From positions 1 through 64,000 of the forward strand of contig JAAFIA010000006.1 of the NCBI GenBank assembly GCA_013298545.1: DNA of 64,000 nt. Direction: 5' to 3'. Under the pieces are notes generated by a model. That model did no database searches and had not been told where the DNA came from. It was given only the letters and a program-made list of their open reading frames with translations. The translations under genes and the position numbers were made by a program. Shown here piece by piece: positions 1 through 64,000 of this stretch. This DNA is from Bacteroidota bacterium. GTDB taxonomy: Bacteria > Bacteroidota > Bacteroidia > Palsa-965. The number at the start of each line of letters is the position of its first letter. The stretch's first letter is position 1.

Positions 1-16
1 TTCATCAGTAGATTTC

Positions 17-56
17 CTTGCTCCGTTCGTGTTTTATGAAACGAGGAGTAGAAGGC
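17..56. repeat. Imperfect inverted repeat upstream of the first gene
   Basis: Two arms, ccttgctccgttcgt and a loosely complementary aaacgaggagtagaagg, surround a short A/T loop. The rest of 1-246 shows no reading frame I trust. The element resembles short palindromic intergenic repeats common in Bacteroidota, but that is inference and pairing is imperfect. Confidence 0.3.
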
Positions 57-246
57 CGATGACAAAAATGTATTTTTAACTTAACGCGCATGCGATGCTT
101 CGGGACAAATTTTAAACAGGCTCTAAAGGATTTGATAAGTGGGGGAAATGGGTGTGATTTGGGGTGATATTTGTTTTATAACTACAGAAAAATATACTAT
201 TCTAAACTACCTTGCACCACAAATAAACCATTTTAATTGATTCGTC

Positions 247-714
247 ATGCACGCAAACGCGCAACTCATTACCGATTTTTACACGGCTTTTCAACGCAAA
301 GAAATTGCGTTTATGCAACAAGCGTACGCCGACCATGCAACTTTCAGCGATCCCGTATTTCAAAACTTGAATGCCCAAGAAGTACGCGCCATGTGGGAAA
401 TGCTTATCAGCTCTGGCAAAGACTTGGTGCTTGAATTTAAAGATATTAAAGCCGATGAAAAAATTGGTGAAGCCACTTGGATTGCAACGTACTCTTTTTC
501 AAAAACGGGGCGGCGCGTAACCAATCACATTCATGCAACATTTGCATTTGAAAATGGAAAAATTGTAAAACACATCGACCATTTCGATTTTTACCGATGG
601 AGCAAACAAGCCTTGGGTATTTCAGGATTGCTCTTGGGCTGGACAGGCTTTCTCCGCACGAAAGTACAAACAACAGCACGCGCAGGTTTGACGGAGTTCA
701 TGAAAGCTCGCTAG
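247..714 (+). CDS. SnoaL-like / nuclear transport factor 2-fold protein
   Basis: This 155-residue protein has the NTF2/SnoaL-like cone fold pattern: an N-terminal helix pair (HANAQLITDFYTAFQRKE), a YADHATFSDPVF strand typical of this family, then long strands ending in HIDHFDFYRW. Proteins of this fold act as small-molecule isomerases, hydrolases or pocket-binding proteins, and the substrate cannot be read from sequence. The C-terminal 35 residues (LGISGLLLGWTGFL, then a basic tail) are longer and more hydrophobic than a minimal SnoaL domain. The start at 247 is the only ATG that keeps the whole domain. It stands alone, with a decayed gene start behind it and a convergent peptidase after that. 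No signal peptide is visible, so it is probably cytoplasmic. Confidence 0.75.
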   Translation: MHANAQLITDFYTAFQRKEIAFMQQAYADHATFSDPVFQNLNAQEVRAMWEMLISSGKDLVLEFKDIKADEKIGEATWIATYSFSKTGRRVTNHIHATFAFENGKIVKHIDHFDFYRWSKQALGISGLLLGWTGFLRTKVQTTARAGLTEFMKAR

Positions 715-753
715 AAAATCACACCTTTGCGCCATTCTAAAAAACTAAAAAAC

Positions 754-806
754 ATGGAAGTTCGCGACAGCAACGGCACACTTTTAAACGACGGCGATAC
801 GAGAAG
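754..806 (+). pseudogene. phnA-like gene start, truncated by a heptanucleotide array
   Basis: The frame from ATG 754 begins MEVRDSNGTLLNDGDT, which closely matches the start of short PhnA-domain (YjdM/alkylphosphonate-utilization) proteins, typically MEVKDSNG..L.DGDSV followed by IKDLKVKG. After about 16 residues the match stops and the frame runs into the TTCCARR heptamer array at 807. The rest of a PhnA domain (IKDLKVKG, LKRGT, KNIRL) is absent from the following sequence. The frame stays open through the array to 1158, but that part is low-complexity repeat translation. An A-rich leader (ctaaaaaactaaaaaac) and a CACCTTTGCGCC stretch upstream look like an original promoter and leader. I read this as a decayed gene whose 3' part was replaced. 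Family recall is from memory. Confidence 0.6.
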
Positions 807-1044
807 TTTCAAATTCCAGATTTCAAGTTCCAGATTCCAAGTTCCAAATTTCAAATTCCAGATTCCAAGTTCCAGATTTCAAGTTCCAGATTCCAAGTTC
901 CAGATTTCAAGTTCCAGATTCCAAGTTCCAGATTTCAAGTTCCAGATTCCAAGTTCCAAATTTCAAATTCCAGATTCCAGATTCCAAGTTCCAGATTCCA
1001 AATTTCAAGTTCCAAGTTCCAAATTCCAAGTTCCAAGTTCCAAA
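807..1044. repeat. Heptanucleotide tandem array, 34 units of TTCCARR
   Basis: Units such as ttccaag, ttccaga, ttccaaa and tttcaaa repeat every 7 bases from 807 to 1044 with no phase slip that I can find (238 = 34 x 7). Translation in any frame gives FQVPSSK-type peptides, so the 143-residue ORF over it is not evidence of a gene. It lies between the convergent SnoaL-like/phnA remnant and the M13 peptidase gene. Confidence 0.9.
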
Positions 1045-1077
1045 CTAATTTCTTTGGGAGTTGGAACTTGGAGCTTG
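1027..1077. terminator. Hairpin formed by the array end and two inverted heptamers
   Basis: The last forward units (caagttccaagttccaa, 1027-1043) can pair with ttggaacttggagcttg (1061-1077), giving a 17-bp stem with one G-T wobble and a 17-base loop. There is no T tract, so intrinsic terminator activity is uncertain. It sits just past the stop codon of the convergent peptidase gene and may protect or end that transcript. Confidence 0.5.
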
Positions 1078-1085
1078 CCCTGTCA

Positions 1086-3131
1086 TTACCAAATGTTCAC
1101 GCGCAAACTATCTGCGCGCCACATCGCATCGCCTTCTTTCACACTAAATGCCGCATAAAATTCAGGGATGTTGGCAAACGGTCCATTCACGCGCCATTTC
1201 GCAGGAGAATGCACATCTGACAATAAACGTTCGCTTAATTGCTTTTCTTTTTGATGGCCCAACCAACCCAAGGCGTACCCCATAAAGTAACGCTGCATAG
1301 GTGTATAACCACCAATTTTCTCATTTTTCTTGTATTGTTCTGTTTGCTTAAACGCATCGATTCCCAATAAAATTCCGCCATAATCCGCAATGTTTTCGCC
1401 GAGTGTAGCCTTACCGTTGATGAACATACCTTTGATCGGTTCGTAAGCGTTAAACTGATCAACCATCACTTGTGCGCGCGTCATGAATTTATTTTCGTCT
1501 TCGATCGTCCACCAACTTTGCAAATTTCCGGCAGCGTCAAATTGGCGGCCTTCATCGTCGAAGCCATGCGTAATTTCATGACCAATGGTTGACGCGGCAG
1601 CATAACCATAAACCATCGCATCATCCGCCAACGAATCGGGAACACCCGGAATGGTGAAAATGGCTGCGGGCAATACAATTTCATTGTTTGATGGATTGTA
1701 ATACGCATTGTACGTTTGCGGTGTCATGTCCCACTCCGTTCGATCAACTGGTTTTCCGTATTTCGCAAGTTGATCGGCAAAACTCCAACGGTTAGCATTC
1801 ATCATATTTTCGCAGAACGAATTGGTTGTAATTTTCAATGCCGAATAATCTTTCCATTTATCGGGATAACCTACTTTTTTACTCATGCGCGCCAATTTAT
1901 CGAGCGCTTTTTGTTTGGTGCTATCGCCCATCCACGCAAGTGTTTTGATGCGAGCCGCATACGCATTGCGAATGGCTTCAACCATATTGGTGTAACGGGC
2001 TTTAGCCGTTTCGTTGAAATATTCTTTCACAAATAATTTTCCAAGCACAAAACCCATTGCATCTTCTTCGGCATTCAAGACGCGCTTCCAACGTGGGCGC
2101 GGTTGTTCAATTCCACGCAATTTACGGCGGTAGAAATCAAAGTTCTCATTAAAAATTGGTGCTGAGAGGTATTCTGAAAATGACGACACCAGGTGAAAAC
2201 GCATGTAGTGTTTCAACGTATTAATGTCTGTCGTCTTCAATAAATTTTCAAGCGCTTTGAAAAACTCGGGTTGCCCCACAACAATTGAATCAACTTTGGT
2301 CATGCCAAAACTGGTAAACATCCAAGCCCAATCGATCGAAGGTGTTAAGTTTTTGGTAACATCAGCCGTTGTCATTTTATTGTAATTGGCTTCAGGATCG
2401 CGGAGTTCTTCTAATTTACGAGATGATTTGGCGAGGGCTGTTTCAAATTTCAAAATGTCTTCGCCAGCTTTTTTTGCTTCATTGCTTTCAACACCCGCAA
2501 GCACCAACATACGCGAAATATGTCCGGGATATTCTTCGCGTGCTTTCTTCGGATTTTCATCGTTGCTAAAATAGTAATCGCGATTAGGAAGTCCGAGACC
2601 GCCTTGCCAGAGCTGTGCCGAAATGAGTCCGCTATTTTTAGCATCTTGGCCTACACCAAAATAATAAAACATGCCCATTTGCAGCGATTCAAAACTAGCA
2701 TTGACCGCAACGAGTCCTTTCACGTCGGTAATGCCATTGATGCGATCGAGTTCTTTTTGAAGTGGTGCAATACCCAATTGATCTGCTTTGGCCGAATCCA
2801 TCGCTGCGATCCAGAAATCGCCAATTTTTTGGGTTTCGGTTCCTTCGGCTGCTTTTGCAGCAGCAGCATCTTCATTGATTTTACGAATTTTCTGTTTGAT
2901 CTCATCATCCACCAAATTGCCGATGCCCCAACCACTTTCAGAGCCTGGAATCGGATTGCGCTTAATCCATCCGCCATTGGCAAACTGGAAAAAATCTTGT
3001 GCGGGACTTACCGACGAATCGACGTTGGATGCGAGAAAATCGGGGCGGGCGGGTTCGTTTGTTGTTTTATCGTTTGAACAAGCCCAAACAGTTGCTGCAA
3101 CGAATGCGGCAGGAATCAGAATTTTTTTCAT
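1086..3131 (-). CDS. M13 family zinc metallopeptidase (neprilysin/PepO-like), lipoprotein
   Basis: This 681-residue protein has full M13 length. It hydrolyses small peptides and probably acts outside the inner membrane, because the N-terminus is a lipoprotein signal (MKKILIPAAFVAATVWAC, Cys as the lipid-modified residue). The large N-terminal peptidase_M13_N domain starts with DFFQFANGGWIKRNPIP. The catalytic domain carries the zinc motif HEITH at residues 518-522 inside VYGYAAASTIGHEITHGFDD, and the third ligand in GENIADYGG (Glu579, with Asp583). The C-terminus RVNGPFANIPEFYAAFSVKEGD matches the usual NPGPLRNxPEFYxAFxVKxGD ending, and it closes in W like the family. Monocistronic; convergent with the upstream genes, ending at the array hairpin. 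The ATG at 3131 gives the complete signal. Confidence 0.95.
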   Translation of the reverse strand: MKKILIPAAFVAATVWACSNDKTTNEPARPDFLASNVDSSVSPAQDFFQFANGGWIKRNPIPGSESGWGIGNLVDDEIKQKIRKINEDAAAAKAAEGTETQKIGDFWIAAMDSAKADQLGIAPLQKELDRINGITDVKGLVAVNASFESLQMGMFYYFGVGQDAKNSGLISAQLWQGGLGLPNRDYYFSNDENPKKAREEYPGHISRMLVLAGVESNEAKKAGEDILKFETALAKSSRKLEELRDPEANYNKMTTADVTKNLTPSIDWAWMFTSFGMTKVDSIVVGQPEFFKALENLLKTTDINTLKHYMRFHLVSSFSEYLSAPIFNENFDFYRRKLRGIEQPRPRWKRVLNAEEDAMGFVLGKLFVKEYFNETAKARYTNMVEAIRNAYAARIKTLAWMGDSTKQKALDKLARMSKKVGYPDKWKDYSALKITTNSFCENMMNANRWSFADQLAKYGKPVDRTEWDMTPQTYNAYYNPSNNEIVLPAAIFTIPGVPDSLADDAMVYGYAAASTIGHEITHGFDDEGRQFDAAGNLQSWWTIEDENKFMTRAQVMVDQFNAYEPIKGMFINGKATLGENIADYGGILLGIDAFKQTEQYKKNEKIGGYTPMQRYFMGYALGWLGHQKEKQLSERLLSDVHSPAKWRVNGPFANIPEFYAAFSVKEGDAMWRADSLRVNIW

Positions 3132-3246
3132 AGGTATCGCTTAAAGCAGCCGAAAGATACAGCGAAACCCGATGAAAACAGCAATTTTTATCAGCCAAAA
3201 ATAACCGTCTAAACACACGTACTACCTTCTACCCCAAACCGAACAA

Positions 3247-3288
3247 AACAAAAAAAGCGACCATTTCCTTCGCAGCGGAAATGGTCGC
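3247..3288 (-). terminator. Rho-independent terminator after the plug-domain gene
   Basis: Perfect 12-bp stem gcgaccatttcc (3257-3268) / ggaaatggtcgc (3277-3288) with an 8-base loop, followed on the minus strand by a T run (A run 3250-3256 on the plus strand). Confidence 0.9.
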
Positions 3289-3311
3289 GGGGTTGACGAA
3301 ACCGGAAGCAA

Positions 3312-4178
3312 TCAGTTTCCGTCGCCGTCTGTTGAAGCGGGCTGCTGTTGCGGGGCAGGCTCTTGCTTGGCACCATCTTCAATCACTTCGTCTTTATTCT
3401 CAATGCGTTTTCCTTCTTCGGCATCTTTCGCTTTTTTCTCTGCTGCTGCTTTTTCCGCAGCTGCTTCGTACATGGTTTGTTTTTGGGTTTGTCCGGTGTA
3501 AAAGCTTTTCGTAGTAATGATGATAATACCACCAGAAACATCGCCGTAAGAAGCTGGAATACCGCCAGACAAAATGCTCACCCGATCAATCGCCATGCCT
3601 GTTACATTCAAATTTCCGTAGAGTGCTTCGCCATCGACAAAAATTTTAGATGCCCCTTCGCGTGAGCCACGCATAACGAGTTGTCCGCCTTTGCCTTCGC
3701 TCACTTGTGAGTTGAAACCCGTAACCATACCCACAACATCGCCTTTAGCAGTAGCTACATTTTTAATGAGTTGCGGGTCGATGTTTTGAATGGTAGAGAA
3801 GTTTTTATCTACTGGTGAACGGTCGGCTTCAATCACAACAACATCGGAATCAGATGCCGCAACAATCATATCAAAATTGGCATACGCGGTTTGAGCCGCA
3901 TTAACTACGATATTTTTTTTGGTGTAGGCTTTGTAACCGATGTAACGCGCTTCTACGTCGTAATTTCCGGCAGGAAGACTACGGAAGTAAAAATTGCCGT
4001 CGAGGTTGGTAGCGCCGCCAGTAGTTGGTCCACCAGCGATGATGCGCACAATAGCGCCTGGAATGGGTTGTTTCTTTTCGTCGAGTACAGTAACTTTTAA
4101 ATCGCCGTTTGATTGGGCAAAACTTTGAAATCCGCAAAGGATAGCAGTAAGTGCGAAGAGGTTGCGTAAGGTTTTCAT
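3312..4178 (-). CDS. Plug-only TonB-family protein with CarboxypepD_reg domain, no barrel
   Basis: The order is signal peptide (to FAQS, about residue 22), a carboxypeptidase-regulatory-like Ig domain (about 26-110; VLDEKKQPIPGAIVRI, TNLDGNFYFRSLPAGNYDV), then a TonB plug domain (about 130-230) with VMRGSREGASKIFVDGE and ILSGGIPASYGDVSGG. SusC/TonB receptors continue from here into a beta-barrel of more than 500 residues. This one instead ends after 288 residues in a charged Ala/Glu/Lys-rich tail (AAAEKAAAEKKAKDAEEGK, then QEPAPQQQPASTDGDGN). The frame is intact and has a clean stop and a strong terminator, so this looks like a real short gene and not a broken receptor. It is probably periplasmic. 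Function unknown; it could bind TonB-linked partners or a separate barrel. Confidence 0.85.
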   Translation of the reverse strand: MKTLRNLFALTAILCGFQSFAQSNGDLKVTVLDEKKQPIPGAIVRIIAGGPTTGGATNLDGNFYFRSLPAGNYDVEARYIGYKAYTKKNIVVNAAQTAYANFDMIVAASDSDVVVIEADRSPVDKNFSTIQNIDPQLIKNVATAKGDVVGMVTGFNSQVSEGKGGQLVMRGSREGASKIFVDGEALYGNLNVTGMAIDRVSILSGGIPASYGDVSGGIIIITTKSFYTGQTQKQTMYEAAAEKAAAEKKAKDAEEGKRIENKDEVIEDGAKQEPAPQQQPASTDGDGN

Positions 4179-4333
4179 AACTTATGTTTATTGAAGGTTA
4201 GTAATCTGCTTCTGTTGTGGATAAAACGCATGGCGCTGGGGGATTCCACACGGAAATGTATTTTTTCTCAAAAGCGGTTGATTTGGGGGGCGGGGTGGTT
4301 GATTTGCGTTGATAAGTGGCTTTTAAAATCAAG

Positions 4334-4508
4334 TTCCAGTTTCCAAGTTCCAGTTTCCAAGTTCCAAGTTCCAGTTTCCAAGTTCCAAGTTCCAGTTTCC
4401 AAGTTGCAGTTTCCAAGTTGCAGTTTCCAAGTTCCAAGATCCAGTTTCCAAGTTGCAAGTTCCAGTTTCCACGTTCCAGTTTCCACGTTTCATGCTCCAG
4501 TTTCTAAA
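4334..4508. repeat. Second heptanucleotide array, 25 units of TTCCARK
   Basis: Units ttccagt, ttccaag and ttgcagt, with later drifted forms (ttccacg, tttcatg, ctccagt), keep a 7-base phase from 4334 to 4508. It lies between the divergent plug-only gene and prfB. The rest of the 4179-4615 gap holds no gene I can support. ORFs listed on both strands here are repeat translations. Confidence 0.88.
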
Positions 4509-4565
4509 TCCTCAAAAGCATGATGCTGTTGTTTCTTAAGAGTGGGAATAGCGATCTTTTATTTT

Positions 4566-4593
4566 TGGAATTTGGAGTTTGGAAACTGGAAAC
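4566..4593. repeat. Four inverted heptamers beyond array 2
   Basis: tggaatt, tggagtt, tggaaac, tggaaac are reverse complements of the array unit. They sit 57 bases past the array end, so they can pair with array units. The first array has the same arrangement (two inverted heptamers). Confidence 0.75.
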
Positions 4594-4610
4594 TTTTCTG
4601 TGTACTTTTG
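4578..4610 (+). promoter_or_regulatory. Promoter of prfB, Bacteroidota type
   Basis: TACTTTTG (4603-4610) matches the TAnnTTTG -7 element. A TTTG (4578-4581) lies 21 bases upstream at the -33 position, inside the inverted heptamers. The start codon is only 5 bases after the -7 element, so the mRNA should be nearly leaderless. Confidence 0.6.
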
Positions 4611-4615
4611 CGCCC

Positions 4616-5732
4616 ATGATTACAATAGACCACATCAAGGAATTAGTGGATCGCAAGGATGCGTTGAGGAGGCATCTTTGACGTTGACGGGAAACTGAAA
4701 CGCATTGCCGAAGAAGAGGCAAAATCGCAAGCGCCCGGATTCTGGGACGATCCGAAAGCAGCCGAAGTGTTGCTGAAAGAAATCAAAAAGAAAAAAAACT
4801 GGACAGATGCCTTTGCTTCGCTTGAAGCAAGTGTTGATGACCTGCATGTGATTTACGAATTTTTCAAGGCTGGCGAAGCTTCTGAAGCAGATCTCGAAAC
4901 GCAATTTGCCGAATCGGTTAAGAAAATCGAGGATCTGGAGTTCCGCAACATGTTGAGCGGTAAAGAAGACCATTTGGCAGCCGTACTCACCATCAACGCT
5001 GGTGCTGGCGGCACAGAAAGTCAAGATTGGGCCGATATGATGATGCGGATGTACATCATGTGGGGCGAACAAAACGGATTTAAAGTACGCGAGGCCGATT
5101 TGCAACAGGGCGAAACCGCCGGTATTAAATCGTGCACGTTGGAATTTGAAGGCGAAAATGCGTTTGGCTATCTCAAAGGCGAGAATGGTGTTCACCGTTT
5201 AGTCCGTATTTCACCTTTCGATTCAAATGCGCGCCGCCACACTTCTTTTTCTTCAGTATATGTGTATCCGTTGATTGATGATACGATTGAGATTGAAGTC
5301 AATCCGTCGGAATGCGAATGGGAAACATTTCGTTCGGGCGGTGCAGGTGGACAAAACGTAAACAAAGTAGAAACTGCTGTTCGCTTGTACCACAAGCCTT
5401 CGGGCATTGTGATTAAAAATCAGGAATCGCGTTCGCAGCACGACAACCGTGAAAATGCGTTGCGTTTGTTGAAATCGCAATTGTATGAATTGGAAATGCG
5501 CAAACGCATGGAGTCGATGAATGCAATCAACAGCACAAAGAAAAAAATTGAGTGGGGTTCGCAAATTCGCAATTATGTTTTGCATCCGTACAAAATGGTA
5601 AAAGACTTGCGTACCGATTATGAAACGTCAAACGCGCAAGGTGTGCTCGATGGCGACTTAAATCCATTCATCAAAGCGTATTTGATGGAATATGGCGCGA
5701 GTTGGAATACCGAATTGATTGGCGATAAATAA
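4616..5732 (+). CDS. prfB: Peptide chain release factor 2, with programmed +1 frameshift
   Basis: RF2 releases peptides at UGA and UAA. The provided ORF starts late (a GTG at 4767); the true start is ATG 4616. Frame 1 encodes 21 codons ([20 protein letters not shown] plus Leu) and meets TGA at 4679. Shifting +1 at CTT-TGA-C continues as [14 protein letters not shown] and joins the long frame, for about 371 residues in total, normal for RF2. The stop-recognition tripeptide SPF is in [13 protein letters not shown], and the catalytic GGQ is at about residues 244-246 ([10 protein letters not shown]). The frameshift allows RF2 to sense its own level. A near-leaderless promoter lies upstream, and an ArsC-like gene follows 8 bases after the stop, probably in the same transcript. 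Confidence 0.97.
4667..4682 (+). promoter_or_regulatory. RF2 autoregulatory frameshift site
   Basis: The sequence aggaggcatctttgac holds a strong internal Shine-Dalgarno (AGGAGG) three bases before the CTT slippery codon and in-frame TGA, followed by C. This is the canonical layout for the +1 slip. It is notable because Bacteroidota genes themselves seldom use strong Shine-Dalgarno sites. Confidence 0.95.
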
Positions 5733-5740
5733 ACTGTGCG

Positions 5741-6103
5741 ATGACAAAGCAAAAACTTCCGGTCGTGATTTGGCACAATGCGCGCTGCTCAACTAGCCGC
5801 ACAGCCATGTGTGTGTTGGATGACCTGAAAGCGACTGCAACGGTTGTGAATTATTTAGAAGATGAAATTACGGAAGCAATGCTCGAAGATTTGTTGGCGA
5901 AGTTGGGCATTCCGGCGTTTGGTCTGGTACGAACAAAAGAACCTTTGTACAAGGAAAAATATGCGCACCGGAAATTGTCGGAGAAACAATGGATTAAAGT
6001 ATTGATTAAGCATCCGGTTTTGATTGAGCGTCCGGTGGTGGTGAAAGGGAATAAGGCGGTGATTGGGCGACCGATGGAACGGGTGGTGGAGTTATTGAAG
6101 TAA
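5741..6103 (+). CDS. ArsC/Spx-family thioredoxin-fold reductase
   Basis: This 120-residue protein has the ArsC fold: an N-terminal strand leading to HNARCSTSRTA with the active-site Cys at residue 16, then LLAKLGIPAFGLVRTKEPLYKE. It ends with the family IERPVVV....AVIGRP segment. Glutaredoxin-dependent arsenate reductases (ArsC/YffB type) use the N-terminal Cys and an Arg of the ERP loop. Here ERP is present (IERPVV), as is the Arg of VRTKEP. Assignment to arsenate reduction rather than a YffB-like housekeeping role is not possible, since no arsenic-resistance gene is nearby. It follows prfB by 8 bases, so co-transcription is likely. Start ATG 5741 is the only sensible one. Confidence 0.85.
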   Translation: MTKQKLPVVIWHNARCSTSRTAMCVLDDLKATATVVNYLEDEITEAMLEDLLAKLGIPAFGLVRTKEPLYKEKYAHRKLSEKQWIKVLIKHPVLIERPVVVKGNKAVIGRPMERVVELLK

Positions 6104-6128
6104 CTAAATAGATTCTTATCTTAGCCGT

Positions 6129-7349
6129 ATGAGTGAAAAGCAGCCTTTGTATTTGAAGCATGTTGTATTGGAGGACTATCGTTCTATCCAAAAAGTCGAT
6201 ATTGATTTTATGCCCGGATTGAATATTATCATTGGAGAAAATGGTAGTGGAAAGACTAATTTTTTGGATTTGTTGCGCTCTGCTATGTCAAATTCTTTTA
6301 CTAATGGTAAATCATTTGCAAGATGTCAATTAACGTTCAAAGGAAAAGCTGAATACACGTTTGACTCTGCACCAAATGATAATTTTGTTGCAGATTCTGA
6401 TGAAGGGCTAATGAATAATTATAAGTTGAATAGAATTATCAAAATCAAAACACCGCATAATGATGGCGGATTTGATAACGAAAGCAATATTTTCGATTTG
6501 CTTGACCATGTTTATGATCATGAAGGGAGATATTTAAAATCTGAGATCATTCGGCATGGACTTCCTATTCATTTACCAATATGGAATAATCCATTAAATG
6601 GCGAATTTCGTCTGAAGACGAGTTGGGATAAATCGCAAGTTGTGCTTCGTACTCGAAGTCTGAGTAGTGCATTTTCTTCGTCTATTCATAGTGGTGCAGA
6701 CAATAGTTCATTTATCAGAAAGCTTGCTCTAGAAATTGGGCAAAAAAGGGCTGAACCTATTGACACTACAAAAGATGTTGAAACTCATTTTCGGAAAAGT
6801 CTAAATAACATCTGTGAAATACTTCTTAATGATCTACGACTAATTACTAAAATTGAAGACATTCGATGCAGTAGCTTATTTAGTTTAGAATTTGACTCTG
6901 AACAGAAAGTTATTTCATTTAGAAACTTTTTCTGTGAGTTTAAGTTTGATGGTAAATGGCTAAATTTCGATCAACTTTCTGATGGGACGAAGCGTATTAT
7001 CTATCTAGTTTCGGAAACCATTAATTATCATGCTTTCATTTCTTCAGAAATTCTTTTTCTCGAAGAACCCGAACTCGGAATCCACCCTCATCAGTTGCAT
7101 AAATTAATGACATTTCTAAAAGAAGAGTCAGAAGACAAACAGATTATTCTCACAACGCATTCTCCGCAAGTATTGAATGTATTAGGCGTTGACGAACTTG
7201 ATCGGGTGCTTATTTGTGAATACGATGCCGAAAAAGGAACACAACTCCGCCACATGACTGATAAAGAGAAAAAAGAAGCGGCTACCTATATGGAAGAAGT
7301 TGGTTTTTTTAGTGATTATTGGTTACACGCAGACTTCAATAGAATATGA
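6129..7349 (+). CDS. AAA (SMC/OLD-like) ATPase of a two-gene, defence-like unit
   Basis: This 406-residue ATPase has an ABC/SMC-type fold. The Walker A is GENGSGKT (residues 36-43) right after the DYRSIQKVDIDFMPGLNIII strand set. A C-terminal FLEEPELGIHPHQ holds Walker B (Glu312-Glu313) with a following D-loop-like segment, and TTHSPQVL carries the sensor His344. The middle (about 100-280) is divergent. It has no TOPRIM domain of its own, unlike fused OLD nucleases; the partner gene 4 bases downstream supplies one. Base composition is clearly AT-richer than its neighbours: one sampled line (6841-6900) has 17 G+C of 60, against 33 of 60 in fumC (8161-8220). That suggests transfer. Known analogues are PARIS (AriA) and AbiL (RloA-type) ATPases; which family this belongs to needs a profile search. 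Confidence 0.8.
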   Translation: MSEKQPLYLKHVVLEDYRSIQKVDIDFMPGLNIIIGENGSGKTNFLDLLRSAMSNSFTNGKSFARCQLTFKGKAEYTFDSAPNDNFVADSDEGLMNNYKLNRIIKIKTPHNDGGFDNESNIFDLLDHVYDHEGRYLKSEIIRHGLPIHLPIWNNPLNGEFRLKTSWDKSQVVLRTRSLSSAFSSSIHSGADNSSFIRKLALEIGQKRAEPIDTTKDVETHFRKSLNNICEILLNDLRLITKIEDIRCSSLFSLEFDSEQKVISFRNFFCEFKFDGKWLNFDQLSDGTKRIIYLVSETINYHAFISSEILFLEEPELGIHPHQLHKLMTFLKEESEDKQIILTTHSPQVLNVLGVDELDRVLICEYDAEKGTQLRHMTDKEKKEAATYMEEVGFFSDYWLHADFNRI

Positions 7350-7353
7350 GCAG

Positions 7354-7956
7354 ATGAAAAAAGTACTGCTTTTTGGAGAAGCCCCAAATGACACTTCAAG
7401 CATTGCCTCTCTCATGCGATTGCGCTATGAGGAAGATGCTTCATTTGGTAATTTAGTTGAAGATATTAATCAAGAGCAGATTAAAAATGAATTTAAAGGT
7501 GGTGTGCTTTTAACAAAAGATAAGCCCTTGAAATCAAAATTACGCAGGTTAATTAACACGAGTTATCGCATAAAAAAACCCGACTTAATTATTTTTGTCA
7601 TCGACTTGGATTCGCTTGAAAATGATCGCGAAAAAAAAATTGGGCGACAAGAAATTTTCAATCGCTACAATACACAAGTTGAGGATAAAGGGATTTTATT
7701 GCTCAATATTTTTGAGTTAGAAGCATTGCTTTTAGCGGATATAAAAGTGGTGAATGACTTCTACAAAATTGAAATGACATACGACGGAGATCCAATGCTG
7801 CAAGTCGATCCCAAGGGCCACATTAAAAAATACTGCAAATACGAAGAGGCACATAGCCCCGAATTATTTAGTAAACTGAACTTTGACAACGTGATCAAAG
7901 TTCGCTACTTCCAAAAATTCATCACCGAGTTTGAACAAAAACTAAAATCAGCATAA
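7354..7956 (+). CDS. DUF4276/TOPRIM-like partner of the ATPase
   Basis: The listed ORF begins at 7300 inside the ATPase gene. ATG 7354, 4 bases after the ATPase stop, gives [13 protein letters not shown] and a 200-residue protein. The N-terminal strand ends in Glu9 (FGEAPND), and a second strand carries Asp84-Leu-Asp86 ([13 protein letters not shown]). This Glu plus DxD spacing is the TOPRIM catalytic pattern. It is followed by [13 protein letters not shown], close to the fEALLfsD motif I associate with DUF4276/RloB-like proteins. In PARIS, AbiL and related systems such a nuclease-like subunit is held by the ATPase and released on phage sensing. Function here is inferred from architecture, not shown. 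The C-terminal third, basic and helical, is unassigned. Confidence 0.7.
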
Positions 7957-7966
7957 CATAAAAATC

Positions 7967-9367
7967 ATGTCAACTTACCGCATCGAAAAAGACACCATGG
8001 GCGAGGTACAAGTTCCCGCCGACAAATACTGGGGCGCGCAAACCGAACGTTCGCGCAACAATTTTCGCATTGGGCCAGAAGCGTCTATGCCGAAAGAAAT
8101 TATTTATGCGTTTGCATACCTCAAAAAAGCCGCCGCACACGCCAACCACGACCTCGGCGTGCTCCCCGCCGACAAGCGCGATTTAATCTCGCAAGTCTGC
8201 GACGAAATTCTTGCCGGTAAACTCGACGATCAATTTCCTCTCGTGATTTGGCAAACAGGCTCTGGTACACAGAGCAACATGAATGCCAACGAAGTTATTG
8301 CCTACCGCGCACACGTCATTTCTGGAGGCCAACTCACCGACGAGAAAAAAGTATTGAATCCGAATGATGATGTCAACAAATCGCAATCATCAAACGATAC
8401 TTATCCAACAGCGATGCACATTGCAGCATACAAACTGGCGGTAGAAACAACCTTGCCGAGCATGCAACAACTCCGCGATGCGCTTGCCAGAAAATCGGAT
8501 GCGTTTCAGAATATCGTTAAAACAGGTCGTACCCATTTTATGGATGCAACGCCACTTACATTTGGACAAGTGTTTGGTGGCTACGTGCAACAACTTGACA
8601 ACAGCATGCGCGCCATCAAAAACGCGTTGGAAATGGTTCGCGAATTGGCACTTGGTGGAACAGCCGTTGGTACAGGATTGAATACGCCTGCTGGATATGA
8701 TGTGCTAGTAGCCCAAAAAATTGCAGAATTTACGGGCCTTCCTTTTGTTACTGCACCAAATAAATTTGAAGCACTCGCCGCGCATGATGCGATGGTTGAA
8801 CTTTCTGGTGCCTTGCGCCGCGCGGCTGTTTCGTTGATGAAAATTGCCAACGATATTCGGATGCTCAGTTCTGGCCCACGCTCCGGCATTGGCGAATTGA
8901 TTATTCCTGACAACGAACCAGGCTCTTCCATCATGCCTGGAAAAGTAAATCCAACACAACCCGAAGCCTTAACAATGGTTTGCGCGCAAGTGATGGGCAA
9001 CGATGTGGCTGTTGGAATTGGCGGATCAAACGGTCATTTTGAATTGAATGTGTTCAAACCGCTTATTGCTTATAACGTTTTGCAAAGCGCGCGTTTGCTC
9101 GGCGATGCGTGTGTTTCGTTTACACTCAAATGTGCCAATGGCATTGAGCCAAACAACGCTATCATTCAACGCCACCTCGAAAACTCATTGATGTTGGTTA
9201 CCGCCCTCAATCCACATATTGGTTATTACAAATCGGCGGAGATTGCGAAGAAAGCGCATAAAGAAGGAACAACACTCAAACAAGCGGCCCTTGCCTTGAA
9301 TTATGTAACGGCTGAAGAATTTGATGCGTGGGTTCGTCCAGAAGATATGACGGGATCGTTGAAATAA
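7967..9367 (+). CDS. fumC: Fumarate hydratase class II
   Basis: Class II fumarases interconvert fumarate and L-malate in the TCA cycle as cytoplasmic homotetramers without an iron-sulfur cluster. The 466 residues match the family length. It begins [26 protein letters not shown], has [14 protein letters not shown], the [16 protein letters not shown] active-site segment, and the signature [15 protein letters not shown] around residue 320 with its mobile-loop serine. The C-terminal FumC domain ([21 protein letters not shown]) is complete. The gene starts 10 bases after the DUF4276-like gene, but composition changes sharply at this boundary. The accessory pair therefore seems inserted between the arsC-like gene and fumC. 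Confidence 0.97.
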
Positions 9368-9383
9368 GACCAATTACCAATTG

Positions 9384-9423
9384 AAAAACGCCGGATGTGC
9401 ATCTGCTCTTCGGCGTTTTTTTT
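9384..9423 (+). terminator. Terminator after fumC
   Basis: Stem aaaaacgccg (9384-9393) / cggcgttttt (9411-9420) with a 17-base loop, followed by further T. Confidence 0.85.
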
Positions 9424-9461
9424 AGTAGTTTTACCTTTCATACAATCAATTCGTTTCGTTT

Positions 9462-10094
9462 ATGCGCTTTGCTGTGAAGCCATTTTATTCCGCTTTGTTT
9501 ACGCTGCTTTTTTTATGCGTTTGGACACCTGATGCGTTTGCGCAGGCCGATTCGACGTACAATCCCAAAGAGGAAATTGTTTTTCGCGATAAACGTTACC
9601 GGATTTGGAACAATTGGATGAGCGGGGGATTTGGTCCGGCCTTTCATACCAACAACCCGCACACACAAGTGGTTTTGGGAGTCAATTTCAACTTTCATAT
9701 CCGCACCCATTATTTTCGCCTGGGCGGCGCACTTTCGGGCGATCAGTTCTGGCGCAATTGGAACAATTACAATTTGCATGGAGCCTATATTTTCCGGCGC
9801 AAAGAAAACGAACGTTGGCACAAAGCCTTTATGGCGGGCCTCTCCTACTCTACGGGATATTATTTTCTTTATCCACCCGGCGTTTACGAGCTTGAACCGT
9901 ACAATCATCCCGGATTATATTTTGAAGCGCAGTTCATTCGTAAAGTCGAATACGATTATGGCGTTGGTTTGACTTGGTTTGCGGATGTCAATAAAAAGCA
10001 AACGATTACTGGCCTGAAAGTTGATATCTTCTTTTCAGGTGCTTACCGTGGTTACGTGAAAGGGAAAGCACCGAAAAAAATGATTCCGAATTAA
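9462..10094 (+). CDS. Exported protein, possible small outer-membrane barrel, unknown function
   Basis: I do not recognise a named family. The 210 residues start with a clear signal peptide (to DAFAQA). The mature part alternates short aromatic- and Gly-rich strands (MSGGFGPAFH, VVLGVNFNFHIRTHYFRLGGALSGDQF, FMAGLSYSTGYYFLYPPG, GLYFEAQFIRKVEYDYGVGLTWFADVN). That pattern suggests an eight- to ten-stranded outer-membrane beta-barrel. The end (GYVKGKAPKKMIPN) is basic and lacks the terminal aromatic residue common in barrels. ATG 9462 gives the signal peptide. It lies between the fumC terminator and the CAP-domain genes, about 40 bases before the first, so it may share their transcript. Confidence 0.7.
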   Translation: MRFAVKPFYSALFTLLFLCVWTPDAFAQADSTYNPKEEIVFRDKRYRIWNNWMSGGFGPAFHTNNPHTQVVLGVNFNFHIRTHYFRLGGALSGDQFWRNWNNYNLHGAYIFRRKENERWHKAFMAGLSYSTGYYFLYPPGVYELEPYNHPGLYFEAQFIRKVEYDYGVGLTWFADVNKKQTITGLKVDIFFSGAYRGYVKGKAPKKMIPN

Positions 10095-10135
10095 TTTTCT
10101 CCATACCAGACTACTTGCTTTTTCGTTTACACATC

Positions 10136-11149
10136 ATGACCTCATTCCGCTCCATCTCGTTTCTCTTTTTATGTGTAGCCTTTTTTCTGATTTCGGGAAA
10201 ACGTTCGCCAGTTGATGACGCAAAGAAAAAAGCCATTGCTGATTATCAAACAAACTATGTCGAAACAACGTTAAACAAACCAGAAGATTTGGGCTGGACA
10301 GGTCTTGGTAAGCGTTGCAAAGCGGGAACACTTGCCCCAGCGACGTACGAAAAACTTTTAAAACGCATCAATTATTTTCGCCGCTTGGCAGGTGTTCCCG
10401 ATCAAGTTGTTTTGGATTCGGGATGGAATAAATTGGCGCAAGCTGCGGCATTGATTATGCATGCCAATCAACAACTCGATCATTCGCCGAGTGCAGCCAT
10501 GAAATGTTATTCGAAAGAAGGTTATGAAGGTGCTTCCACTTCAAACTTATCGCTTGTAACCGCACATTCCTTTCCGCGATTGCTTGCCGACCAGATGGAA
10601 GATCATGGCGGATCGAATAAAGCGTGTGGGCATCGGCGTTGGATTTTGCGGGCTGCATCAACACGCATGGGCATTGGCGTATGTTCGGAAGCCTATGCGT
10701 TGCGCGTGTTTACTTCGTATGAGGACAAGGATTATGATGCAAGTGTTTCAACCAAAAATCTCCCCGAATACTACGCTTATCCGTTTAAAGGTTATGTTCC
10801 GTTTCAATTGGTTTACCGACGTTGGACATTTTCTATTCCCAAGCAAGAAGGCAAAGAAATTGATTTTAAAGCAGCACGTGTTGCTGTGAAATCAGACAAT
10901 AATCCGATTGGTTGCATCATCGAATCGCGTGATGACAATATGGGCGATCCGAGCATTGTGTGGGCCATCAATGGCTTGAAAGAAGATTTTGATTACGCAT
11001 ACAATGATATGCCAACAAAAAAGGCGGCCTTCGCCAAAAAAGGATTGATGGACAAAACCATTACCGTTACGATTTCCAATGTAAAAGTTGATGGAGAAGT
11101 TAAAGAATACACCTATTATTTCATCTTATTTGATCCGAATGAAAAATAA
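10136..11149 (+). CDS. CAP-domain (SCP/PR1-like) exported protein, copy 1
   Basis: The listed ORF starts at 10115; ATG 10136 (MTSFRSISFLFLCVAFFLISG) places a signal peptide at the start and gives 337 residues. A CAP domain occupies about 75-210: RINYFRRLAGVPDQVVLDSGWNKLAQAAALIMHANQQLDHSP, then GASTSNLS, and HGGSNKACGHRRWIL, where GHRRWIL is the CAP signature. The C-terminal 120 residues (YYAYPFKGYVPFQLVYRRWTF onward) form a second beta-rich domain not assigned here. CAP proteins in bacteria are secreted and of mostly unknown role. It is followed by a paralogue overlapping by 11 bases, which indicates translational coupling. Confidence 0.85.
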   Translation: MTSFRSISFLFLCVAFFLISGKRSPVDDAKKKAIADYQTNYVETTLNKPEDLGWTGLGKRCKAGTLAPATYEKLLKRINYFRRLAGVPDQVVLDSGWNKLAQAAALIMHANQQLDHSPSAAMKCYSKEGYEGASTSNLSLVTAHSFPRLLADQMEDHGGSNKACGHRRWILRAASTRMGIGVCSEAYALRVFTSYEDKDYDASVSTKNLPEYYAYPFKGYVPFQLVYRRWTFSIPKQEGKEIDFKAARVAVKSDNNPIGCIIESRDDNMGDPSIVWAINGLKEDFDYAYNDMPTKKAAFAKKGLMDKTITVTISNVKVDGEVKEYTYYFILFDPNEK

Positions 11150-12131
11150 GAAATCGATACGGCGACCAACTGCTCTACTTTTATTTTTTCTCTCGACACT
11201 ACTGTTGGTGAGCTTTTATCCTTCGCCCGAAATAGATGCCAAAAAACAAGCAGCAAAAAACTACCAAACCGAATTTCTAGGAACAACGATTCATACCGTT
11301 GAGGAATTGAAATGGACAGGTGATGTTCAATCTTGCAAAGCAGGAACACTAGCACCTGATGTTTATCAAAAGATCGTGCGACGTGCAAATTACTTCCGTG
11401 AACTTGCGGGTGTACACAATCAACTACAACTCGATTCTAACCACGCCACCGCACAAGCCGCCGCACTGTTGATGTTCGCCAACAACACCCTCACACATGA
11501 TCCAAGTCCCGACATGATCTGTTTTTCAAAACTCGCCGAATTGGGTGCTGGCTCAAATCTCTCTTTTGGTACGGTTATTTTTAAAGAATTTGTTGTAGAT
11601 CAAATTGCTGATGAAGGCGGCTCCAATCAATCCGTTGGCCATCGCCGTTGGATTTTAAATGCAGATGCGCGATTCCTGCGTTTTGGTGCCACGCCAAATA
11701 CATACGCGCTCGATGTGTTCAGCAATTATTCTTGGAACGCTCCTGTACTAACAATTCCGGAAACATACAGCTATCCCGGCAAAGGGTATATTCCATATCA
11801 ACTCATTTTCAAACGCTGGTCGTTTAGCATAAGTGGCGAAGGCAGTTTTTCTGATGCTACGATTACCGTCAAAAAAAATGGGCAAACGATTAGCGTTTCA
11901 AATGAAACATGGGACAATGCTTACGGCGATTGTAGCATTATCTGGGAAATGAACGATTTGTTTGACGAGGATGAATACGATGTTGCCGAAGCAAATAAAC
12001 GAGCTGTGTTCTCAAAACTTGGCTGGCTCAACACACCCATAACGATAACAATTGCGAATGTGGAAATTGGTGATGTAAAGAAAAACTTTACCTACAACAT
12101 CATTCCTTTTGATCCTGACGAAGTGAAATAA
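11139..12131 (+). CDS. CAP-domain exported protein, tandem paralogue (copy 2)
   Basis: Start ATG 11139 (MKNKKSIRRPTALLLFFLS) overlaps the stop of copy 1 and begins with a signal/anchor segment; the listed 11088 start would be inside copy 1. The order matches copy 1: RRANYFRELAGVHNQLQLDS, ASP-rich HDPSPDMICF, GAGSNLSFG, DEGGSNQSVGHRRWIL, and a C-terminal YSYPGKGYIPYQLIFKRWSFSI domain. The shared AGTLAPxxYxKxxxRxNYFRxLAGV block shows an old tandem duplication; outside such blocks the copies have diverged well. 330 residues. A terminator follows. Confidence 0.85.
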   Translation: MKNKKSIRRPTALLLFFLSTLLLVSFYPSPEIDAKKQAAKNYQTEFLGTTIHTVEELKWTGDVQSCKAGTLAPDVYQKIVRRANYFRELAGVHNQLQLDSNHATAQAAALLMFANNTLTHDPSPDMICFSKLAELGAGSNLSFGTVIFKEFVVDQIADEGGSNQSVGHRRWILNADARFLRFGATPNTYALDVFSNYSWNAPVLTIPETYSYPGKGYIPYQLIFKRWSFSISGEGSFSDATITVKKNGQTISVSNETWDNAYGDCSIIWEMNDLFDEDEYDVAEANKRAVFSKLGWLNTPITITIANVEIGDVKKNFTYNIIPFDPDEVK

Positions 12132-12148
12132 TAATTGATACAACAACT

Positions 12149-12184
12149 AAAAATCTCGCTATCAATTGGTAGCGGGATATTTTT
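12149..12184. terminator. Bidirectional terminator between convergent genes
   Basis: Stem atctcgcta (12153-12161) / tagcgggat (12170-12178), one G-T pair, with A-rich left and T-rich right flanks, serving the CAP operon and the minus-strand operon that ends at 12183. Confidence 0.75.
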
Positions 12185-12695
12185 ATTTTGCTTTTTCGGG
12201 TTCCTCAACGCGGTTAAAAAACTGTGTTAGATTCCGTGATCCGTCTTTATTCATATTCCAGATTTTGCCGTCTTTGATGATGTATGTTCCGGTAACAACC
12301 ATACTAACCACATAAGGCAATTCGGGGGAATCTTTCATTTCTGGAAAAGTGGAGAGAAAAGGAACGAGTTTGGAATTGGGCAACTCATACATCTCAATCA
12401 CCGAGTCGTTTTTCATGCGCCATGCACCCAAGGCACAAATAATGGCCGTGCCCGGACACATTTCTTTATACGCTTTAAAGGTCATCATCGAATCGGGCCG
12501 CAAACGCAATTCGATTCGGTTTTGTTCCCACACAGTTGCGCCACGCCAAAAACCAATAGCATCGACATCATGACCCACTTCGTGCTTCCCGCTTTCGGCA
12601 GGTAACTCTTCATTAAAGACTTCGTAGCCAACAATAAAAAGTGAAATGACCAGCGCAAAGGCAATGGCTAATGTTGAGGTGCTCGCGGTTTTCAT
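12183..12695 (-). CDS. Membrane-anchored hypothetical protein at the end of the ManC operon
   Basis: Not recognised. An N-terminal membrane segment (TLAIAFALVISLFIVGYEVF) is followed by about 140 soluble residues with a lipocalin-like alternation of strands: GFWRGATVWEQNRIELRLRPDSMMTFKAY, ALGAWRMKNDSVIEMYELP, VTGTYIIKDGKIWNMNKDG. This resembles small lipocalin-like proteins that report how a compound changes colour or binds. No lipobox Cys is present, so it is a single-pass protein rather than a lipoprotein. ATG 12695 overlaps the manC stop in an ATGA arrangement, so it is translationally coupled to manC. Confidence 0.65.
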   Translation of the reverse strand: MKTASTSTLAIAFALVISLFIVGYEVFNEELPAESGKHEVGHDVDAIGFWRGATVWEQNRIELRLRPDSMMTFKAYKEMCPGTAIICALGAWRMKNDSVIEMYELPNSKLVPFLSTFPEMKDSPELPYVVSMVVTGTYIIKDGKIWNMNKDGSRNLTQFFNRVEEPEKAK

Positions 12696-13780
12696 ACAAA
12701 CTTATCTCCTTTGGCAACTTTTACATCGTTAACAAATGTGCGAATTTGCTGTTCGTCCTGTTTTTTGCAAATGAGCAAAATACCGTCAGACTCAGCAACA
12801 ATATAATCTTCGAGGCCCTCAATCACAACCAACTTATCTTTCGGAACGTGTACGATACAATCTTTAGAATCGTACATCATCACATTTTTACCAACAACAG
12901 CATTGCCGTTTTTCTCTTTTTGAATATGTGTATAAAGCGATCCCCAAGTGCCTAGATCAGACCAACCGATAATGGACGAGCGGACATACACATTTTTGGC
13001 TTTTTCCATGACGGCGTAGTCAATGGAAATATTTTTGCAGCGTGAATACGCATCGCGCAAAAATTCGGCTTCTTGTGGTGTATTCCAAACATCGTTGCCT
13101 TCGTGAAAAATGGCGGCCATATCGCCAATGTGTTCTTCAAACGCTTTGATGATGCTTTTAGAACTCCACATAAAAATGCCCGAATTCCACAAAAAGTCGC
13201 CGCTTTGCAAAAAGAAATTCGCCATATCGAGATCGGGTTTCTCGGTAAACGTTTTGACACGTTTGATGCGTTTGTCTTTTGCACTTTTATCATCTTCGAT
13301 AAATTGAATGTAGCCGTAACCCGTATCGGGTCGCGTTGGCTTGATGCCAATGGTCAGCAAACAATCTTCGGTTGCAGCACGATCAAGGCAAGATTTTACC
13401 GCTTTTTCAAACGTATCTTCTTTGATGATGAGGTGATCGGAAGGTTCAACAACCATCACCGCATTTGGATTTTTAGCATGGATTTTCCATGCCGCATAAG
13501 CCACACAGGGTGCGGTATTTTTACGCGCTGGTTCGCACAAGATATTTGCTTCGGGTAGTTTTGGCAATTGCTGCATCACCAACTCTTTATAACTCTCGTT
13601 GGTAACAACGTAGATATTTTCTATCGGGCAAATACTTTTAGAGCGATCGAACGTGGACTGCAACAAGGTGCGGCCCGTTCCCAACACATCAATAAATTGT
13701 TTGGGCTGTGCGGTACGGCTCATGGGCCAGAAACGTGTTCCGACACCACCCGCCATAATTACGCAATAACGATTTTTCAT
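12692..13780 (-). CDS. manC: Mannose-1-phosphate guanylyltransferase
   Basis: It makes GDP-mannose from mannose-1-phosphate and GTP for polysaccharide or glycan synthesis. The nucleotidyltransferase signature is AGGVGTRFWPMSR..PKQF in residues 10-29. Further family segments are CEPARKNTAPCVAYAA, VVEPSDHLI, TRPDTGYGYIQF, KTFTEKPD and FLWNSGIFMW, followed by VRSSIIGWSDLGTWGSLY. The 362 residues are the short form; bifunctional ManC/AlgA enzymes have an extra C-terminal isomerase cupin domain that is missing here. The start lies 1 base after the aminotransferase stop and the end overlaps the next gene, so this is an operon. Confidence 0.95.
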   Translation of the reverse strand: MKNRYCVIMAGGVGTRFWPMSRTAQPKQFIDVLGTGRTLLQSTFDRSKSICPIENIYVVTNESYKELVMQQLPKLPEANILCEPARKNTAPCVAYAAWKIHAKNPNAVMVVEPSDHLIIKEDTFEKAVKSCLDRAATEDCLLTIGIKPTRPDTGYGYIQFIEDDKSAKDKRIKRVKTFTEKPDLDMANFFLQSGDFLWNSGIFMWSSKSIIKAFEEHIGDMAAIFHEGNDVWNTPQEAEFLRDAYSRCKNISIDYAVMEKAKNVYVRSSIIGWSDLGTWGSLYTHIQKEKNGNAVVGKNVMMYDSKDCIVHVPKDKLVVIEGLEDYIVAESDGILLICKKQDEQQIRTFVNDVKVAKGDKFV

Positions 13781-13781
13781 C

Positions 13782-15083
13782 TTAACTTAATTTTTGCAAA
13801 GCCGCTTCAAGGCTTGAAATGATGCGTTCTACATCTTCGAGTTTACACGTGCCAACCGAAAGGCGATACCAATTTGATTCGTGTGATGAACCAAACGCAT
13901 AAAATGGAACAATAGCCACTTTAGCTTCATCGAGAATGTAACGGGTTACATCTTTTGTAGTTGCCAGAACTTCGCCTGAAGCCGTTTTCTTACCGTGCAA
14001 CGCAAATTGTACCGTTAAGTAAATAGCGGCTTGTGGAGCAATGGAATTGACGTTATGACCTTGGGCGCGCAAACGTTGAATGCCTTTGTGAAAGCCTTCG
14101 AGGCGTGCATGAATTTGAGAACGAATCTCGGCAAGAAATGTATCGTATGCTTGCAAATCGCTCAAGAAACGTGCGGTTGCAACTTGCTCTGCTTTCGGTG
14201 CCCACGCGCCAACGTGCGAGAGAATAGATTTCATCTGATCAATGATCGGCTTTGGCCCCATCGCCCAGCCTACACGAACACCCGTTGCTGCAAGTGATTT
14301 AGAAATTCCATCAACAAAAATGGTGTACGGACGAATAGCAGGACGCAACGTTACAGGATCAACGTGTGTTGTTTCGCCAAATGTCAAGGCCCAATAAATC
14401 TGATCGTACATCAGATAAAGTGGTTTGCGGCCAGCGGCATTGCGTTTTGCATTTTCTTCGAGCACCAAATCACAAATCGATTCGAGTTGCGAAGCCGTAA
14501 ATGTTGTTCCTGTTGGATTGAGTGGCGAGCAGAGTGCCAACAAACTCACCTCTCCAATATGTGGGCGAAGTTCGTCGGCAGTAGGCATGAAATTATTTTC
14601 AGGTTTTGTTTCTACAAAAATCTGATTGGAATAATCGCCCGTAGTAAGGTGTGTATAATGGTTGTTGTTCCAAGACGGAACAGGAAAAAGCACTTTATCG
14701 CCTGGATCGATGATGGCGCGATAAATGGCATAGATCACAGGACGTGCGCCACCAGCAATTAGAAATTCGTTATCGGCGTAGTTTAAGCCTTGACGTTGTG
14801 CAATCAAATTGGCAACGGCTTTGCGTAAATCAGCCATCCCATCAGCAGCAGGATAGTTTGTTTCATCGTTTTGATAGGCTTCGATGATGGCTTGCTTGAG
14901 TTCTGCTGGAATTGGAAAAACCTTTGGATTAAAATCGCCGATGGTCAGGTTAAACACCTGTTCGCCATTGCGGATTTTCTCGTTGATTTCTGCTGCAAGT
15001 TTGATGATCTCGGAACCAATCAGGCTCTCGGCCATCTGAGCGATGCGCGGATGGGCTGAAGGTGTTGCGGTGTTGGCGCTCAT
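13782..15083 (-). CDS. Class I/II PLP aminotransferase
   Basis: A fold-type I aminotransferase, 433 residues from ATG 15083 (MSANTATPSAHP). The listed ORF starts 21 codons earlier with a non-conserved peptide. Family marks: IGDFNPKVFPIP, YPAADGMADLRKAVA, GARPVIYAIYRAI for the PLP phosphate loop, NPTG in CSPLNPTGTTF, MYDQIYW with the Asp/Tyr pair, and the Schiff-base lysine in VDGISKSLAATGVRVGW. It resembles aspartate/aromatic-type aminotransferases. The substrate is not decidable by eye; pairing with manC may be incidental. First gene of the three-gene minus-strand operon. Confidence 0.9.
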   Translation of the reverse strand: MSANTATPSAHPRIAQMAESLIGSEIIKLAAEINEKIRNGEQVFNLTIGDFNPKVFPIPAELKQAIIEAYQNDETNYPAADGMADLRKAVANLIAQRQGLNYADNEFLIAGGARPVIYAIYRAIIDPGDKVLFPVPSWNNNHYTHLTTGDYSNQIFVETKPENNFMPTADELRPHIGEVSLLALCSPLNPTGTTFTASQLESICDLVLEENAKRNAAGRKPLYLMYDQIYWALTFGETTHVDPVTLRPAIRPYTIFVDGISKSLAATGVRVGWAMGPKPIIDQMKSILSHVGAWAPKAEQVATARFLSDLQAYDTFLAEIRSQIHARLEGFHKGIQRLRAQGHNVNSIAPQAAIYLTVQFALHGKKTASGEVLATTKDVTRYILDEAKVAIVPFYAFGSSHESNWYRLSVGTCKLEDVERIISSLEAALQKLS

Positions 15084-15209
15084 TCGGTTGAATGTGTGTG
15101 TGGTTTTCGGGCGCAAAGGTACGAAAAACAAAGCCCGTTTTGACACTCCGTTGCGAGAGAATATCAGGTCAGTAAAACACCTCCATAAGATATAAATAGC
15201 TTACTAATA

Positions 15210-15683
15210 CTACTTGGGAAGTGTTTCGGCCACAAACATTTTGTTAATGCGTTTGATGGGGCCGTGGCAAAAGTTTTCATGACACGAAACGCAGGCGCGA
15301 ACTGTTGCATTGAAGTATTTTACTTGATCGGCTTGTTGCATTCCGGCATGACTGAATTGTTCTGCTTGCGCCAAGTAAAAATCGGCCATGGATTTAAACA
15401 GCGCTTTATCAATGGTGGTATCGGTACGTTGTGCGGTGAGGAGCGTTTGAACATTTTCAGGCAAACGCATTTCTTCTGCTGTTAGTGCACGTTTCTCTAA
15501 TTTGGTTTTGAGTGAATCGTTCCAATTTGAGAGTTGACGCATGAGCAAAGCCAATTCGCTATCGCCGTTGGGATTGAGTGGTGTTTTGCACGAATCGGCA
15601 TTAGACGCATTTTTCCCATCGCCCGAACAAGCTACAAGCAATATTCCCAAAAGAAAGAGCAAAAGAAAAGAATAGTTCTTCAT
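15210..15683 (-). CDS. Monohaem c-type cytochrome lipoprotein
   Basis: 157 residues with a lipoprotein signal (LLFLLGILLVACSG). The body is helical and charged, and near the end a single CxxCH haem-attachment motif (RACVSCHENFCHGP) sits in the last 30 residues. A second CH pair follows directly (ENFCHGP). It probably faces the periplasm and transfers electrons or binds a haem of cytochrome c' type. It follows the DUF4920 lipoprotein gene with a 4-base gap, so both are co-transcribed. Confidence 0.85.
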   Translation of the reverse strand: MKNYSFLLLFLLGILLVACSGDGKNASNADSCKTPLNPNGDSELALLMRQLSNWNDSLKTKLEKRALTAEEMRLPENVQTLLTAQRTDTTIDKALFKSMADFYLAQAEQFSHAGMQQADQVKYFNATVRACVSCHENFCHGPIKRINKMFVAETLPK

Positions 15684-15687
15684 GTCT

Positions 15688-16158
15688 TTATTGGTTGCGA
15701 ATAATCACACCACGCGCTTCAAAATTGAGTTCGGTTTCGGGCGTTGTAATTTTCTCGATTTCTTCTTTGCTTTTTCCTTCATCTTCGGCAAAGTGGCGCA
15801 ATTCGGCAACACTCGTTGTATCAATACGCGCAAAGCCATCGAGTACAACATTTTTCCCACTACAATCTTTGGGAACAAAGAAGGCATAATCTTTAAAGGA
15901 AACGCGCATGGTTTTTTGGTTGCCCAAATCCAATTCCATCCAGCAGCCTTTCTTTTGGCATACGGATTGAATTTTACCTTCAATTTTCATCGGCATGCTA
16001 TCTGTTCCGGCCATTTTACTGACTACTTGAGCAACAGGAATGGCACCGTCGGCAGAAATAGAATCGCCAAAATATTGTGCCGTAGCTTTGGGTGCTTCGG
16101 TATTGCTGCAGCTGTACAACAATGCAAGCGTGAACAAAGGAAGAAGTAGCTTTTTCAT
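15688..16158 (-). CDS. DUF4920-like lipoprotein
   Basis: The listed ORF starts at 16239; ATG 16158 (MKKLLLPLFTLALLYSC) gives a proper lipobox and 156 residues. The core pattern (IEGKIQSVCQKKGCWMELDLGNQKTMRVSFKDYAFFVPKDCSGK, then VLDGFARIDTTSVAELRHFAEDEG) matches my memory of the DUF4920 family of Bacteroidota lipoproteins, an OB-like fold with a conserved CxxxGCWM. Role unknown; a haem lipoprotein is directly downstream, so a redox or metal-handling job at the envelope is plausible inference. Confidence 0.8.
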   Translation of the reverse strand: MKKLLLPLFTLALLYSCSNTEAPKATAQYFGDSISADGAIPVAQVVSKMAGTDSMPMKIEGKIQSVCQKKGCWMELDLGNQKTMRVSFKDYAFFVPKDCSGKNVVLDGFARIDTTSVAELRHFAEDEGKSKEEIEKITTPETELNFEARGVIIRNQ

Positions 16159-16199
16159 GATTTTAAATTTTCGGCAAGTTACATTGTTTTTTAAGACGG

Positions 16200-16745
16200 T
16201 TATTTTCGCCAAGAAAACAGATTTTTTTCGAGTATCCACTTATCATTTTTCCAACGATACACGGAGGCCCCGCCATTGCCGCAATTGACACCACATTGAA
16301 AACTTACATAGACAATTGCCGTTTTCCCATCTTTTGAAAAGATGGGTTTTGAGACTTCATAATACCCTGTTTTGTGGTTAGAAAAGTATTTCGTCCATTG
16401 TTTGGCCGCTTTTTTCTGTTTGAGCGAATTGGGTAATCCTTTTGATGAAATAACAACCGATCCGGCAATGCTGTCTTTGGTCCACGTTTGCTTTTTGGAT
16501 GCGCGTGCTTGTTGCAACATAAAATCAATATCGGCTGGAGTGATGTACGATTCGCTTTTCAATCCGGCAATGAGGATAGAATCGGATTCCCAGTCGGAAT
16601 AAAAATGTTGGAGTACGCTATCGCGCAATAAAAACGTATCGGGAGCAGTTGAGAATTTAACAGCGGCTTGGAGTAAGGAGCGGCGGTCTTGCGCGGTGGC
16701 GGAGAGAGAAATTGTAATAAGGAAAAGCGTGAAGATTTTTTTCAT
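16200..16745 (-). CDS. Exported protein of unknown function
   Basis: 181 residues starting with a signal peptide (FTLFLITISLSATAQ). No family recognised. The mature part reads as a small alpha/beta domain: an N-terminal helix (LLQAAVKFSTAPD), TPADIDFMLQQAR, then strands FSKDGKTAIVYVSFQCGVNCGNGGASVYRWKNDKWILEKN at the C-terminus. That last section, with two close Cys (CGVNCG), resembles single-domain proteins that sense or report a number, but this is a guess. It lies 24 bases downstream of the next minus-strand gene and 41 bases upstream of the DUF4920 gene, so it is likely part of the same transcript. Confidence 0.65.
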   Translation of the reverse strand: MKKIFTLFLITISLSATAQDRRSLLQAAVKFSTAPDTFLLRDSVLQHFYSDWESDSILIAGLKSESYITPADIDFMLQQARASKKQTWTKDSIAGSVVISSKGLPNSLKQKKAAKQWTKYFSNHKTGYYEVSKPIFSKDGKTAIVYVSFQCGVNCGNGGASVYRWKNDKWILEKNLFSWRK

Positions 16746-16769
16746 GGGTGAGTTTTATAAATCAATCAT

Positions 16770-17450
16770 TTAATTGGCCGGAACAAACAAAGCAAAATCA
16801 ATACTTGAATGCTGACCTTCTGTGCTAATTCGCAAGAGAGAAATTTGGCCATCTTCAAAATTGACAGGCAATTGTTGCGTATGAAATCCGGTTGCATGTC
16901 GTTTATGTTGTTGTATTGCTATGTATGCATTTGCAAAGGAAATACGCGTTTGTTTAGCCTGCCTTTTTTCGATTTCAGCTATAAATTGCCCGAGCAAACG
17001 ATACCAATCATCGAATTTATCGATGTTCAAAATCTCTTTTTCGCTGGTCATTTTGAATACATAGTTGATGCGGTTGTTGTAAACAGTTTGTGTAATTTCA
17101 ACCGAATAGGCATCATCTATTTTGCCTTTTTCAACAGCAGTCGAATCGTCTTGCTGCTCGAATGAATAATCGTTGAAATTTTTGCCTTTCAACAATTTTT
17201 GAAGTCGCGGTTTGTTTTTGGGTGGCACAAGGCTTAGATACGGTTCTTCGGAAAGAACCGCAAACAAACGTAAACTATCCGAGCCACGGAAATTGCCCAC
17301 ATTGCGCTCCTCTTCGTACCTGAATAACGAAGTTTCGAGCGGCTTATACGTTATTGGCTTTTTATTGCATTGTGTAGCAATGGTAGCCACCAACGAAATG
17401 ACTGAAATTATAATAGAAAGAATATGGCCTACGCCTGGCGAATTGCTCAT
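16770..17450 (-). CDS. Single-pass membrane protein of unknown function
   Basis: 226 residues. The N-terminus has one membrane segment (GHILSIIISVISLVATIATQC), and the remainder is a soluble domain with basic stretches (KNKPRLQKLLKGKNFNDY) and a long helix (GQFIAEIEKRQAKQTRISFANAYIAIQQHKRHA). No motif allows an assignment. It lies 32 bases downstream of the IcmF gene on the same strand, heading a run of small envelope genes. Whether it depends on the icmF promoter is unclear. Confidence 0.6.
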   Translation of the reverse strand: MSNSPGVGHILSIIISVISLVATIATQCNKKPITYKPLETSLFRYEEERNVGNFRGSDSLRLFAVLSEEPYLSLVPPKNKPRLQKLLKGKNFNDYSFEQQDDSTAVEKGKIDDAYSVEITQTVYNNRINYVFKMTSEKEILNIDKFDDWYRLLGQFIAEIEKRQAKQTRISFANAYIAIQQHKRHATGFHTQQLPVNFEDGQISLLRISTEGQHSSIDFALFVPAN

Positions 17451-17482
17451 GAAATTAGTTGTTTACAGTTCTCAAAAACAGC

Positions 17483-20400
17483 TTACATATTTCTGCGATA
17501 CTGCCCACCAACTTCAAAAAGTGCAGCGGTAATTTGTCCCAAAGAACAATACTTTACCGCTTCCATCAATTCACCAAAGACGTTTCCGTTTTGAATGGCC
17601 AGTTGTTGCAAACGCTTCAACGATTCGGTTGCGCGTGTTTCGTTGGTCTTGTGCAGATTAACGAGCATGGCAATTTGGTATTCTTTTTCTTCTTTGGTCG
17701 CGCGAATCACTTCGGCAGGAACAACCGTTGGTGAGCCTTTGGACGAGAGGAACGTATTCACACCAATGAGTGGATATTCGCCGGTGTGTTTTTGCATTTC
17801 GTAATACAAACTTTCTTCTTGAATTTTTCCGCGCTGGTACATGGTTTCCATCGCGCCCAACACGCCACCACGCTCACTGATGCGATCAAACTCTGTCAAC
17901 ACCGCTTCTTCAACAAGATCGGTCAGTTCTTCGATGATGAATGAACCTTGAATTGGATTTTCGTTTTTCGCTAAACCCAGCTCGCGGTTGATGATGAGTT
18001 GGATAGCCATGGCACGACGCACCGATTCTTCGGTTGGTGTCGTGATGGCTTCGTCATACGCATTGGTGTGCAACGAATTGCAATTGTCGTAAATCGCATA
18101 CAACGCTTGTAGTGTCGTACGAATGTCGTTGAAGTCAATTTCCTGTGCGTGAAGCGAACGACCCGATGTTTGAATGTGGTATTTCAACATCTGCGAACGT
18201 TCGTTGCCACCATATTTCATCTTCATGGCTTTCGACCAAATGCGCCGCGCTACGCGACCGAGTACGGCATATTCTGGATCCATGCCGTTGGAGAAGAAGA
18301 ACGAGAGGTTTGGCGCAAAATCGTCGATGTGCATGCCGCGGCTCAAGTAATACTCCACAAACGTAAATCCGTTTGAAAGGGTGAGCGCCAATTGCGTGAT
18401 TGGATTTGCACCAGCCTCGGCAATGTGGTAACCAGAAATTGAAACGGAATAAAAATTCCGCACTTTCTGATCGATGAAATACTGTTGCACATCGCCCATC
18501 ACACGCAGCGAAAATTCGGTGGAGAAGATGCAGGTATTTTGTGCTTGGTCTTCTTTGAGAATATCGGCTTGTACGGTTCCACGAACTTGCGACAGCGTAT
18601 GTACTTTTATTTTTTCATAAACCTCTTTGGGCAACACTTGATCGCCAGAAGTGCCGAGCAGCATCAATCCTAGGCCATCGTTTCCTTTTGGCAGATCGCC
18701 TTGGTATGTTGGACGTTGAATGCCTTTGGCTTCCCATAAAGCATGCAGATTTTTTTCAACTTCTGCTTCTAATTGATGTTCGCGGATGTATTTTTCGCAT
18801 TGCTGATCGATGGCGGCATTCATAAAAAATGCAGCGAGAATAGCGGCTGGTCCGTTGATGGTCATGGACACAGACGTTTTCGGATCGGCGAGATCAAAAC
18901 CGGAATACAATTTTTTCGCATCGTCGAGGCAGCAGATACTTACACCGGAATTGCCAATTTTTCCATAAATATCTGGACGGTATTCTGGATCGCGGCCATA
19001 AAGTGTAACGGAGTCAAACGCCGTAGATAAGCGTTTGGCGGGCATTCCAAGCGAAACGTAGTGAAAACGTTTGTTGGTGCGTTCTGGACCACCTTCTCCG
19101 GCAAACATGCGCGTTGGGTCTTCGCCTTCGCGCTTGAATGGATAAATTCCTGACGTATATGGAAATTCACCCGGTACGTTTTCTTGCGAGAGCCACGATA
19201 ACAAATCGCCCCAAGCGGTGTAACGTGGTGTCGAAATTTTAGGTACTTGTGTATGCGAAAGCGATTCGTAATGCGTTTTTATTTTGATTTCTTTGTCGCG
19301 GACTTTAAAAATGTAATACTCGTTTTTATACTGTTGTGCAAGTGCATTCCAGTCGTTGATGAGTTTTAAATTTTTAGGATCGAGATCGAGTGCAACGCGG
19401 TTGTATTGCTCTTCGAGAGCCGCAATCAGGCTTTCGTTGTTTGCTTTTTTATCTTCTTGAATGGCTTCAATCGACGTGCGCAGGGCGTAGAGTTTTTGCG
19501 CAACGGCTGCTTGTTGCTTAACGCGTTTATCGTAACTGCGGTTATTTTCGGTAATCTCTGACAGGTAGCGGGTGCGGGCCGGAGGAATGATGTAAATTTT
19601 CTCCGACATTTCCTTGGTAATCTGAAAATTGGTTTTCAGATCGACACCTGTTTTTTCTACAATCTTCTCAATCACGGCACGGTACAACCGATTCATACCG
19701 GGATCGTTAAACTGCGAAGCAATGGTTCCGAATACAGGAAGCGACTCGTCGTCGGTTTCCCAGAGTTGGTGATTGCGTTTGTATTGTTTGCGCACATCGC
19801 GGATGGCATCGAGTGCGCCGCGTTTATCGAATTTATTGAGGGCGATGATGTCGGCAAAATCGAGCATATCAATTTTCTCCAATTGCGTTGCCGCTCCGTA
19901 TTCGGGAGTCATGACATACAAACTGGTATTGCTGTGTTCGATGATTTCGGTATCGCTTTGTCCGATTCCCGATGTTTCGAGAATAACGAGATCGAAATGA
20001 GCGGCTTTGAGCACATCGACGGCTTCTTGCACGTGGCGCGAGAGGGCGAGGTTGCTCTGGCGGGTGGCGAGGGAGCGCATATACACACGCCCGTTGTTGA
20101 TGGCATTCATGCGAATGCGATCGCCAAGCAATGCGCCGCCTGTTTTGCGTTTCGACGGATCGACAGAAATGAGTCCAATTGTTTTTTCAGGAAAATCGAT
20201 CAAGAAGCGGCGAACCAATTCATCTACGAGCGATGATTTTCCAGCACCGCCCGTTCCGGTAATGCCGAGGACAGGCGTTTTAGATTTTTTCGCCAATGCT
20301 TTGATTTCGATGAACGCGTTGGCATGTTCGTCGCCAAAATTTTCTGCGGCAGAAATTGTCCGCGCAATGGCATGATGATCGCGGCTAGAAAGTTTTTTGA

Positions 20401-20863
20401 CTTCGCCGTTGAGGTTTTGTCCGGTTGCAAAATCAGATTTCTCCAACAAATCGTTGATCATGCCTTGCAAACCCATCGAACGGCCATCGTCTGGGTGATA
20501 AATACGATCTATGCCATATTCTTGCAATTCGCGAATTTCTTCGGGAAGAATAGTTCCGCCACCGCCGCCAAAAATTTTGATGTGGCTACAATTGCGTTCC
20601 TTGAGCAAATCGTACATGTATTTAAAAAATTCAATGTGCCCGCCTTGGTAAGACGTAATGGCAATGGCATTGGCATCTTCTTGAATCGCACAATTCACGA
20701 TTTCGGCTACGCTACGGTCGTGTCCGAGGTGAATGACTTCTGCGCCACTGCTTTGAATGATGCGGCGCATGATGTTGATAGCGGCATCGTGCCCATCGAA
20801 AAGCGATGCGGCAGTAACGATGCGGATTTTGTGCTTGGGCTGGTATGGTTGTACTTCTTGCAT
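17483..20863 (-). CDS. icmF: Fused isobutyryl-CoA mutase IcmF (B12-binding, MeaB-like G domain, mutase)
   Basis: The listed ORF starts 50 codons too early; ATG 20863 ([16 protein letters not shown]) gives 1126 residues, the usual IcmF size. The order is: adenosylcobalamin-binding Rossmann domain with the lower-ligand motif SLFDGHDAA (His25); a MeaB-type chaperone GTPase (Walker A GTGGAGKS, about 203-210); a linker; and the TIM-barrel mutase domain. The substrate pocket reads [19 protein letters not shown]. Phe at this site, instead of the Tyr of methylmalonyl-CoA mutase, fits isobutyryl-CoA. The enzyme isomerises isobutyryl-CoA and n-butyryl-CoA, linking branched-chain amino acid or fatty acid metabolism. 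An acyl-CoA dehydrogenase is also encoded in the window, but distantly. No B12 riboswitch was seen upstream. Confidence 0.95.
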
Positions 20864-21005
20864 GTGCTGGAATGAATGAACGGTGGAGAAATTTCCAACG
20901 GCATTAAAAACGAACAAAAATACGTTGGATCGGGGGTTTTGACAAATCGAAAATGGGTCTGGCAAAATCACTTGTTTATGCTTAGTTTTGAAAAAACCAT
21001 TTCTC

Positions 21006-21923
21006 ATGACCAAACCTCGCCAAATTGCCCGTTATGCACTGTATTTCATCGTCGGTTATGCCTTATTTTTTGGCTTCCGCATTTGGTATAGTTATGGTCT
21101 CGACAAATTTGATAATGAGTCGAGTTTTCTTTCTGGCGAGTTTTTCAATCAACTGGACCTGAGTGGGCTGCGCAATATTGCGGGCGAAAAATATAAGCGG
21201 ACCAAGCAAACCAAATCAGACTTTGAGTATAACGCCCCTGTTAACGGCGGTTTTGAAGTCATTGAGCAGAAGTACGAGAAAACAGCAACGGTGCGTTCGC
21301 GTTCTTACGAGTTTGAAAAGGACGAGAAAAAATTGCGTGAGGAAGTGAAGCGCTTGGAGTCGGTGATTCAATTTGAGAAAAACGCGGGCGAAAAAGGTGA
21401 ACGCGAATTGCATTTGCTTGTAGGGGTAAAACCGGAACAGTTTGACACGTTTTATGACATTGCGCGAAAAATTGGTAAAGTAGGTTTTGCTGAAATCGAG
21501 AAGACGGACAAAACAAGTGAGTACAAAGATTTGAATGCGCGCCGCACCTCACTCGAAAATACGCGTAAAGCGTTGACCGAATTGAAGGCGAGAACTGGAA
21601 GCATTGGTGAATTTATCAATCTCGAAAACCGAATTCTAAACATTGATTCTTCGTTGCAAGAACTCGGTGTGCAGTTGGGCGATTTTTCGGAGGAGAATGA
21701 ATTTTGCACTATGAAAATTTCGTTGTTTGAGCGGCGTGCTCCTGTTCCAACATCGTTTATGCATCGGCTAAAAGTTTCGTTTGAATGGGCCACAACGTGG
21801 TATCCGCTATTTTTGATTGTGTTGGGATTGTGTTTTGGCGTTGGTTTTTTACTGGTTTTGTTGCTTCGGTTTTATCGGGGGAATACGGGTGGCGGAAGTT
21901 CTGATACGTCGGGTGTGGCTTGA
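21006..21923 (+). CDS. DUF4349-type membrane protein with coiled coil
   Basis: The listed start 20988 is a TTG; ATG 21006 ([14 protein letters not shown]) is better, giving 305 residues. The layout is an N-terminal membrane segment ([18 protein letters not shown]), a periplasmic region with [15 protein letters not shown], then [33 protein letters not shown]. It continues with coiled coil ([28 protein letters not shown]), a C-terminal membrane segment ([22 protein letters not shown]), and a short Gly/Ser tail. This two-membrane-segment order with a central coiled coil matches DUF4349. Function unknown. It is divergent from icmF; the 142-base gap must hold both promoters. Confidence 0.8.
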
Positions 21924-21935
21924 GGGTTGGGTTTT

Positions 21936-22133
21936 ATGAAATTTAGAAAATTTTATACTGATTTTGCAACGGCTTATGGCACTTGTTGGTTTATATTGAT
22001 GCTTCTAGCATTGATAACTCAACGTCATATCAATGCTGGCGTGTTTGGTTTTTGGGGATTTTTTATTGGGAGTTTGGTCTATGCGATTGTTCGCGCATTT
22101 ATTCGTAAAAAGCGAGAAACAATGGATTTTTAA
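21936..22133 (+). CDS. Small two-pass membrane protein
   Basis: 65 residues from ATG 21936 (MKFRKFYTDFATAYGT). Two hydrophobic segments are WFILMLLALITQ and FGFWGFFIGSLVYAIVRAFI, with a charged C-terminus (RKKRETMDF). No family recognised. It follows the DUF4349 gene by 12 bases and is probably cotranscribed; it may be a small partner or a stand-alone regulator. The ORF track takes a TTG three codons earlier. Confidence 0.55.
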   Translation: MKFRKFYTDFATAYGTCWFILMLLALITQRHINAGVFGFWGFFIGSLVYAIVRAFIRKKRETMDF

Positions 22134-22253
22134 TTCTGCTTTTTAATCGTTTTGTTGTTTCGGTTTATTTAGGAATGCGTGTTAGTAAAATTGCTTCTTT
22201 ATGTGATTTTTACTGGTGAGTTTAGTGATTAATTTCTTTAACCCATTGTAAAG
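22134..22253. other. Intergenic sequence with no recognised feature
   Basis: A T-rich stretch before the repeat block. I see neither a terminator nor a reading frame in it. Together with the repeat block it makes a 418-base gene-free gap. Confidence 0.5.
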
Positions 22254-22511
22254 TTCGCCTGCGGCGGGCTTGCGGTTAGTCCCAAGGCTTCGGGAGGAAA
22301 TGGAAGTTTTTATTTACTTTCTTTGCTTGCCCAAAGAAAGTAACAAAGAAAAGGCCCAACGAATACCAAATTGCAATAAAAAATGGCCTGACGATAACGG
22401 CCGGTTAGCCATTTTTTAAATGCAACTTCGCACTATTCGTTGACATCTTCCCGCGGATTTTCTTGATGTTTTTTTGTACGATTTTCCGCCTTTGGCGGGG
22501 CTTGTGGTTAG
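22254..22511. repeat. Composite palindromic repeat block
   Basis: Three nested parts: direct repeats of the type ttccgcctttggcggggctt (22254-22279 and 22484-22511); a perfect 12-bp hairpin ttactttctttg / caaagaaagtaa (22314-22325 / 22332-22343); and a long imperfect palindrome with arms caacgaata / tattcgttg (22357-22365 / 22434-22442) and an inner near-match 22371-22387 / 22408-22425. The middle hairpin resembles the widespread cttgcccaaagaaagtaac family of bacterial intergenic repeats. Probably a REP-like or MITE-like block; no transposase is present. Confidence 0.65.
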
Positions 22512-22551
22512 CGTTTGGGTTTTGAAATTTCTAACCCTTACCTTTGTCGCG

Positions 22552-23391
22552 ATGCGTCAGAAATTAATATTATCGGGATTGCGTGCGTATATGCAAACCT
22601 TGTTTTTATTGTCGTCGGAGCGTGGGGCGGAAAAAGTCTTGCATTTCTTTTCGAAGCCTTTGATTCGTAAAATCAGGAAACGTGACGCGGAGAGTTTGCA
22701 AACGGCGACGCAAAAATTAATGTCCATTGGAGAAGGGCGCGAAGTGATGACCTATCGGTGGGGAGCTGGTGCGCGTGGGGTTTTATGTGTGCATGGCTGG
22801 GAAAGCAATGCGGGAAATTTTGGCGGTTTTGTTGCGCCATTTATAGAAAAAGGATTTTCTGTTTTTGCTTTCGATGCTCCGGCACATGGTTATAGTCCGG
22901 GCAAAACGACCAATATCTTTCAATATAAAGATGCGATAGAAACATTATTACGCAATCATCCAGAGATTGACACCATTGTTTCGCATTCGTTTGGGAGTGC
23001 AGCTTCAATCTATGCGTTGACGGAATTAAAGGATCATCGGATAAAAAAATTGGCGATGTTGACGGTGCCAGATCGGATGCTCGATTTTTTGAATCAGTTT
23101 TTTATGATTTTGAACTTATCGGCGCGTCAGCAGGAATTGGTTTTAAAAAAATTCGAGTCGCGTTTTGGTTTCCCAATTTCGTATTTTTCGAGTGCGCGTG
23201 CGGTGGGCGAACTTTCGGTAGCGATTCAGGTTTTGCATGATCGTTATGAAAAGATATTGCCTTTTTCGGATTCGGAGCGTGTGGTGGCGGGAGCGCGGGA
23301 TGCGCGGCTGGAGGTATTAGAAAATGTGGGGCATTACCGCATGTTGTGGGAAGATGCGGTGGTGGGGAAAGTGGTAGCGTTTGTAATGTAA
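22552..23391 (+). CDS. Alpha/beta hydrolase
   Basis: 279 residues from ATG 22552; the longer listed frame (22474) reads through the repeat block in non-conserved sequence. Fold marks: the oxyanion HGW in CVHGWESNAGNFGG, VFAFDAPAHGYSPGK, the nucleophile elbow SHSFGS (Ser in the S-x-S-x-G/S position), and a final His in ENVGHYRM. A catalytic Asp is likely in the stretch before ARDARLEVLE. It could be an esterase, lipase or related hydrolase; substrate unknown. It is convergent with the ATL gene, ending one base before it. The right repeat copy lies within 70 bases of the start and may carry its promoter. Confidence 0.8.
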   Translation: MRQKLILSGLRAYMQTLFLLSSERGAEKVLHFFSKPLIRKIRKRDAESLQTATQKLMSIGEGREVMTYRWGAGARGVLCVHGWESNAGNFGGFVAPFIEKGFSVFAFDAPAHGYSPGKTTNIFQYKDAIETLLRNHPEIDTIVSHSFGSAASIYALTELKDHRIKKLAMLTVPDRMLDFLNQFFMILNLSARQQELVLKKFESRFGFPISYFSSARAVGELSVAIQVLHDRYEKILPFSDSERVVAGARDARLEVLENVGHYRMLWEDAVVGKVVAFVM

Positions 23392-23392
23392 A

Positions 23393-23737
23393 TCACATCT
23401 TCAATGCTTCATTCGGATCCCAAAAGAGTTTTTTGAAATTTACCACACAATCTTTTTTTACTTGAATGCCTTCGCTTTCCAGTAATTCTTGCATCATGGT
23501 TGGCGTAGCAAAGTGATTTTTCCCCGTAAGCATGCCTTCGCGATTGACTACGCGGTGTGCGGGAACGGGCGAGTGGTGGCGGTGCGAGGAATTCATGGCC
23601 CAACCAACCATGCGCGACGATCCTTTGACGCCTAAATACTGTGCAATAGCGCCATAACTTGTTACACGACCATAAGGAACAAGCCGCACCACTTCGTACA
23701 CCATGTAGAAAAAATCGGAATCGGGGTGGGCTTTCAT
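23393..23737 (-). CDS. Alkyltransferase-like protein (ATL), MGMT family, Ala at the acceptor site
   Basis: 114 residues from ATG 23737 (MKAHPDSDFFYMVYEVV); the listed start 49 codons earlier is unsupported. The fold is that of MGMT/Ogt C-terminal domains, including VPYGRVTSYGAIAQYLG (with the Arg finger) and SSRMVGWAMNSS. The active-site motif is usually PCHR; here it is VPAHRVV, with Ala60 where the methyl-accepting Cys should be. It therefore cannot transfer alkyl groups itself, and matches ATL proteins, which bind O6-alkylguanine and hand it to nucleotide-excision repair. Its small size supports this. Convergent with the hydrolase gene. Confidence 0.9.
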   Translation of the reverse strand: MKAHPDSDFFYMVYEVVRLVPYGRVTSYGAIAQYLGVKGSSRMVGWAMNSSHRHHSPVPAHRVVNREGMLTGKNHFATPTMMQELLESEGIQVKKDCVVNFKKLFWDPNEALKM

Positions 23738-24042
23738 AGGTTGAATTGTGAATGTGAAAGGTACAAAACCAGCCATCAAGTTGCGGCAATTACAAGAACT
23801 TAATGTTAACGTTTGATTGTCAATAATTCTTCTTTTTGAACGGTTGTTGAAAAAATTTGTTTGCCTGAAAACAGCTAAAAACAAGAACTTATCCGTTTAC
23901 AAACGTTTGTATTCGTTTGTTACCGACTAATTCCAGAAAAGTGTTTTTCCTTTGTACCCTGAATTTAGTTTTGTTGATTTTTCACGATACAGTACCAGAA
24001 CAAGTTGATACGTTATGAATAGGTTGTTAGTTTTTACAGGTT
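23738..24042. other. Gap before the DUF6934 gene with the left direct repeat
   Basis: No gene is visible. It contains the upstream region of the ATL gene, the left palindromic repeat at 23889-23911, and further downstream a TAGTTTTG (TAnnTTTG-like) whose -33 partner I could not place. Confidence 0.5.
23889..23911. repeat. Left direct repeat with palindrome TACAAACGTTTGTA
   Basis: ttatccgt followed by t and the 14-bp palindrome tacaaacgtttgta (23898-23911). An almost identical 23-base copy occurs at 24687-24709, flanking the DUF6934 cassette. Confidence 0.75.
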
Positions 24043-24504
24043 ATGCAACAGGAAAGATATGCGCTCAAAGCATCGCCTGATTTTTATGTCTTTGCGTTTA
24101 CAAGCGAAGGCCCGCAAGGCGAAAAGAAAAAAATCATTCAATTTTCTGAAATGGAAGAAGCGGGTGTTTACAATCTCGCGTTTGGCGACTGGAATCCGGT
24201 TGCCCAAAAGTTGGATGATCTTGTGGTTAGCAACAATGGCGACAGGGAAAAGATTTTAGCAACGGTAGTGGCGGCTGTCTATTTGTTTACAAACTTAAAT
24301 CAGGGCTGTACATTGGTTTTTGCAGGAAGTACGCCTGTTAGAACGCGTTTGTACCGCATGGGTATTACAAAACATTTTGACCGTGCCATCCGCGACTTCG
24401 AGATTTTTGGGTTTGCGGGAGGTGTATGGGCTAAATTTGAGATAAATGTTAATTATACGTGTTTTTTAATCCGAAGAAGAGATGTACATTTGTTTAATGA
24501 ATGA
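24043..24504 (+). CDS. DUF6934-like protein
   Basis: 153 residues matching a Bacteroidota-restricted family in my memory: YxFyvFxFxSeG..GeikKiIqF, then VYNLAFGDW, SNNGDREKILATVVAAVYLFT and GSTPVRTRLYRMGI. These hallmark blocks are all intact. Function of the family is not known. The following 48-residue gene overlaps its end and belongs with it. The pair is framed by direct repeats, so it is a candidate mobile or exchangeable cassette. No signal peptide; cytoplasmic. Confidence 0.75.
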   Translation: MQQERYALKASPDFYVFAFTSEGPQGEKKKIIQFSEMEEAGVYNLAFGDWNPVAQKLDDLVVSNNGDREKILATVVAAVYLFTNLNQGCTLVFAGSTPVRTRLYRMGITKHFDRAIRDFEIFGFAGGVWAKFEINVNYTCFLIRRRDVHLFNE

Positions 24505-24643
24505 TAAGAAGAAAAAAGCTGCGGCTATACTTCATGTTCTAATTGACCCTACGCTTGAGCGTTTTCAAAATCGGGTGCTTTCACCTGAAAAGCTCGAACA
24601 AGCAAATCGCGTTTTAGCGATTGCGGGTTTGCCCAAGAAATAA
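24497..24643 (+). CDS. Small 48-residue partner of the DUF6934 gene
   Basis: Too short for the ORF track. ATG 24497 overlaps the end of the DUF6934 frame (its stop is in atgaatgataa). The product begins MNDKKKKAAAILHVLIDPTL and ends EQANRVLAIAGLPKK. It is basic at the start and helical (about 25-43). Overlap and shared framing by repeats point to cotranslation and joint function, as in two-gene toxin/antitoxin-like pairs, though no family was recognised. Confidence 0.6.
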   Translation: MNDKKKKAAAILHVLIDPTLERFQNRVLSPEKLEQANRVLAIAGLPKK

Positions 24644-24660
24644 TTTATTTCGGGCTTCTT
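24631..24660 (+). terminator. Possible terminator at the end of the DUF6934 cassette
   Basis: gccc-aa-gaaata / tatttc-gggc forms an imperfect stem, followed by tctttt. It overlaps the final codons of the small gene. Confidence 0.4.
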
Positions 24661-24686
24661 TTCTGTATGTATTTGATGTGTTGATT

Positions 24687-24709
24687 TTATCCGTGTACAA
24701 ACGTTTGTA
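24687..24709. repeat. Right direct repeat with palindrome TACAAACGTTTGTA
   Basis: Second copy of ttatccgt-N-tacaaacgtttgta; here the palindrome extends to gtacaaacgtttgtac (24695-24710). It is also in the promoter region of the DUF2851 gene. Confidence 0.75.
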
Positions 24710-24744
24710 CGCACTATTGTTTCATTTTTATTTTTTTCTTTTTT

Positions 24745-26019
24745 ATGACCGAGGAGTATTTGCATTACGTGTGGAAAACACGTCAGTTTAACCAGAATCA
24801 TTTATTTACGTCAGAGGGTGTACCCGTAGAAGTTCTTCGTCCAGGTGAACACAACACGAATTCGGGTCCCGATTTTTTCAATGCGCGAATTAGGTTGGGT
24901 GGCATGATTTGGGCTGGAAATATTGAAATTCATCTACGTACATCGGACTGGGATAGGCACGGCCATCGGTCTGATGAAGCGTATGACAATGTGATTTTGC
25001 ATGTTGTTTACGACGATGATTCGATTGTTCATTCGCCAGCACTTTTCTCGTTGCCAACCATCACACTTCGTTCGCGATTAGATGGTTCGCTTTATGAGCA
25101 ATACATCCATTTTCGCAACAGTAAGCGGTTGATTGCTTGCGAACATCGGTTGCCTCATGTTCCAGTATTGATAACAACAAACTGGCTGGGGCGATTGTTG
25201 GCGGAGCGTTTTGAGGAGAAAACAAATTTGCTTCGGGCGGAATTGCTGGAAACACAATCGGATTGGGACGAGGTATTTTACCGGCGATTGGCGCGGCATT
25301 TTGGCATGTTGGTCAATGCCGAGCCGTTTGGTTGGTTGACGCGTGCGTTGCCATACAAATTGCTTGCACGGCATCGGTCGTCGTTGTTGCAACTCGAAGC
25401 GTTATTATTTGGTCAGGCGGGTTTGTTGCCGGAAGTTCCATCGGATGATTACAGCAATTTGTTGTGCCGCGAGTATCGGGTGTTGGCGGTAAAATATCGG
25501 TTAACGCCCATGTCGGGTCATCTATGGAAATTTTCGCGTTTGCGGCCATCGAATTTCCCGACAATTCGAATTGCGCAGTTGGCGGCACTTTTGTTTGAGC
25601 GGGGGCATTTGTTTGATTCATTTTGCGCGGTTCGAGCGCCAGAGGAAATTTTTGCTTTGCTAGAGGTTAAAGCATCGTCGTATTGGGAAACGCATTACCG
25701 TTTTGGACATGAGGCGGAAGCAGCAATTAAAAGACTGGGGCGGCAAGCAGCGTTAACGGTTGTAATCAATACGGTGATTCCGATGTTATTTTTGCGTGGG
25801 CATGAGCGTGGGGAGGATTGGCGCTTGGAGCAGGCGCGGGTTTTGTTGGAGGGTTTGCCAGCGGAGCAAAATACACTTGTGGCGGCGTGGGCAGAGCGGG
25901 GGCTTGTGGCGCGGGATGCGGGGGAGGGCCAAGCTTTAATTCAACTCAAAAAAAAATATTGCGATAAAAAAAGATGCCTGCAATGCGGAATTGGGCAGCA
26001 TGTGTTGGAAAAAGCGTAA
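24745..26019 (+). CDS. DUF2851 family protein
   Basis: 424 residues matching the family: a start TEEYLHYVWKTRQFN, then EVLRPGEHNTNSGPDFFNARI, WAGNIEIHLRTSDWDRHGH and VILHVVYDDD. The C-terminus is LKKKYCDKKRCLQCGIGQHVL with a small Cys motif (CDKKRCLQCGIG). The first block resembles a nuclease-like or beta-rich fold, and the family has no assigned function. It reads as an intact single gene. The right copy of the direct repeat lies 35 bases upstream of its ATG. The PspC-like gene follows after 24 bases. Confidence 0.85.
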   Translation: MTEEYLHYVWKTRQFNQNHLFTSEGVPVEVLRPGEHNTNSGPDFFNARIRLGGMIWAGNIEIHLRTSDWDRHGHRSDEAYDNVILHVVYDDDSIVHSPALFSLPTITLRSRLDGSLYEQYIHFRNSKRLIACEHRLPHVPVLITTNWLGRLLAERFEEKTNLLRAELLETQSDWDEVFYRRLARHFGMLVNAEPFGWLTRALPYKLLARHRSSLLQLEALLFGQAGLLPEVPSDDYSNLLCREYRVLAVKYRLTPMSGHLWKFSRLRPSNFPTIRIAQLAALLFERGHLFDSFCAVRAPEEIFALLEVKASSYWETHYRFGHEAEAAIKRLGRQAALTVVINTVIPMLFLRGHERGEDWRLEQARVLLEGLPAEQNTLVAAWAERGLVARDAGEGQALIQLKKKYCDKKRCLQCGIGQHVLEKA

Positions 26020-26043
26020 ATTAGCTTTCAAAGAACATGTGTT

Positions 26044-26289
26044 ATGACAGGCATCCGATTTCTTGACAACATTGTATTTTGGTTTGAGAAGCGGGCATTT
26101 GGTGTGTGCGCTTGGTTGGGCAAAAAGCTCGGTATTCGCGCTACGTCTATTCGTATGTATTTTATTTATCTGTCTTTTTTTACTGTTGGCTCACCTGTAA
26201 TATTGTATTTTTTGATGGCCTTTATTCTTGAACATAAAGACTACTTCAAGCCTCGTAAATCGCGCCGTACGAGCGTTTGGGAAATATAA
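26044..26289 (+). CDS. PspC domain protein
   Basis: 81 residues. The PspC-type core runs from GVCAWLGKKLGIRATSIRMYFIY to SPVILYFLMAFIL: a short helix then a single membrane segment, with a basic tail (FKPRKSRRTSVW). In E. coli PspC senses membrane stress with PspB. Many Bacteroidota carry such small PspC proteins without the Psp operon; this one stands beside DUF2851 only. Role therefore unproved. Spacing (24 bases) suggests cotranscription with DUF2851. Confidence 0.85.
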   Translation: MTGIRFLDNIVFWFEKRAFGVCAWLGKKLGIRATSIRMYFIYLSFFTVGSPVILYFLMAFILEHKDYFKPRKSRRTSVWEI

Positions 26290-26407
26290 TTCCCTTCTGT
26301 TTACAGTCTTATTTTTTAACACAAATACGGAAATTCATATTTCCGCGCCTATTCTTTTGCGGCTACTTTCGCGACAGAAAATTACATCCATATTCAAAAC
26401 TCATTTT

Positions 26408-27160
26408 ATGAAAAAGACAATTTCTGTTTTGTGTTATGTTACGCTTATTGCTTCGGTATTCGTTTATGGCTGCAAAGCCAAAACAATTGCCGCTCAGCCA
26501 CAACAACCCAAAGTGATTACCAATTCAACAACTGGAACTACAAATTCAACTACAGTAACTACCAATTCAGCCAATACGCTTGTTGATATTGAAGGGAATA
26601 CCTATAAAACGATAGAAATAGGCGGACGTGTTTGGATGGTGGAAAATCTTCGTACAACCAAATACAACGACGGTACACCCATTGCCACAAACCTTGACGA
26701 TAAAATCTGGACTAGCACAACAACGGGTGCTTATGCGTTATACAGTAACGATGCAACAAACAATGCCGCTTATGGTAAGCTATACAATTGGTATGCTGTC
26801 AATACGGGAAAATTGGCTCCGAAAGGTTGGCATATTCCTACGCGTGGCGAATGGTCAGCATTGGTTGAATCGCTAGGTGGTTCTTCTATTGCGGGTGGCA
26901 AAATGAAATCGACTTCTTCGTTGTGGATTGCGCCGAATGTAGGGGCAACAAATAGTTCGGGGTTCAACGGTCTTCCGGGCGGTTATCGCAGCCCAACTGG
27001 AGGCTTCTCTACACAAGGGCACACTGGTTTTTGGTGGGCTTCGAGCGAACGCAACAGCACACAAGGCGATTACATAAAACTGACTCAGAATTATGACGAT
27101 TCCTTTGCCAATGGTGCAACGAAACAGTTTGGCTATTCTATCCGCTGTGTGAAAGATTAA
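26408..27160 (+). CDS. FISUMP-domain lipoprotein
   Basis: 250 residues from ATG 26408 (MKKTISVLCYVTLIASVFVYGC), with a lipobox Cys. The listed ORF starts 60 codons too early. After a Thr/Asn-rich spacer (TNSTTGTTNSTTVTTNSANT) comes the Fibrobacter-type FISUMP domain: DIEGNTYKTIEIGGRVWMVENLR, NDGTPIA, APKGWHIPTRGEW, and GYRSPTGGFSTQG to GYSIRCVKD. Such proteins are surface or periplasmic lipoproteins of unknown function, common in Bacteroidota. It is followed by a clear terminator. Confidence 0.88.
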   Translation: MKKTISVLCYVTLIASVFVYGCKAKTIAAQPQQPKVITNSTTGTTNSTTVTTNSANTLVDIEGNTYKTIEIGGRVWMVENLRTTKYNDGTPIATNLDDKIWTSTTTGAYALYSNDATNNAAYGKLYNWYAVNTGKLAPKGWHIPTRGEWSALVESLGGSSIAGGKMKSTSSLWIAPNVGATNSSGFNGLPGGYRSPTGGFSTQGHTGFWWASSERNSTQGDYIKLTQNYDDSFANGATKQFGYSIRCVKD

Positions 27161-27182
27161 CTCTTTTTTAAAAAATTTATAT

Positions 27183-27213
27183 TAACGCCTCCGGTTTCAG
27201 GGGGCGTTTTTTT
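27183..27213 (+). terminator. Terminator after the FISUMP gene
   Basis: aacgcctcc / ggggcgttttttt hairpin with a pyrimidine-rich loop and T run. Confidence 0.8.
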
Positions 27214-27276
27214 ATGACTTATTGCTGACGTAGAAAACATGTGATTCAAATCGCAGGAACTGTTTACCTTTAACCT

Positions 27277-28296
27277 GTGTTTTCGTTCAAGCATTTCAAG
27301 AAGCTATATTACTCGGCGGGTTTGCTCCTACTCGTTATTTTGGTAGGCATCTCGGGCTATATGCTGCTCGAAAATTACTCGTTTCATGATGCGTTTTATA
27401 TGACCATCATTACGGTTGGGACTGTTGGTTTTCAAGAAGTTCATCCGCTTAGCCCTACGGGACAAATTTTTACTGCTTTTCTAATTATCACAGGTTTTGG
27501 TACTTTTGCGTATGCGATCTCTTCGGTAACGAGTTATGTGCTCGACGGTGAGTTTCGCGAATACTATAGAACCTACCGCAGCTTGAATGCAATCGAAAAA
27601 CTAGAAGGGCATGTGATTATTTGTGGCTATGGCCGCAATGGTCGGCAGGCCGCACATGTGCTCAAAAAGCACGACAAACGCTTTGTGGTGGTCGAAAATA
27701 AAAAAGATGTTGTTGATACGCTCACGCATAAATTTTCGGATCTCGTGTTGCAAGGCGATGCAACACAAGACGAGGTTTTGGAACAAGCCGGAATTAAAAA
27801 AGCCGCCGCGCTCATTACCACGCTTCCGATTGATGCCGATAATTTGTTCATTGTGCTTACTGCACGTTCACTCAATACGAAATTGACCATCATTAGCCGC
27901 GCGTCGGACGATAATTCGGACCGTAAATTAAAAACCGCTGGGGCAAACAATGTCATCATGCCCGATAAAATTGGGGGCGCACACATGGCGTCATTGGTCT
28001 TAAAACCCGATGTGATTGAGTTTCTCGATTTTATTACTGGGCAAGGTGGGGTTGACATCAACCTAGAAGAAATTACATTCGATAGTTTGCCGGAACATTT
28101 ACGAAACAAAACCATCCGCGATCTGGAAATCAGAAATAAATCAGGTGCCAATATTGTTGGTTTTAAAACTGCTGATGGCGAGTACATCATCAATCCTTCT
28201 GCCGATACACAATTGATTCCTGATGGAAAATTGTTTGTGTTGGGAACAGCGGATCAGATTGGGAAACTGCGCGGTATGTTTAGTGTGCAACATTGA
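27277..28296 (+). CDS. Two-transmembrane potassium channel with RCK (TrkA) domains
   Basis: 339 residues, GTG start. The first 90 residues are a 2-TM pore: TM1 (LLLVILVGISGYMLL), pore helix and filter TVGTVGF at residues 46-52, then TM2 (IFTAFLIITGFGTFAYAI). The filter departs from TVGYG but the GTVGF form is common in bacterial channels. An RCK/TrkA-N Rossmann domain follows from VIICGYGRNGRQAAHVL (about 112) and a TrkA-C domain closes the protein (TIRDLEIRNKSGANIVGF). It gates K+ flow by a ligand bound to the RCK ring. Monocistronic or first in a run with the SDR gene 15 bases later. Confidence 0.9.
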   Translation: MFSFKHFKKLYYSAGLLLLVILVGISGYMLLENYSFHDAFYMTIITVGTVGFQEVHPLSPTGQIFTAFLIITGFGTFAYAISSVTSYVLDGEFREYYRTYRSLNAIEKLEGHVIICGYGRNGRQAAHVLKKHDKRFVVVENKKDVVDTLTHKFSDLVLQGDATQDEVLEQAGIKKAAALITTLPIDADNLFIVLTARSLNTKLTIISRASDDNSDRKLKTAGANNVIMPDKIGGAHMASLVLKPDVIEFLDFITGQGGVDINLEEITFDSLPEHLRNKTIRDLEIRNKSGANIVGFKTADGEYIINPSADTQLIPDGKLFVLGTADQIGKLRGMFSVQH

Positions 28297-28311
28297 ATCA
28301 TTTCGTCATTC

Positions 28312-29247
28312 ATGAAAAAAATCCTCATCACCGGAAGCAACGGTCTTTTAGGTCAAAAGTTGATTTATGCCTTGCTCAAACGCAACCAAGAAAATACCAT
28401 CTGGGACATTCTAGCCACCTCACGCGGCGAAAACCGGATGCGCACACAAGCCGGTTATGCCTACCAACCGCTCGATTTGACGGATGCTCTGGCGGTCAAT
28501 GCTTGCATTGAAACTTTTCGCCCCGATGTTGTTATTCATACCGCAGCCATGACCAATGTCGATGCGTGTGAATTGGACCCTGCCGCTTGCCAATTGCAAA
28601 ATGTAACTGTGGTTGCCCATCAACTCAAGGCACTCGAAAAGTTAAAGACAACAACATACAATCCGCATTTCATTCACCTTTCTACCGATTTTGTTTTTGA
28701 TGGCGAAAACGGGCCATATCGCGAGACTGATCTCCCCAACCCGCTCAGTCATTACGCACAATCAAAACTTGATTCTGAAAAATTAGTCCTCGCCTCTTCC
28801 CTACGCACCGCCATCGCACGTACGATTATCGTTTATGGTATTGTCGATGGCATGAGCCGCTCAAACCTAATTCTTTGGGCAAAAGGTGCACTCGAAAAAG
28901 GACAGCAAATCAATGTAGTGGACGATCAGTTTCGCGCACCTACGCTTGCCGAAGATTTAGCCGAAGGGTGTTTGCTCATTGCGGAGAAAAATGCTACTGG
29001 AATTTTTCACCTTTCTGGAAAAGAAACCGCCAGCATTTTAGATTGGGTGTATCAAGTAGCCGATTTCTGGAAATTAGACAAATCGTTGATTACACCAGCT
29101 AAATCGGAAACCATCAAACAACCCGCCCGCCGCCCACCCCGCACAGGGTTCATCATCGACAAAGCCATGCACGAACTTGGCTACGCGCCCCACTCTTTTT
29201 CGGAAGGATTGGCCCTACTCGATCGGCAACTTAAACAAAACAGCTAA
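28312..29247 (+). CDS. NAD(P)-dependent SDR, dTDP-4-dehydrorhamnose reductase-like (RfbD family)
   Basis: 311 residues. The N-terminal Rossmann motif is TGSNGLLGQ; VIHTAAMTNVDACELDP is a hallmark of the RfbD/RmlD family. Next come LSTDFVFDGENGPYRETDLP and the active-site YAQSK (Tyr and Lys separated by three residues), with VVDDQFRAPTLAEDLAEG near the end. RmlD makes dTDP-L-rhamnose, but no rmlABC genes are here; paralogues act in other sugar or cofactor pathways, so the substrate is uncertain. The 15-base spacing from the channel gene and 18-base spacing to DUF2452 suggest an operon. Confidence 0.85.
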   Translation: MKKILITGSNGLLGQKLIYALLKRNQENTIWDILATSRGENRMRTQAGYAYQPLDLTDALAVNACIETFRPDVVIHTAAMTNVDACELDPAACQLQNVTVVAHQLKALEKLKTTTYNPHFIHLSTDFVFDGENGPYRETDLPNPLSHYAQSKLDSEKLVLASSLRTAIARTIIVYGIVDGMSRSNLILWAKGALEKGQQINVVDDQFRAPTLAEDLAEGCLLIAEKNATGIFHLSGKETASILDWVYQVADFWKLDKSLITPAKSETIKQPARRPPRTGFIIDKAMHELGYAPHSFSEGLALLDRQLKQNS

Positions 29248-29265
29248 TTCCTTGTTTTCTAAAGC

Positions 29266-29721
29266 ATGAGCGGCGAAAAAAATACCGAAGAGTTTATCAA
29301 TCCCATTGACCCAAAACACGTTGCCGAAAATCCGGGACTACTTCCGTATGCACACAATATCGGCAGCGCAATCATTCGTCCGCTCGACAAAGGCCGCACC
29401 AAAGGCGTTGCGATGACTGCCATGTACGAACAATCGGAACGGCAACTCGATCAGATTCGCAAACAGGTGGATTTATTGGTAGAACAAGCGCGCGCCATTC
29501 AGCAACGGGTCGAAATCTCGGAACAGATCTATCTTGCCGATATGAATTTTAAACCCATTGTTGCACACATTTATCACCTTTACACGAAGAAAGACGAAAC
29601 CCTTGTTTTGTCGATGGTTGCTCCCGATGAATGGGGAAAAAATCCGCCCTATATATGGAAAGCAACGGTCAAAATGATGGGCGACTACACTTGGGACGTT
29701 TTGGATTCGTTGGATCATTGA
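29266..29721 (+). CDS. DUF2452 protein
   Basis: 151 residues. The diagnostic parts are GRTKGVAMTAMYEQSERQLDQIRKQVDLL, a run through QRVEISEQIYLADMNFKPI, and HLYTKKDETLVLSMVAPDEWG. These match the DUF2452 family, whose function is not known. The family is widespread in Bacteroidota and other groups. No membrane or signal segment; cytoplasmic. Last gene of the channel/SDR/DUF2452 group; a terminator follows. Confidence 0.85.
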   Translation: MSGEKNTEEFINPIDPKHVAENPGLLPYAHNIGSAIIRPLDKGRTKGVAMTAMYEQSERQLDQIRKQVDLLVEQARAIQQRVEISEQIYLADMNFKPIVAHIYHLYTKKDETLVLSMVAPDEWGKNPPYIWKATVKMMGDYTWDVLDSLDH

Positions 29722-29744
29722 CCTCCTCTCCTTTTTAAAATTAG

Positions 29745-29773
29745 AAACAAGCATCGTTATGCTTGTTTTTTTT
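29745..29773 (+). terminator. Terminator after DUF2452
   Basis: Stem aaacaagcat (29745-29754) / atgcttgttt (29759-29768), loop cgtt, and a T run. Confidence 0.9.
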
Positions 29774-29850
29774 ATGCCTTTTTGAAAACAAGGGCTTAAA
29801 AAAGCCAACTGAAAAACAAGGCTATAAAATTTATCACCCTGCAAATCAGG

Positions 29851-29864
29851 TAGTTATATAACTA
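29851..29864. promoter_or_regulatory. Candidate operator of the TetR regulator
   Basis: A perfect 14-bp palindrome TAGTTATATAACTA 76 bases before the regulator start. TetR proteins often bind palindromes in their own promoter. Unproved; it could also be chance in an AT-rich region. Confidence 0.4.
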
Positions 29865-29940
29865 TTCAACATGATAGTAAACCTATTATAAATGTAATTG
29901 TTTATCTATGCACTAGAAGTAAATACATAATTTGTAAAAA

Positions 29941-30654
29941 ATGCCAACACTCCTTACCATTCCGCAAATTCGCATCGAAGTAGATTCGGGCTGTTATTTG
30001 CGCGATCCGCAAGCCACCGAAGTTGGTCGTAAATTGCTACAACAGGCTTTGTTATTGATTGATAAAACGGGAATTGAAGAATTTACATTTGCAAAACTTG
30101 CTAAGGCCATCGATTCTACGGAGGCTACGATATATCGCTATTTCGAGAACAAACATTGTTTGTTGAACTATCTGCTCTCGTGGTATTGGGCAAGTTTGAA
30201 TTTCCGAATTGCATTTGAAATTAATTCGCTTTCGCGTGTGAGTGAAAAGTTGGAAAATTTTCTACGCATTTTGGTTTATGCTGATTTGAATTATGCTTCA
30301 ACATCGTTTTTAGATATGGGGGTTCTTCATCATTTGGCTTTAACCGAGGCAGATAAAGTTTTTTTTACACACCGCGTCGATGAAGAAAATCAAGATCGTT
30401 ATTTCCGCCATTATAAAATGGTGTGTTCACAATTAACGTCGTTGATTGAGCAGCATAATCCGTCCTGTCAATGGCCAAAATCGATTGCCTGTATGCTAAT
30501 CGAGCAATCGCATCGACAGCTTTTTTTCTCCGACCATTTGCCTTCGCTTTCAGATGTGAGTCAAGGAAAAAAACAACGGGAAGAAATTTATAGTTACTTA
30601 TTATTTCTGTTACATTCAACTACGGAAAAATCAAAAACCAAAAGACAGCGATGA
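29941..30654 (+). CDS. TetR/AcrR-family regulator of the exporter operon
   Basis: 237 residues. An N-terminal helix-turn-helix lies at about 40-75 (FTFAKLAKAIDSTEATIYRYFENKH), preceded by a 25-residue extension. The remainder is a helical ligand/dimer domain without a known signature. Its stop overlaps the ABC exporter start (ATGA), so it is the first gene of a four-gene operon and probably controls it. It may sense a compound pumped out, as TetR-linked exporters usually do. The long N-terminal arm is unusual but not unique. Confidence 0.9.
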   Translation: MPTLLTIPQIRIEVDSGCYLRDPQATEVGRKLLQQALLLIDKTGIEEFTFAKLAKAIDSTEATIYRYFENKHCLLNYLLSWYWASLNFRIAFEINSLSRVSEKLENFLRILVYADLNYASTSFLDMGVLHHLALTEADKVFFTHRVDEENQDRYFRHYKMVCSQLTSLIEQHNPSCQWPKSIACMLIEQSHRQLFFSDHLPSLSDVSQGKKQREEIYSYLLFLLHSTTEKSKTKRQR

Positions 30655-32828
30655 ATAGACATCCTTACATACAAGTGCTGGCGCAGCTTTTGAAGACGTA
30701 TGAGATGGATGCGGAGACATTCATGCTCGGTGAAGAAGGACGTGTTCGACCAGCAATTCGTGAGCAAACTAGCGACGAGATCTGGGCCGGACTCAACACC
30801 GTTTCGACTAGAAACAATATTGTTTTGTTGCATCACACATTTAAAGCGGATGCATGGAAAGCACAATTTCAAGACGGCAATTATCCGCTCATTTTGCTCC
30901 GCAAAACAGAGGAGTCCACGGCGTTTTATGTCATGGGCTGGCCGAAAAAAGAAATGCGCGAAGTTTTTCGTATTGATGACGAGCAAGTCATTAGTGAAGG
31001 ATTTGTAACGGCTGATATATGTTGGGAAAATTTCTCCGATGCGGGAATGATAAAAATGTGTACGGGTTATCCCAACGAGCCTTTATTTGCATCGCAACAG
31101 ACGGAACTTTCAAATAAGCGATCTATTTTAAATCGATTAGGGGCGATGTTGCGTCAGGAACGCAAGGCCATCGGCTATATTTTTGTGTATGCGAGTATTG
31201 CTGGTCTAATTGGACTTTCTGTTCCGCTTGGTGTGCAAAGCATGGTGAGTTATATTGCGAGTGGACGAATGGTAACATCGGTTTTTATTCTGCTGTTTTT
31301 AATTGTTATGGGATTGTTAGTGGTTGGTGGCTTACAAATTATGCAGCTGTACCTCACCGAATATATTCAGCGGCGCTTGTTTGTACGTTCTGCATTTGCT
31401 TTTTCTGAACGTATTACCAAATTGCGTATTGAGTCTATTCGAAATTTATATCCACCCGAATTGGTCAATCGTTTTTTCGATATTGTTACGCTTCAAAAAG
31501 GAACTGCTACTATTTTGATGGAATTTTCTACGGCAGGATTACAGTTGGTATTTGGCTTATTGCTTCTTGCGATGTACCATCCTGTATTTATTATGATTGC
31601 TATTATTGTATTTACCGGAATTTGGTTTTTCATTCGCGTTACTGGGCCGTTGGCACTTGAAACAAGCATCAAAGAATCAAAATACAAATATCAGATTGCG
31701 GGCTGGCTCGAAGACTTGGCACGTTCTATTCTCACATTCAAGGTTGTTGGAAACAGCACCTTACATACAGATAAAACGAATCATTTGTTGCGCAACTACC
31801 TGCATGCACGGCGCAAGCATTTTGGTGTGTTGTTACGTCAATACATTGGTTTTGTCTTGTTTAAAACAGTTACAACGGGTTCGCTTTTACTCACGGGGTG
31901 TTTTTTGGTAATCAATGGCGAAATTAATCTTGGGCAATTTATTGCTGCCGAAATTGTGATTATTCTCCTGATGAATGCCGTTGAAAAAATTATCCTCAAA
32001 CTCGATTCCGTTTACGACATTTTAACCAGTATCGACAAACTTTCTCAGGTTACAGAAGTACCAATTGATGAGCAAAGTGCGGGTGGTTGGCTTTTACCAA
32101 ACAAAAGCGAAGGCATGGCCATAGCCATTCAAAACTTGAACTATCAGTTTGTTGATGGTAGTGCTCCTGTTTTAGATGGCTTATCGTTAAATGTTGATGC
32201 CAACGAGCGTGTTTGCATAGCTGGATATAATGGTTCAGGCAAAACAACATTGATGCATATTTTATTGGGCAGTTTAAATGATTGGACGGGACAGATTTTA
32301 TGCGATGGTTTATCGCTTCAGAATATAGATCGCAACAGTTATTATGCGCAAACAGGCGATCATATTGCAGGAGAGAAATTATTTACGGGAACGCTTTATG
32401 AAAATATCACATTGGGTCGAACCAATGTTTCGGAAGATGATGTCATGTATGCCGTTTCACTTGCTGGATTAGACAACTTCATTCGCAGTTTGCCCGAAGG
32501 TTTACAAACAACGGTAGTTGCAGATGCTGCTAATTTTTCTTCGGGCATTGTTCGAAAATTAATCCTAGCACGTTGTTTTGCTGGTAAGCCACGCCTCTTG
32601 TTACTCGACGATTTTCTATTGGGTGTTGAACGCCGCGAAAAAGAACGCATCATCGAAATTTTACTTGATGTAAAACGCAAATGGACTGTGATTTTAGCTT
32701 CAAACGATCCTTTTGTTTTAAAACGTTTTTCGCGTATTGTATTGCTTCGCGATGGTCGTTTTGTAACATCGGGCAACTGGAGTGAATTGCAACAAAACAG
32801 TGATTTCAACGAACTTATGCATACCTAA
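30651..32828 (+). CDS. Type I secretion-like ABC exporter (fused TMD-NBD) with degenerate ATPase motifs
   Basis: 725 residues. The N-terminal 150 resemble a C39-like accessory domain lacking any clear catalytic Cys-His pair, followed by an ABC transmembrane domain (about 175-470) and a nucleotide-binding domain. Walker A is intact (GYNGSGKTT, about 524-532). The other motifs are altered: the LSGGQ signature reads FSSGI (about 628), Walker B ends LLLLDD with Asp at the usual Glu (about 650), the D-loop is LLGVERRE, and the switch His is Asn (LASNDP, about 683). Such changes would weaken hydrolysis. I recall related degenerate exporters in Bacteroidota, so this is probably a family trait. Partners HlyD and TolC follow directly. 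Confidence 0.85.
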   Translation: MNRHPYIQVLAQLLKTYEMDAETFMLGEEGRVRPAIREQTSDEIWAGLNTVSTRNNIVLLHHTFKADAWKAQFQDGNYPLILLRKTEESTAFYVMGWPKKEMREVFRIDDEQVISEGFVTADICWENFSDAGMIKMCTGYPNEPLFASQQTELSNKRSILNRLGAMLRQERKAIGYIFVYASIAGLIGLSVPLGVQSMVSYIASGRMVTSVFILLFLIVMGLLVVGGLQIMQLYLTEYIQRRLFVRSAFAFSERITKLRIESIRNLYPPELVNRFFDIVTLQKGTATILMEFSTAGLQLVFGLLLLAMYHPVFIMIAIIVFTGIWFFIRVTGPLALETSIKESKYKYQIAGWLEDLARSILTFKVVGNSTLHTDKTNHLLRNYLHARRKHFGVLLRQYIGFVLFKTVTTGSLLLTGCFLVINGEINLGQFIAAEIVIILLMNAVEKIILKLDSVYDILTSIDKLSQVTEVPIDEQSAGGWLLPNKSEGMAIAIQNLNYQFVDGSAPVLDGLSLNVDANERVCIAGYNGSGKTTLMHILLGSLNDWTGQILCDGLSLQNIDRNSYYAQTGDHIAGEKLFTGTLYENITLGRTNVSEDDVMYAVSLAGLDNFIRSLPEGLQTTVVADAANFSSGIVRKLILARCFAGKPRLLLLDDFLLGVERREKERIIEILLDVKRKWTVILASNDPFVLKRFSRIVLLRDGRFVTSGNWSELQQNSDFNELMHT

Positions 32829-32831
32829 TTT

Positions 32832-34160
32832 ATGAAACGAGCTTCCTCATTTTACAAGCCAAAAGACTATGCCGAGCAATTGGTCTTTGATCCACTTCCG
32901 GGAAAGATGGTTACGCGTTGGTGCATTGGATTATTGATTGCGCTCATACTGGTACTTGCTTTGCCTTGGACGCAAACAGTTAACGCTTCGGGAAAACTCA
33001 CGACGCTTCGCCCACAAGATCGTCCACAAGAAATTCATTCCATTATTGCTGGTCGTATCGAAGAATGGTATGTTCAAGAGGGGCAATTTGTGAAACGTGG
33101 CGATACGATTGTACGACTTTCTGAAACGAAAGAAAAGTTTTTAGATACGGCATTGATTGAACGTATTCAAGAACAAGTTGCAGCAAAAGAAGGCTCGCAA
33201 TCTTCTATCACGTTGAAAGTAGAGGCGTTGAAACGTCAGATCGGGGCCTTACAAACCGCGCGTGGCCTGAGCATGAATAAAGCCGAAAATAAATTGCGCC
33301 AGGCGCAGTTCAAAATTGCAGCTGATAGTTCGGAGCTGGTGGCTGCCATGGTTGATTACGAAATTGCCTCGGCTCAATTGCTTCGTGCAGACTCACTCCT
33401 TCGCAAGGGTTTGATCTCGATGGTGGACCATGAACGCCGAAAACTGAAAGTGCAGGAATCAAATGCAAAACGTATTTCGCTCGAAAATAAATTGCTTGGC
33501 GCTCGCAATGAAATGTTAAACGCCTCGATTGAAATTAGTTCTATCGAAGCCGAATACCTCGATAAAGTATCGAAGGCCGAATCGGATATGAACAGTACGC
33601 TTTCATATTTGTACGAAACGGAAGGCGAATTATCGAAGATGAACAATGAGTATGTAAACATGCAATTGCGCCGTGGATTTTATATGGTTACTGCTCCGCA
33701 AGATGGCTATGTCGTGCAAGCGCGGGTGCAGGGTGTAGGCGAAACCGTCAAAGAAGGGGATGTAATTATTACTATTGTTCCAAACAAACCACAACTTGCC
33801 GTAGAATTGTATGTAGAGGCCATGGATATTCCATTATTGAAAGTAGGACAAAACGTACGTTTGCAATTTGATGGATGGCCCGCTTTAGTTTTCTCGGGAT
33901 GGCCGGGTACAAGTTTTGGTACATTCGGAGGACGTGTAGCCGTTATTGACAACATGGACACAAAGGGGCGTTACCGCATTCTTGTTGTTCCTGATACTGC
34001 TGACATCGTTTGGCCCGAACAAATTAGAATGGGATCGGGTGCGCGTGGTTGGCTGCTGCTCAAAGATGTGGCTGCTGGTTACGAAATTTGGCGGCAAATC
34101 AATGGATTCCCGCCTGAATACACAGGCGAAACTTCACCAAAAGAAATTAAAGAAAAATAA
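32832..34160 (+). CDS. HlyD-family periplasmic adaptor
   Basis: 442 residues. One N-terminal membrane segment (IGLLIALILVLALPW) is followed by a lipoyl/barrel-sandwich domain (ITGRI-like motif IAGRIEEWYVQEGQFVKRGDTI), a long coiled-coil hairpin (about 110-280), then the second half of the lipoyl (TAPQDGYVVQARVQGVGETVKEGDVI) and a beta-barrel domain. It bridges the ABC exporter and the TolC protein. The gene starts 3 bases after the exporter and ends 1 base before tolC, so the three are one operon. Confidence 0.92.
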   Translation: MKRASSFYKPKDYAEQLVFDPLPGKMVTRWCIGLLIALILVLALPWTQTVNASGKLTTLRPQDRPQEIHSIIAGRIEEWYVQEGQFVKRGDTIVRLSETKEKFLDTALIERIQEQVAAKEGSQSSITLKVEALKRQIGALQTARGLSMNKAENKLRQAQFKIAADSSELVAAMVDYEIASAQLLRADSLLRKGLISMVDHERRKLKVQESNAKRISLENKLLGARNEMLNASIEISSIEAEYLDKVSKAESDMNSTLSYLYETEGELSKMNNEYVNMQLRRGFYMVTAPQDGYVVQARVQGVGETVKEGDVIITIVPNKPQLAVELYVEAMDIPLLKVGQNVRLQFDGWPALVFSGWPGTSFGTFGGRVAVIDNMDTKGRYRILVVPDTADIVWPEQIRMGSGARGWLLLKDVAAGYEIWRQINGFPPEYTGETSPKEIKEK

Positions 34161-34161
34161 C

Positions 34162-35580
34162 ATGAAGTCGTTCCTATTCTTCTGTTGCTGTTTGTTTTTT
34201 GCTGGCAGTATGCTAGCCACTGATACGATTCCAACAATGACGTATTTCGATTTTGTACGCATGGTTACAACCAATCATCCGGTTGCAAAACAAGCTGCAT
34301 TGTTTTCCGAGTCGGCAAAGGCAGGTATGCTTGTTTCGCGTGGCCAGTTGGATCCAAAGCTTGAATCAAGTGCCGGTAGCAAAGAACTTGAAACCACATC
34401 GTACTATACCTATTGGAATAGCACACTCAAAGTTCCAATCTGGTTTGGCACCGATATTAAAGTAGGGTACGAACAAAACACAGGAATCAATGCAAATCCT
34501 ATTGATCGTACACCGGATGCAGGGTTGTGGTATGCTGGAATTTCTGTTCCGCTCGGTCAAGGACTTTTTATTGATGAACGTCGTGCAAGCATTCGTCAAG
34601 CGCAGTTAATGCCGATGATGGCCGAAGCCGATCAACTCAAAACAGTCAATGCGCTTTTGTTGCAAGCTACACAAGCCTACTGGAGTTGGTATGCCGCTTA
34701 TTACCGTTGGACACTTTTGGATCAAGCATGTGTGGTAGCCGAGCAACGATTTGAAGGTGTAAAAAATCGTGTGATACAAGGCGATCTTCCATCTATAGAT
34801 ACCGTAGAGGCTTATGTTGCTGTTTTGGACCGTCAAAACATGCGTACGCAGGCGCGATACGAATACGAAAAATCGATCTTGATGGCATCTGTTTTTTTGT
34901 GGCGCGATGATGCAACACCGCTTGAGTTGAGTACCGATATTCGACCAAACATAGGAGGCGCAGAAATTACGCCAATGCCTATTGATAGTATGAATCGCAT
35001 GCTTGATCAAGCGCAAAAATCGCATCCTGATTTGGCAAAATTGGCCATCAAGCAAGAGCAATTGGCCATAGATCGGCAACTGCAAGCAGATAAGCTAAAA
35101 CCAAAATTACAATTGGATTATAATTTATTGGCCAAATCGCCGGATGCGCCTTTTGATGGGTATGATGGGTATTATACCAACAACTATAAATTTGGTGCTA
35201 GTTTTAGTTATCCTCTTTTTTTACGCCAAGAGCGTGGCAAACTTGCACAGGTAGAAATCAAGCAAGATCAAAATGCGTTTGACCAGCAACAACGTTTGCG
35301 AGAGATTAACAATGAAATTTATGCTGCCTATCAAGGAAGGTTGGCTTATGAGAAACAGGTTCAACTTCAGGAGAAGCAAGTAGCTTATGCGCAGGCGCTG
35401 CGCGATGGCGAACAAACCCGTTTTGAAAATGGCGAAAGTTCTTTTTTCCTCGTCAACACCCGCGAAATGGCTCTGATCAATAGCCAAATTAAACTTTACG
35501 AGCTGCATGCCAAGTACGCTTTGAGCAAGGCCGAATTGCAATACTATGCTGGACAGCCTCTCGTTAAAGTAACAAACTAA
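34162..35580 (+). CDS. TolC-family outer-membrane factor
   Basis: The listed ORF begins 72 codons early, inside the adaptor gene. ATG 34162 (MKSFLFFCCCLFFAGSMLA) opens with a signal peptide and gives 472 residues. The two TolC repeats are visible as paired helices: NALLLQATQAYWSWYAAYYRW with VIQGDLPSIDTVEAY, and INNEIYAAYQGRLAYEKQVQL with DGEQTRFENGESSFFLVN. TolC trimers form the outer-membrane exit duct for HlyD-dependent exporters. No secreted substrate gene is linked to this operon, so what it exports is unknown. The C-terminus ends with VKVTN. Confidence 0.92.
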   Translation: MKSFLFFCCCLFFAGSMLATDTIPTMTYFDFVRMVTTNHPVAKQAALFSESAKAGMLVSRGQLDPKLESSAGSKELETTSYYTYWNSTLKVPIWFGTDIKVGYEQNTGINANPIDRTPDAGLWYAGISVPLGQGLFIDERRASIRQAQLMPMMAEADQLKTVNALLLQATQAYWSWYAAYYRWTLLDQACVVAEQRFEGVKNRVIQGDLPSIDTVEAYVAVLDRQNMRTQARYEYEKSILMASVFLWRDDATPLELSTDIRPNIGGAEITPMPIDSMNRMLDQAQKSHPDLAKLAIKQEQLAIDRQLQADKLKPKLQLDYNLLAKSPDAPFDGYDGYYTNNYKFGASFSYPLFLRQERGKLAQVEIKQDQNAFDQQQRLREINNEIYAAYQGRLAYEKQVQLQEKQVAYAQALRDGEQTRFENGESSFFLVNTREMALINSQIKLYELHAKYALSKAELQYYAGQPLVKVTN

Positions 35581-35591
35581 TCGTGTTTACT

Positions 35592-36266
35592 TTATCTGGT
35601 GTGTTTCAATGCTTCTCGTTCACTGAGTGCTGAAAGTGTTGTTGTTGCAACAAATTTTCTAACGGCATTCGGATTTACGCGCGCGTATTGGCGCAAGGCC
35701 CAACCAATTCCTTTACGCACAAAAAAATCGGGATGATGTGCGGCTGCTTTTATAGTCGAAAACAAAACAGCTTCGTTTGTTTTTTCTTTCGCACCAAGTT
35801 GTACAATGATGGCCGAACGAATGAGCCATACATGATCGGATGCCAACCAGCGTTTTGTAACAAGTTCCAGTTGCGCTGGATATATAGAAAAATAAGCGGC
35901 ACACAATTTCGGCGCAAGCACATCTACCGTATCCCACCAAGCGTTTGTAACAATTAATTCTTCAAACAAAATTAAATCATCTTGATTGAAATGACGTTTG
36001 TAAAGCAACGCGATTTCGAGTGCGCAATAATGAAATTCGCGCTCCTTTTTTTTCCAAAGCAAACGCATCAACGCGTGTAAATTTTCTTTAGGCAGCAAAC
36101 CATTATCACGAATGAATGCAGCGAGTATTTTTCGGCGTTGCGGTGTTTGAATGCCGAGAAATAGAAATTGATCGCGCAAATATGCTTGGGAAGATGCTGC
36201 TATTTTTTTATTGGCAGCAGAGGCAAGTGTGGCACTTAATTTTTTCAGGTAAAGATCTGGTTGCAT
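35592..36266 (-). CDS. AlkD-like DNA alkylation repair protein (HEAT-like)
   Basis: 224 residues of helical, HEAT-like repeats. Motifs seen in AlkD: FLGIQTPQRRKIL near the start, EFHYCALEIALLYKR, NAWWDTVDVLAPK (the WWDxVD block that contains the catalytic Asp) and DFFVRKGIGWALRQYARVNP. AlkD excises bulky or positively charged alkylated bases without base flipping. It lies 7 bases downstream of nhaD on the same strand, hence same transcript. It is convergent with the tolC gene, 11 bases apart, without a clear terminator. Confidence 0.9.
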   Translation of the reverse strand: MQPDLYLKKLSATLASAANKKIAASSQAYLRDQFLFLGIQTPQRRKILAAFIRDNGLLPKENLHALMRLLWKKKEREFHYCALEIALLYKRHFNQDDLILFEELIVTNAWWDTVDVLAPKLCAAYFSIYPAQLELVTKRWLASDHVWLIRSAIIVQLGAKEKTNEAVLFSTIKAAAHHPDFFVRKGIGWALRQYARVNPNAVRKFVATTTLSALSEREALKHTR

Positions 36267-36273
36267 AAACGCA

Positions 36274-37554
36274 TTAATTCAACGCAATAAACACAAACGC
36301 ACCGGCAAAAAAACCAACTAGCGCGGGCAATGCCATTTTTTTCAAATACCAAATAAAATCAATACGCTCTAGCCCCATCACGGCAACACCTGCAGCCGAA
36401 CCAATAATTAAAATACTTCCACCCGTTCCGGCACAGTAAGCCAAAAATTTCCAGAAATAATGATCTATCGGAAAAACGTCGAGCGGATACATTCCTTGAG
36501 CCGCCGCTACAAGCGGAACATTATCAACCACCGCAGAAGCCAATCCTATTGACATGGTAATGGCGCTAATATTCCCAATACGATCATTCATCGCTTGTGC
36601 CAGTTCTTGCAACAATCCGGTGCTTTCTAAAGCACCAATGGCCAATAAAATTCCCAAGAAGAATAGAACACTCGGCGTATCGATCCGACGAAGCGCATGT
36701 GCCACCGAAAACACATCTTTCTCTTCGTCATTTTTTTTCTTGTGAATGATTTCGGTAACCACCCACAAAAGCCCTACGCCAAGCAATACCCCCATAAACG
36801 GCGGCAAATGCGTAATGGTTTTAAAAACCGGAACAAAAAGTAAAACCAAAACACCGACAACAAAAACCAACAAACGCTCCTTCGTTGTCGATTCGGCAAC
36901 CGTTGTTTTTGTTTGCGACAAGATTGGCCGTTCCACATTTCCTTTCAATTGAAGAAAGAGCCAGAGCATGGGAACAGCAAGGGCTACAAGCGAAGGCAAT
37001 ATCAGGCTTTTTACCAATGCCCAAGATGTCAAATTTCCACCCACCCACAGCATGGTCGTGGTAACATCGCCAATCGGACTCCATGCGCCACCCGCATTAG
37101 CGGCGATAATAACGACACCTGCATAGTACATGCGGTCTTTCGGATCGTTGATGAGTTTACGCAACACCGAAACCATCACAATAGCTGTCGTCAGATTGTC
37201 GAGTACCGCCGAAAGAAAAAAAGCGGTGATTCCAACAATTAATAGTAGTGTCCGTTTATTGGTGGTCTGTATTTTTCCGGTAATAAATTCAAATCCATCG
37301 TGTGCATCAATCAGTTCCACAATGGTCATTGCACCGAGTAGGAAAAATAAAATTCCAGCAATCTCACTCACATGCTCACTCAAATGCACCCCAACTTCGG
37401 CTGGCGCATGTCCTGATAAGGCATAAACAGTCCAACACGCAACACCGCATAAAAGGGCCGAAGCAGCCTTATTCAATCGAATGGTGTGTTCAAAAACAAT
37501 CGCCAGATAACCCAGAACGAAAAATACGATTAACAGCATGCGGTAAAAGTACAT
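36274..37554 (-). CDS. nhaD: NhaD-type Na+/H+ antiporter
   Basis: 426 residues with about 11-12 membrane segments. The family marks are FFLGAMTIVELIDAHDGF, FFLSAVLDNLTTAIVMVSVLRKL and ANAGGAWSPIGDVTTTMLWVGG. It exchanges Na+ (or Li+) for H+ across the inner membrane and so regulates pH and salt balance. The start is ATG 37554 (MYFYRMLLIV) or the internal ATG at 37539; the first residues do not decide it. Divergent from the APC permease promoter. Confidence 0.92.
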   Translation of the reverse strand: MYFYRMLLIVFFVLGYLAIVFEHTIRLNKAASALLCGVACWTVYALSGHAPAEVGVHLSEHVSEIAGILFFLLGAMTIVELIDAHDGFEFITGKIQTTNKRTLLLIVGITAFFLSAVLDNLTTAIVMVSVLRKLINDPKDRMYYAGVVIIAANAGGAWSPIGDVTTTMLWVGGNLTSWALVKSLILPSLVALAVPMLWLFLQLKGNVERPILSQTKTTVAESTTKERLLVFVVGVLVLLFVPVFKTITHLPPFMGVLLGVGLLWVVTEIIHKKKNDEEKDVFSVAHALRRIDTPSVLFFLGILLAIGALESTGLLQELAQAMNDRIGNISAITMSIGLASAVVDNVPLVAAAQGMYPLDVFPIDHYFWKFLAYCAGTGGSILIIGSAAGVAVMGLERIDFIWYLKKMALPALVGFFAGAFVFIALN

Positions 37555-37567
37555 ATTTCAAATTGTG

Positions 37568-37596
37568 TTGATATTTTCGATTCTTGGCTATATTTG
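37568..37596 (+). promoter_or_regulatory. Promoter of the first APC permease
   Basis: TATATTTG (37589-37596) fits TAnnTTTG, with TTG (37568-37570) 18 bases upstream. The leader to ATG 37641 is about 44 bases. Confidence 0.6.
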
Positions 37597-37640
37597 ACAA
37601 TTCATCCATTTATACCAAACACTTTACTTATACCTCTACT

Positions 37641-39092
37641 ATGAGTCTTTTCAGAAAGAAAACACTAGAATCGCTTTTGGCGCAGGCCGCTGATTCGGAA
37701 AAAGGCCTCAAGCGAACGCTTGGTGCAGGCAGCCTCGTTGCTTTAGGAATTGGTGCCATTATTGGTGCTGGTTTATTTGTGCGAACGGCAGCAGCATCAG
37801 CAGATGCCTCTGGTTCTGCTGTAACGTTATCCTTCATTGTTGCAGCGGTTGGCTGTGCCTTTGCCGGACTATGTTATGCCGAATTTGCTTCCATGATCCC
37901 AATTGCCGGAAGTGCCTACACGTATGCATACGCTACCATGGGCGAACTCGTTGCATGGATTATTGGTTGGGCTTTGGTGCTCGAATACGCACTCGGCGCA
38001 GCGACCGTTTCCATTGCTTGGAGTGAATACTTAAACAATTTGCTCGGAGGTGCAATACCGTATGAGTGGTGTCATAGCCCGTTTGAATCTTTGGCTACCG
38101 GAGAACACGGCATTGTCAACCTTCCTGCATTAGGAATTTTGTTGGCACTCACCATGCTTTTGATCCGCGGAACACAAGCATCGGCCACGGTCAATGCCAT
38201 CATCGTTTTTGTAAAAGTTGCCATTGTACTCGCTTTCATTGCTATTGGTTGGCAGTTTATCAATCCAGAAAACCACACACCGTATATGATTCCAGAAGGC
38301 ACACCAGGCCACGAAGGATTTTTCGAGCATGGTTTTGGTGGTGTGTTAGGCGGTGCGGCTATTGTATTCTTTGCCTTTATTGGTTTCGATGCTGTTTCTA
38401 CGGCGGCACAAGAAGCAAAAAATCCGAAACGCGATATGCCAATCGGAATTTTAGGATCGTTGGCAGTTTGTACTGTTCTCTATATTCTCTTCGGTCACGT
38501 ACTCACAGGTGTTGCCAATTGGTCAGATTTTGCTGATCCAACAAAAGGAAAAGAAGCTTCCGTAGCTTATACCATCAAAACATATATGCACGGTTACCAA
38601 TGGCTCGAAACATCTGTAACGGTTGCGATTCTTGCTGGTTTCTCTTCGGTAATTTTGGTTATGCTCATGGGACAGAGCCGCGTATTTTTCTCCATGTCTA
38701 ACGACGGTTTATTGCCCAAAGTATTCTCCGAACTTCATCCAAAACACAAAACACCTTACAAATCAAATTGGATTTTGTTTGTGTTTGTTGGTCTGTTTGC
38801 GGCATTCATCCCAGGAAGTGTTGCTGGTGATTTGACCAGTATTGGTACACTCTTCGCGTTTGTTTTAGTGTGTATTGGTATTATTCTCATGCGCCGCAGC
38901 GATCCAAATGCTGTTCGTCCATTCAAAACACCGCTAGTGCCACTCGTTCCAATTTTGGGTGTCATTGTATGCGGTTTAATGATTGTATCACTCGATGGTG
39001 TAACCCAACTTAGTGCGTTAATCTGGATGGCTATTGGTCTTGTGATCTACTTCATGTATGGCAGCATCAACAGTAAATTAAAAAATAAATAA
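37641..39092 (+). CDS. APC-family amino acid permease (cationic amino acid transporter-like)
   Basis: 483 residues from ATG 37641 (MSLFRKKTLESLLAQAADSEKGLKRTLGAG); the listed start is 19 codons upstream. Twelve or so membrane segments. The TM1 signature GIGAIIGAGLFV is intact, and FAGLCYAEFASMIPIAGSAYTYAYATMGE is the CAT/YfnA-like pattern. FIGFDAVSTAAQEAKNPKRDMPIGI is the next landmark. The long N-terminal extension and the CAT-like segments suggest cationic or broad amino acid uptake. A terminator separates it from the second permease. Confidence 0.9.
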   Translation: MSLFRKKTLESLLAQAADSEKGLKRTLGAGSLVALGIGAIIGAGLFVRTAAASADASGSAVTLSFIVAAVGCAFAGLCYAEFASMIPIAGSAYTYAYATMGELVAWIIGWALVLEYALGAATVSIAWSEYLNNLLGGAIPYEWCHSPFESLATGEHGIVNLPALGILLALTMLLIRGTQASATVNAIIVFVKVAIVLAFIAIGWQFINPENHTPYMIPEGTPGHEGFFEHGFGGVLGGAAIVFFAFIGFDAVSTAAQEAKNPKRDMPIGILGSLAVCTVLYILFGHVLTGVANWSDFADPTKGKEASVAYTIKTYMHGYQWLETSVTVAILAGFSSVILVMLMGQSRVFFSMSNDGLLPKVFSELHPKHKTPYKSNWILFVFVGLFAAFIPGSVAGDLTSIGTLFAFVLVCIGIILMRRSDPNAVRPFKTPLVPLVPILGVIVCGLMIVSLDGVTQLSALIWMAIGLVIYFMYGSINSKLKNK

Positions 39093-39107
39093 TCTGCTTG
39101 CTCACAC

Positions 39108-39149
39108 AAAACCGCCAGCCTACCACATCAGGTATGTTGGCGGTTTTTA
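39108..39149 (+). terminator. Terminator between the permeases
   Basis: Stem aaaaccgcca (39108-39117) / tggcggtttt (39138-39147) with partial inner pairing, then T. Confidence 0.85.
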
Positions 39150-39162
39150 ATTTTTGTACCAC

Positions 39163-40632
39163 ATGTCTGATTCTGGTTTAAAACGTAGTCTTGGTCTTCT
39201 CGATTCCACCATGCTCGTAGCGGGTTCGATGATTGGCTCAGGAATTTTTATTGTGAGTGCAGAAATGTCGCGCGATTTGGGATCGGCGGGATGGCTGCTT
39301 GTGGCTTGGCTCATTACCGGAATCATTACGGCGTTGGCTGCGCTCAGTTATGGCGAACTTGCCGCCATGATGCCTGATGCGGGTGGACAATATGTGTACA
39401 TCCGTCGCGCGTGGGGAAGAATGACCGCATTTTTATATGGCTGGACGGTTTTCGCTGTCATTCAAACAGGTGTAATTGCTGCGGTGGCTGTTGCTTTTGC
39501 AAAATTTACTGCGGTGTTTTTTCCTGTTCTCGCCGAGCCAATGATTTCCATTCCGATTGGCGATTCGCATCGGGTGATTAATTATGGTCAATTGCTTGCT
39601 GTTGGTAGTATTGTATTGTTGACCTTCATCAATGCGTATGGGTTGAAAAATGGTTCACTCATTCAGCGTGTATTTACATCGGCCAAACTCCTTGCACTTT
39701 TTGCACTCATTGTCATCGGTATCGGAAAGGGATTGAGCAGTGATGCGTTTTCTTTGAATTTTTCGGATGCATGGACCGCTACGTCAACAAAAGATGATGG
39801 CAACGGAAATTGGATTACAACGGCTTTAGCCGGAACGGCCTTGCTGGTCATGTTTGCAAAAACCATGATCAATTCGCTCTTTTCTGCCGATGCGTGGAAC
39901 AACGTAACGTATATTGCCGGCGAAATTCGTGAACCACATAAAAATATTCCACGAAGTTTAATTCTTGGTACTTGTATTGTAACCTTGCTTTATCTGCTTG
40001 CCAATGTGGCGTATCTGGGTTTGCTCCCTTTGCATGGATCGCCGACAGGAAGTGATGCTTGGTCGTTAGGCATTCAGTTTGCACAAAACGATCGTGTAGG
40101 AACAGCGGCAGCCACTCAGATTTTAGGCAATACGGCTGTAAGTATGATGGCGGTTCTGATTATGATCTCCACATTTGGTTGCAACAATGGATTGATCCTT
40201 GCTGGTTCGCGGTTATTTTATGCTATGGCCGGCGACAATTTATTTTTCAAAAAAGCGGCTCAATTAAATCGTACGTCTGTTCCGGCATTTGCGCTTTGGA
40301 TTCAATGCATTTGGGCGGGGCTGTTGTGCTTCACAGGAACGTATGGCGACCTGATTAAATTCGCCACATTTGCGTCGATGGTGTTTTACATTGTAACCAT
40401 TGCAGGTTTATTCCAATTGCGCAAAACCGAACCAGATACGCCACGCCCATACAAAGCATTGGGTTATCCATTTGTTCCTGTGCTATACATTTTGGCCGCT
40501 ATTGGCATTGTGGTGGTCTTGATTTTTACCGATAGTCAAAATTCGTTATTGAGTTTGGGCATCATTGCGTTAGGCATTCCAATCTATTTGTTGCGGCGCG
40601 GCAAAAACGAAACCGCTGCTGCTAAAGAATAA
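39163..40632 (+). CDS. APC-family permease, second copy
   Basis: 489 residues from ATG 39163 (MSDSGLKRSLGLLDST); the ORF track takes an ATG three codons earlier. It is distinct from the first permease: SMIGSGIFIVSAEMSRDLG (TM1 signature), ALSYGELAAMMPDAGGQYVYIRRAWGR, DAWNNVTYIAGEIREPHKNIPRSL. These features recall the LAT/SteT-like branch for neutral amino acids or exchange. Membrane segments continue to the final YPFVPVLYILAAIGIVVVL. Ends with a basic tail. No evident operon partner. Confidence 0.9.
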   Translation: MSDSGLKRSLGLLDSTMLVAGSMIGSGIFIVSAEMSRDLGSAGWLLVAWLITGIITALAALSYGELAAMMPDAGGQYVYIRRAWGRMTAFLYGWTVFAVIQTGVIAAVAVAFAKFTAVFFPVLAEPMISIPIGDSHRVINYGQLLAVGSIVLLTFINAYGLKNGSLIQRVFTSAKLLALFALIVIGIGKGLSSDAFSLNFSDAWTATSTKDDGNGNWITTALAGTALLVMFAKTMINSLFSADAWNNVTYIAGEIREPHKNIPRSLILGTCIVTLLYLLANVAYLGLLPLHGSPTGSDAWSLGIQFAQNDRVGTAAATQILGNTAVSMMAVLIMISTFGCNNGLILAGSRLFYAMAGDNLFFKKAAQLNRTSVPAFALWIQCIWAGLLCFTGTYGDLIKFATFASMVFYIVTIAGLFQLRKTEPDTPRPYKALGYPFVPVLYILAAIGIVVVLIFTDSQNSLLSLGIIALGIPIYLLRRGKNETAAAKE

Positions 40633-40730
40633 AAAATATTTCGTCGGTTTTATCAGTTTTTTTTACAGCCAAACGCGGTTTGTTGTTGAGGCAATCGTTC
40701 ATCTTTAAGCCTCATCAACATTTTTTGTTT

Positions 40731-41660
40731 ATGGCAAACTTGCGCGATAGTTTTTCGTTTACCGACCGCGAGCGTTATGGCTTACTTGTTTTAGCACTAT
40801 TGATTTTGCTGAGTTGGGGCGGCATCTGGCTTCAAGGGAAATTCACCAAGCCACTCGAAACAAATTTTGCCGCTTTTGAACGTGATGTTCAAGCCATGCA
40901 AGCGGCTCAAAAAGTGCAACAATATTTACCGGAACAAAAAAACACCACAACCGATTTTAAAGACGAACAACAAGCGCCACGCTCCGTACTCGCAACGGGC
41001 GAACGTTTTTTCTTTAATCCAAATGGATTGCCCGAAGCAGATTGGATTCGTCTTGGCCTTTCGCCCAAACAAGCCAAAAGCATTAAAAAGTTTGAAGCCA
41101 AAGGCGGTCATTTCTACCGCAAAGAAGACGTTAAGAAAATGTTCGTGATCAGTAGTGAATTTTATACACGCATTGAAGAGTTTATTGTTATCCCTGAATC
41201 CAACACACCGGAAAACAAAACCGCTTCTACGCAGGAATGGCCTGAGAAAAAAACAAAAGAACACCGTAAGGTCGAACTCAATGCTGCAGATTCATCGGCA
41301 CTGGTCGAGGTAAATGGCATCGGGCCAGTCTTTGCGAAACGTATCGTTGCATATCGGAAACGCCTAGGTGGTTTTCATTCAACGGCGCAGTTGCTCGAAG
41401 TATTTGGATTTGACCAAGAACGCCTCGATCAGGTTTCAAATGCGTTTTCCGTTGATTCCTCATACATTCAGAAAATCAACATCAATACCGCTGCTGTGGC
41501 CGATTTTAAAAAGCATCCCTACATTACACCAGCAGTTGCCAACGCCTTGGTCAATTACCGGAAAATGCATGGGCCTTTTGACGCCGTTGAAGCAATTCAG
41601 AGCTGTGTTTTGGTCAATGCCGATTTATACCGTAAACTTGCGGTATATCTGACCATCTAG
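40731..41660 (+). CDS. Helix-hairpin-helix protein with N-terminal membrane anchor (ComEA-like)
   Basis: 309 residues from ATG 40731 (MANLRDSFSFTDRERYG). One N-terminal membrane segment (GLLVLALLILLSWGGIW) and a spacer are followed by helix-hairpin-helix units: DWIRLGLSPKQAKSIKKFEAKGG, ELNAADSSALVEVNGIGPVFAKRIVAYRKRLGGF, and ININTAAVADFKKHPYITPAVANALVNYR. ComEA-type proteins bind DNA at the cell surface; here competence is not shown. It overlaps the next gene (apt) by one base, so both lie on the same transcript. Confidence 0.85.
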   Translation: MANLRDSFSFTDRERYGLLVLALLILLSWGGIWLQGKFTKPLETNFAAFERDVQAMQAAQKVQQYLPEQKNTTTDFKDEQQAPRSVLATGERFFFNPNGLPEADWIRLGLSPKQAKSIKKFEAKGGHFYRKEDVKKMFVISSEFYTRIEEFIVIPESNTPENKTASTQEWPEKKTKEHRKVELNAADSSALVEVNGIGPVFAKRIVAYRKRLGGFHSTAQLLEVFGFDQERLDQVSNAFSVDSSYIQKININTAAVADFKKHPYITPAVANALVNYRKMHGPFDAVEAIQSCVLVNADLYRKLAVYLTI

Positions 41661-42187
41661 TGAACACGATCCAATCCCTCATCCGCGATGTGCCTGATTT
41701 TCCAAAACCGGGCATTTTATTTAAAGACATTACGCCACTGCTGCAAGACGCAGCTGCCGGACGCGAAGTTGTAGCCGCTTTTAAAGCCTACGCTCAAAAA
41801 CTGAATATCGATGCGGTTGTTGGCATTGAGAGCCGTGGCTTTATGTTTGGCTATGCGTTGGCACTTGAACTAAATGTGCCGTTTATTCCGGTTCGCAAAT
41901 CGGGAAAATTGCCTTACCAAACCATTGGCGTTGAGTATGCACTCGAATACGGCACTGCTAAAATTGAGATGCATGTCGATGCGTTGAAGCCGGGCATGCG
42001 CGTGTTGGTACACGACGATTTACTGGCTACGGGTGGAACGGCGGCAGCAGCGGCCCAACTCATTGAAATGCAACAAGCCAAAGTCGAAGCTTTTACGTTT
42101 GTCGTAGAACTCGACTTTTTGAAGGGCCGCGACCCACTCAAAGCCTTTAGCAACGAGGTATATAGCCTTGTTCGCTATGCAGACTGA
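41660..42187 (+). CDS. apt: Adenine phosphoribosyltransferase
   Basis: 175 residues. It converts adenine and PRPP to AMP in purine salvage. Landmarks are IRDVPDFPKPGILFKDITPLL near the start, the flexible loop FIPVRKSGKLPYQT, and the PRPP-binding signature VLVHDDLLATGGTAAAA. The GTG start at 41660 overlaps the HhH gene stop (tag/gtg), so this is translational coupling. C-terminus ends VYSLVRYAD. Confidence 0.95.
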   Translation: MNTIQSLIRDVPDFPKPGILFKDITPLLQDAAAGREVVAAFKAYAQKLNIDAVVGIESRGFMFGYALALELNVPFIPVRKSGKLPYQTIGVEYALEYGTAKIEMHVDALKPGMRVLVHDDLLATGGTAAAAAQLIEMQQAKVEAFTFVVELDFLKGRDPLKAFSNEVYSLVRYAD

Positions 42188-42229
42188 TTTTACTTGCTAG
42201 GTGCGCATCGGAATTTGCTTCTGATGATG

Positions 42230-42237
42230 TAAATTTG
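42230..42237 (+). promoter_or_regulatory. Possible -7 element of the acyl-CoA dehydrogenase gene
   Basis: TAAATTTG (TAnnTTTG) 46 bases before the ATG at 42284; the -33 partner is not at a good distance. Confidence 0.35.
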
Positions 42238-42283
42238 CACTCCGATTCTAAAAATCGGGGACAACGCAAATACACAACATACT

Positions 42284-43423
42284 ATGGATTTCACGCTGAA
42301 CGAAAACCAGCAGTTAATCGCCGAAATGATTCGCAAATTCGGCAACGATCATATTCGCCCAAAACTCATGGAGTGGGACGAATCGCAAGAATTTCCGATT
42401 GAGGTGATGAAAAAACTGGGCGAGCTTGGCTTGCTTGGTGTTTTGGTGCCACAAGAATATGGCGGTTCTGGATTTTCTTATACCGAATATGTAACGGCCA
42501 TTGTCGAACTCGGAAAAATCTGTGGTTCGATTGGTCTTTCGATGGCGGCGCACAACTCCCTTTGCACCGGACATATTTTGCAATTTGGCAACGAAGAACA
42601 AAAGAAAAAATACCTGCCAAAACTAGCTACTGGCGAATGGATTGGTGCGTGGGGATTGACCGAGCAAAATACGGGTTCAGATGCGGGCGGTATGTTGACT
42701 ACGGCTATCCCTGATGGTGATTATTATGTAATCAACGGTTCTAAAAATTTCATCACGCACGCCATCAGTGGCAATGTAGCCGTAGTGATTGTGCGTACAG
42801 GCGAAAAAGGCGATTCGCATGGCATGACGGCTTTTGTCATTGAGAAAGGAACACCCGGATTTTCATCTGGCAAGAAAGAAAATAAACTGGGCATGCGCGC
42901 CTCCGAAACAGCAGAATTAATTTTCGATAATTGCCGCGTTCACAAAGATCAGATTCTTGGAAAAGTGGGCGATGGTTTTGTACAAGCGATGAAAGTGCTT
43001 GACGGCGGACGCATTTCGATTGCGGCACTTTCCCTAGGCATTGCGCGTGGCGCGTATGAGTGTGCGCTTAAGTATTCGCAGGAGCGTCAACAATTCGGAA
43101 AACCAATTTCCCATTTCCAAGCCATTGCGTTTAAATTGGCCGATATGGCAACTGAAATTGAAGCTGCCGAATTGCTCACATTCCTAGCTGCCGATAAAAA
43201 GAATCGCGGCGAAAAAATGACGAAAGAAGGTGCTTTTGCCAAATACTATGCGTCAGAAGTTTCGTGTCGTGTCGCGAACGAAGCCGTTCAGATTTTTGGT
43301 GGCTACGGTTATACCAAAGATTTCCCTGCCGAAAAATACTACCGCGATTGTAAATTGTGTACGATTGGCGAAGGAACTTCTGAAATTCAAAAACTGGTTA
43401 TTTCGCGCGAAATTCTCAAGTAA
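42284..43423 (+). CDS. Acyl-CoA dehydrogenase
   Basis: 379 residues with the full FAD-enzyme pattern. The N-terminal helical domain is MDFTLNENQQLIAEMIRKF, followed by GAWGLTEQNTGSDAGG (beta domain, flavin contact) and QERQQFGKPISHFQAIAFKLADM. The C-terminal FGGYGYTKDFPAEKYYRDCKLCTIGEGTSEIQ contains the catalytic Glu in GEGTSEIQ, the usual position for short/medium-chain enzymes. It oxidises the alpha-beta bond of acyl-CoA thioesters. Chain length cannot be set by eye. Monocistronic, ended by a terminator. Confidence 0.94.
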   Translation: MDFTLNENQQLIAEMIRKFGNDHIRPKLMEWDESQEFPIEVMKKLGELGLLGVLVPQEYGGSGFSYTEYVTAIVELGKICGSIGLSMAAHNSLCTGHILQFGNEEQKKKYLPKLATGEWIGAWGLTEQNTGSDAGGMLTTAIPDGDYYVINGSKNFITHAISGNVAVVIVRTGEKGDSHGMTAFVIEKGTPGFSSGKKENKLGMRASETAELIFDNCRVHKDQILGKVGDGFVQAMKVLDGGRISIAALSLGIARGAYECALKYSQERQQFGKPISHFQAIAFKLADMATEIEAAELLTFLAADKKNRGEKMTKEGAFAKYYASEVSCRVANEAVQIFGGYGYTKDFPAEKYYRDCKLCTIGEGTSEIQKLVISREILK

Positions 43424-43440
43424 ATAAACTTTTCATTTTT

Positions 43441-43475
43441 GCAAGACCGCCTCTCAACTGCGGTCTTGCGCATTT
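43441..43475 (+). terminator. Terminator after the acyl-CoA dehydrogenase
   Basis: Perfect 10-bp stem gcaagaccgc (43441-43450) / gcggtcttgc (43460-43469), then a T run. Confidence 0.9.
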
Positions 43476-43549
43476 TTAACAGATTACTAAAACAACATCA
43501 ATTGCGGTAAATTCCCGTATTTTTGATTGATTAAACATCCCAATTCAAC

Positions 43550-45157
43550 ATGAAAAAAATCATTCTGCTTGCAGCACTCGGCCTTGCCGGAATTAGTGCC
43601 TATCAGGTAACCGGAACTGATCCTGAAAAAGCACCTAAAAACTGGTTCAACTTATCTTACGAAAAAGATGGTATTCACGGCGTGGGCACAGAACGTACCT
43701 ACGAAGAACTCATCAAAAATCGCAAACCTGCCGATACGGTTATTGTTGCTGTCATCGATGGTGGTGTTGATTACATGCACGAAGATCTCAAAAACGTAAT
43801 GTGGCACAACCCAAAAGAAATTGCTGGAAATAAAATTGATGACGATAAGAATGGCTACGTTGACGATATCTACGGCTGGAATTTTATCGGTGGAAAAGAT
43901 GGGCGCAACGTGCAATACGACCAACTCGAAATGGTGCGTTTGTACAAACCGTTGAAAGAGAAATATGAAGGCAAAGACCCGAAAACTGTAACCAATAAAA
44001 AGGAGTATGCTACTTATACGCAATTGAAGACTTCGTATGAAAAAGCATACAACAGCTCCAAATCCAATCTGGATTTGTACACCAAGGTTCAGAACAAGAT
44101 GATTGGAATGATTAAAGAGGTGAAGAAGAAAAAAGATGTGGATAGCGTGATGTACAAACACCTTTCTGATTATACACCAAGCGACAATTACAAAGGAATT
44201 TATTTCATTGTAATGAGCAATTGCAAAACACAGGAAGATTGGGCTGGATTTCAAAAAGACATCAACGAAGGCGTAACACAGCTAGGCGAATCTATAGACT
44301 ACAACTTGAATTTAGATTACGATCCACGCAATATAGTAGGTGACAATTACACCGATGCCTCTGAAAAATATTATGGAAACCCAGACATCAAAGGACCTGA
44401 TGCTTTGCATGGCACACACGTTGCCGGAATCATTGCGGCGCAGCGCGACAACGATCTTGGTATCAAAGGTGTTGCGGCGGCTGTAAAAATCATGGGTGTT
44501 CGTGTTGTTCCAAACGGCGACGAGCGCGACAAAGACGTTGCCAATGGCATTCGTTATGCGGTGGACAATGGCGCAGACATCATCAACATGAGTTTCGGAA
44601 AATCGTATTCGTATGACAAAGGTGTTGTGGATGAAGCGGTGAAATATGCTGAAAGTAAAGGTGTATTACTCGTTCATGCTGCGGGCAACGATAGCAAGAA
44701 CAATGATAAAACCAATAATTTTCCACGCAACGAATACCAAGCGGGTGGCGCTTCTGCGGGATGGATTGAAGTTGGTGCGTTGAACTGGCGCATGCAACCC
44801 AAACTTACCGCATCCTTTAGCAACTACGGTCAAAAAGAAGTCGATGTGTTTGCGCCGGGTGTTGATTTGAACGCACCATTATCCAATGGTGGCTATATTG
44901 ATTTGAGTGGAACAAGTATGGCAAGCCCTGTTGTGGCTGGTGTTTGCGCCGTGCTGAAAAGTTATTTCCCTTCCCTCACGCCTGCCCAAATGCGCGAAAT
45001 TATCATGACTTCTTCCGATAAGTCTTTGGCGAAAACAAAAACCATTCGTCCGGGCGAGAAAAAGAAGAAAATGAAATTTGGTAAAATGAGCATTACTGGC
45101 GGCATGGTTGATTTGTATGCCGCATTCAAATTAGCTGAAACAAAAGCTGGAAAATAA
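43550..45157 (+). CDS. S8 family (subtilisin-like) secreted peptidase with large insertion
   Basis: 535 residues with an N-terminal signal peptide (MKKIILLAALGLAGISA). The catalytic triad is Asp70 in VAVIDGGVDYMHEDL, His290 in LHGTHVAGIIAA, and Ser456 in SGTSMASPVVAG. The spacing between Asp and His is about 220 residues, far more than the 30-40 of subtilisin, because of a Lys/Tyr-rich inserted helical domain (about 100-260; KEYATYTQLKTSYEKAYN and onward). There is no T9SS sorting tail, so it probably stays in the periplasm or is exported by Sec. A strong terminator follows. Confidence 0.93.
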   Translation: MKKIILLAALGLAGISAYQVTGTDPEKAPKNWFNLSYEKDGIHGVGTERTYEELIKNRKPADTVIVAVIDGGVDYMHEDLKNVMWHNPKEIAGNKIDDDKNGYVDDIYGWNFIGGKDGRNVQYDQLEMVRLYKPLKEKYEGKDPKTVTNKKEYATYTQLKTSYEKAYNSSKSNLDLYTKVQNKMIGMIKEVKKKKDVDSVMYKHLSDYTPSDNYKGIYFIVMSNCKTQEDWAGFQKDINEGVTQLGESIDYNLNLDYDPRNIVGDNYTDASEKYYGNPDIKGPDALHGTHVAGIIAAQRDNDLGIKGVAAAVKIMGVRVVPNGDERDKDVANGIRYAVDNGADIINMSFGKSYSYDKGVVDEAVKYAESKGVLLVHAAGNDSKNNDKTNNFPRNEYQAGGASAGWIEVGALNWRMQPKLTASFSNYGQKEVDVFAPGVDLNAPLSNGGYIDLSGTSMASPVVAGVCAVLKSYFPSLTPAQMREIIMTSSDKSLAKTKTIRPGEKKKKMKFGKMSITGGMVDLYAAFKLAETKAGK

Positions 45158-45172
45158 TAACGTAATTTATAC

Positions 45173-45213
45173 AAACGAGGCGTGTCAACATCAATTGACA
45201 CGCCTCGTTTTTT
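45173..45213. terminator. Bidirectional terminator (S8 peptidase / response regulator)
   Basis: Perfect 16-bp stem aaacgaggcgtgtcaa (45173-45188) / ttgacacgcctcgttt (45195-45210), followed by T; serves both convergent genes. Confidence 0.92.
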
Positions 45214-45227
45214 TATGTGTAATCGGC

Positions 45228-45908
45228 TTAAAACTCAAATTTATAACCAACACCTTTTACGGTTCGGATGTAATCTTCTCCAATTTTTTCGCGCAGTTTG
45301 CGAATGTGTACATCAATGGTACGATCGCCAACCACAACATCTTCGCCCCAAACACGGGAGAGGATTTCTTCGCGCGCAAATACTTTTCCGGGTTTCGACG
45401 CCAATAATGCGAGCAGTTCAAATTCTTTTCGAGGAAGATTCAACTCATTACCCTGATGTGTAACACTGTAACTCTCCCGATCAATGATGATACCACCTAA
45501 ATCTTGTACTTCCGAATCGTTTGACACGCTTGTGCGGCGAAGCAAGGCTTTAATCCGACTCAACAACACACGCGGTTTGATGGGTTTATTGATGTAATCA
45601 TCTGCCCCAGCTTCAAATCCCGCAATGTGTGAATAATCTTCGCTTCGTGCAGTCAGAAAAGCGATGATCACATCTTTCATCCCCGCCATTTGTCGCAATT
45701 CGCGGCACACCTCAATTCCGTCTAACCCAGGCATCATCACATCCAGCAAAACAAGATGTGGATTTTCTTTTTTAGCTGCCTTGAGCGCTTCTTCGCCATT
45801 TTCTGCGGTAGTTACATGATAGCCTTCTTTGCGCAAATTGTAGCTCAAAAATTCTAAAATATCTTGTTCGTCATCGACGAGTAATATGCGTTGTGAATTT
45901 GTTGTCAT
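45228..45908 (-). CDS. OmpR/PhoB-type response regulator, canonical
   Basis: 226 residues from ATG 45908; the listed start is 7 codons earlier. The receiver is complete: acidic pair Asp12-Asp13 (LLVDDEQ), phospho-acceptor Asp56 in HLVLLDVMMPG, switch Thr in FLTARSED, and Lys in INKPIKPRV. The C-terminal winged helix has EFELLALLASKPGKVFAREEILSRVWGED and RTIDVHIRKLREKIGEDYIRTVKGVGYKF. No sensor kinase is adjacent, so it is an orphan or pairs with a distant one. Upstream are TGTTA repeats 11 bases apart, a spacing typical for OmpR/PhoB operators, so autoregulation or regulation of the divergent receptor gene is likely. Confidence 0.94.
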   Translation of the reverse strand: MTTNSQRILLVDDEQDILEFLSYNLRKEGYHVTTAENGEEALKAAKKENPHLVLLDVMMPGLDGIEVCRELRQMAGMKDVIIAFLTARSEDYSHIAGFEAGADDYINKPIKPRVLLSRIKALLRRTSVSNDSEVQDLGGIIIDRESYSVTHQGNELNLPRKEFELLALLASKPGKVFAREEILSRVWGEDVVVGDRTIDVHIRKLREKIGEDYIRTVKGVGYKFEF

Positions 45909-45954
45909 AGCAAAATTATCTGTGCACAAAATTAGTATTGCAAACGATTAACGG

Positions 45955-45990
45955 TGTTAAGGCCATGTTATGAGTAATTTTCAATGTTAA
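45955..45990. promoter_or_regulatory. Candidate PhoB-like box between regulator and TonB receptor genes
   Basis: TGTTAAGGCCATGTTATG shows TGTTA units with an 11-base period (45955 and 45966), with a third at 45985. PhoB-type operators are 11-base direct repeats. Binding is inferred. Confidence 0.45.
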
Positions 45991-46098
45991 GCCAACATGA
46001 ACATGACTTTACACAAAATTCAAATTAGATCGTCTGATTTTACACCTTATTCATATTGCGGTTACGCGGAGAAAATCTAAAGGAATGACCTTTGCAAC

Positions 46099-49032
46099 AT
46101 GAAAATCATGCTCAAAGTTACGTCCTCATTCCGATCTATCGCATTGGTTTTAGGACTTTTATTTTCGCTTGCATCCGTTGCACAAACCGGAACGATTACG
46201 GGTTCAATTACCGATAAAGCAGATGGCTCTGCAATTATTGGTGCGGTCATTTCAATCGACACCCTGAATGTTGGTGTTGCTTCTGATTTCGACGGCAAAT
46301 ATCAGTTGCGCGTAAAACCGGGCACCTACACCGTAAAATGCCAGTTTAGTGGTTACCAAACATTGGTTATTGGACAAGTAAAGGTAGAAAATGGCAAGAA
46401 GACGCCACTCGATTTTCCGATTGCCACCAAATCATCTTTTGTCAATGGCGATTCTACGGGCGTAATTATTTATGGCGAACGTCCGACAAATACAACTGCA
46501 AAAGTGTTGGACGATATTAAAAACGGAAATGTTGTAGCTGACGGAATGCCGGAACAAGAAATTAAAAAACTACCTCCGGGTGGCGATGCGGGTCAAGTTG
46601 CGCGTCGTATTCCTGGCGTAACCTTGGTTGATAATCGCTTTATTATTGTTCGTGGTTTGAGTGAACGTTACAATGCGGTTTTGTTGAATAATGTTTTTGC
46701 GCCTTCGGTTGAATCGGATGTCAAATCGTTTTCATTTGATTTGATTCCAAGTGCCATGATTGATCGCTTTCTCGTTTTCAAATCGCCTTCTGCCGATTTA
46801 CCGGGCGAATTTTCTGGTGGCGCGGTTCGTATCTATACACGCAATATCCCCGATAAGACGAGCTTACAAGTAGGTTACGCAAGTGGTTACCGTTCTGAAA
46901 CAACATTCCAACAATTTAACCTAAACAAAGGCACTTCTTCGGATATGTTTGCTATGGGCGCTGCTTCACGTGCATTGCCTGCCGGCTTTGTAAGCAATGT
47001 CCGTAACCTCAGCAACGATCCTGAAGCGACAGTTGCTGCGGGGCAGTCGCTTCGTAACGATTGGGGATACAAAACATTTAATGCGCCCCTCGATCACCGA
47101 TTCAATATCAATTATGCACTTCGTCTTTCTGATGACAGCCTTGGACGTTGGCAGTTTGGAAACATTACATCCCTCAATTATTCAAACACCTACACCACCG
47201 TTGCATCCAATCGCCTCGATTACAATTCATACAACCCACAAACGGGCGAAAGCGATACGGTGTTTTATTACAATGATAATATTTATACAAATCGTGTTCG
47301 TTTAGCACTCGTTCAAAACAACGCCATTCGCTTTGGTAAAAACGGTTCGCAAAAAATTGAAATCAAAAACATCATCAATCAACTTGGTGATAACGAAACC
47401 ACTTTCCGCGGTGGACGTAACTTGGAACAAGGTGAATACCGCCAAGATTATTCGTACCGCTACACACAACGCACCATTTATTCTGGACAGGTTTTAGGTA
47501 CGCATGATTTTAATGAAGAACGCACCAAGTTTGATTGGACACTCGCCTACTCCTTTGCACGTCGTAAAGATCCCGATTGGCGCCGTGTACGCATGTCGAA
47601 ATCATTTTCAGCGCAGCCTGAAGATTCTTACCAGCTCTATTTGCCATTCAGTGCGCAACCGTTTTTCCTTGGACGTTTGTTTATGGAAATGAACGAAGAT
47701 CTTGTTGCTGGAAGCGGAAACTGGGAACAAAAAATTACACTCGGCGACAGCGCGAATGCGTATGAATTTTCGATCAAGTCTGGATTTTATGTAGAAGAAA
47801 AAACACGCCAATTCCAAGTTCGTAATTTAGGGTATGCGATTGCTAATGTTTCGCAATTTGACTGGAATTTATTGAATGCTCCCTTGTCCGAAGTTTTTGA
47901 TCCTAAAAACATCAACAGCACAAACGGTATTCGCATTGATGAAGACACCAAAAAAGCAGATTCGTATCGCGCATCTAATAGTTTGCAAGCTGGATATGTG
48001 ATGGCTGTTTTACCATTTGGTTCTTTCAAAGGAAAAACAGATGAAAAGAAACACGAGCGTGTGCGTTTAGCTGTCGGTGTTCGTGCTGAACATAACGTTC
48101 AACGGTTGAATGGAAACACGATTCCTGGCGATACGGTGATTGTGAACAACGATATTCTTTCTATTCTTCCATCAGGATCAGTAGTGTGGAATTTGACCGA
48201 CCGCACCTTGCTTCGCGCATCGTATGGCAAAACGGTTAACCGTCCTGAATTTCGTGAGATCGCACCGTTCTACTTTTACGACTTTAACTTCAACAGCATC
48301 AATAGCGGAAACGATTCGTTGAAAAACTGCACCGTTGACAATTTCGATTTCCGTTATGAGTTTTATCCACGTTCTGGCGAAAACATCACTGTTGGTTTAT
48401 TCTACAAAAAATTCACCAACCCCATCGAGATGTATTTTGTGCCAGGTGTTGGTTCTGGTGGAACACGCAGCTTTACTTGGGCCAATGCACCACAAGCAGA
48501 AAGTTGGGGTGCAGAAATTGAATTGCGTAAAAAATTCGATAACATCAATGTTCCAGTTATTCGCAATCTCGGTGTAACGGCAAATGCGGCATACATCTAC
48601 AGTTCGATTTCGCTTGACGCAGATAGCCTAAATTCAAAAACACAAACACGTCCCATGATGGGCCAATCGCCGTATGTGATCAATGGCGGATTATTTTGGC
48701 AGAACGATACTACTGGCTGGAGCATCAGCGCATTGTACAATGTTGTTGGCCCACGCGTTATCATTGCGGGCATTCCAGGCATTCCTGAAGTATATGAAAT
48801 GCCACGCCATCAGATTGATATTATGGTTGAAAAAACATTCGGTTTGCGTAAAAATATCGACTTGCGTTTTAGTGTAAGCGATTTGCTCAATCAAAACTTC
48901 ATGTTGCTTCAAGATGCGAATACCGATGGAAAGCTTGATCCAAAAGCAGATCAGCAAATGCAAACCTTCAAACGCGGAACCTATTTTATGGTTGGTTTGA
49001 ATATCCGCTTATTGGAAAAACGCTCGATCTAA
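46099..49032 (+). CDS. TonB-dependent outer-membrane receptor with CarboxypepD_reg domain
   Basis: 977 residues. The order is: signal peptide (to VAQT, about residue 31), CarboxypepD_reg-like domain (about 33-120; SITDKADGSAIIGAVISIDT, ASDFDGKYQLRVKPGTYTV), plug (ARRIPGVTLVDNRFIIVRGLSERYNAVLLNN, then SPSADLPGEFSGGAVRI), and a beta-barrel to the final FMVGLNIRLLEKRSI. It imports a large or scarce nutrient across the outer membrane using TonB energy. No SusD partner is next to it, so it is not a classic polysaccharide locus. It sits between two response regulators with PhoB-like sites and 0.96 kb from a T9SS protein. Phosphate or organophosphate uptake is an inference. Confidence 0.93.
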   Translation: MKIMLKVTSSFRSIALVLGLLFSLASVAQTGTITGSITDKADGSAIIGAVISIDTLNVGVASDFDGKYQLRVKPGTYTVKCQFSGYQTLVIGQVKVENGKKTPLDFPIATKSSFVNGDSTGVIIYGERPTNTTAKVLDDIKNGNVVADGMPEQEIKKLPPGGDAGQVARRIPGVTLVDNRFIIVRGLSERYNAVLLNNVFAPSVESDVKSFSFDLIPSAMIDRFLVFKSPSADLPGEFSGGAVRIYTRNIPDKTSLQVGYASGYRSETTFQQFNLNKGTSSDMFAMGAASRALPAGFVSNVRNLSNDPEATVAAGQSLRNDWGYKTFNAPLDHRFNINYALRLSDDSLGRWQFGNITSLNYSNTYTTVASNRLDYNSYNPQTGESDTVFYYNDNIYTNRVRLALVQNNAIRFGKNGSQKIEIKNIINQLGDNETTFRGGRNLEQGEYRQDYSYRYTQRTIYSGQVLGTHDFNEERTKFDWTLAYSFARRKDPDWRRVRMSKSFSAQPEDSYQLYLPFSAQPFFLGRLFMEMNEDLVAGSGNWEQKITLGDSANAYEFSIKSGFYVEEKTRQFQVRNLGYAIANVSQFDWNLLNAPLSEVFDPKNINSTNGIRIDEDTKKADSYRASNSLQAGYVMAVLPFGSFKGKTDEKKHERVRLAVGVRAEHNVQRLNGNTIPGDTVIVNNDILSILPSGSVVWNLTDRTLLRASYGKTVNRPEFREIAPFYFYDFNFNSINSGNDSLKNCTVDNFDFRYEFYPRSGENITVGLFYKKFTNPIEMYFVPGVGSGGTRSFTWANAPQAESWGAEIELRKKFDNINVPVIRNLGVTANAAYIYSSISLDADSLNSKTQTRPMMGQSPYVINGGLFWQNDTTGWSISALYNVVGPRVIIAGIPGIPEVYEMPRHQIDIMVEKTFGLRKNIDLRFSVSDLLNQNFMLLQDANTDGKLDPKADQQMQTFKRGTYFMVGLNIRLLEKRSI

Positions 49033-49050
49033 CAAGAAAAGGAAGCCATA

Positions 49051-49089
49051 AAAAAGCGGTCACTCAAAAAATTGAATGACCGCTTTTTA
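49051..49089. terminator. Terminator after the TonB receptor (convergent with regulator 2)
   Basis: Stem aaaaagcggtcactcaa (49051-49067) / ttgaatgaccgcttttt (49072-49088) with one mismatch; bidirectional. Confidence 0.9.
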
Positions 49090-49104
49090 GTTATGAATCT
49101 CCGT

Positions 49105-49806
49105 TTAAATCATTTTTAGTCCAAACGCATATCCAACGCCTTTGATTGTTTTGATGCAATCTTCGCCAACTTGCTCACGCAACATGCGAATATGCACATC
49201 AATCGTGCGGTTATCGGCGCTAAATTTTCCACCCCATACTTCGCGATAGATTTCCGTGCGTGAAAAAACTTTGCGCGGCGAGTGCATGAGTAAAGAAAGT
49301 AATTCAAATGCTTTTCGAGGCAGTACAATTTCTCTTCCTTCGCGAATAACCAAATAACGTTCGCGATCAAGTTGAATCGTACTCAATTGCAGGCCCGAAT
49401 GTTCCGATAAATGTTGGCGACGTTGCAACATAGAGCGAATGCGGGTAACAAGCACACGCTCGTTTTGTGGTTTGAGTAAATAATCATCCGCACCCGCTTC
49501 AAAAGCCGCTATTTGTGTATAATCTTCGGTTCTATCCGTATAAAAAACAATCAGTGGCGATACAGCGGCTAATTCTTTTTTAATTTCTACACACACCTCA
49601 ATACCATCTGTATCAGGCAAAACAACTTCCAGCAAAACTAAATCTGGTGTTTTGTTTTGAATATAATCTAAGGCCTCAATAGCCGATGCCGCAAAATGAA
49701 TTGGAAAATCGGTATTCCGAAATGCGTGAGCGATATTCTTCTGGTCTTGCTGATTTGGATCAACAACCAACAAGTGTTTTGGAACAGCAGTCGATCTGTT
49801 TTTCAT
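49105..49806 (-). CDS. OmpR-type response regulator with atypical receiver (Glu at the phospho-site)
   Basis: 233 residues from ATG 49806; the ORF track uses a GTG two codons earlier. It is a paralogue of regulator 1, sharing the FEAGADDY block and a full winged helix (RKAFELLSLLMHSPRKVFSRTEIYREVWGG and NRTIDVHIRMLREQVGED). In the receiver, however, the phospho-acceptor position is Glu60 (DLVLLEVVLPD, gaa codon) instead of Asp. The acidic pocket has only Asp16 followed by Pro (LLVVDPNQQ) instead of two adjacent acids. Glu at this place mimics phosphate in many regulators, so the protein may be constitutively active or may be tuned by another signal. It is divergent from the T9SS gene; 11-base TTAA repeats lie between them. 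Confidence 0.92.
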   Translation of the reverse strand: MKNRSTAVPKHLLVVDPNQQDQKNIAHAFRNTDFPIHFAASAIEALDYIQNKTPDLVLLEVVLPDTDGIEVCVEIKKELAAVSPLIVFYTDRTEDYTQIAAFEAGADDYLLKPQNERVLVTRIRSMLQRRQHLSEHSGLQLSTIQLDRERYLVIREGREIVLPRKAFELLSLLMHSPRKVFSRTEIYREVWGGKFSADNRTIDVHIRMLREQVGEDCIKTIKGVGYAFGLKMI

Positions 49807-49912
49807 CAGCACGAAACTAGATGTAGCATATCAACAAGCCATCAAGCCATTGTTAAATCTCTGCTGCATGAAGAAAAATTAAACGTTAAGCCAAAGCGCC
49901 ATTTGTAAATAG

Positions 49913-49929
49913 CTTAACACTTGCTTAAA
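49913..49929. promoter_or_regulatory. Candidate direct-repeat operator between regulator 2 and the T9SS gene
   Basis: cttaac (49913) and cttaaa (49924) lie 11 bases apart, with further GTTAA words at 49851 and 49885. Same spacing class as the site near 45955. Confidence 0.45.
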
Positions 49930-49983
49930 CAAGACCTGTTCTATTCATAATACAGGCTTTATCTGGAACACATCTGTGCAATC

Positions 49984-49991
49984 TAGTTTTG
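49984..49991 (+). promoter_or_regulatory. -7 element of the T9SS protein gene
   Basis: TAGTTTTG (TAnnTTTG) lies 5 bases before the ATG at 49996. The transcript would start at or next to that ATG, which supports the downstream ATG 50029 as the translation start. Confidence 0.5.
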
Positions 49992-50028
49992 CGACATGAA
50001 ATTATTACACACAGTAAAAACACAAATC

Positions 50029-52785
50029 ATGTTGAAAAAAGCATTACTTACACTTTGTTTTGTTGTTGCAGGATTCATGATCAGCAATGCACAAATCATC
50101 AAATCGGGCAATATCGTTGCCAACGAAACGTGGACCAATAACAACATTTACTTGCTTAGTGGCTGGGTTTATGTTAAAGCTGGTGTTACACTAACCATTC
50201 AACCAGGAACAATCATCAAAGGCGATTTCGTTTCTAAAGGTACTTTAATCATTGAGCGCGATGCTAAAATCATTGCAAACGGAACAGTTGATCAGCCTAT
50301 TGTATTCACTTCACAAAAAGCTGTTGGCCAACGTAGTTATGGCGACTGGGGCGGGGTAATCATTTGCGGTCGTGCGAGTGTTAACCTTCCAGCAAACGTT
50401 GCAAATAACACGGTAGCTGGCGAAGGCATTATTGAAGGCGGTGTTGGTTCGTACTACGGTGGTGGTACAAATCCAAACGATGACGATAGCTCTGGCGTAT
50501 TGCGTTATGTGCGTATCGAATATCCGGGTGTTGCTTTTCAACCCAATAGCGAAATCAATGGTTTAACGATGGGTGGCGTTGGCCGCAAAACCGTTATTGA
50601 ACACATTCAGGTTTCATATTCAGGCGATGACTCCTACGAATTTTTCGGCGGTACCGTAAATGCTAAATGGTTGATCGCTTATCGCGGTTGGGATGATGAT
50701 TTCGATACGGATAATGGTTATCGTGGCAACATCCAATTTGGCGTATCTGTGCGCGACCCAAACATCGCTGACCAATCTGGATCAAATGGTTTTGAGTCTG
50801 ACAACGACGCAACAGGTACTGGTAATACACCAATCACACAACCTATTTTCTCAAACATGACATTGATTGGACCTTATGTCAACAATGGAACCATCAACAG
50901 CAATTATCGTCGCGCACTTCACTTGCGTCGCAATACACGTACGTGCACTTACAATTCGGTTTTCTGTGGTTACCCAACTGGTTTGTTGATTGAAAGTACA
51001 ACCACACAAACCAATGCAACCAATGGCGATTTGCAGTTCCGCAACTGTGTTTTAGCACAAATGCCAGATACGCTTGCGGCTACAACTGCTGCAAATCCAA
51101 ACAACGTAAACGGCGCTTTCAATATCAGTTCTTGGTTTGCTACGGGTGGATTTAACAACCAAACAGTTGCTACAACGAGTGCCTTGTTGTTTAACAACAC
51201 CAGTTTGGCGACACCAGATTTACGTTTGGGTGCTGGCTCACCTTTATTGAGTGGTGCTTCTTTTTCCAACACCAATTTGACCAATTCATTCTTTACGCCT
51301 ACTACCTACATCGGTGCTTTTGATGGAACAAACAACTGGACGGCTTGCTGGTCAGAATGGGATCCACAAAATCAGGCTTACAACGCCGCAATGAACAACT
51401 CGTTTACAGCAACAGCAACTGCACAAGGAACAACAACATTCTGTCAAGGTGGTTCTGTTGTGCTTGATGCGACTACTGTTGGTGCCGCTTCATACTTGTG
51501 GAGCAACAATGCGACAACCGCATCGATCACCGCGACTACAAGCGGAACATATAGCTGCGTTGTTACCAAAACAAATGGCTGTACAGCAACGAGTAATGCC
51601 ATTACGGTTACAGTGAATGCCCTTCCAACAGCACCCGTTGTTTCTGCAAACGGCCCTGTAACATTTTGTAATGGTGGAAACGTCATGTTGACATCAGACG
51701 TTACTTCTGGTATTGTTTGGAGCAATGCGGCAACAACTGCTTCAATCACGGTAAATGCTTCCGGTATTTATGATGTTACCGTAACAGACGGAAATGGTTG
51801 CAGCAGCACTTCTGCCAGCACAACGGTTGTGGTGAATGCAAATCCAGCAGCACCAACAGTTACAGTAAACGGAAGCACCACATTCTGTACTGGCGATAGC
51901 GTTGAATTGGTATCAAGCCAAGCTTCTGGAAACACATGGAGCACAACAGAAACAACATCAAGCATTTGGGTTGATGCAACTGGAAATTACACTGTAACTT
52001 ATACTGATGCCAATGGTTGCTCAGCAATCTCTAACAGCATTCAAGTTTCTGTAAGCAACTCGCCAGCTCCAACAGTGAGCATTACGGGCGCACTCGCATT
52101 GTGTCCTGGTGAAACAGTAACATTGACCGCATCGGCATCTGATTCGTACCTCTGGAGCAATGGCGATACGACACAAAGTATTATTGTGAGCCAAGCGGGT
52201 TCTTATTTTGTTACAGTTACAAACAGCGATCCGTGCAACGGTGTTGGACAATCTCAAGCGGTAACAGTAGTATTGAATCCAGCGCCAACCGCAGGTTTCA
52301 CGTTCCAAACACAAAACAACGTAGTTACATTTACCAACACGTCAACGGGTGGCACTTTGTATAGCTGGGATTTTGGCGATCAGACACTATCTTCTGGTCA
52401 AAACCCACAACACGTTTACATCAGTAGCAACAGCTATACCGTTACGTTGATTGTAACCAATGCTGATGGATGTACCGATACGATTACACAAGTTGTTCCA
52501 TTCTTTGTTGGTGTAGAAGAAGTATCTGCATTGAACAGCCTCACGCTTTATCCTAACCCTGCAAGTGAGCAAGCAAATTTGGTGATTGATCTCAACAGTG
52601 CATCGGATGTAAACGTTGTCATCTTCAATATGGCTGGTCAAGTATTGGTTTCAGAAAAACAAGAAATGAGCGCGGGTACACAAACCCTGAATTTTGAAAC
52701 GGCTTCTTGGAGTTCTGGAATTTATTTCATTCAAATTCAAACAGGTGCTTCAACCAATACCTTGAAACTGGTTGTTCGCAACTAA
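50029..52785 (+). CDS. T9SS-secreted beta-helix/Ig-repeat surface protein
   Basis: 918 residues from ATG 50029 (MLKKALLTLCFVVAGFMISNAQ); the ORF track uses ATG 49996, which would be leaderless. The order is: signal peptide; a beta-helix-like N-terminal region (about 25-400) with GDWGGVIICGRASVNLP, YVRIEYPGVAFQPNSEINGL and YSGDDSYEFFGGTVNAKWLIAYRG; four Ig-like repeats of about 80 residues each (TFCQGGSVVLDA, TFCNGGNVMLTS, TFCTGDSVELVS, ALCPGETVTLTA); one PKD (YSWDFGDQTLSSGQNPQHVY); and a type A sorting domain (LTLYPNPASEQANLVIDL to LKLVVRN). The N-terminal region matches proteins I have seen beside TonB receptors in phosphate-limitation loci. It is displayed on the cell surface or secreted. 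Confidence 0.88.
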   Translation: MLKKALLTLCFVVAGFMISNAQIIKSGNIVANETWTNNNIYLLSGWVYVKAGVTLTIQPGTIIKGDFVSKGTLIIERDAKIIANGTVDQPIVFTSQKAVGQRSYGDWGGVIICGRASVNLPANVANNTVAGEGIIEGGVGSYYGGGTNPNDDDSSGVLRYVRIEYPGVAFQPNSEINGLTMGGVGRKTVIEHIQVSYSGDDSYEFFGGTVNAKWLIAYRGWDDDFDTDNGYRGNIQFGVSVRDPNIADQSGSNGFESDNDATGTGNTPITQPIFSNMTLIGPYVNNGTINSNYRRALHLRRNTRTCTYNSVFCGYPTGLLIESTTTQTNATNGDLQFRNCVLAQMPDTLAATTAANPNNVNGAFNISSWFATGGFNNQTVATTSALLFNNTSLATPDLRLGAGSPLLSGASFSNTNLTNSFFTPTTYIGAFDGTNNWTACWSEWDPQNQAYNAAMNNSFTATATAQGTTTFCQGGSVVLDATTVGAASYLWSNNATTASITATTSGTYSCVVTKTNGCTATSNAITVTVNALPTAPVVSANGPVTFCNGGNVMLTSDVTSGIVWSNAATTASITVNASGIYDVTVTDGNGCSSTSASTTVVVNANPAAPTVTVNGSTTFCTGDSVELVSSQASGNTWSTTETTSSIWVDATGNYTVTYTDANGCSAISNSIQVSVSNSPAPTVSITGALALCPGETVTLTASASDSYLWSNGDTTQSIIVSQAGSYFVTVTNSDPCNGVGQSQAVTVVLNPAPTAGFTFQTQNNVVTFTNTSTGGTLYSWDFGDQTLSSGQNPQHVYISSNSYTVTLIVTNADGCTDTITQVVPFFVGVEEVSALNSLTLYPNPASEQANLVIDLNSASDVNVVIFNMAGQVLVSEKQEMSAGTQTLNFETASWSSGIYFIQIQTGASTNTLKLVVRN

Positions 52786-52807
52786 ATCTGATTTTCTTCT
52801 TATAAAT

Positions 52808-52843
52808 AAAAAACGGTTGCTTCTCACAGCAACCGTTTTTTTA
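52808..52843 (+). terminator. Terminator after the T9SS gene
   Basis: Perfect stem aaacggttgc (52811-52820) / gcaaccgttt (52829-52838) with T run. Confidence 0.92.
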
Positions 52844-52968
52844 TTTGATACGCAACCATTCATCGGCAAAAACTTACACTTCACCGATTTTAGAAGTGTC
52901 TTATTTGAAAATTACGATATTTGGCACACCTATTGAAATTTACTGACAAACTAAAAAACCACACCACT

Positions 52969-53439
52969 ATGAAACGTATGTTGATTGCATTCTTGATGCT
53001 TGCCTCTACAACACTTGCTTTTGCACAGGAAAAAGGCAAAGGACCAAAAACGCCTGAGCAACGCGCCGATGCGTATGCTGCGCGCATGGAAAAAAACCTA
53101 ACGCTCAACGCTGATCAAAAAACAAAAGTTCGTGATCTCGCACTAGCTCGTGCTAAGAAAATGGATGAATTGCGCGCACAATACAAAGGCCAAGACAAGA
53201 AAGTATGGCAAGCTGAACGTAAAAAAGCGCAACAAGATTTTCATGCAGGAATGAAATCGACACTTTCTCCTGAGCAATACACCAAATGGCTTGAACAAAA
53301 GAAAAAACAAGCTGCCAACAAAGCAAAAGGTAAAGGCAAGGGTAAAGGCAAAGGAAAAGGTGCTGCAACTACTGGAACAACCGGAACAACTGGCGATGAT
53401 AATGCTGAAGACAACGATCCTGAATTGGATGGCGAATAA
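52969..53439 (+). CDS. Small exported helical protein (Spy/CpxP-like), Gly-Lys repeat tail
   Basis: 156 residues from ATG 52969 (MKRMLIAFLMLASTTLAFAQ), a signal peptide; the listed start is 16 codons upstream. The helical part RADAYAARMEKNLTLNADQKTKVRDLALARAKKMDEL and DFHAGMKSTLSPEQYTKWLEQKKKQA looks like the LTxxQ..kv..l / LTPEQ pattern of Spy and CpxP-like periplasmic proteins. A Gly-Lys run (KAKGKGKGKGKGKG) and a Thr/Asp-rich acidic tail follow. It may be a periplasmic chaperone-like or metal-binding protein. Monocistronic with a terminator. Confidence 0.75.
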   Translation: MKRMLIAFLMLASTTLAFAQEKGKGPKTPEQRADAYAARMEKNLTLNADQKTKVRDLALARAKKMDELRAQYKGQDKKVWQAERKKAQQDFHAGMKSTLSPEQYTKWLEQKKKQAANKAKGKGKGKGKGKGAATTGTTGTTGDDNAEDNDPELDGE

Positions 53440-53456
53440 TTAAAATCACAATATTA

Positions 53457-53493
53457 AAATGGCTGCTTATTCTAAATAGGCAGCCATTTTTGT
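53457..53493 (+). terminator. Terminator after the Spy-like gene
   Basis: Stem aaaatggctgc (53457-53467) / gcagccatttt (53480-53490), T run; likely bidirectional with the convergent lipoprotein gene. Confidence 0.88.
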
Positions 53494-53531
53494 TTTCGCA
53501 GTTGATTCAATCAAAACTAGAATTGATTAGA

Positions 53532-54170
53532 TCAAGCATTGCAGGGTTTACGAATATCAATAAACGTCAGGTACCAACTTCCATCAATCAACGAAAAATA
53601 ATAGCGATAATTTTCCGTATTGATTAATGTGCGACTAATCGTTTCGGCTGAAGCAGCTGCGGTTTTGGATTGTGCATCGGTAAGACCGGCATACTCCCAT
53701 ATTTTCTGTGTTTTAAACGTATTGGTGAGCTGTGTAAAACAACCCGATTTGCTCCAGAAATTTTTTGCATCGCAATTGATTTCTGGCAAAGCTTCATCGA
53801 GTGGTGTGCAAATCATTTTATCGCGGCTTATAGGATAAAAACTTTTCTCTTTCTTAAGCTCTTCTATTTTCTTAATGTTTTGCATTTGTGGCATTGCGCC
53901 CTCTGCACGAATGATCCAAAGCCCATGAACGGGATGAATAAATGCGTTAAACAATTCGTCTTTTTCGCCCGAAGCCGCACCCACAAATGCGCTATACATC
54001 CAATTAAACTGTTTGATTTCTGTTGACGGTTTAATATCCTCCGGAATGGATTGACGTGCTTGTGGAGAATCGCGAACAACTGAATCGGCTGTTTTTTGTG
54101 GTGGTTGATCGGAAGAGCAACTGCTCATCAAAAAAGCAATGGCGATAACGCTGGTAGAAAAACGGATCAT
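53532..54170 (-). CDS. Lipoprotein of unknown function
   Basis: 212 residues with a lipoprotein signal (VIAIAFLMSSCSS). Nothing in the mature part is recognised. There is a Gln/Ser-rich linker (QPPQKTADSVVRDSPQARQ) and an alpha/beta domain with WMYSAFVGAASGEKDELFNAFIHPVHGLWII and YFSLIDGSWYLTFIDIRKPC. The strand pair near the end (YRYYFSLIDGSWYLTFID) suggests a small barrel- or NTF2-like module. Convergent with the Spy-like gene; no operon partner. Confidence 0.65.
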   Translation of the reverse strand: MIRFSTSVIAIAFLMSSCSSDQPPQKTADSVVRDSPQARQSIPEDIKPSTEIKQFNWMYSAFVGAASGEKDELFNAFIHPVHGLWIIRAEGAMPQMQNIKKIEELKKEKSFYPISRDKMICTPLDEALPEINCDAKNFWSKSGCFTQLTNTFKTQKIWEYAGLTDAQSKTAAASAETISRTLINTENYRYYFSLIDGSWYLTFIDIRKPCNA

Positions 54171-54290
54171 ATCAAGAGATTTACACCGCGAAAGATAAGA
54201 CCATTTTAGCTTTTTCGGGCAGTTTACGAATAGAGATTGGTAATCGGACTTATTTTTATGGAATTTGCGATGTATTTGCGTTATTGGGAT

Positions 54291-54956
54291 ATGATACGCT
54301 TGTCTATTTTCCTCGTTTTTCTATGTGGCTCCGGGTTACTAGCGGCTACTGAGCTATACGATTCGCTCGGTCGTTTACACATTGATTCAAGCTACCGCAT
54401 TACCGCGCGCCAGCTTGCGCGTTGGAATCAAGTTGAATTGAAACTACAACAAGCCATCGAAAAAGATTTTCGTTACGCTGAAATAGCGCGCGAAAATGAA
54501 ATGGAAACCAAATTGCTACTCGCGCTTACGGTTGATACGGGTGGAAATATTATTGCTGTTTCAAGAGTTCTATTTGTTGACTCCAGTGCTGCACCGTTTA
54601 TAAATAACCACACATTTCAGCAAGCACAAAAAATCATCGCTTACACAAATTTGAAAGCCGAATTAAAATTCCGGCCTTTCCCAGGCAAATACACCCAAAC
54701 ATATTACTTACCGTTTTATGTTGCCGTTGTTAAAGAACAAACATCACGCTTATTTTATCGTGGCTGGATGTACCATCAAATCAAAGCAGATGAGCCAATA
54801 AATAAACTTGAAAGAGTAGTTTGTCATTTCCCCAGCACCACCAACCTGTATCGTTCGCCAAGTTCCAGAAACCAAACCGCTCCATTGGTGGCAACGGCTG
54901 TTTCAAAAAACACGAAACAGAAAGTCAACAGCCTGATTATCGGATTTTTACACTAA
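54291..54956 (+). CDS. Exported protein of unknown function
   Basis: About 221 residues from ATG 54291 (MIRLSIFLVFLCGSGLLAA), which gives a signal peptide. Earlier in-frame starts at 54258 and 54270 are possible. The mature chain has a helix (QLARWNQVELKLQQAIEKDFRYAEIARENEME), then strands TKLLLALTVDTGGNIIAVSRVLFVD and ELKFRPFPGKYTQTYYLPFYVAVV. Together these recall a TonB C-terminal-like alpha/beta pattern without the YP motif. The last part is basic and poorly ordered. Function unknown. Confidence 0.55.
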   Translation: MIRLSIFLVFLCGSGLLAATELYDSLGRLHIDSSYRITARQLARWNQVELKLQQAIEKDFRYAEIARENEMETKLLLALTVDTGGNIIAVSRVLFVDSSAAPFINNHTFQQAQKIIAYTNLKAELKFRPFPGKYTQTYYLPFYVAVVKEQTSRLFYRGWMYHQIKADEPINKLERVVCHFPSTTNLYRSPSSRNQTAPLVATAVSKNTKQKVNSLIIGFLH

Positions 54957-54963
54957 AAAAGCC

Positions 54964-54991
54964 TTTGTTTTTATTTTTGGCATTAGTTTTG
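54964..54991 (+). promoter_or_regulatory. Promoter of the 90-residue exported protein gene
   Basis: TTTG (54964-54967), 16 bases, then TAGTTTTG (54984-54991); leader of about 31 bases to ATG 55023. Confidence 0.5.
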
Positions 54992-55022
54992 TCTTACCTT
55001 GAGTAACTAATACACAAAGAAC

Positions 55023-55295
55023 ATGAAAAAGTTAGGTCTTATGCTGGCCTTCACGGCCTTCTTCGCCATTGCTGCTTCTGCACAAGACGATAAAAAACTT
55101 GCTAAAAAGCCCGTTGCTAAACCCGCTCCGGCTCAAACTACCAAAGACGCACCTGCAACAACAACTACTGCGCCCGACGACAAGCCCAAAACAGTTGCCG
55201 CTCCTCGCAAAAAAATTGTTGCCAACAAACGCGTTGCTGTAAAAGCAAAACCCGCTCCTAAAAACGATAAGCCTCAGCTTACCGAATCGAAATAA
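55023..55295 (+). CDS. Small exported Lys/Ala/Pro-rich protein
   Basis: 90 residues. A signal peptide (MKKLGLMLAFTAFFAIAASAQ) precedes an unstructured mature part made of Lys, Ala, Pro and Thr (KKLAKKPVAKPAPAQTTKD, RKKIVANKRVAVKAKPAPK). Such basic chains can bind acidic polymers, but there is no motif. A real gene is supported by the signal peptide, the promoter and a terminator. The family is unknown. Confidence 0.65.
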   Translation: MKKLGLMLAFTAFFAIAASAQDDKKLAKKPVAKPAPAQTTKDAPATTTTAPDDKPKTVAAPRKKIVANKRVAVKAKPAPKNDKPQLTESK

Positions 55296-55380
55296 CCGAA
55301 CCGTGTGTTCGATCGGGGTTGTCCGGCGGTTTGTTGAACGACATACAGCAGGACAATCCTTCCCAATTGGGGAAAACTAA

Positions 55381-55416
55381 AAACGCATGCTTACACTCCG
55401 TAAGTGTGCGTTTTTT
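55381..55416. terminator. Bidirectional terminator
   Basis: Stem aaacgcatgcttac (55381-55394) / gtaagtgtgcgttt (55400-55413) with two wobble-type mismatches and T run; its end coincides with the stop of the convergent PLP enzyme gene. Confidence 0.8.
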
Positions 55417-56294
55417 TATGGTGTAAGACGAAAGCCGCCAGTATGAATGGCTAATATTTTTTTGCCATCCCACATGCCCAACTTTATTTCTTCGAGCAAA
55501 CCGTAAATCATTTTTCCGGTGTAAACAGAATCGAGCGTTAATTGAAATTCTGTTTGCATACGCAACATAAACTGGAGCAATTCTTCAGTTGTTTTGGCAT
55601 AACCTCCACACATTCCAGCCGCACTCAACGACCAGTTTTTTTGTTCGCACCATGAACCGATATTTTTTTCAAGCGTCGGCAAATCATCTAAAACAGCAAA
55701 CCCGCGCACATGTTGCTGTGCGTGCATGCTACGTGCAATTCCCGCAAGCGTTGTCCCCGTTCCCACCGCACATGCCAACACGTCAAATTCGTTGCATTCC
55801 TCAGACAAAAGTTCTTCGCATCCTTTTACGCCAAGCGCATTTGCTCCACCTTCAGGAATGATAAAATGCGTAGGGAATTTTTTTTGCCAATTCATCATCC
55901 ATTTCAATTCATCACGCCTTGCGTATTCCGAACGACTGATAAAAATTAATTGCATGCCCTGAGCTTCGCAAAACAAAATCACATCGCTCGGTGTTGAAGC
56001 GCGCTCGCCACGCACAATGCCAATGGTTTCAAAACCATAAATTTTTCCAGCAGCAGCAGTTGCCGCTAAATGATTGGAATAGGCACCGCCAAAAGTCAAC
56101 ACCCCTTTTTGGGAATCGGCGCGCATCGCATCGATGTTGTATTTCAATTTAAATGGTTTATTTCCGTTTAGCTGCGGATGAAGCGGCTGCGGAAAGTAAA
56201 CCATCAATTCAACACCGTGCTGCTGACATGCAGGAAGTACGAGTCGGCGAGTTTCCAAAATTGCGTCCTTGAACCAATTTGTTTTTTTGTTCAC
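55416..56294 (-). CDS. PLP-dependent enzyme, ACC deaminase / D-cysteine desulfhydrase family
   Basis: About 292 residues. No ATG starts this frame; GTG 56294 (MNKKTNWFKDAI) is my choice, and the ORF track uses TTG 56315. Fold-type II PLP enzyme marks: GNKPFKLKYNID (lysine motif), TFGGAYSNHLAATAAAG, IPEGGANALGVKGCEELL and ACAVGTGTTLAGIA (the phosphate-binding loop), with IHTGGFRL at the end. This family includes 1-aminocyclopropane-1-carboxylate deaminase and D-cysteine desulfhydrase; the actual substrate cannot be read. The gene has no operon partners. Confidence 0.85.
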   Translation of the reverse strand: MNKKTNWFKDAILETRRLVLPACQQHGVELMVYFPQPLHPQLNGNKPFKLKYNIDAMRADSQKGVLTFGGAYSNHLAATAAAGKIYGFETIGIVRGERASTPSDVILFCEAQGMQLIFISRSEYARRDELKWMMNWQKKFPTHFIIPEGGANALGVKGCEELLSEECNEFDVLACAVGTGTTLAGIARSMHAQQHVRGFAVLDDLPTLEKNIGSWCEQKNWSLSAAGMCGGYAKTTEELLQFMLRMQTEFQLTLDSVYTGKMIYGLLEEIKLGMWDGKKILAIHTGGFRLTP

Positions 56295-56406
56295 GGTAAA
56301 AATACAGTTTAGCAAACAAAATCAAACCGATGCCGAAAACAGAAACATTTCTACATTACCCGTATTTTTATTAATTTAGTCTTTAAATCAATTAACCCCC
56401 AGTATC

Positions 56407-58044
56407 ATGTTTCCAAAAAAACACATCCTGCTACTAGGTTTGTTGTGCATTGCATTCTATGCACATACACAAATCTTGACCTCCTCCAATCTTCCGATCG
56501 TCGTCATCAACACCCTTAATAATCAACCCATTCTCGACGATCCGAAAATTATGGCCGATATGGGCATTATTTACAATGGCCCGAATATTCGAAACTACCT
56601 GACTGATCCGTTCAACGATTACAATGGAAAAATTGGAATTGAAATGCGCGGATCGAGTTCACAATATTTATTTCCCAAAAAATCGTATGGCTTTGAATGT
56701 TGGGACGCACTAGGAAATGAAATCGATCTACCCATACTCGGCATGCCCGCCGAAAGCGATTGGTGCTTAATTGCGAACTACGCGGACAAATCACTTAGTA
56801 ACAATACGCTCACCTATTCTACTTGGACGAAAATGGGCTGGTGGGGCCCGCGGAGCATGAGTGTGGAATTGATGCTCAATGGCGTGTATCAAGGCGTATA
56901 TCTTGTGGTAGAAAAAGTGAAACGCGGTGCAAATCGAATCGACATTGCCAACCTGCAACCAGCTGATACAACTGGCGATGATCTAACAGGCGGCTATGTG
57001 CTGAAAAAAGATCAACCTACCGGATCGCAGGATTGGGGATGGTATTCCAATTATCAATGCTATGGTATTTATGCTGTTGGCATATATCCGTATTACAACT
57101 GTATCGATCCCGGCATCAATTCGATACAACCGCAGCAAGAGGCCTACATCGCGGCGTATGTGGATAGTTTTGAAACGGCTTTACACAATCATAATTTCGA
57201 TCCGGTAACGGGCTGGCAGCATTTTGCAGACATTCATTCCTTTGTCGATTTTTTTATCCTGCAAGAGTTGGCCAAGAATGTGGACGGCTATCGCATCAGC
57301 ATGTATTTTTATAAAGATAAAAACAGCAATGGCGGAAAATTGACGATGGGCGTGGTCTGGGATTTTGATCTCGCTTGGCGCAACTGTTATGTGAATGATG
57401 CGCATATTGACACCGGATTTTATTGGCCCAATGGCGATTATTTTTGGAGCAACAATGCTTCACCTGCTTGGTGGAATCATTTGTGGCAAGACAGTCTTTT
57501 TACTTCTGCTTTGCGCTGCCGTTGGGACGAACTCAAAACCACAACACTCAGTATCGCCAGTTTACAAGCAGATGCAGATTCGATGTACAATCATTTGTAC
57601 GAAAGTCAACAACGAAATTTTTCTACTTGGCCAATACTCGGACAAACGGTTTGCCTTGAACCAACGCCTATACCCACAACTTATCTTGGAGAAATTGACG
57701 AACTTAAAAATTGGATGTCTGATCGCTGGGTTTGGCTGGATGCACATATCCCTGGTATTTGCAATCCTGCGAGCATCGCTGAAACAGATGCGACTAGCAG
57801 CATCAAAACTTGGCCCAATCCGTTTACCGATGAAGTGCAAGTACAAATGAATACAGCAAGTAATGAGCCTGTTACCATCACAATCACGGATTTGTCGGGA
57901 AGAATTGTGCAAACAGAAATTGCTAGACCTATCGGCGATGCAAAAATTGTTCGGTTAAATTTGGGTCATTTGGCTGCTGGGATGTATCAACTAACCGTCG
58001 AAGTAAATGGTATGAAAAATTGTACGTCTATCATCCGAAACTAG
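56407..58044 (+). CDS. CotH-kinase-like secreted protein with T9SS sorting domain
   Basis: 545 residues. The signal peptide (HILLLGLLCIAFYAHTQ) is followed by a CotH-type domain (about 25-450): LPIVVINTLNNQPI, GIEMRGSSSQYLFPKKSYGFE, DWCLIANYADKSLSNNTL, YQGVYLVVEKVKRGANRIDI and GVVWDFDLAWRN. Several of these are shared with spore-coat CotH protein kinases. The C-terminus is a type A sorting domain (SIKTWPNPFTDEVQVQMNT to NCTSIIRN), so it reaches the surface by T9SS. CotH-type proteins in Bacteroidota are common secreted proteins; a kinase role there is unverified. Alone, with the PLP gene divergent. Confidence 0.9.
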   Translation: MFPKKHILLLGLLCIAFYAHTQILTSSNLPIVVINTLNNQPILDDPKIMADMGIIYNGPNIRNYLTDPFNDYNGKIGIEMRGSSSQYLFPKKSYGFECWDALGNEIDLPILGMPAESDWCLIANYADKSLSNNTLTYSTWTKMGWWGPRSMSVELMLNGVYQGVYLVVEKVKRGANRIDIANLQPADTTGDDLTGGYVLKKDQPTGSQDWGWYSNYQCYGIYAVGIYPYYNCIDPGINSIQPQQEAYIAAYVDSFETALHNHNFDPVTGWQHFADIHSFVDFFILQELAKNVDGYRISMYFYKDKNSNGGKLTMGVVWDFDLAWRNCYVNDAHIDTGFYWPNGDYFWSNNASPAWWNHLWQDSLFTSALRCRWDELKTTTLSIASLQADADSMYNHLYESQQRNFSTWPILGQTVCLEPTPIPTTYLGEIDELKNWMSDRWVWLDAHIPGICNPASIAETDATSSIKTWPNPFTDEVQVQMNTASNEPVTITITDLSGRIVQTEIARPIGDAKIVRLNLGHLAAGMYQLTVEVNGMKNCTSIIRN

Positions 58045-58171
58045 CAGGAATAAAGCTTGTAAAACATCAGCCTGTATTATTGTGATGGAGAAATAATTAA
58101 AACCGACAGCTTACCCCTCTGTTTTTTCATACCTTTCGTAAAAATTTCACACACACTAAAACTACTGACAC

Positions 58172-58618
58172 ATGTTTGAAAATCTGCTCAATCTCGTTAA
58201 GGAAAATGCTGGCGAAGCAATCGTCAACAATCCCGCAATTCCGAATGAACACAACGATGCTGCTATCGAAACAACCGGAAATTCGATTATGAATACCTTG
58301 AAATCGCAGGCATCGTCAGGCAATATGGATCAATTGATGAGTATGTTTAAAGGTGGTACACCTGACGCTTCTCACCCTGTTGTAAATAGTGTAAGTAGCA
58401 ATGTTGTAACCGATTTGATGGGCAAATTTGGAATCGATCAAAACGCTGCTTCTGGCATTGCCTCTAAAATTATTCCACAAGTCATGAGCAAATTCGTCAA
58501 CAAAACCAATGATCCAAACGATAGTAGTTTTGATATTGGCGGCATTATGAGTTCACTTACTGGTGGCGGTGGTGCTGCTGGCGGAATTGGTGGAATGATT
58601 TCAAATTTCTTAAAATAA
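58172..58618 (+). CDS. DUF937/YidB-like helical protein
   Basis: 148 residues. Helical segments: MFENLLNLVKENAGEAIV, NSIMNTLKSQASSGNMDQLMSMFKGG, VSSNVVTDLMGKFGIDQNAASGIASKIIPQVMSKF. The C-terminus is Gly-rich (LTGGGGAAGGIGGMISNFLK). The combination of LLxLxxxxxGxxxxxxQLxSMFxGG and Gly-rich tail resembles DUF937/YidB-type proteins, whose function is unknown. No signal peptide. A TACCTTTC sequence before the gene may be its -7 element. Followed by a strong terminator. Confidence 0.65.
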   Translation: MFENLLNLVKENAGEAIVNNPAIPNEHNDAAIETTGNSIMNTLKSQASSGNMDQLMSMFKGGTPDASHPVVNSVSSNVVTDLMGKFGIDQNAASGIASKIIPQVMSKFVNKTNDPNDSSFDIGGIMSSLTGGGGAAGGIGGMISNFLK

Positions 58619-58635
58619 GCCTTATAGAACAAATG

Positions 58636-58668
58636 AAACAGCGAATCGGTTCGATTCGCTGTTTTTTT
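58636..58668 (+). terminator. Terminator after the DUF937-like gene
   Basis: Perfect 13-bp stem aaacagcgaatcg (58636-58648) / cgattcgctgttt (58652-58664), three-base loop, T run. Confidence 0.94.
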
Positions 58669-58712
58669 ATGTTTTAACAAGCCATCGCAAACAATTATCA
58701 CACCGCTTTCGG

Positions 58713-58720
58713 TACTTTTG
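58713..58720 (+). promoter_or_regulatory. -7 element of the DUF5522-hutU operon
   Basis: TACTTTTG, identical to the prfB element, 6 bases before ATG 58727; again nearly leaderless. Confidence 0.5.
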
Positions 58721-58726
58721 CAATCC

Positions 58727-58909
58727 ATGTCCAGACTCAACAACCTCGATCCTGACGAATACTACTACACCAACGAAGGGTACGTTGTATTCACCGAAAA
58801 GTACCTGCTCAAACGCGGGTATTGTTGTCAGAATGGTTGCCGCCATTGCCCTTATGGGTTCAATAAAAAAACAGGGCGATTTGAAGACAAAAAAGGAGAT
58901 GGTAAATAA
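58727..58909 (+). CDS. DUF5522 small Cys-rich protein
   Basis: 60 residues from ATG 58727 (MSRLNNLDPDEYYYTNEGYVVFTEKYLLKRGYCC); the ORF track begins three codons early. It has the family cluster GYCCQNGCRHCPYGF. The Cys set (CC, C, H, C) suggests a small metal- or nucleotide-associated module; the family has no known function. It is directly followed (no gap) by hutU, and the operon promoter precedes it. Confidence 0.8.
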   Translation: MSRLNNLDPDEYYYTNEGYVVFTEKYLLKRGYCCQNGCRHCPYGFNKKTGRFEDKKGDGK

Positions 58910-60937
58910 ATGATATTTCCGATTGAAGCAATGACAACAAGCGAATTTCAACAACTTATTCTCGGCGGTATTCCCGATGAACTTCCAACGCTTCCGGCGT
59001 ACGATCCCTCACTCAATCATGCTCCAAAACGAAAGGATATTTTATCTCCGTCTGAAAAAAAATTAGCCATTCGCAATGCCTTGCGTTACTTTCCGGCAAA
59101 ACATCATGCCTTGCTTGCTAAAGAATTTGCAGCTGAATTGAAAACGTATGGACGCATTTACATGTATCGGTTACGTCCAGATTACCGCATGTATGCGCGA
59201 CCTATTCATGATTATCCGCATAAAAGCATTCAGGCCGCGGCTATCATGCACATGTTGAGCAATAACCTCGATCATGCGGTTGCGCAACATCCACACGAAT
59301 TGATTACGTATGGTGGAAATGGTGCGGTGTTTCAAAACTGGGCGCAGTATCGACTAACGATGAAATACCTTGCTGAAATGACCAATGAGCAAACGCTTGT
59401 TTTGTATTCTGGTCATCCGCTTGGTCTATTTCCTTCCCACGCCGATGCGCCGCGCGTTGTTGTTACCAATGGCATGATGATTCCGAATTATTCTAAACCC
59501 GACGACTGGGAAAAATTCAATGCGCTTGGTGTAACACAGTACGGACAAATGACTGCAGGTTCGTTCATGTACATTGGTCCACAAGGAATTGTTCACGGAA
59601 CAACCATTACAGTCATGAATGCGGCACGAAAAATTTCTGAATCGGAAGAAGGTCGTCGCGGAAAATTATTGGTTACCTGCGGACTTGGCGGAATGAGTGG
59701 CGCGCAGCCCAAAGCTGGAAAAATTGCTGGACTGGTTGCGGTTGTGGCCGAGATCAATCCGAAAGCAACCGAAACACGCCATTCGCAAAAATGGGTCGAT
59801 GAGGTTTATGCGTCCTTGGACGAATTGATTGCTCGCATCAAACAAGCACAAGCGGCGAAAGAGGCTGTGTCACTTGCTTATCAAGGCAATGTGGTGGATT
59901 TGTGGGAACGCCTTGTGCATGAAAATATGATGGTTGATATGGGTACTGATCAATCGTCGTTGCATAATCCGTGGGCTGGTGGGTATTATCCGGTTGGATT
60001 TACGCTTGACGAATCGAACCGGATGATGGCTGAAAATCCAGAACAGTTTAAAGCCGAAGTGCAAAAAACATTGTTGCGTCATGCGGCGGCGATCAATACT
60101 TTGACAGCCAAAGGCATGTACTTTTTCGATTATGGCAACGCGTTTTTGCTTGAGGCTTCGCGGGCGGGTGCTGATATTTTGCGGCCAGACGGAACATTCA
60201 AATACGCTTCGTATGTACAAGATATTCTTGGCCCGATGTGTTTTGATTATGGCTTTGGGCCGTTTCGTTGGGTTTGTACATCGGGCGATGCCACAGATTT
60301 AGCAACGACAGATCAACTGGCCTTGGATGTGTTGATGGATATGTATCAAACGGCACCCGTTGAAATCAAACAGCAATTAAACGACAACATCACATGGATT
60401 CGCGATGCGATGCAAAACAACTTGGTTGTGGGTTCGCAAGCGCGTATTTTGTATGCCGATAGTGAAGGACGCATTCGTATTGCTGAAGCGTTTAACAAAG
60501 CCATTCGCGAAGGAAAATTAAAAGCGCCTGTTGTATTGGGTCGCGATCATCATGACGTATCTGGAACAGATTCGCCGTATCGCGAAACATCAAATATCTA
60601 TGATGGTTCGCAATTTACAGCAGACATGGCGGTACAAAATTTTATTGGCGATGGATTCCGTGGCGCGACGTGGGTGTCGTTGCACAATGGCGGTGGCGTG
60701 GGTTGGGGCGAAGTCATCAATGGCGGATTTGGTCTCGTGCTCGATGGCACGGCTGATGCTGATCGTCGTTTGAAGAGCATGTTGTTTTGGGATGTCAACA
60801 ACGGTATTGCACGCCGCAGTTGGGCGCGCAACAAAGAAGCGCGCTTTGCCATTGAGCGCGAAATGAGCCGCGAACCGAATTTAAAAGTTACGCTTCCGAA
60901 TTTGGTGGATGAACGTTTATTGGAGGGATTGTTTTAG
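58910..60937 (+). CDS. hutU: Urocanate hydratase
   Basis: It converts urocanate to imidazolone propionate in histidine breakdown, using tightly bound NAD+. 675 residues (or 668 from ATG 58931, MTTSEFQQ), the longer Bacteroidota type; E. coli-type enzymes are about 555. Landmarks: ELITYGGNGAVFQNWAQYRLTMKYLAEM, SGHPLGLFPSHADAPR, GQMTAGSFMYIGPQGIVHGT, VTCGLGGMSGAQPKAG, and DQSSLHNPWAGGYYPVG. The C-terminus has DHHDVSGTDSPYRET and LHNGGGVGWGEVINGG. No other hut gene (hutH, hutI, hutG) is in the window. A perfect terminator follows. Confidence 0.95.
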   Translation: MIFPIEAMTTSEFQQLILGGIPDELPTLPAYDPSLNHAPKRKDILSPSEKKLAIRNALRYFPAKHHALLAKEFAAELKTYGRIYMYRLRPDYRMYARPIHDYPHKSIQAAAIMHMLSNNLDHAVAQHPHELITYGGNGAVFQNWAQYRLTMKYLAEMTNEQTLVLYSGHPLGLFPSHADAPRVVVTNGMMIPNYSKPDDWEKFNALGVTQYGQMTAGSFMYIGPQGIVHGTTITVMNAARKISESEEGRRGKLLVTCGLGGMSGAQPKAGKIAGLVAVVAEINPKATETRHSQKWVDEVYASLDELIARIKQAQAAKEAVSLAYQGNVVDLWERLVHENMMVDMGTDQSSLHNPWAGGYYPVGFTLDESNRMMAENPEQFKAEVQKTLLRHAAAINTLTAKGMYFFDYGNAFLLEASRAGADILRPDGTFKYASYVQDILGPMCFDYGFGPFRWVCTSGDATDLATTDQLALDVLMDMYQTAPVEIKQQLNDNITWIRDAMQNNLVVGSQARILYADSEGRIRIAEAFNKAIREGKLKAPVVLGRDHHDVSGTDSPYRETSNIYDGSQFTADMAVQNFIGDGFRGATWVSLHNGGGVGWGEVINGGFGLVLDGTADADRRLKSMLFWDVNNGIARRSWARNKEARFAIEREMSREPNLKVTLPNLVDERLLEGLF

Positions 60938-60953
60938 GGATAGTTGATGTATC

Positions 60954-60990
60954 AAATAAAACGCCTTCGATTCTCGAAGGCGTTTTATTT
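60954..60990. terminator. Bidirectional terminator after hutU
   Basis: Perfect 17-bp stem aaataaaacgccttcga (60954-60970) / tcgaaggcgttttattt (60974-60990), loop ttc. Confidence 0.95.
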
Positions 60991-61007
60991 GAGTGATTTA
61001 TTTTAAT

Positions 61008-61745
61008 CTAAAGCCATTCAAATCCTGCTATTTTAATGGTATCACAACCTGTTTTTTCAATCAAACTTGATCTTATCTCCTTCTGAACATTCACTTTCAG
61101 ATCATCGTATAAAGTACCCATTGCGCCCAATTCATTAGGCCCTTTTGAATAGCTTAAAGTGGGAGTCGATTGGGCCAAAAAACGATAGGAGCATACTATT
61201 TTTTTTGTTTCATAATTGACGATTGACAATCTTGCTAAAACATATCCCGCTTCAAACTCATTAGTATTTGCTTGAATCTCAGGTAGTGCTGAAGATATAG
61301 ACTGAACAAAAACAACATAAGGACTATTGATTTTTTTATTGTACTCAAGCCATTGACCTAAATAAGACATAGAAAAAAGATCATCGCCATAGTAACCTGG
61401 GGAATTGAATTTATCAGCAGCATATCCTTCAATCAAACGATCCAATGCATCAACGGGAGTCGTCGAATCCTTTTTGGGTTCAATGATTTTATACAATGTA
61501 AATGACAGTTTCTTTGGGTGTAAGTCTTTTATTTCGCAGATGCTATCATTCCATCCCGTAGTGTCCTTCTTAAGTAATTCGAGCAATTCCATAATTGTAA
61601 CTTTATGTTCAAAAGCTATTTTCGAATACATTGAATCTGCAGCTAATTGCTTTTTACCAAGAGCCTCATCCTCTGCTGTGTATGAATTACAGGCACTAAA
61701 AAAAATAAGGAGAAAAGGGATAGTTGAGTATAAAATACGTTTCAT
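61008..61745 (-). CDS. Lipoprotein of a tandem paralogue family, copy A
   Basis: 245 residues with a lipobox (FLLIFFSACNS). No known family. The shared pattern with copies B, C and D is: helix with AFEHKVTIMELLELL, a SFTLYKIIEP strand set, NSPYVVFVQSISSALPE, FEAGYVLARLSIVNYETKKIVC, and KEIRSSLIEKTGCDTIKIAGF. The copy has no linked enzyme, and composition is AT-rich. It is transcribed towards hutU, sharing its terminator. The signature suggests a folded outer-membrane-anchored lipoprotein with periplasmic exposure. Role unknown. Confidence 0.8.
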   Translation of the reverse strand: MKRILYSTIPFLLIFFSACNSYTAEDEALGKKQLAADSMYSKIAFEHKVTIMELLELLKKDTTGWNDSICEIKDLHPKKLSFTLYKIIEPKKDSTTPVDALDRLIEGYAADKFNSPGYYGDDLFSMSYLGQWLEYNKKINSPYVVFVQSISSALPEIQANTNEFEAGYVLARLSIVNYETKKIVCSYRFLAQSTPTLSYSKGPNELGAMGTLYDDLKVNVQKEIRSSLIEKTGCDTIKIAGFEWL

Positions 61746-61797
61746 GTAATCTTTGGGTTTTTAAGATTTATAAAGATAACAAAATAGCATCAAACAT

Positions 61798-61860
61798 AAT
61801 TTGGTGGATGAAAGTTTGTTGGAGAATTTATTTTAAAAGTAGTTGATAGATCAAATAAAA
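61798..61860 (+). pseudogene. Decayed copy of the hutU 3' end
   Basis: 61798 onwards (aatttggtggatgaaagttt) aligns with hutU bases 60899 onwards (aatttggtggatgaacgttt), and the similarity continues through the stop codon into tagttgat and atcaaataaaa. The offset is 899 bases, which spans one whole lipoprotein gene. Confidence 0.8.
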
Positions 61861-61888
61861 AAATTCTTCACTTAGGATGAAGGATTTT
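61860..61888. terminator. Terminator derived from the hutU terminator copy
   Basis: aaaattcttca (61860-61870) / tgaaggatttt (61878-61888) keeps a stem with one wobble pair although the sequence has changed from the parental terminator at 60954. Confidence 0.7.
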
Positions 61889-61891
61889 TTG

Positions 61892-62653
61892 TTATTGTAG
61901 TCTATTAAATTCATCAAGTCTATCGCATCCGGCAATTTTTATATCCGATACACCTGTTATGGATACAAGTTGAGCGCGGATTTCTTTTCCAATATTAGCA
62001 ATCAAATCCTTTGATAATTTATATTCTGCCCCTTCATAGTAGTTATTACTATTATAAGTATAGCTAACCGTATCGCTCGATTGCGCGTATAGATCAAATG
62101 CACACATTCGCTGGCCTGTCTCATAATTCATAACCAGTGCTCTGCCCGTAAAATATCCTGCCTTAAAACCACCTCTACTTCTGTCCTGTTTGGGCATGGC
62201 CGCATCGTAGGTCTGTATAAAAATGATATAAGGGCTTTTATTATGCTTATTAATATCAACCCATCCTCCTAATTCCCTCAACCCATCAGCCCAAGCTTTA
62301 TTATACCCAATGGTACTTATGTCTCGAATGTTTTGTAACACATCCAATTGGCTAGCCGGATTAGAAACAGAGCCCATGTATTCCGGCTTGCTTTTAAATT
62401 CTAAAATATAATAAACCATAAACGAAAGTTGACTGCGCGAAGAATCACTGATTCGACACAATGTATCATCCCATAATATTGAATCATTTCGCACAAGCTC
62501 TAGCAATGGTTTAATTTTCGCTTTATGTCTTTCAGCCGCAATAACACACATCGAATCAAAAAAATTTTTCTTTTTTACATAATTATCGTGCTCGTCCGAA
62601 GAACAAGAAATAAGAATAATAGCAGCCAAAAGTGTGTAAAGAAAACTTCTCAT
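61892..62653 (-). CDS. Lipoprotein of the tandem paralogue family, copy B
   Basis: 253 residues with a lipobox (TLLAAIILISCSSDEHD). Shared blocks with copies A, C and D: RHKAKIKPLLELVRNDS, LSFMVYYILEF, NKSPYIIFIQTYDAAMP, FKAGYFTGRALVMNYETGQRMCAF, and GKEIRAQLVSITGVSDIKIAG. The last Cys of TGC in A, C and D is Val here (TGVSD), the main difference. A hutU-end fossil lies just past its 3' end. The gene sits 29 bases from copy C. Confidence 0.8.
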   Translation of the reverse strand: MRSFLYTLLAAIILISCSSDEHDNYVKKKNFFDSMCVIAAERHKAKIKPLLELVRNDSILWDDTLCRISDSSRSQLSFMVYYILEFKSKPEYMGSVSNPASQLDVLQNIRDISTIGYNKAWADGLRELGGWVDINKHNKSPYIIFIQTYDAAMPKQDRSRGGFKAGYFTGRALVMNYETGQRMCAFDLYAQSSDTVSYTYNSNNYYEGAEYKLSKDLIANIGKEIRAQLVSITGVSDIKIAGCDRLDEFNRLQ

Positions 62654-62682
62654 TGTGGCAAAAGGGTTAACGTATTATGCCT

Positions 62683-63423
62683 TTATTCATACAAACCATC
62701 AAACCCTGCAATCATAATCTCGGGGCAACCTGTTTTAATTTTGATGCGGCTACGAATTTCAGCTTTAATATTCGTCATCATATCTTGTTGCAACTTGTAG
62801 GTTGCGTCTGTGCCATAAGTTCCTCCCGTGCGGTATTCAACCGTTTCGCTCGACTCGGCGAAAATACCAAATGAGCATACGGGCTGTTTCGTTTCATAAT
62901 TCAAAATATAGGCGCGGCCAATAAAATAACCTGCGTCAAACGAAGCTTTGTCTTCGCTCATTTTCGGCATGGCGGAAGCCAATGTTTGAACAAAAATGAT
63001 GTATGGGCTATTGTTCTTCTTGTTGTAACTGACCCAACGTCCCAATTCCGCTCTAGAATAAGTATCATCCGAAATATACCCTGGTGTTGTCAATTCACGC
63101 ATGCTTGACACTTCCAAAATTTTATCGAGTGCATCATCCGTATCGGTGGAATTCGTATCTAGATCAATCATATTAAAAATCGTAAACGAAAGTTTCAGCG
63201 GACTTTTAGTAGTGAAATCGCACACTGTATCCTCCCAAATGGTAGAATCGGTATTAACGAGATCATTGAGTTCCAAAATTAGGGCTTGATGCTCTGTGCC
63301 AATTTTTGAATGGAGTGAATCCTTCTTCGCTTGTTCTTTAAAATAGGCATCTGCTTCGGAATTCGAAGAAGAGCAGGAAGCAAGAAGCAGGAGGACGAAA
63401 CCAGATAGGATTAGGTTTTTCAT
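62683..63423 (-). CDS. Lipoprotein of the tandem paralogue family, copy C
   Basis: 246 residues, lipobox (VLLLLASCSSS). The common blocks are EHQALILELNDLVNTDS, LKLSFTIFNMID, NSPYIIFVQTLASAMPK, FDAGYFIGRAYILNYETKQPVCSFGIFAESSETVEY and IKAEIRSRIKIKTGCPEIMIAGF. Base composition is less AT-rich than A and B. 18 bases separate it from copy D, so C and D may be co-transcribed. It resembles copy D most in the SSETVEY block. Confidence 0.82.
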   Translation of the reverse strand: MKNLILSGFVLLLLASCSSSNSEADAYFKEQAKKDSLHSKIGTEHQALILELNDLVNTDSTIWEDTVCDFTTKSPLKLSFTIFNMIDLDTNSTDTDDALDKILEVSSMRELTTPGYISDDTYSRAELGRWVSYNKKNNSPYIIFVQTLASAMPKMSEDKASFDAGYFIGRAYILNYETKQPVCSFGIFAESSETVEYRTGGTYGTDATYKLQQDMMTNIKAEIRSRIKIKTGCPEIMIAGFDGLYE

Positions 63424-63441
63424 TGTTGTGGGATTATGATG

Positions 63442-64000
63442 TTAGTATAACGTAATGGCATCAATGCCACGTAAAATAACTTTTGAACAACCTGTCCTCT
63501 TTTTGAGTTCCTCGCGAAGAGTGTTTTCAAAATTATCTTTCATGTCTTTTTCTAATTTCCCTGCGGCATTAGAACCGAGTATTTTTCGTTTTTTAAACTC
63601 GACTGTTTCGCTCGACTCGGCCCAGAAAGGAAATGCACAAATTATTTTTTTGGCATCATAATCAAAGACATAAACCATACCTGTAAAATAACCCGCTTCA
63701 AACGAAGATTCGTCTTTGGCAAGCACGGGCATTTGTGCTTCTAGTTCTTCGATAACGAGCAAATAAGGACTAGCAAGTTCTTTGTTTTTACGAATGCTTT
63801 TTCCAATATCGGATTCGCTAAACGCGAGAGACTCGCTTCCGACAAAGGAATATCCCGTCGTGTTGATCCACGACCATTGCCCAGCATTGGTGTACAAAGA
63901 ATCAGATTCATGAAAAAACAAACGTGATTCGATGACGTTGAAGGCTATGCGTTCTTTTTTTGCTCCGCTCCAATTGCAAAGGGTATCGTAATCGCCAACG
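63442..64000 (-). CDS. Lipoprotein family copy D, 5' end beyond the window
   Basis: The ORF track starts a TTG at 63921, but the frame is open to the window edge (reading VGDYDTLCNWSGAKKERIAFNVIESR upstream). That segment matches the xxxWNDSICxxxxxxxKLSFxxxxIxxx region of the other copies, so the coding part continues beyond 64000 and the signal peptide is off-window. Visible blocks are ELASPYLLVIEELEAQMPV, FEAGYFTGMVYVFDYDAKKIIC, SSETVEF and LREELKKRTGCSKVILRGI. Partial gene. Confidence 0.8.
   Translation of the reverse strand, partial: VGDYDTLCNWSGAKKERIAFNVIESRLFFHESDSLYTNAGQWSWINTTGYSFVGSESLAFSESDIGKSIRKNKELASPYLLVIEELEAQMPVLAKDESSFEAGYFTGMVYVFDYDAKKIICAFPFWAESSETVEFKKRKILGSNAAGKLEKDMKDNFENTLREELKKRTGCSKVILRGIDAITLY

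Follow-up and report, generated by a model that had tools for sequence, protein, structure and literature searches.

The sole phnA gene of the Bacteroidota genome studied here (G000) survives as its first 16 codons, which lead straight into an array of 7-bp repeats from a family multiplied across the genome, and the most likely account is that this array grew into or replaced the remainder of the gene. The locus lies near the beginning of the stretch of DNA that was analysed (the window), which covers contig C111 from its start to 64 kb, in an assembly of 4.53 Mb and 154 contigs; its features are collected in Table 1.

Table 1. Features at the start of the window (coordinates are positions in the window)
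Feature	Position	Strand	Evidence
SnoaL-like domain protein gene, upstream of the phnA remnant	247..714	+	Pfam SnoaL_2, E 6.5e-15
A-rich leader with CACACCTTTGCG, like the sequence before intact G006 phnA	721..753	+	side-by-side listing
phnA/yjdM 5' remnant, codons 1-16, MEVRDSNGTLLNDGDT	754..801	+	Pfam PF03831, PSSM, G006 alignment
Chimeric open frame, 134 aa, not claimed functional	754..1158	+	translation
Junction phnA/array, AGAAG (AAG = partial unit)	802..806	+	sequence reading
Left arm, 34 heptamer units TTCCAAG / TTCCAGA / TTTCAAG / TTCCAAA	807..1044	+	heptamer register
Short right arm, inverted, TTGGAACTTGGAGCTTG	1061..1077	-	pairs with 1006-1022, predicted hairpin
M13 family peptidase, intact	1086..3131	-	Pfam Peptidase_M13_N, Peptidase_M13
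Second array of the heptamer family, 18-19 units	4334..4508	+	repeat searches

Results

A phnA start that ends in a heptamer array

The open frame beginning at 754 translates as MEVRDSNGTLLNDGDT-RSFKFQISSSRFQVP...TLNAA* (134 aa), and a first-pass annotation had read its opening as that of a PhnA protein. The profile search that it proposed bears this out: residues 3-16 of the frame align with positions 1-14 of the PhnA domain profile PF03831 (15.7 bits, E 0.014 in Pfam). This is below the Pfam cut-off of 23.2 bits because just 14 profile positions are present, and as 14 positions are unable to reach that cut-off, a separate 14-column PSSM was built from 18 intact PhnA sequences of relatives, with the window's own sequence left out. 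Scored in this way, the remnant reaches 42.3 bits, where the intact genes of relatives span 20-48; the top score outside phnA, among 669,292 six-frame windows, is 14.4 bits. A chance likeness to PhnA is ruled out by this comparison with the best background, and the PhnA start at 754 is far beyond chance.

Aligned with the intact phnA of the same-genus genome G006, whose product begins MEVRDSNGTLLSEGDNVTLIKDL..., the remnant is identical at 36 of 45 nucleotides, with four synonymous and three conservative changes, and it carries the N-terminal PF03831 motif V-x-D-S/A-N-G-x-x-L-x-x-G-D. With the PhnA/YjdM family it shares the first 14 profile positions, placed as in short Bacteroidota PhnA proteins; it differs in lacking positions 15-69, so that positions 1-14 alone represent a domain of about 69 residues. 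The stretch is a gene remnant and not a PhnA/YjdM family member. Since it is still in frame, and its changes are mostly synonymous or conservative, the loss of phnA looks recent, and the remnant looks as if it had been under selection until not long ago.

Ahead of the ATG, the sequence (CACACCTTTGCG) is similar to that preceding the intact G006 gene (CTCTACCTTTGCTT), and CCTTTGC lies at a similar distance upstream of the ATG in both. The -7 promoter motif of Bacteroidota is TAnnTTTG; the leader agrees with it and may function as a promoter. The earlier description of this leader as A-rich and promoter-like holds for its A-richness and its resemblance to the sequence preceding G006 phnA, whereas a sigma-70 promoter scan before the remnant returned no match.

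About 53 of the roughly 69 PhnA codons are absent at the locus. The rest of the domain had been described as gone, and it is missing not only here but from the entire assembly (97% complete), in which neither a second phnA nor the lost 3' part was found, the latter also not beside any other array. The remnant is the surviving 5' end of the genome's sole phnA gene. Intact phnA is kept in four same-genus genomes (G001, G003, G004 and G006). In G041 (L027), phnA has an in-frame TAA in the matching N-terminal stretch (ILN*GDS); this gene is located close to the end of a contig.

Entry of the phnA start into a heptamer array after 16 codons, likewise proposed at first pass, is confirmed by the 34 units that follow the junction, and Tandem Repeats Finder places an array at 810-1044 with 14- and 28-bp periods. 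At the array's end an RNA fold is predicted with -33.8 kcal/mol and a z score of -5.05, and none of 200 shuffled sequences was as stable. The upstream SnoaL-like gene has its closest same-genus homologue (50% identical) on a different contig, with phnA not adjacent. On the other side, the M13 peptidase gene ends with its stop about 10 bp from the right arm; its orthologues in same-genus genomes are 63-67% identical, and its relatives belong mainly to Chitinophaga and other Chitinophagaceae/Chitinophagales. A phage origin found no support in a megablast search of positions 1-2500 against phage records, and positions 1-6000 contain no known structured RNA.

Two further observations concern the surroundings. 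Positions 105-127 (ACAAATTTTAAACAGGCTCTAAA) are part of another dispersed repeat, present at 23 places in the genome with at most one mismatch, and a palindromic copy of it adjoins the array in L146. The second array in the window lies upstream of a minus-strand gene (3312-4178) whose orthologue in G001 has a different upstream neighbour; the relative of that neighbour in G000 adjoins an array on C133 (L160).

A dispersed family of inverted heptamer arms

Pattern searches, which under-count short or degenerate arrays, found about 35 array clusters in G000, and 34 stretches around clusters were read. The clusters consist of head-to-tail 7-bp units, dispersed and mostly intergenic, as expected of heptameric tandem arrays, and individual arrays reach 85 units. 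Of the 24 two-armed clusters, 23 have their TTCCAAG blocks ahead of their CTTGGAA blocks, the exception (L150) being nested; at the detection threshold used, 11 of 35 clusters are one-armed. This fixed polarity identifies the clusters as inverted-repeat structures and, together with the predicted hairpin in the window, fits fold-back elements, whose two inverted arms are able to pair. Some arms are pure heptamers; in others, blocks of heptamers take turns with a longer spacer that is in many cases a variant of TTGCGATTTATGGACATAGGCG. Five clusters of this genome (L131, L135, L142, L151 and L163) show such alternation between heptamer blocks and a second motif close to TTGCGATTTATGGACATAGGCG.

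The family is restricted in lineage and patchy in distribution. The array 22-mer is absent from 14 relatives (six of the same genus, five of the same family and three further genomes of the class), and of 395 genomes from the class, 7 contain the heptamer, G000 among them.

Relative to genes, the arms keep different distances from stops and starts: the gap from arm to flanking gene has a median of 11 bp at stop codons (n=32) as against 69 bp at start codons (n=27; Mann-Whitney p 3e-6), with genes called by a simple longest-ORF rule, so that individual distances may be inexact. In the main arm, the 5' end lies a median of 24 bp from an ORF and the 3' end 199 bp, the 5' end being the nearer in 21 of 25 cases; the main arms of G000 thereby follow the rule, described for other heptamers, of having the nearer ORF at their own 5' side (PMC4692102). 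Ordinary 3' terminators were considered as an identity for the arrays and rejected, as no terminator-like site occurs in 600-1200 and the polarity also holds between divergent genes, so that a function at 3' ends fails to explain them. A stabilising role for the predicted hairpin is still conceivable.

The frames that enter the approximately 35 clusters were listed and ten of them scanned with Pfam; no conserved gene other than phnA was found to enter an array, and the scan gave no persuasive match, its DruA hit at L161 having an E value of 0.003. Long ORFs running through arrays were considered as fusions, but are mostly N-terminal extensions by way of the stop-free repeat. Erosion of genes by arrays is therefore rare, and to call the locus a direct view of how such arrays erode genes, as had been done, is too strong: phnA is the only conserved gene entered in the clusters inspected.

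Heptamers inside genes of other genomes

Repeats of TTCCAAG contain no stop codon in any of the six frames, a property that would let units persist inside genes. In genus g18, of another family, the heptamer stands in frame within conserved genes and encodes the peptide SSKFQVPS. In-frame AAGTTCC heptamers occur in UbiD and MqnD of G195 and in NAD synthase and dihydroorotase of G166 (loci L173, L174, L179 and L180). The MqnD loop holds four AAGTTCC units in G195 and none in the congeners G069 and G222, while MqnD of G136 (L195) carries, at the same loop position as in G195, a related array (AAGTTCA/AAGTCAA, peptide SSKSKVKS). We regard these in-frame heptamers as a lead, as short peptides may come to be inserted into loops in other ways as well. 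In G244 (L175, 1492-1520), a gene has heptamer units as its first codons, followed by a stretch that resembles a signal peptide (MSSKFQVPSSKFGAVLVPFLLSL).

How phnA probably lost its 3' end

We propose that phnA was cut when an array of the multiplied heptamer family came to occupy the site of its 3' end. The array forms one of the two arms in an inverted-repeat element, in which TTCCAAG units are followed by a loop and then by CTTGGAA units. Such arms may gain length through replication slippage or through unequal exchange, and would spread across unselected sequence until selection halts their growth at genes, as the gaps of about 11 bp to stop codons and about 70 bp to start codons suggest; phnA was probably dispensable here, hence the array was not halted. 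That an array grew into or replaced the gene was already the first-pass reading, and what stands of it is the PhnA start, the loss of the rest and the intact gene in array-free relatives, whereas growth itself is the most likely interpretation. Comparison with related genomes supplied array-free same-genus genomes with intact phnA but no orthologous locus: phnA sits in other gene neighbourhoods there, no empty orthologous site was found among relatives, and the phnA, SnoaL and M13 genes are separated from one another, so that the order of events is not seen. The end of phnA was likely removed by the array itself; a separate deletion of the 3' end, followed by growth of an array, would look identical, as would recombination between arrays or a misassembly.

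Recombination between two dispersed arrays could instead have brought the phnA side and the M13 side together, the rest of phnA being lost with the other product. About 35 similar arrays could recombine, phnA and the M13 gene are not neighbours in any relative checked, and two genes near the M13 gene of G001 have G000 relatives beside the C133 array (L160), so that at least one break in synteny falls at an array, as would fit recombination there. Even so, gene order in the genus varies widely anyway, and the 3' part of phnA is found neither beside another array nor elsewhere, so a deletion would still be needed; we consider this course of events unlikely.

The arrays also break the assembly, and the join between phnA and array is thus only as reliable as the assembly itself. 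Nine of the 35 clusters are no more than about 300 bp away from the end of a contig, and the contig begins just 753 bp ahead of the remnant, near another dispersed repeat, as might be expected if two loci had been joined through the repeat and phnA were intact in the organism. Such an artefact is rather more doubtful still, given that the missing codons are nowhere in the assembly, that a 238-bp array is within ordinary read-pair reach, and that the SnoaL gene has a same-genus homologue, so that the left flank is probably this organism's own.

The chimeric open frame had been described as running to 1158 after 16 real residues, which the translation substantiates, and since the repeat variants tested have no stops in sense-strand frames, any frame entering the array stays open, and the lack of a stop beyond codon 16 does not speak for a protein. 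That the frame encodes a functional short protein, a PhnA start plus repeat peptide, is very improbable: its 134 open codons, its conserved start and leader, and the similar repeat peptides tolerated inside genes of another family are outweighed by an openness expected from the repeat, by the loss of 53 of about 69 PhnA codons and by a tail (the final 70 or so bases) that is antisense to the M13 gene.

Discussion

As reported by Mrazek et al. (2007; cited in PMC4679880), no class of long simple repeats is more abundant than heptamers in the majority of the bacterial genomes examined. The heptamers GGGAATC and GGGGA(C/T)T of Xanthomonas and Nostoc are mostly intergenic, dispersed 7-bp units; coding-strand copies lie within 50 bp of stops, and non-coding-strand copies upstream of ORFs (PMC4692102). 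The arrays of G000 share with them the 7-bp units, the mostly intergenic location and the nearer ORF at their own 5' side; but those heptamers are rich in G, usually number about four units and fold into G-quadruplexes (PMC4692102), whereas the G000 arrays are A/T-rich, reach 85 units, lack G-tracts and come in inverted pairs. Direct repeats of TAACTGA, known from Beggiatoaceae, Cyanobacteria and a few Bacteroidetes, are likewise heptamer arrays of patchy distribution, some of them long in Bacteroidetes and occasionally placed at gene ends or inside genes (PMC4679880). By contrast, the main location of TAACTGA is immediately ahead of start codons, and its forward frames contain stops (PMC4679880), while TTCCAAG avoids starts and is stop-free in all six frames. 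The arrays described here belong to a known kind, that of intergenic heptameric repeats.

The protein-coding palindromic elements of Rickettsia, attributed to Ogata et al. in 2002 (cited in PMC3733652), are reportedly dispersed inverted repeats that occur in intergenic DNA and also, in frame, in conserved genes. They are single units of about 100-150 bp. The likeness to the present family lies in a dispersed inverted repeat that is both intergenic and in frame within conserved genes; the repeats here differ in being tandem heptamers, and their in-frame and inverted-pair cases come from different genomes.

More speculatively, the arrays may constitute a distinct class of selfish inverted repeats, in which (TTCCAAG)n arms grow outward from a palindromic seed, at their 5' ends, until they reach gene edges, and in which the stop-free heptamer also enters reading frames and persists as SSKFQVPS, phnA being a gene caught while it was overrun; we offer this scheme tentatively and consider it more likely to be wrong than right.

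The wider pattern of the arrays is of more interest than the single case of phnA. For the question of why heptamers are located at gene edges, G000 offers about 35 arrays of fixed polarity, a measurable standoff from stops and starts, and one gene whose end is missing at an array, with array-free related genomes existing for comparison. Copies standing in frame within UbiD, MqnD, NAD synthase and dihydroorotase of another family suggest that a stop-free heptamer can be taken up into proteins as well. If outward growth is true, the position of the arrays at gene edges would result from selection halting them there, and not from regulation.
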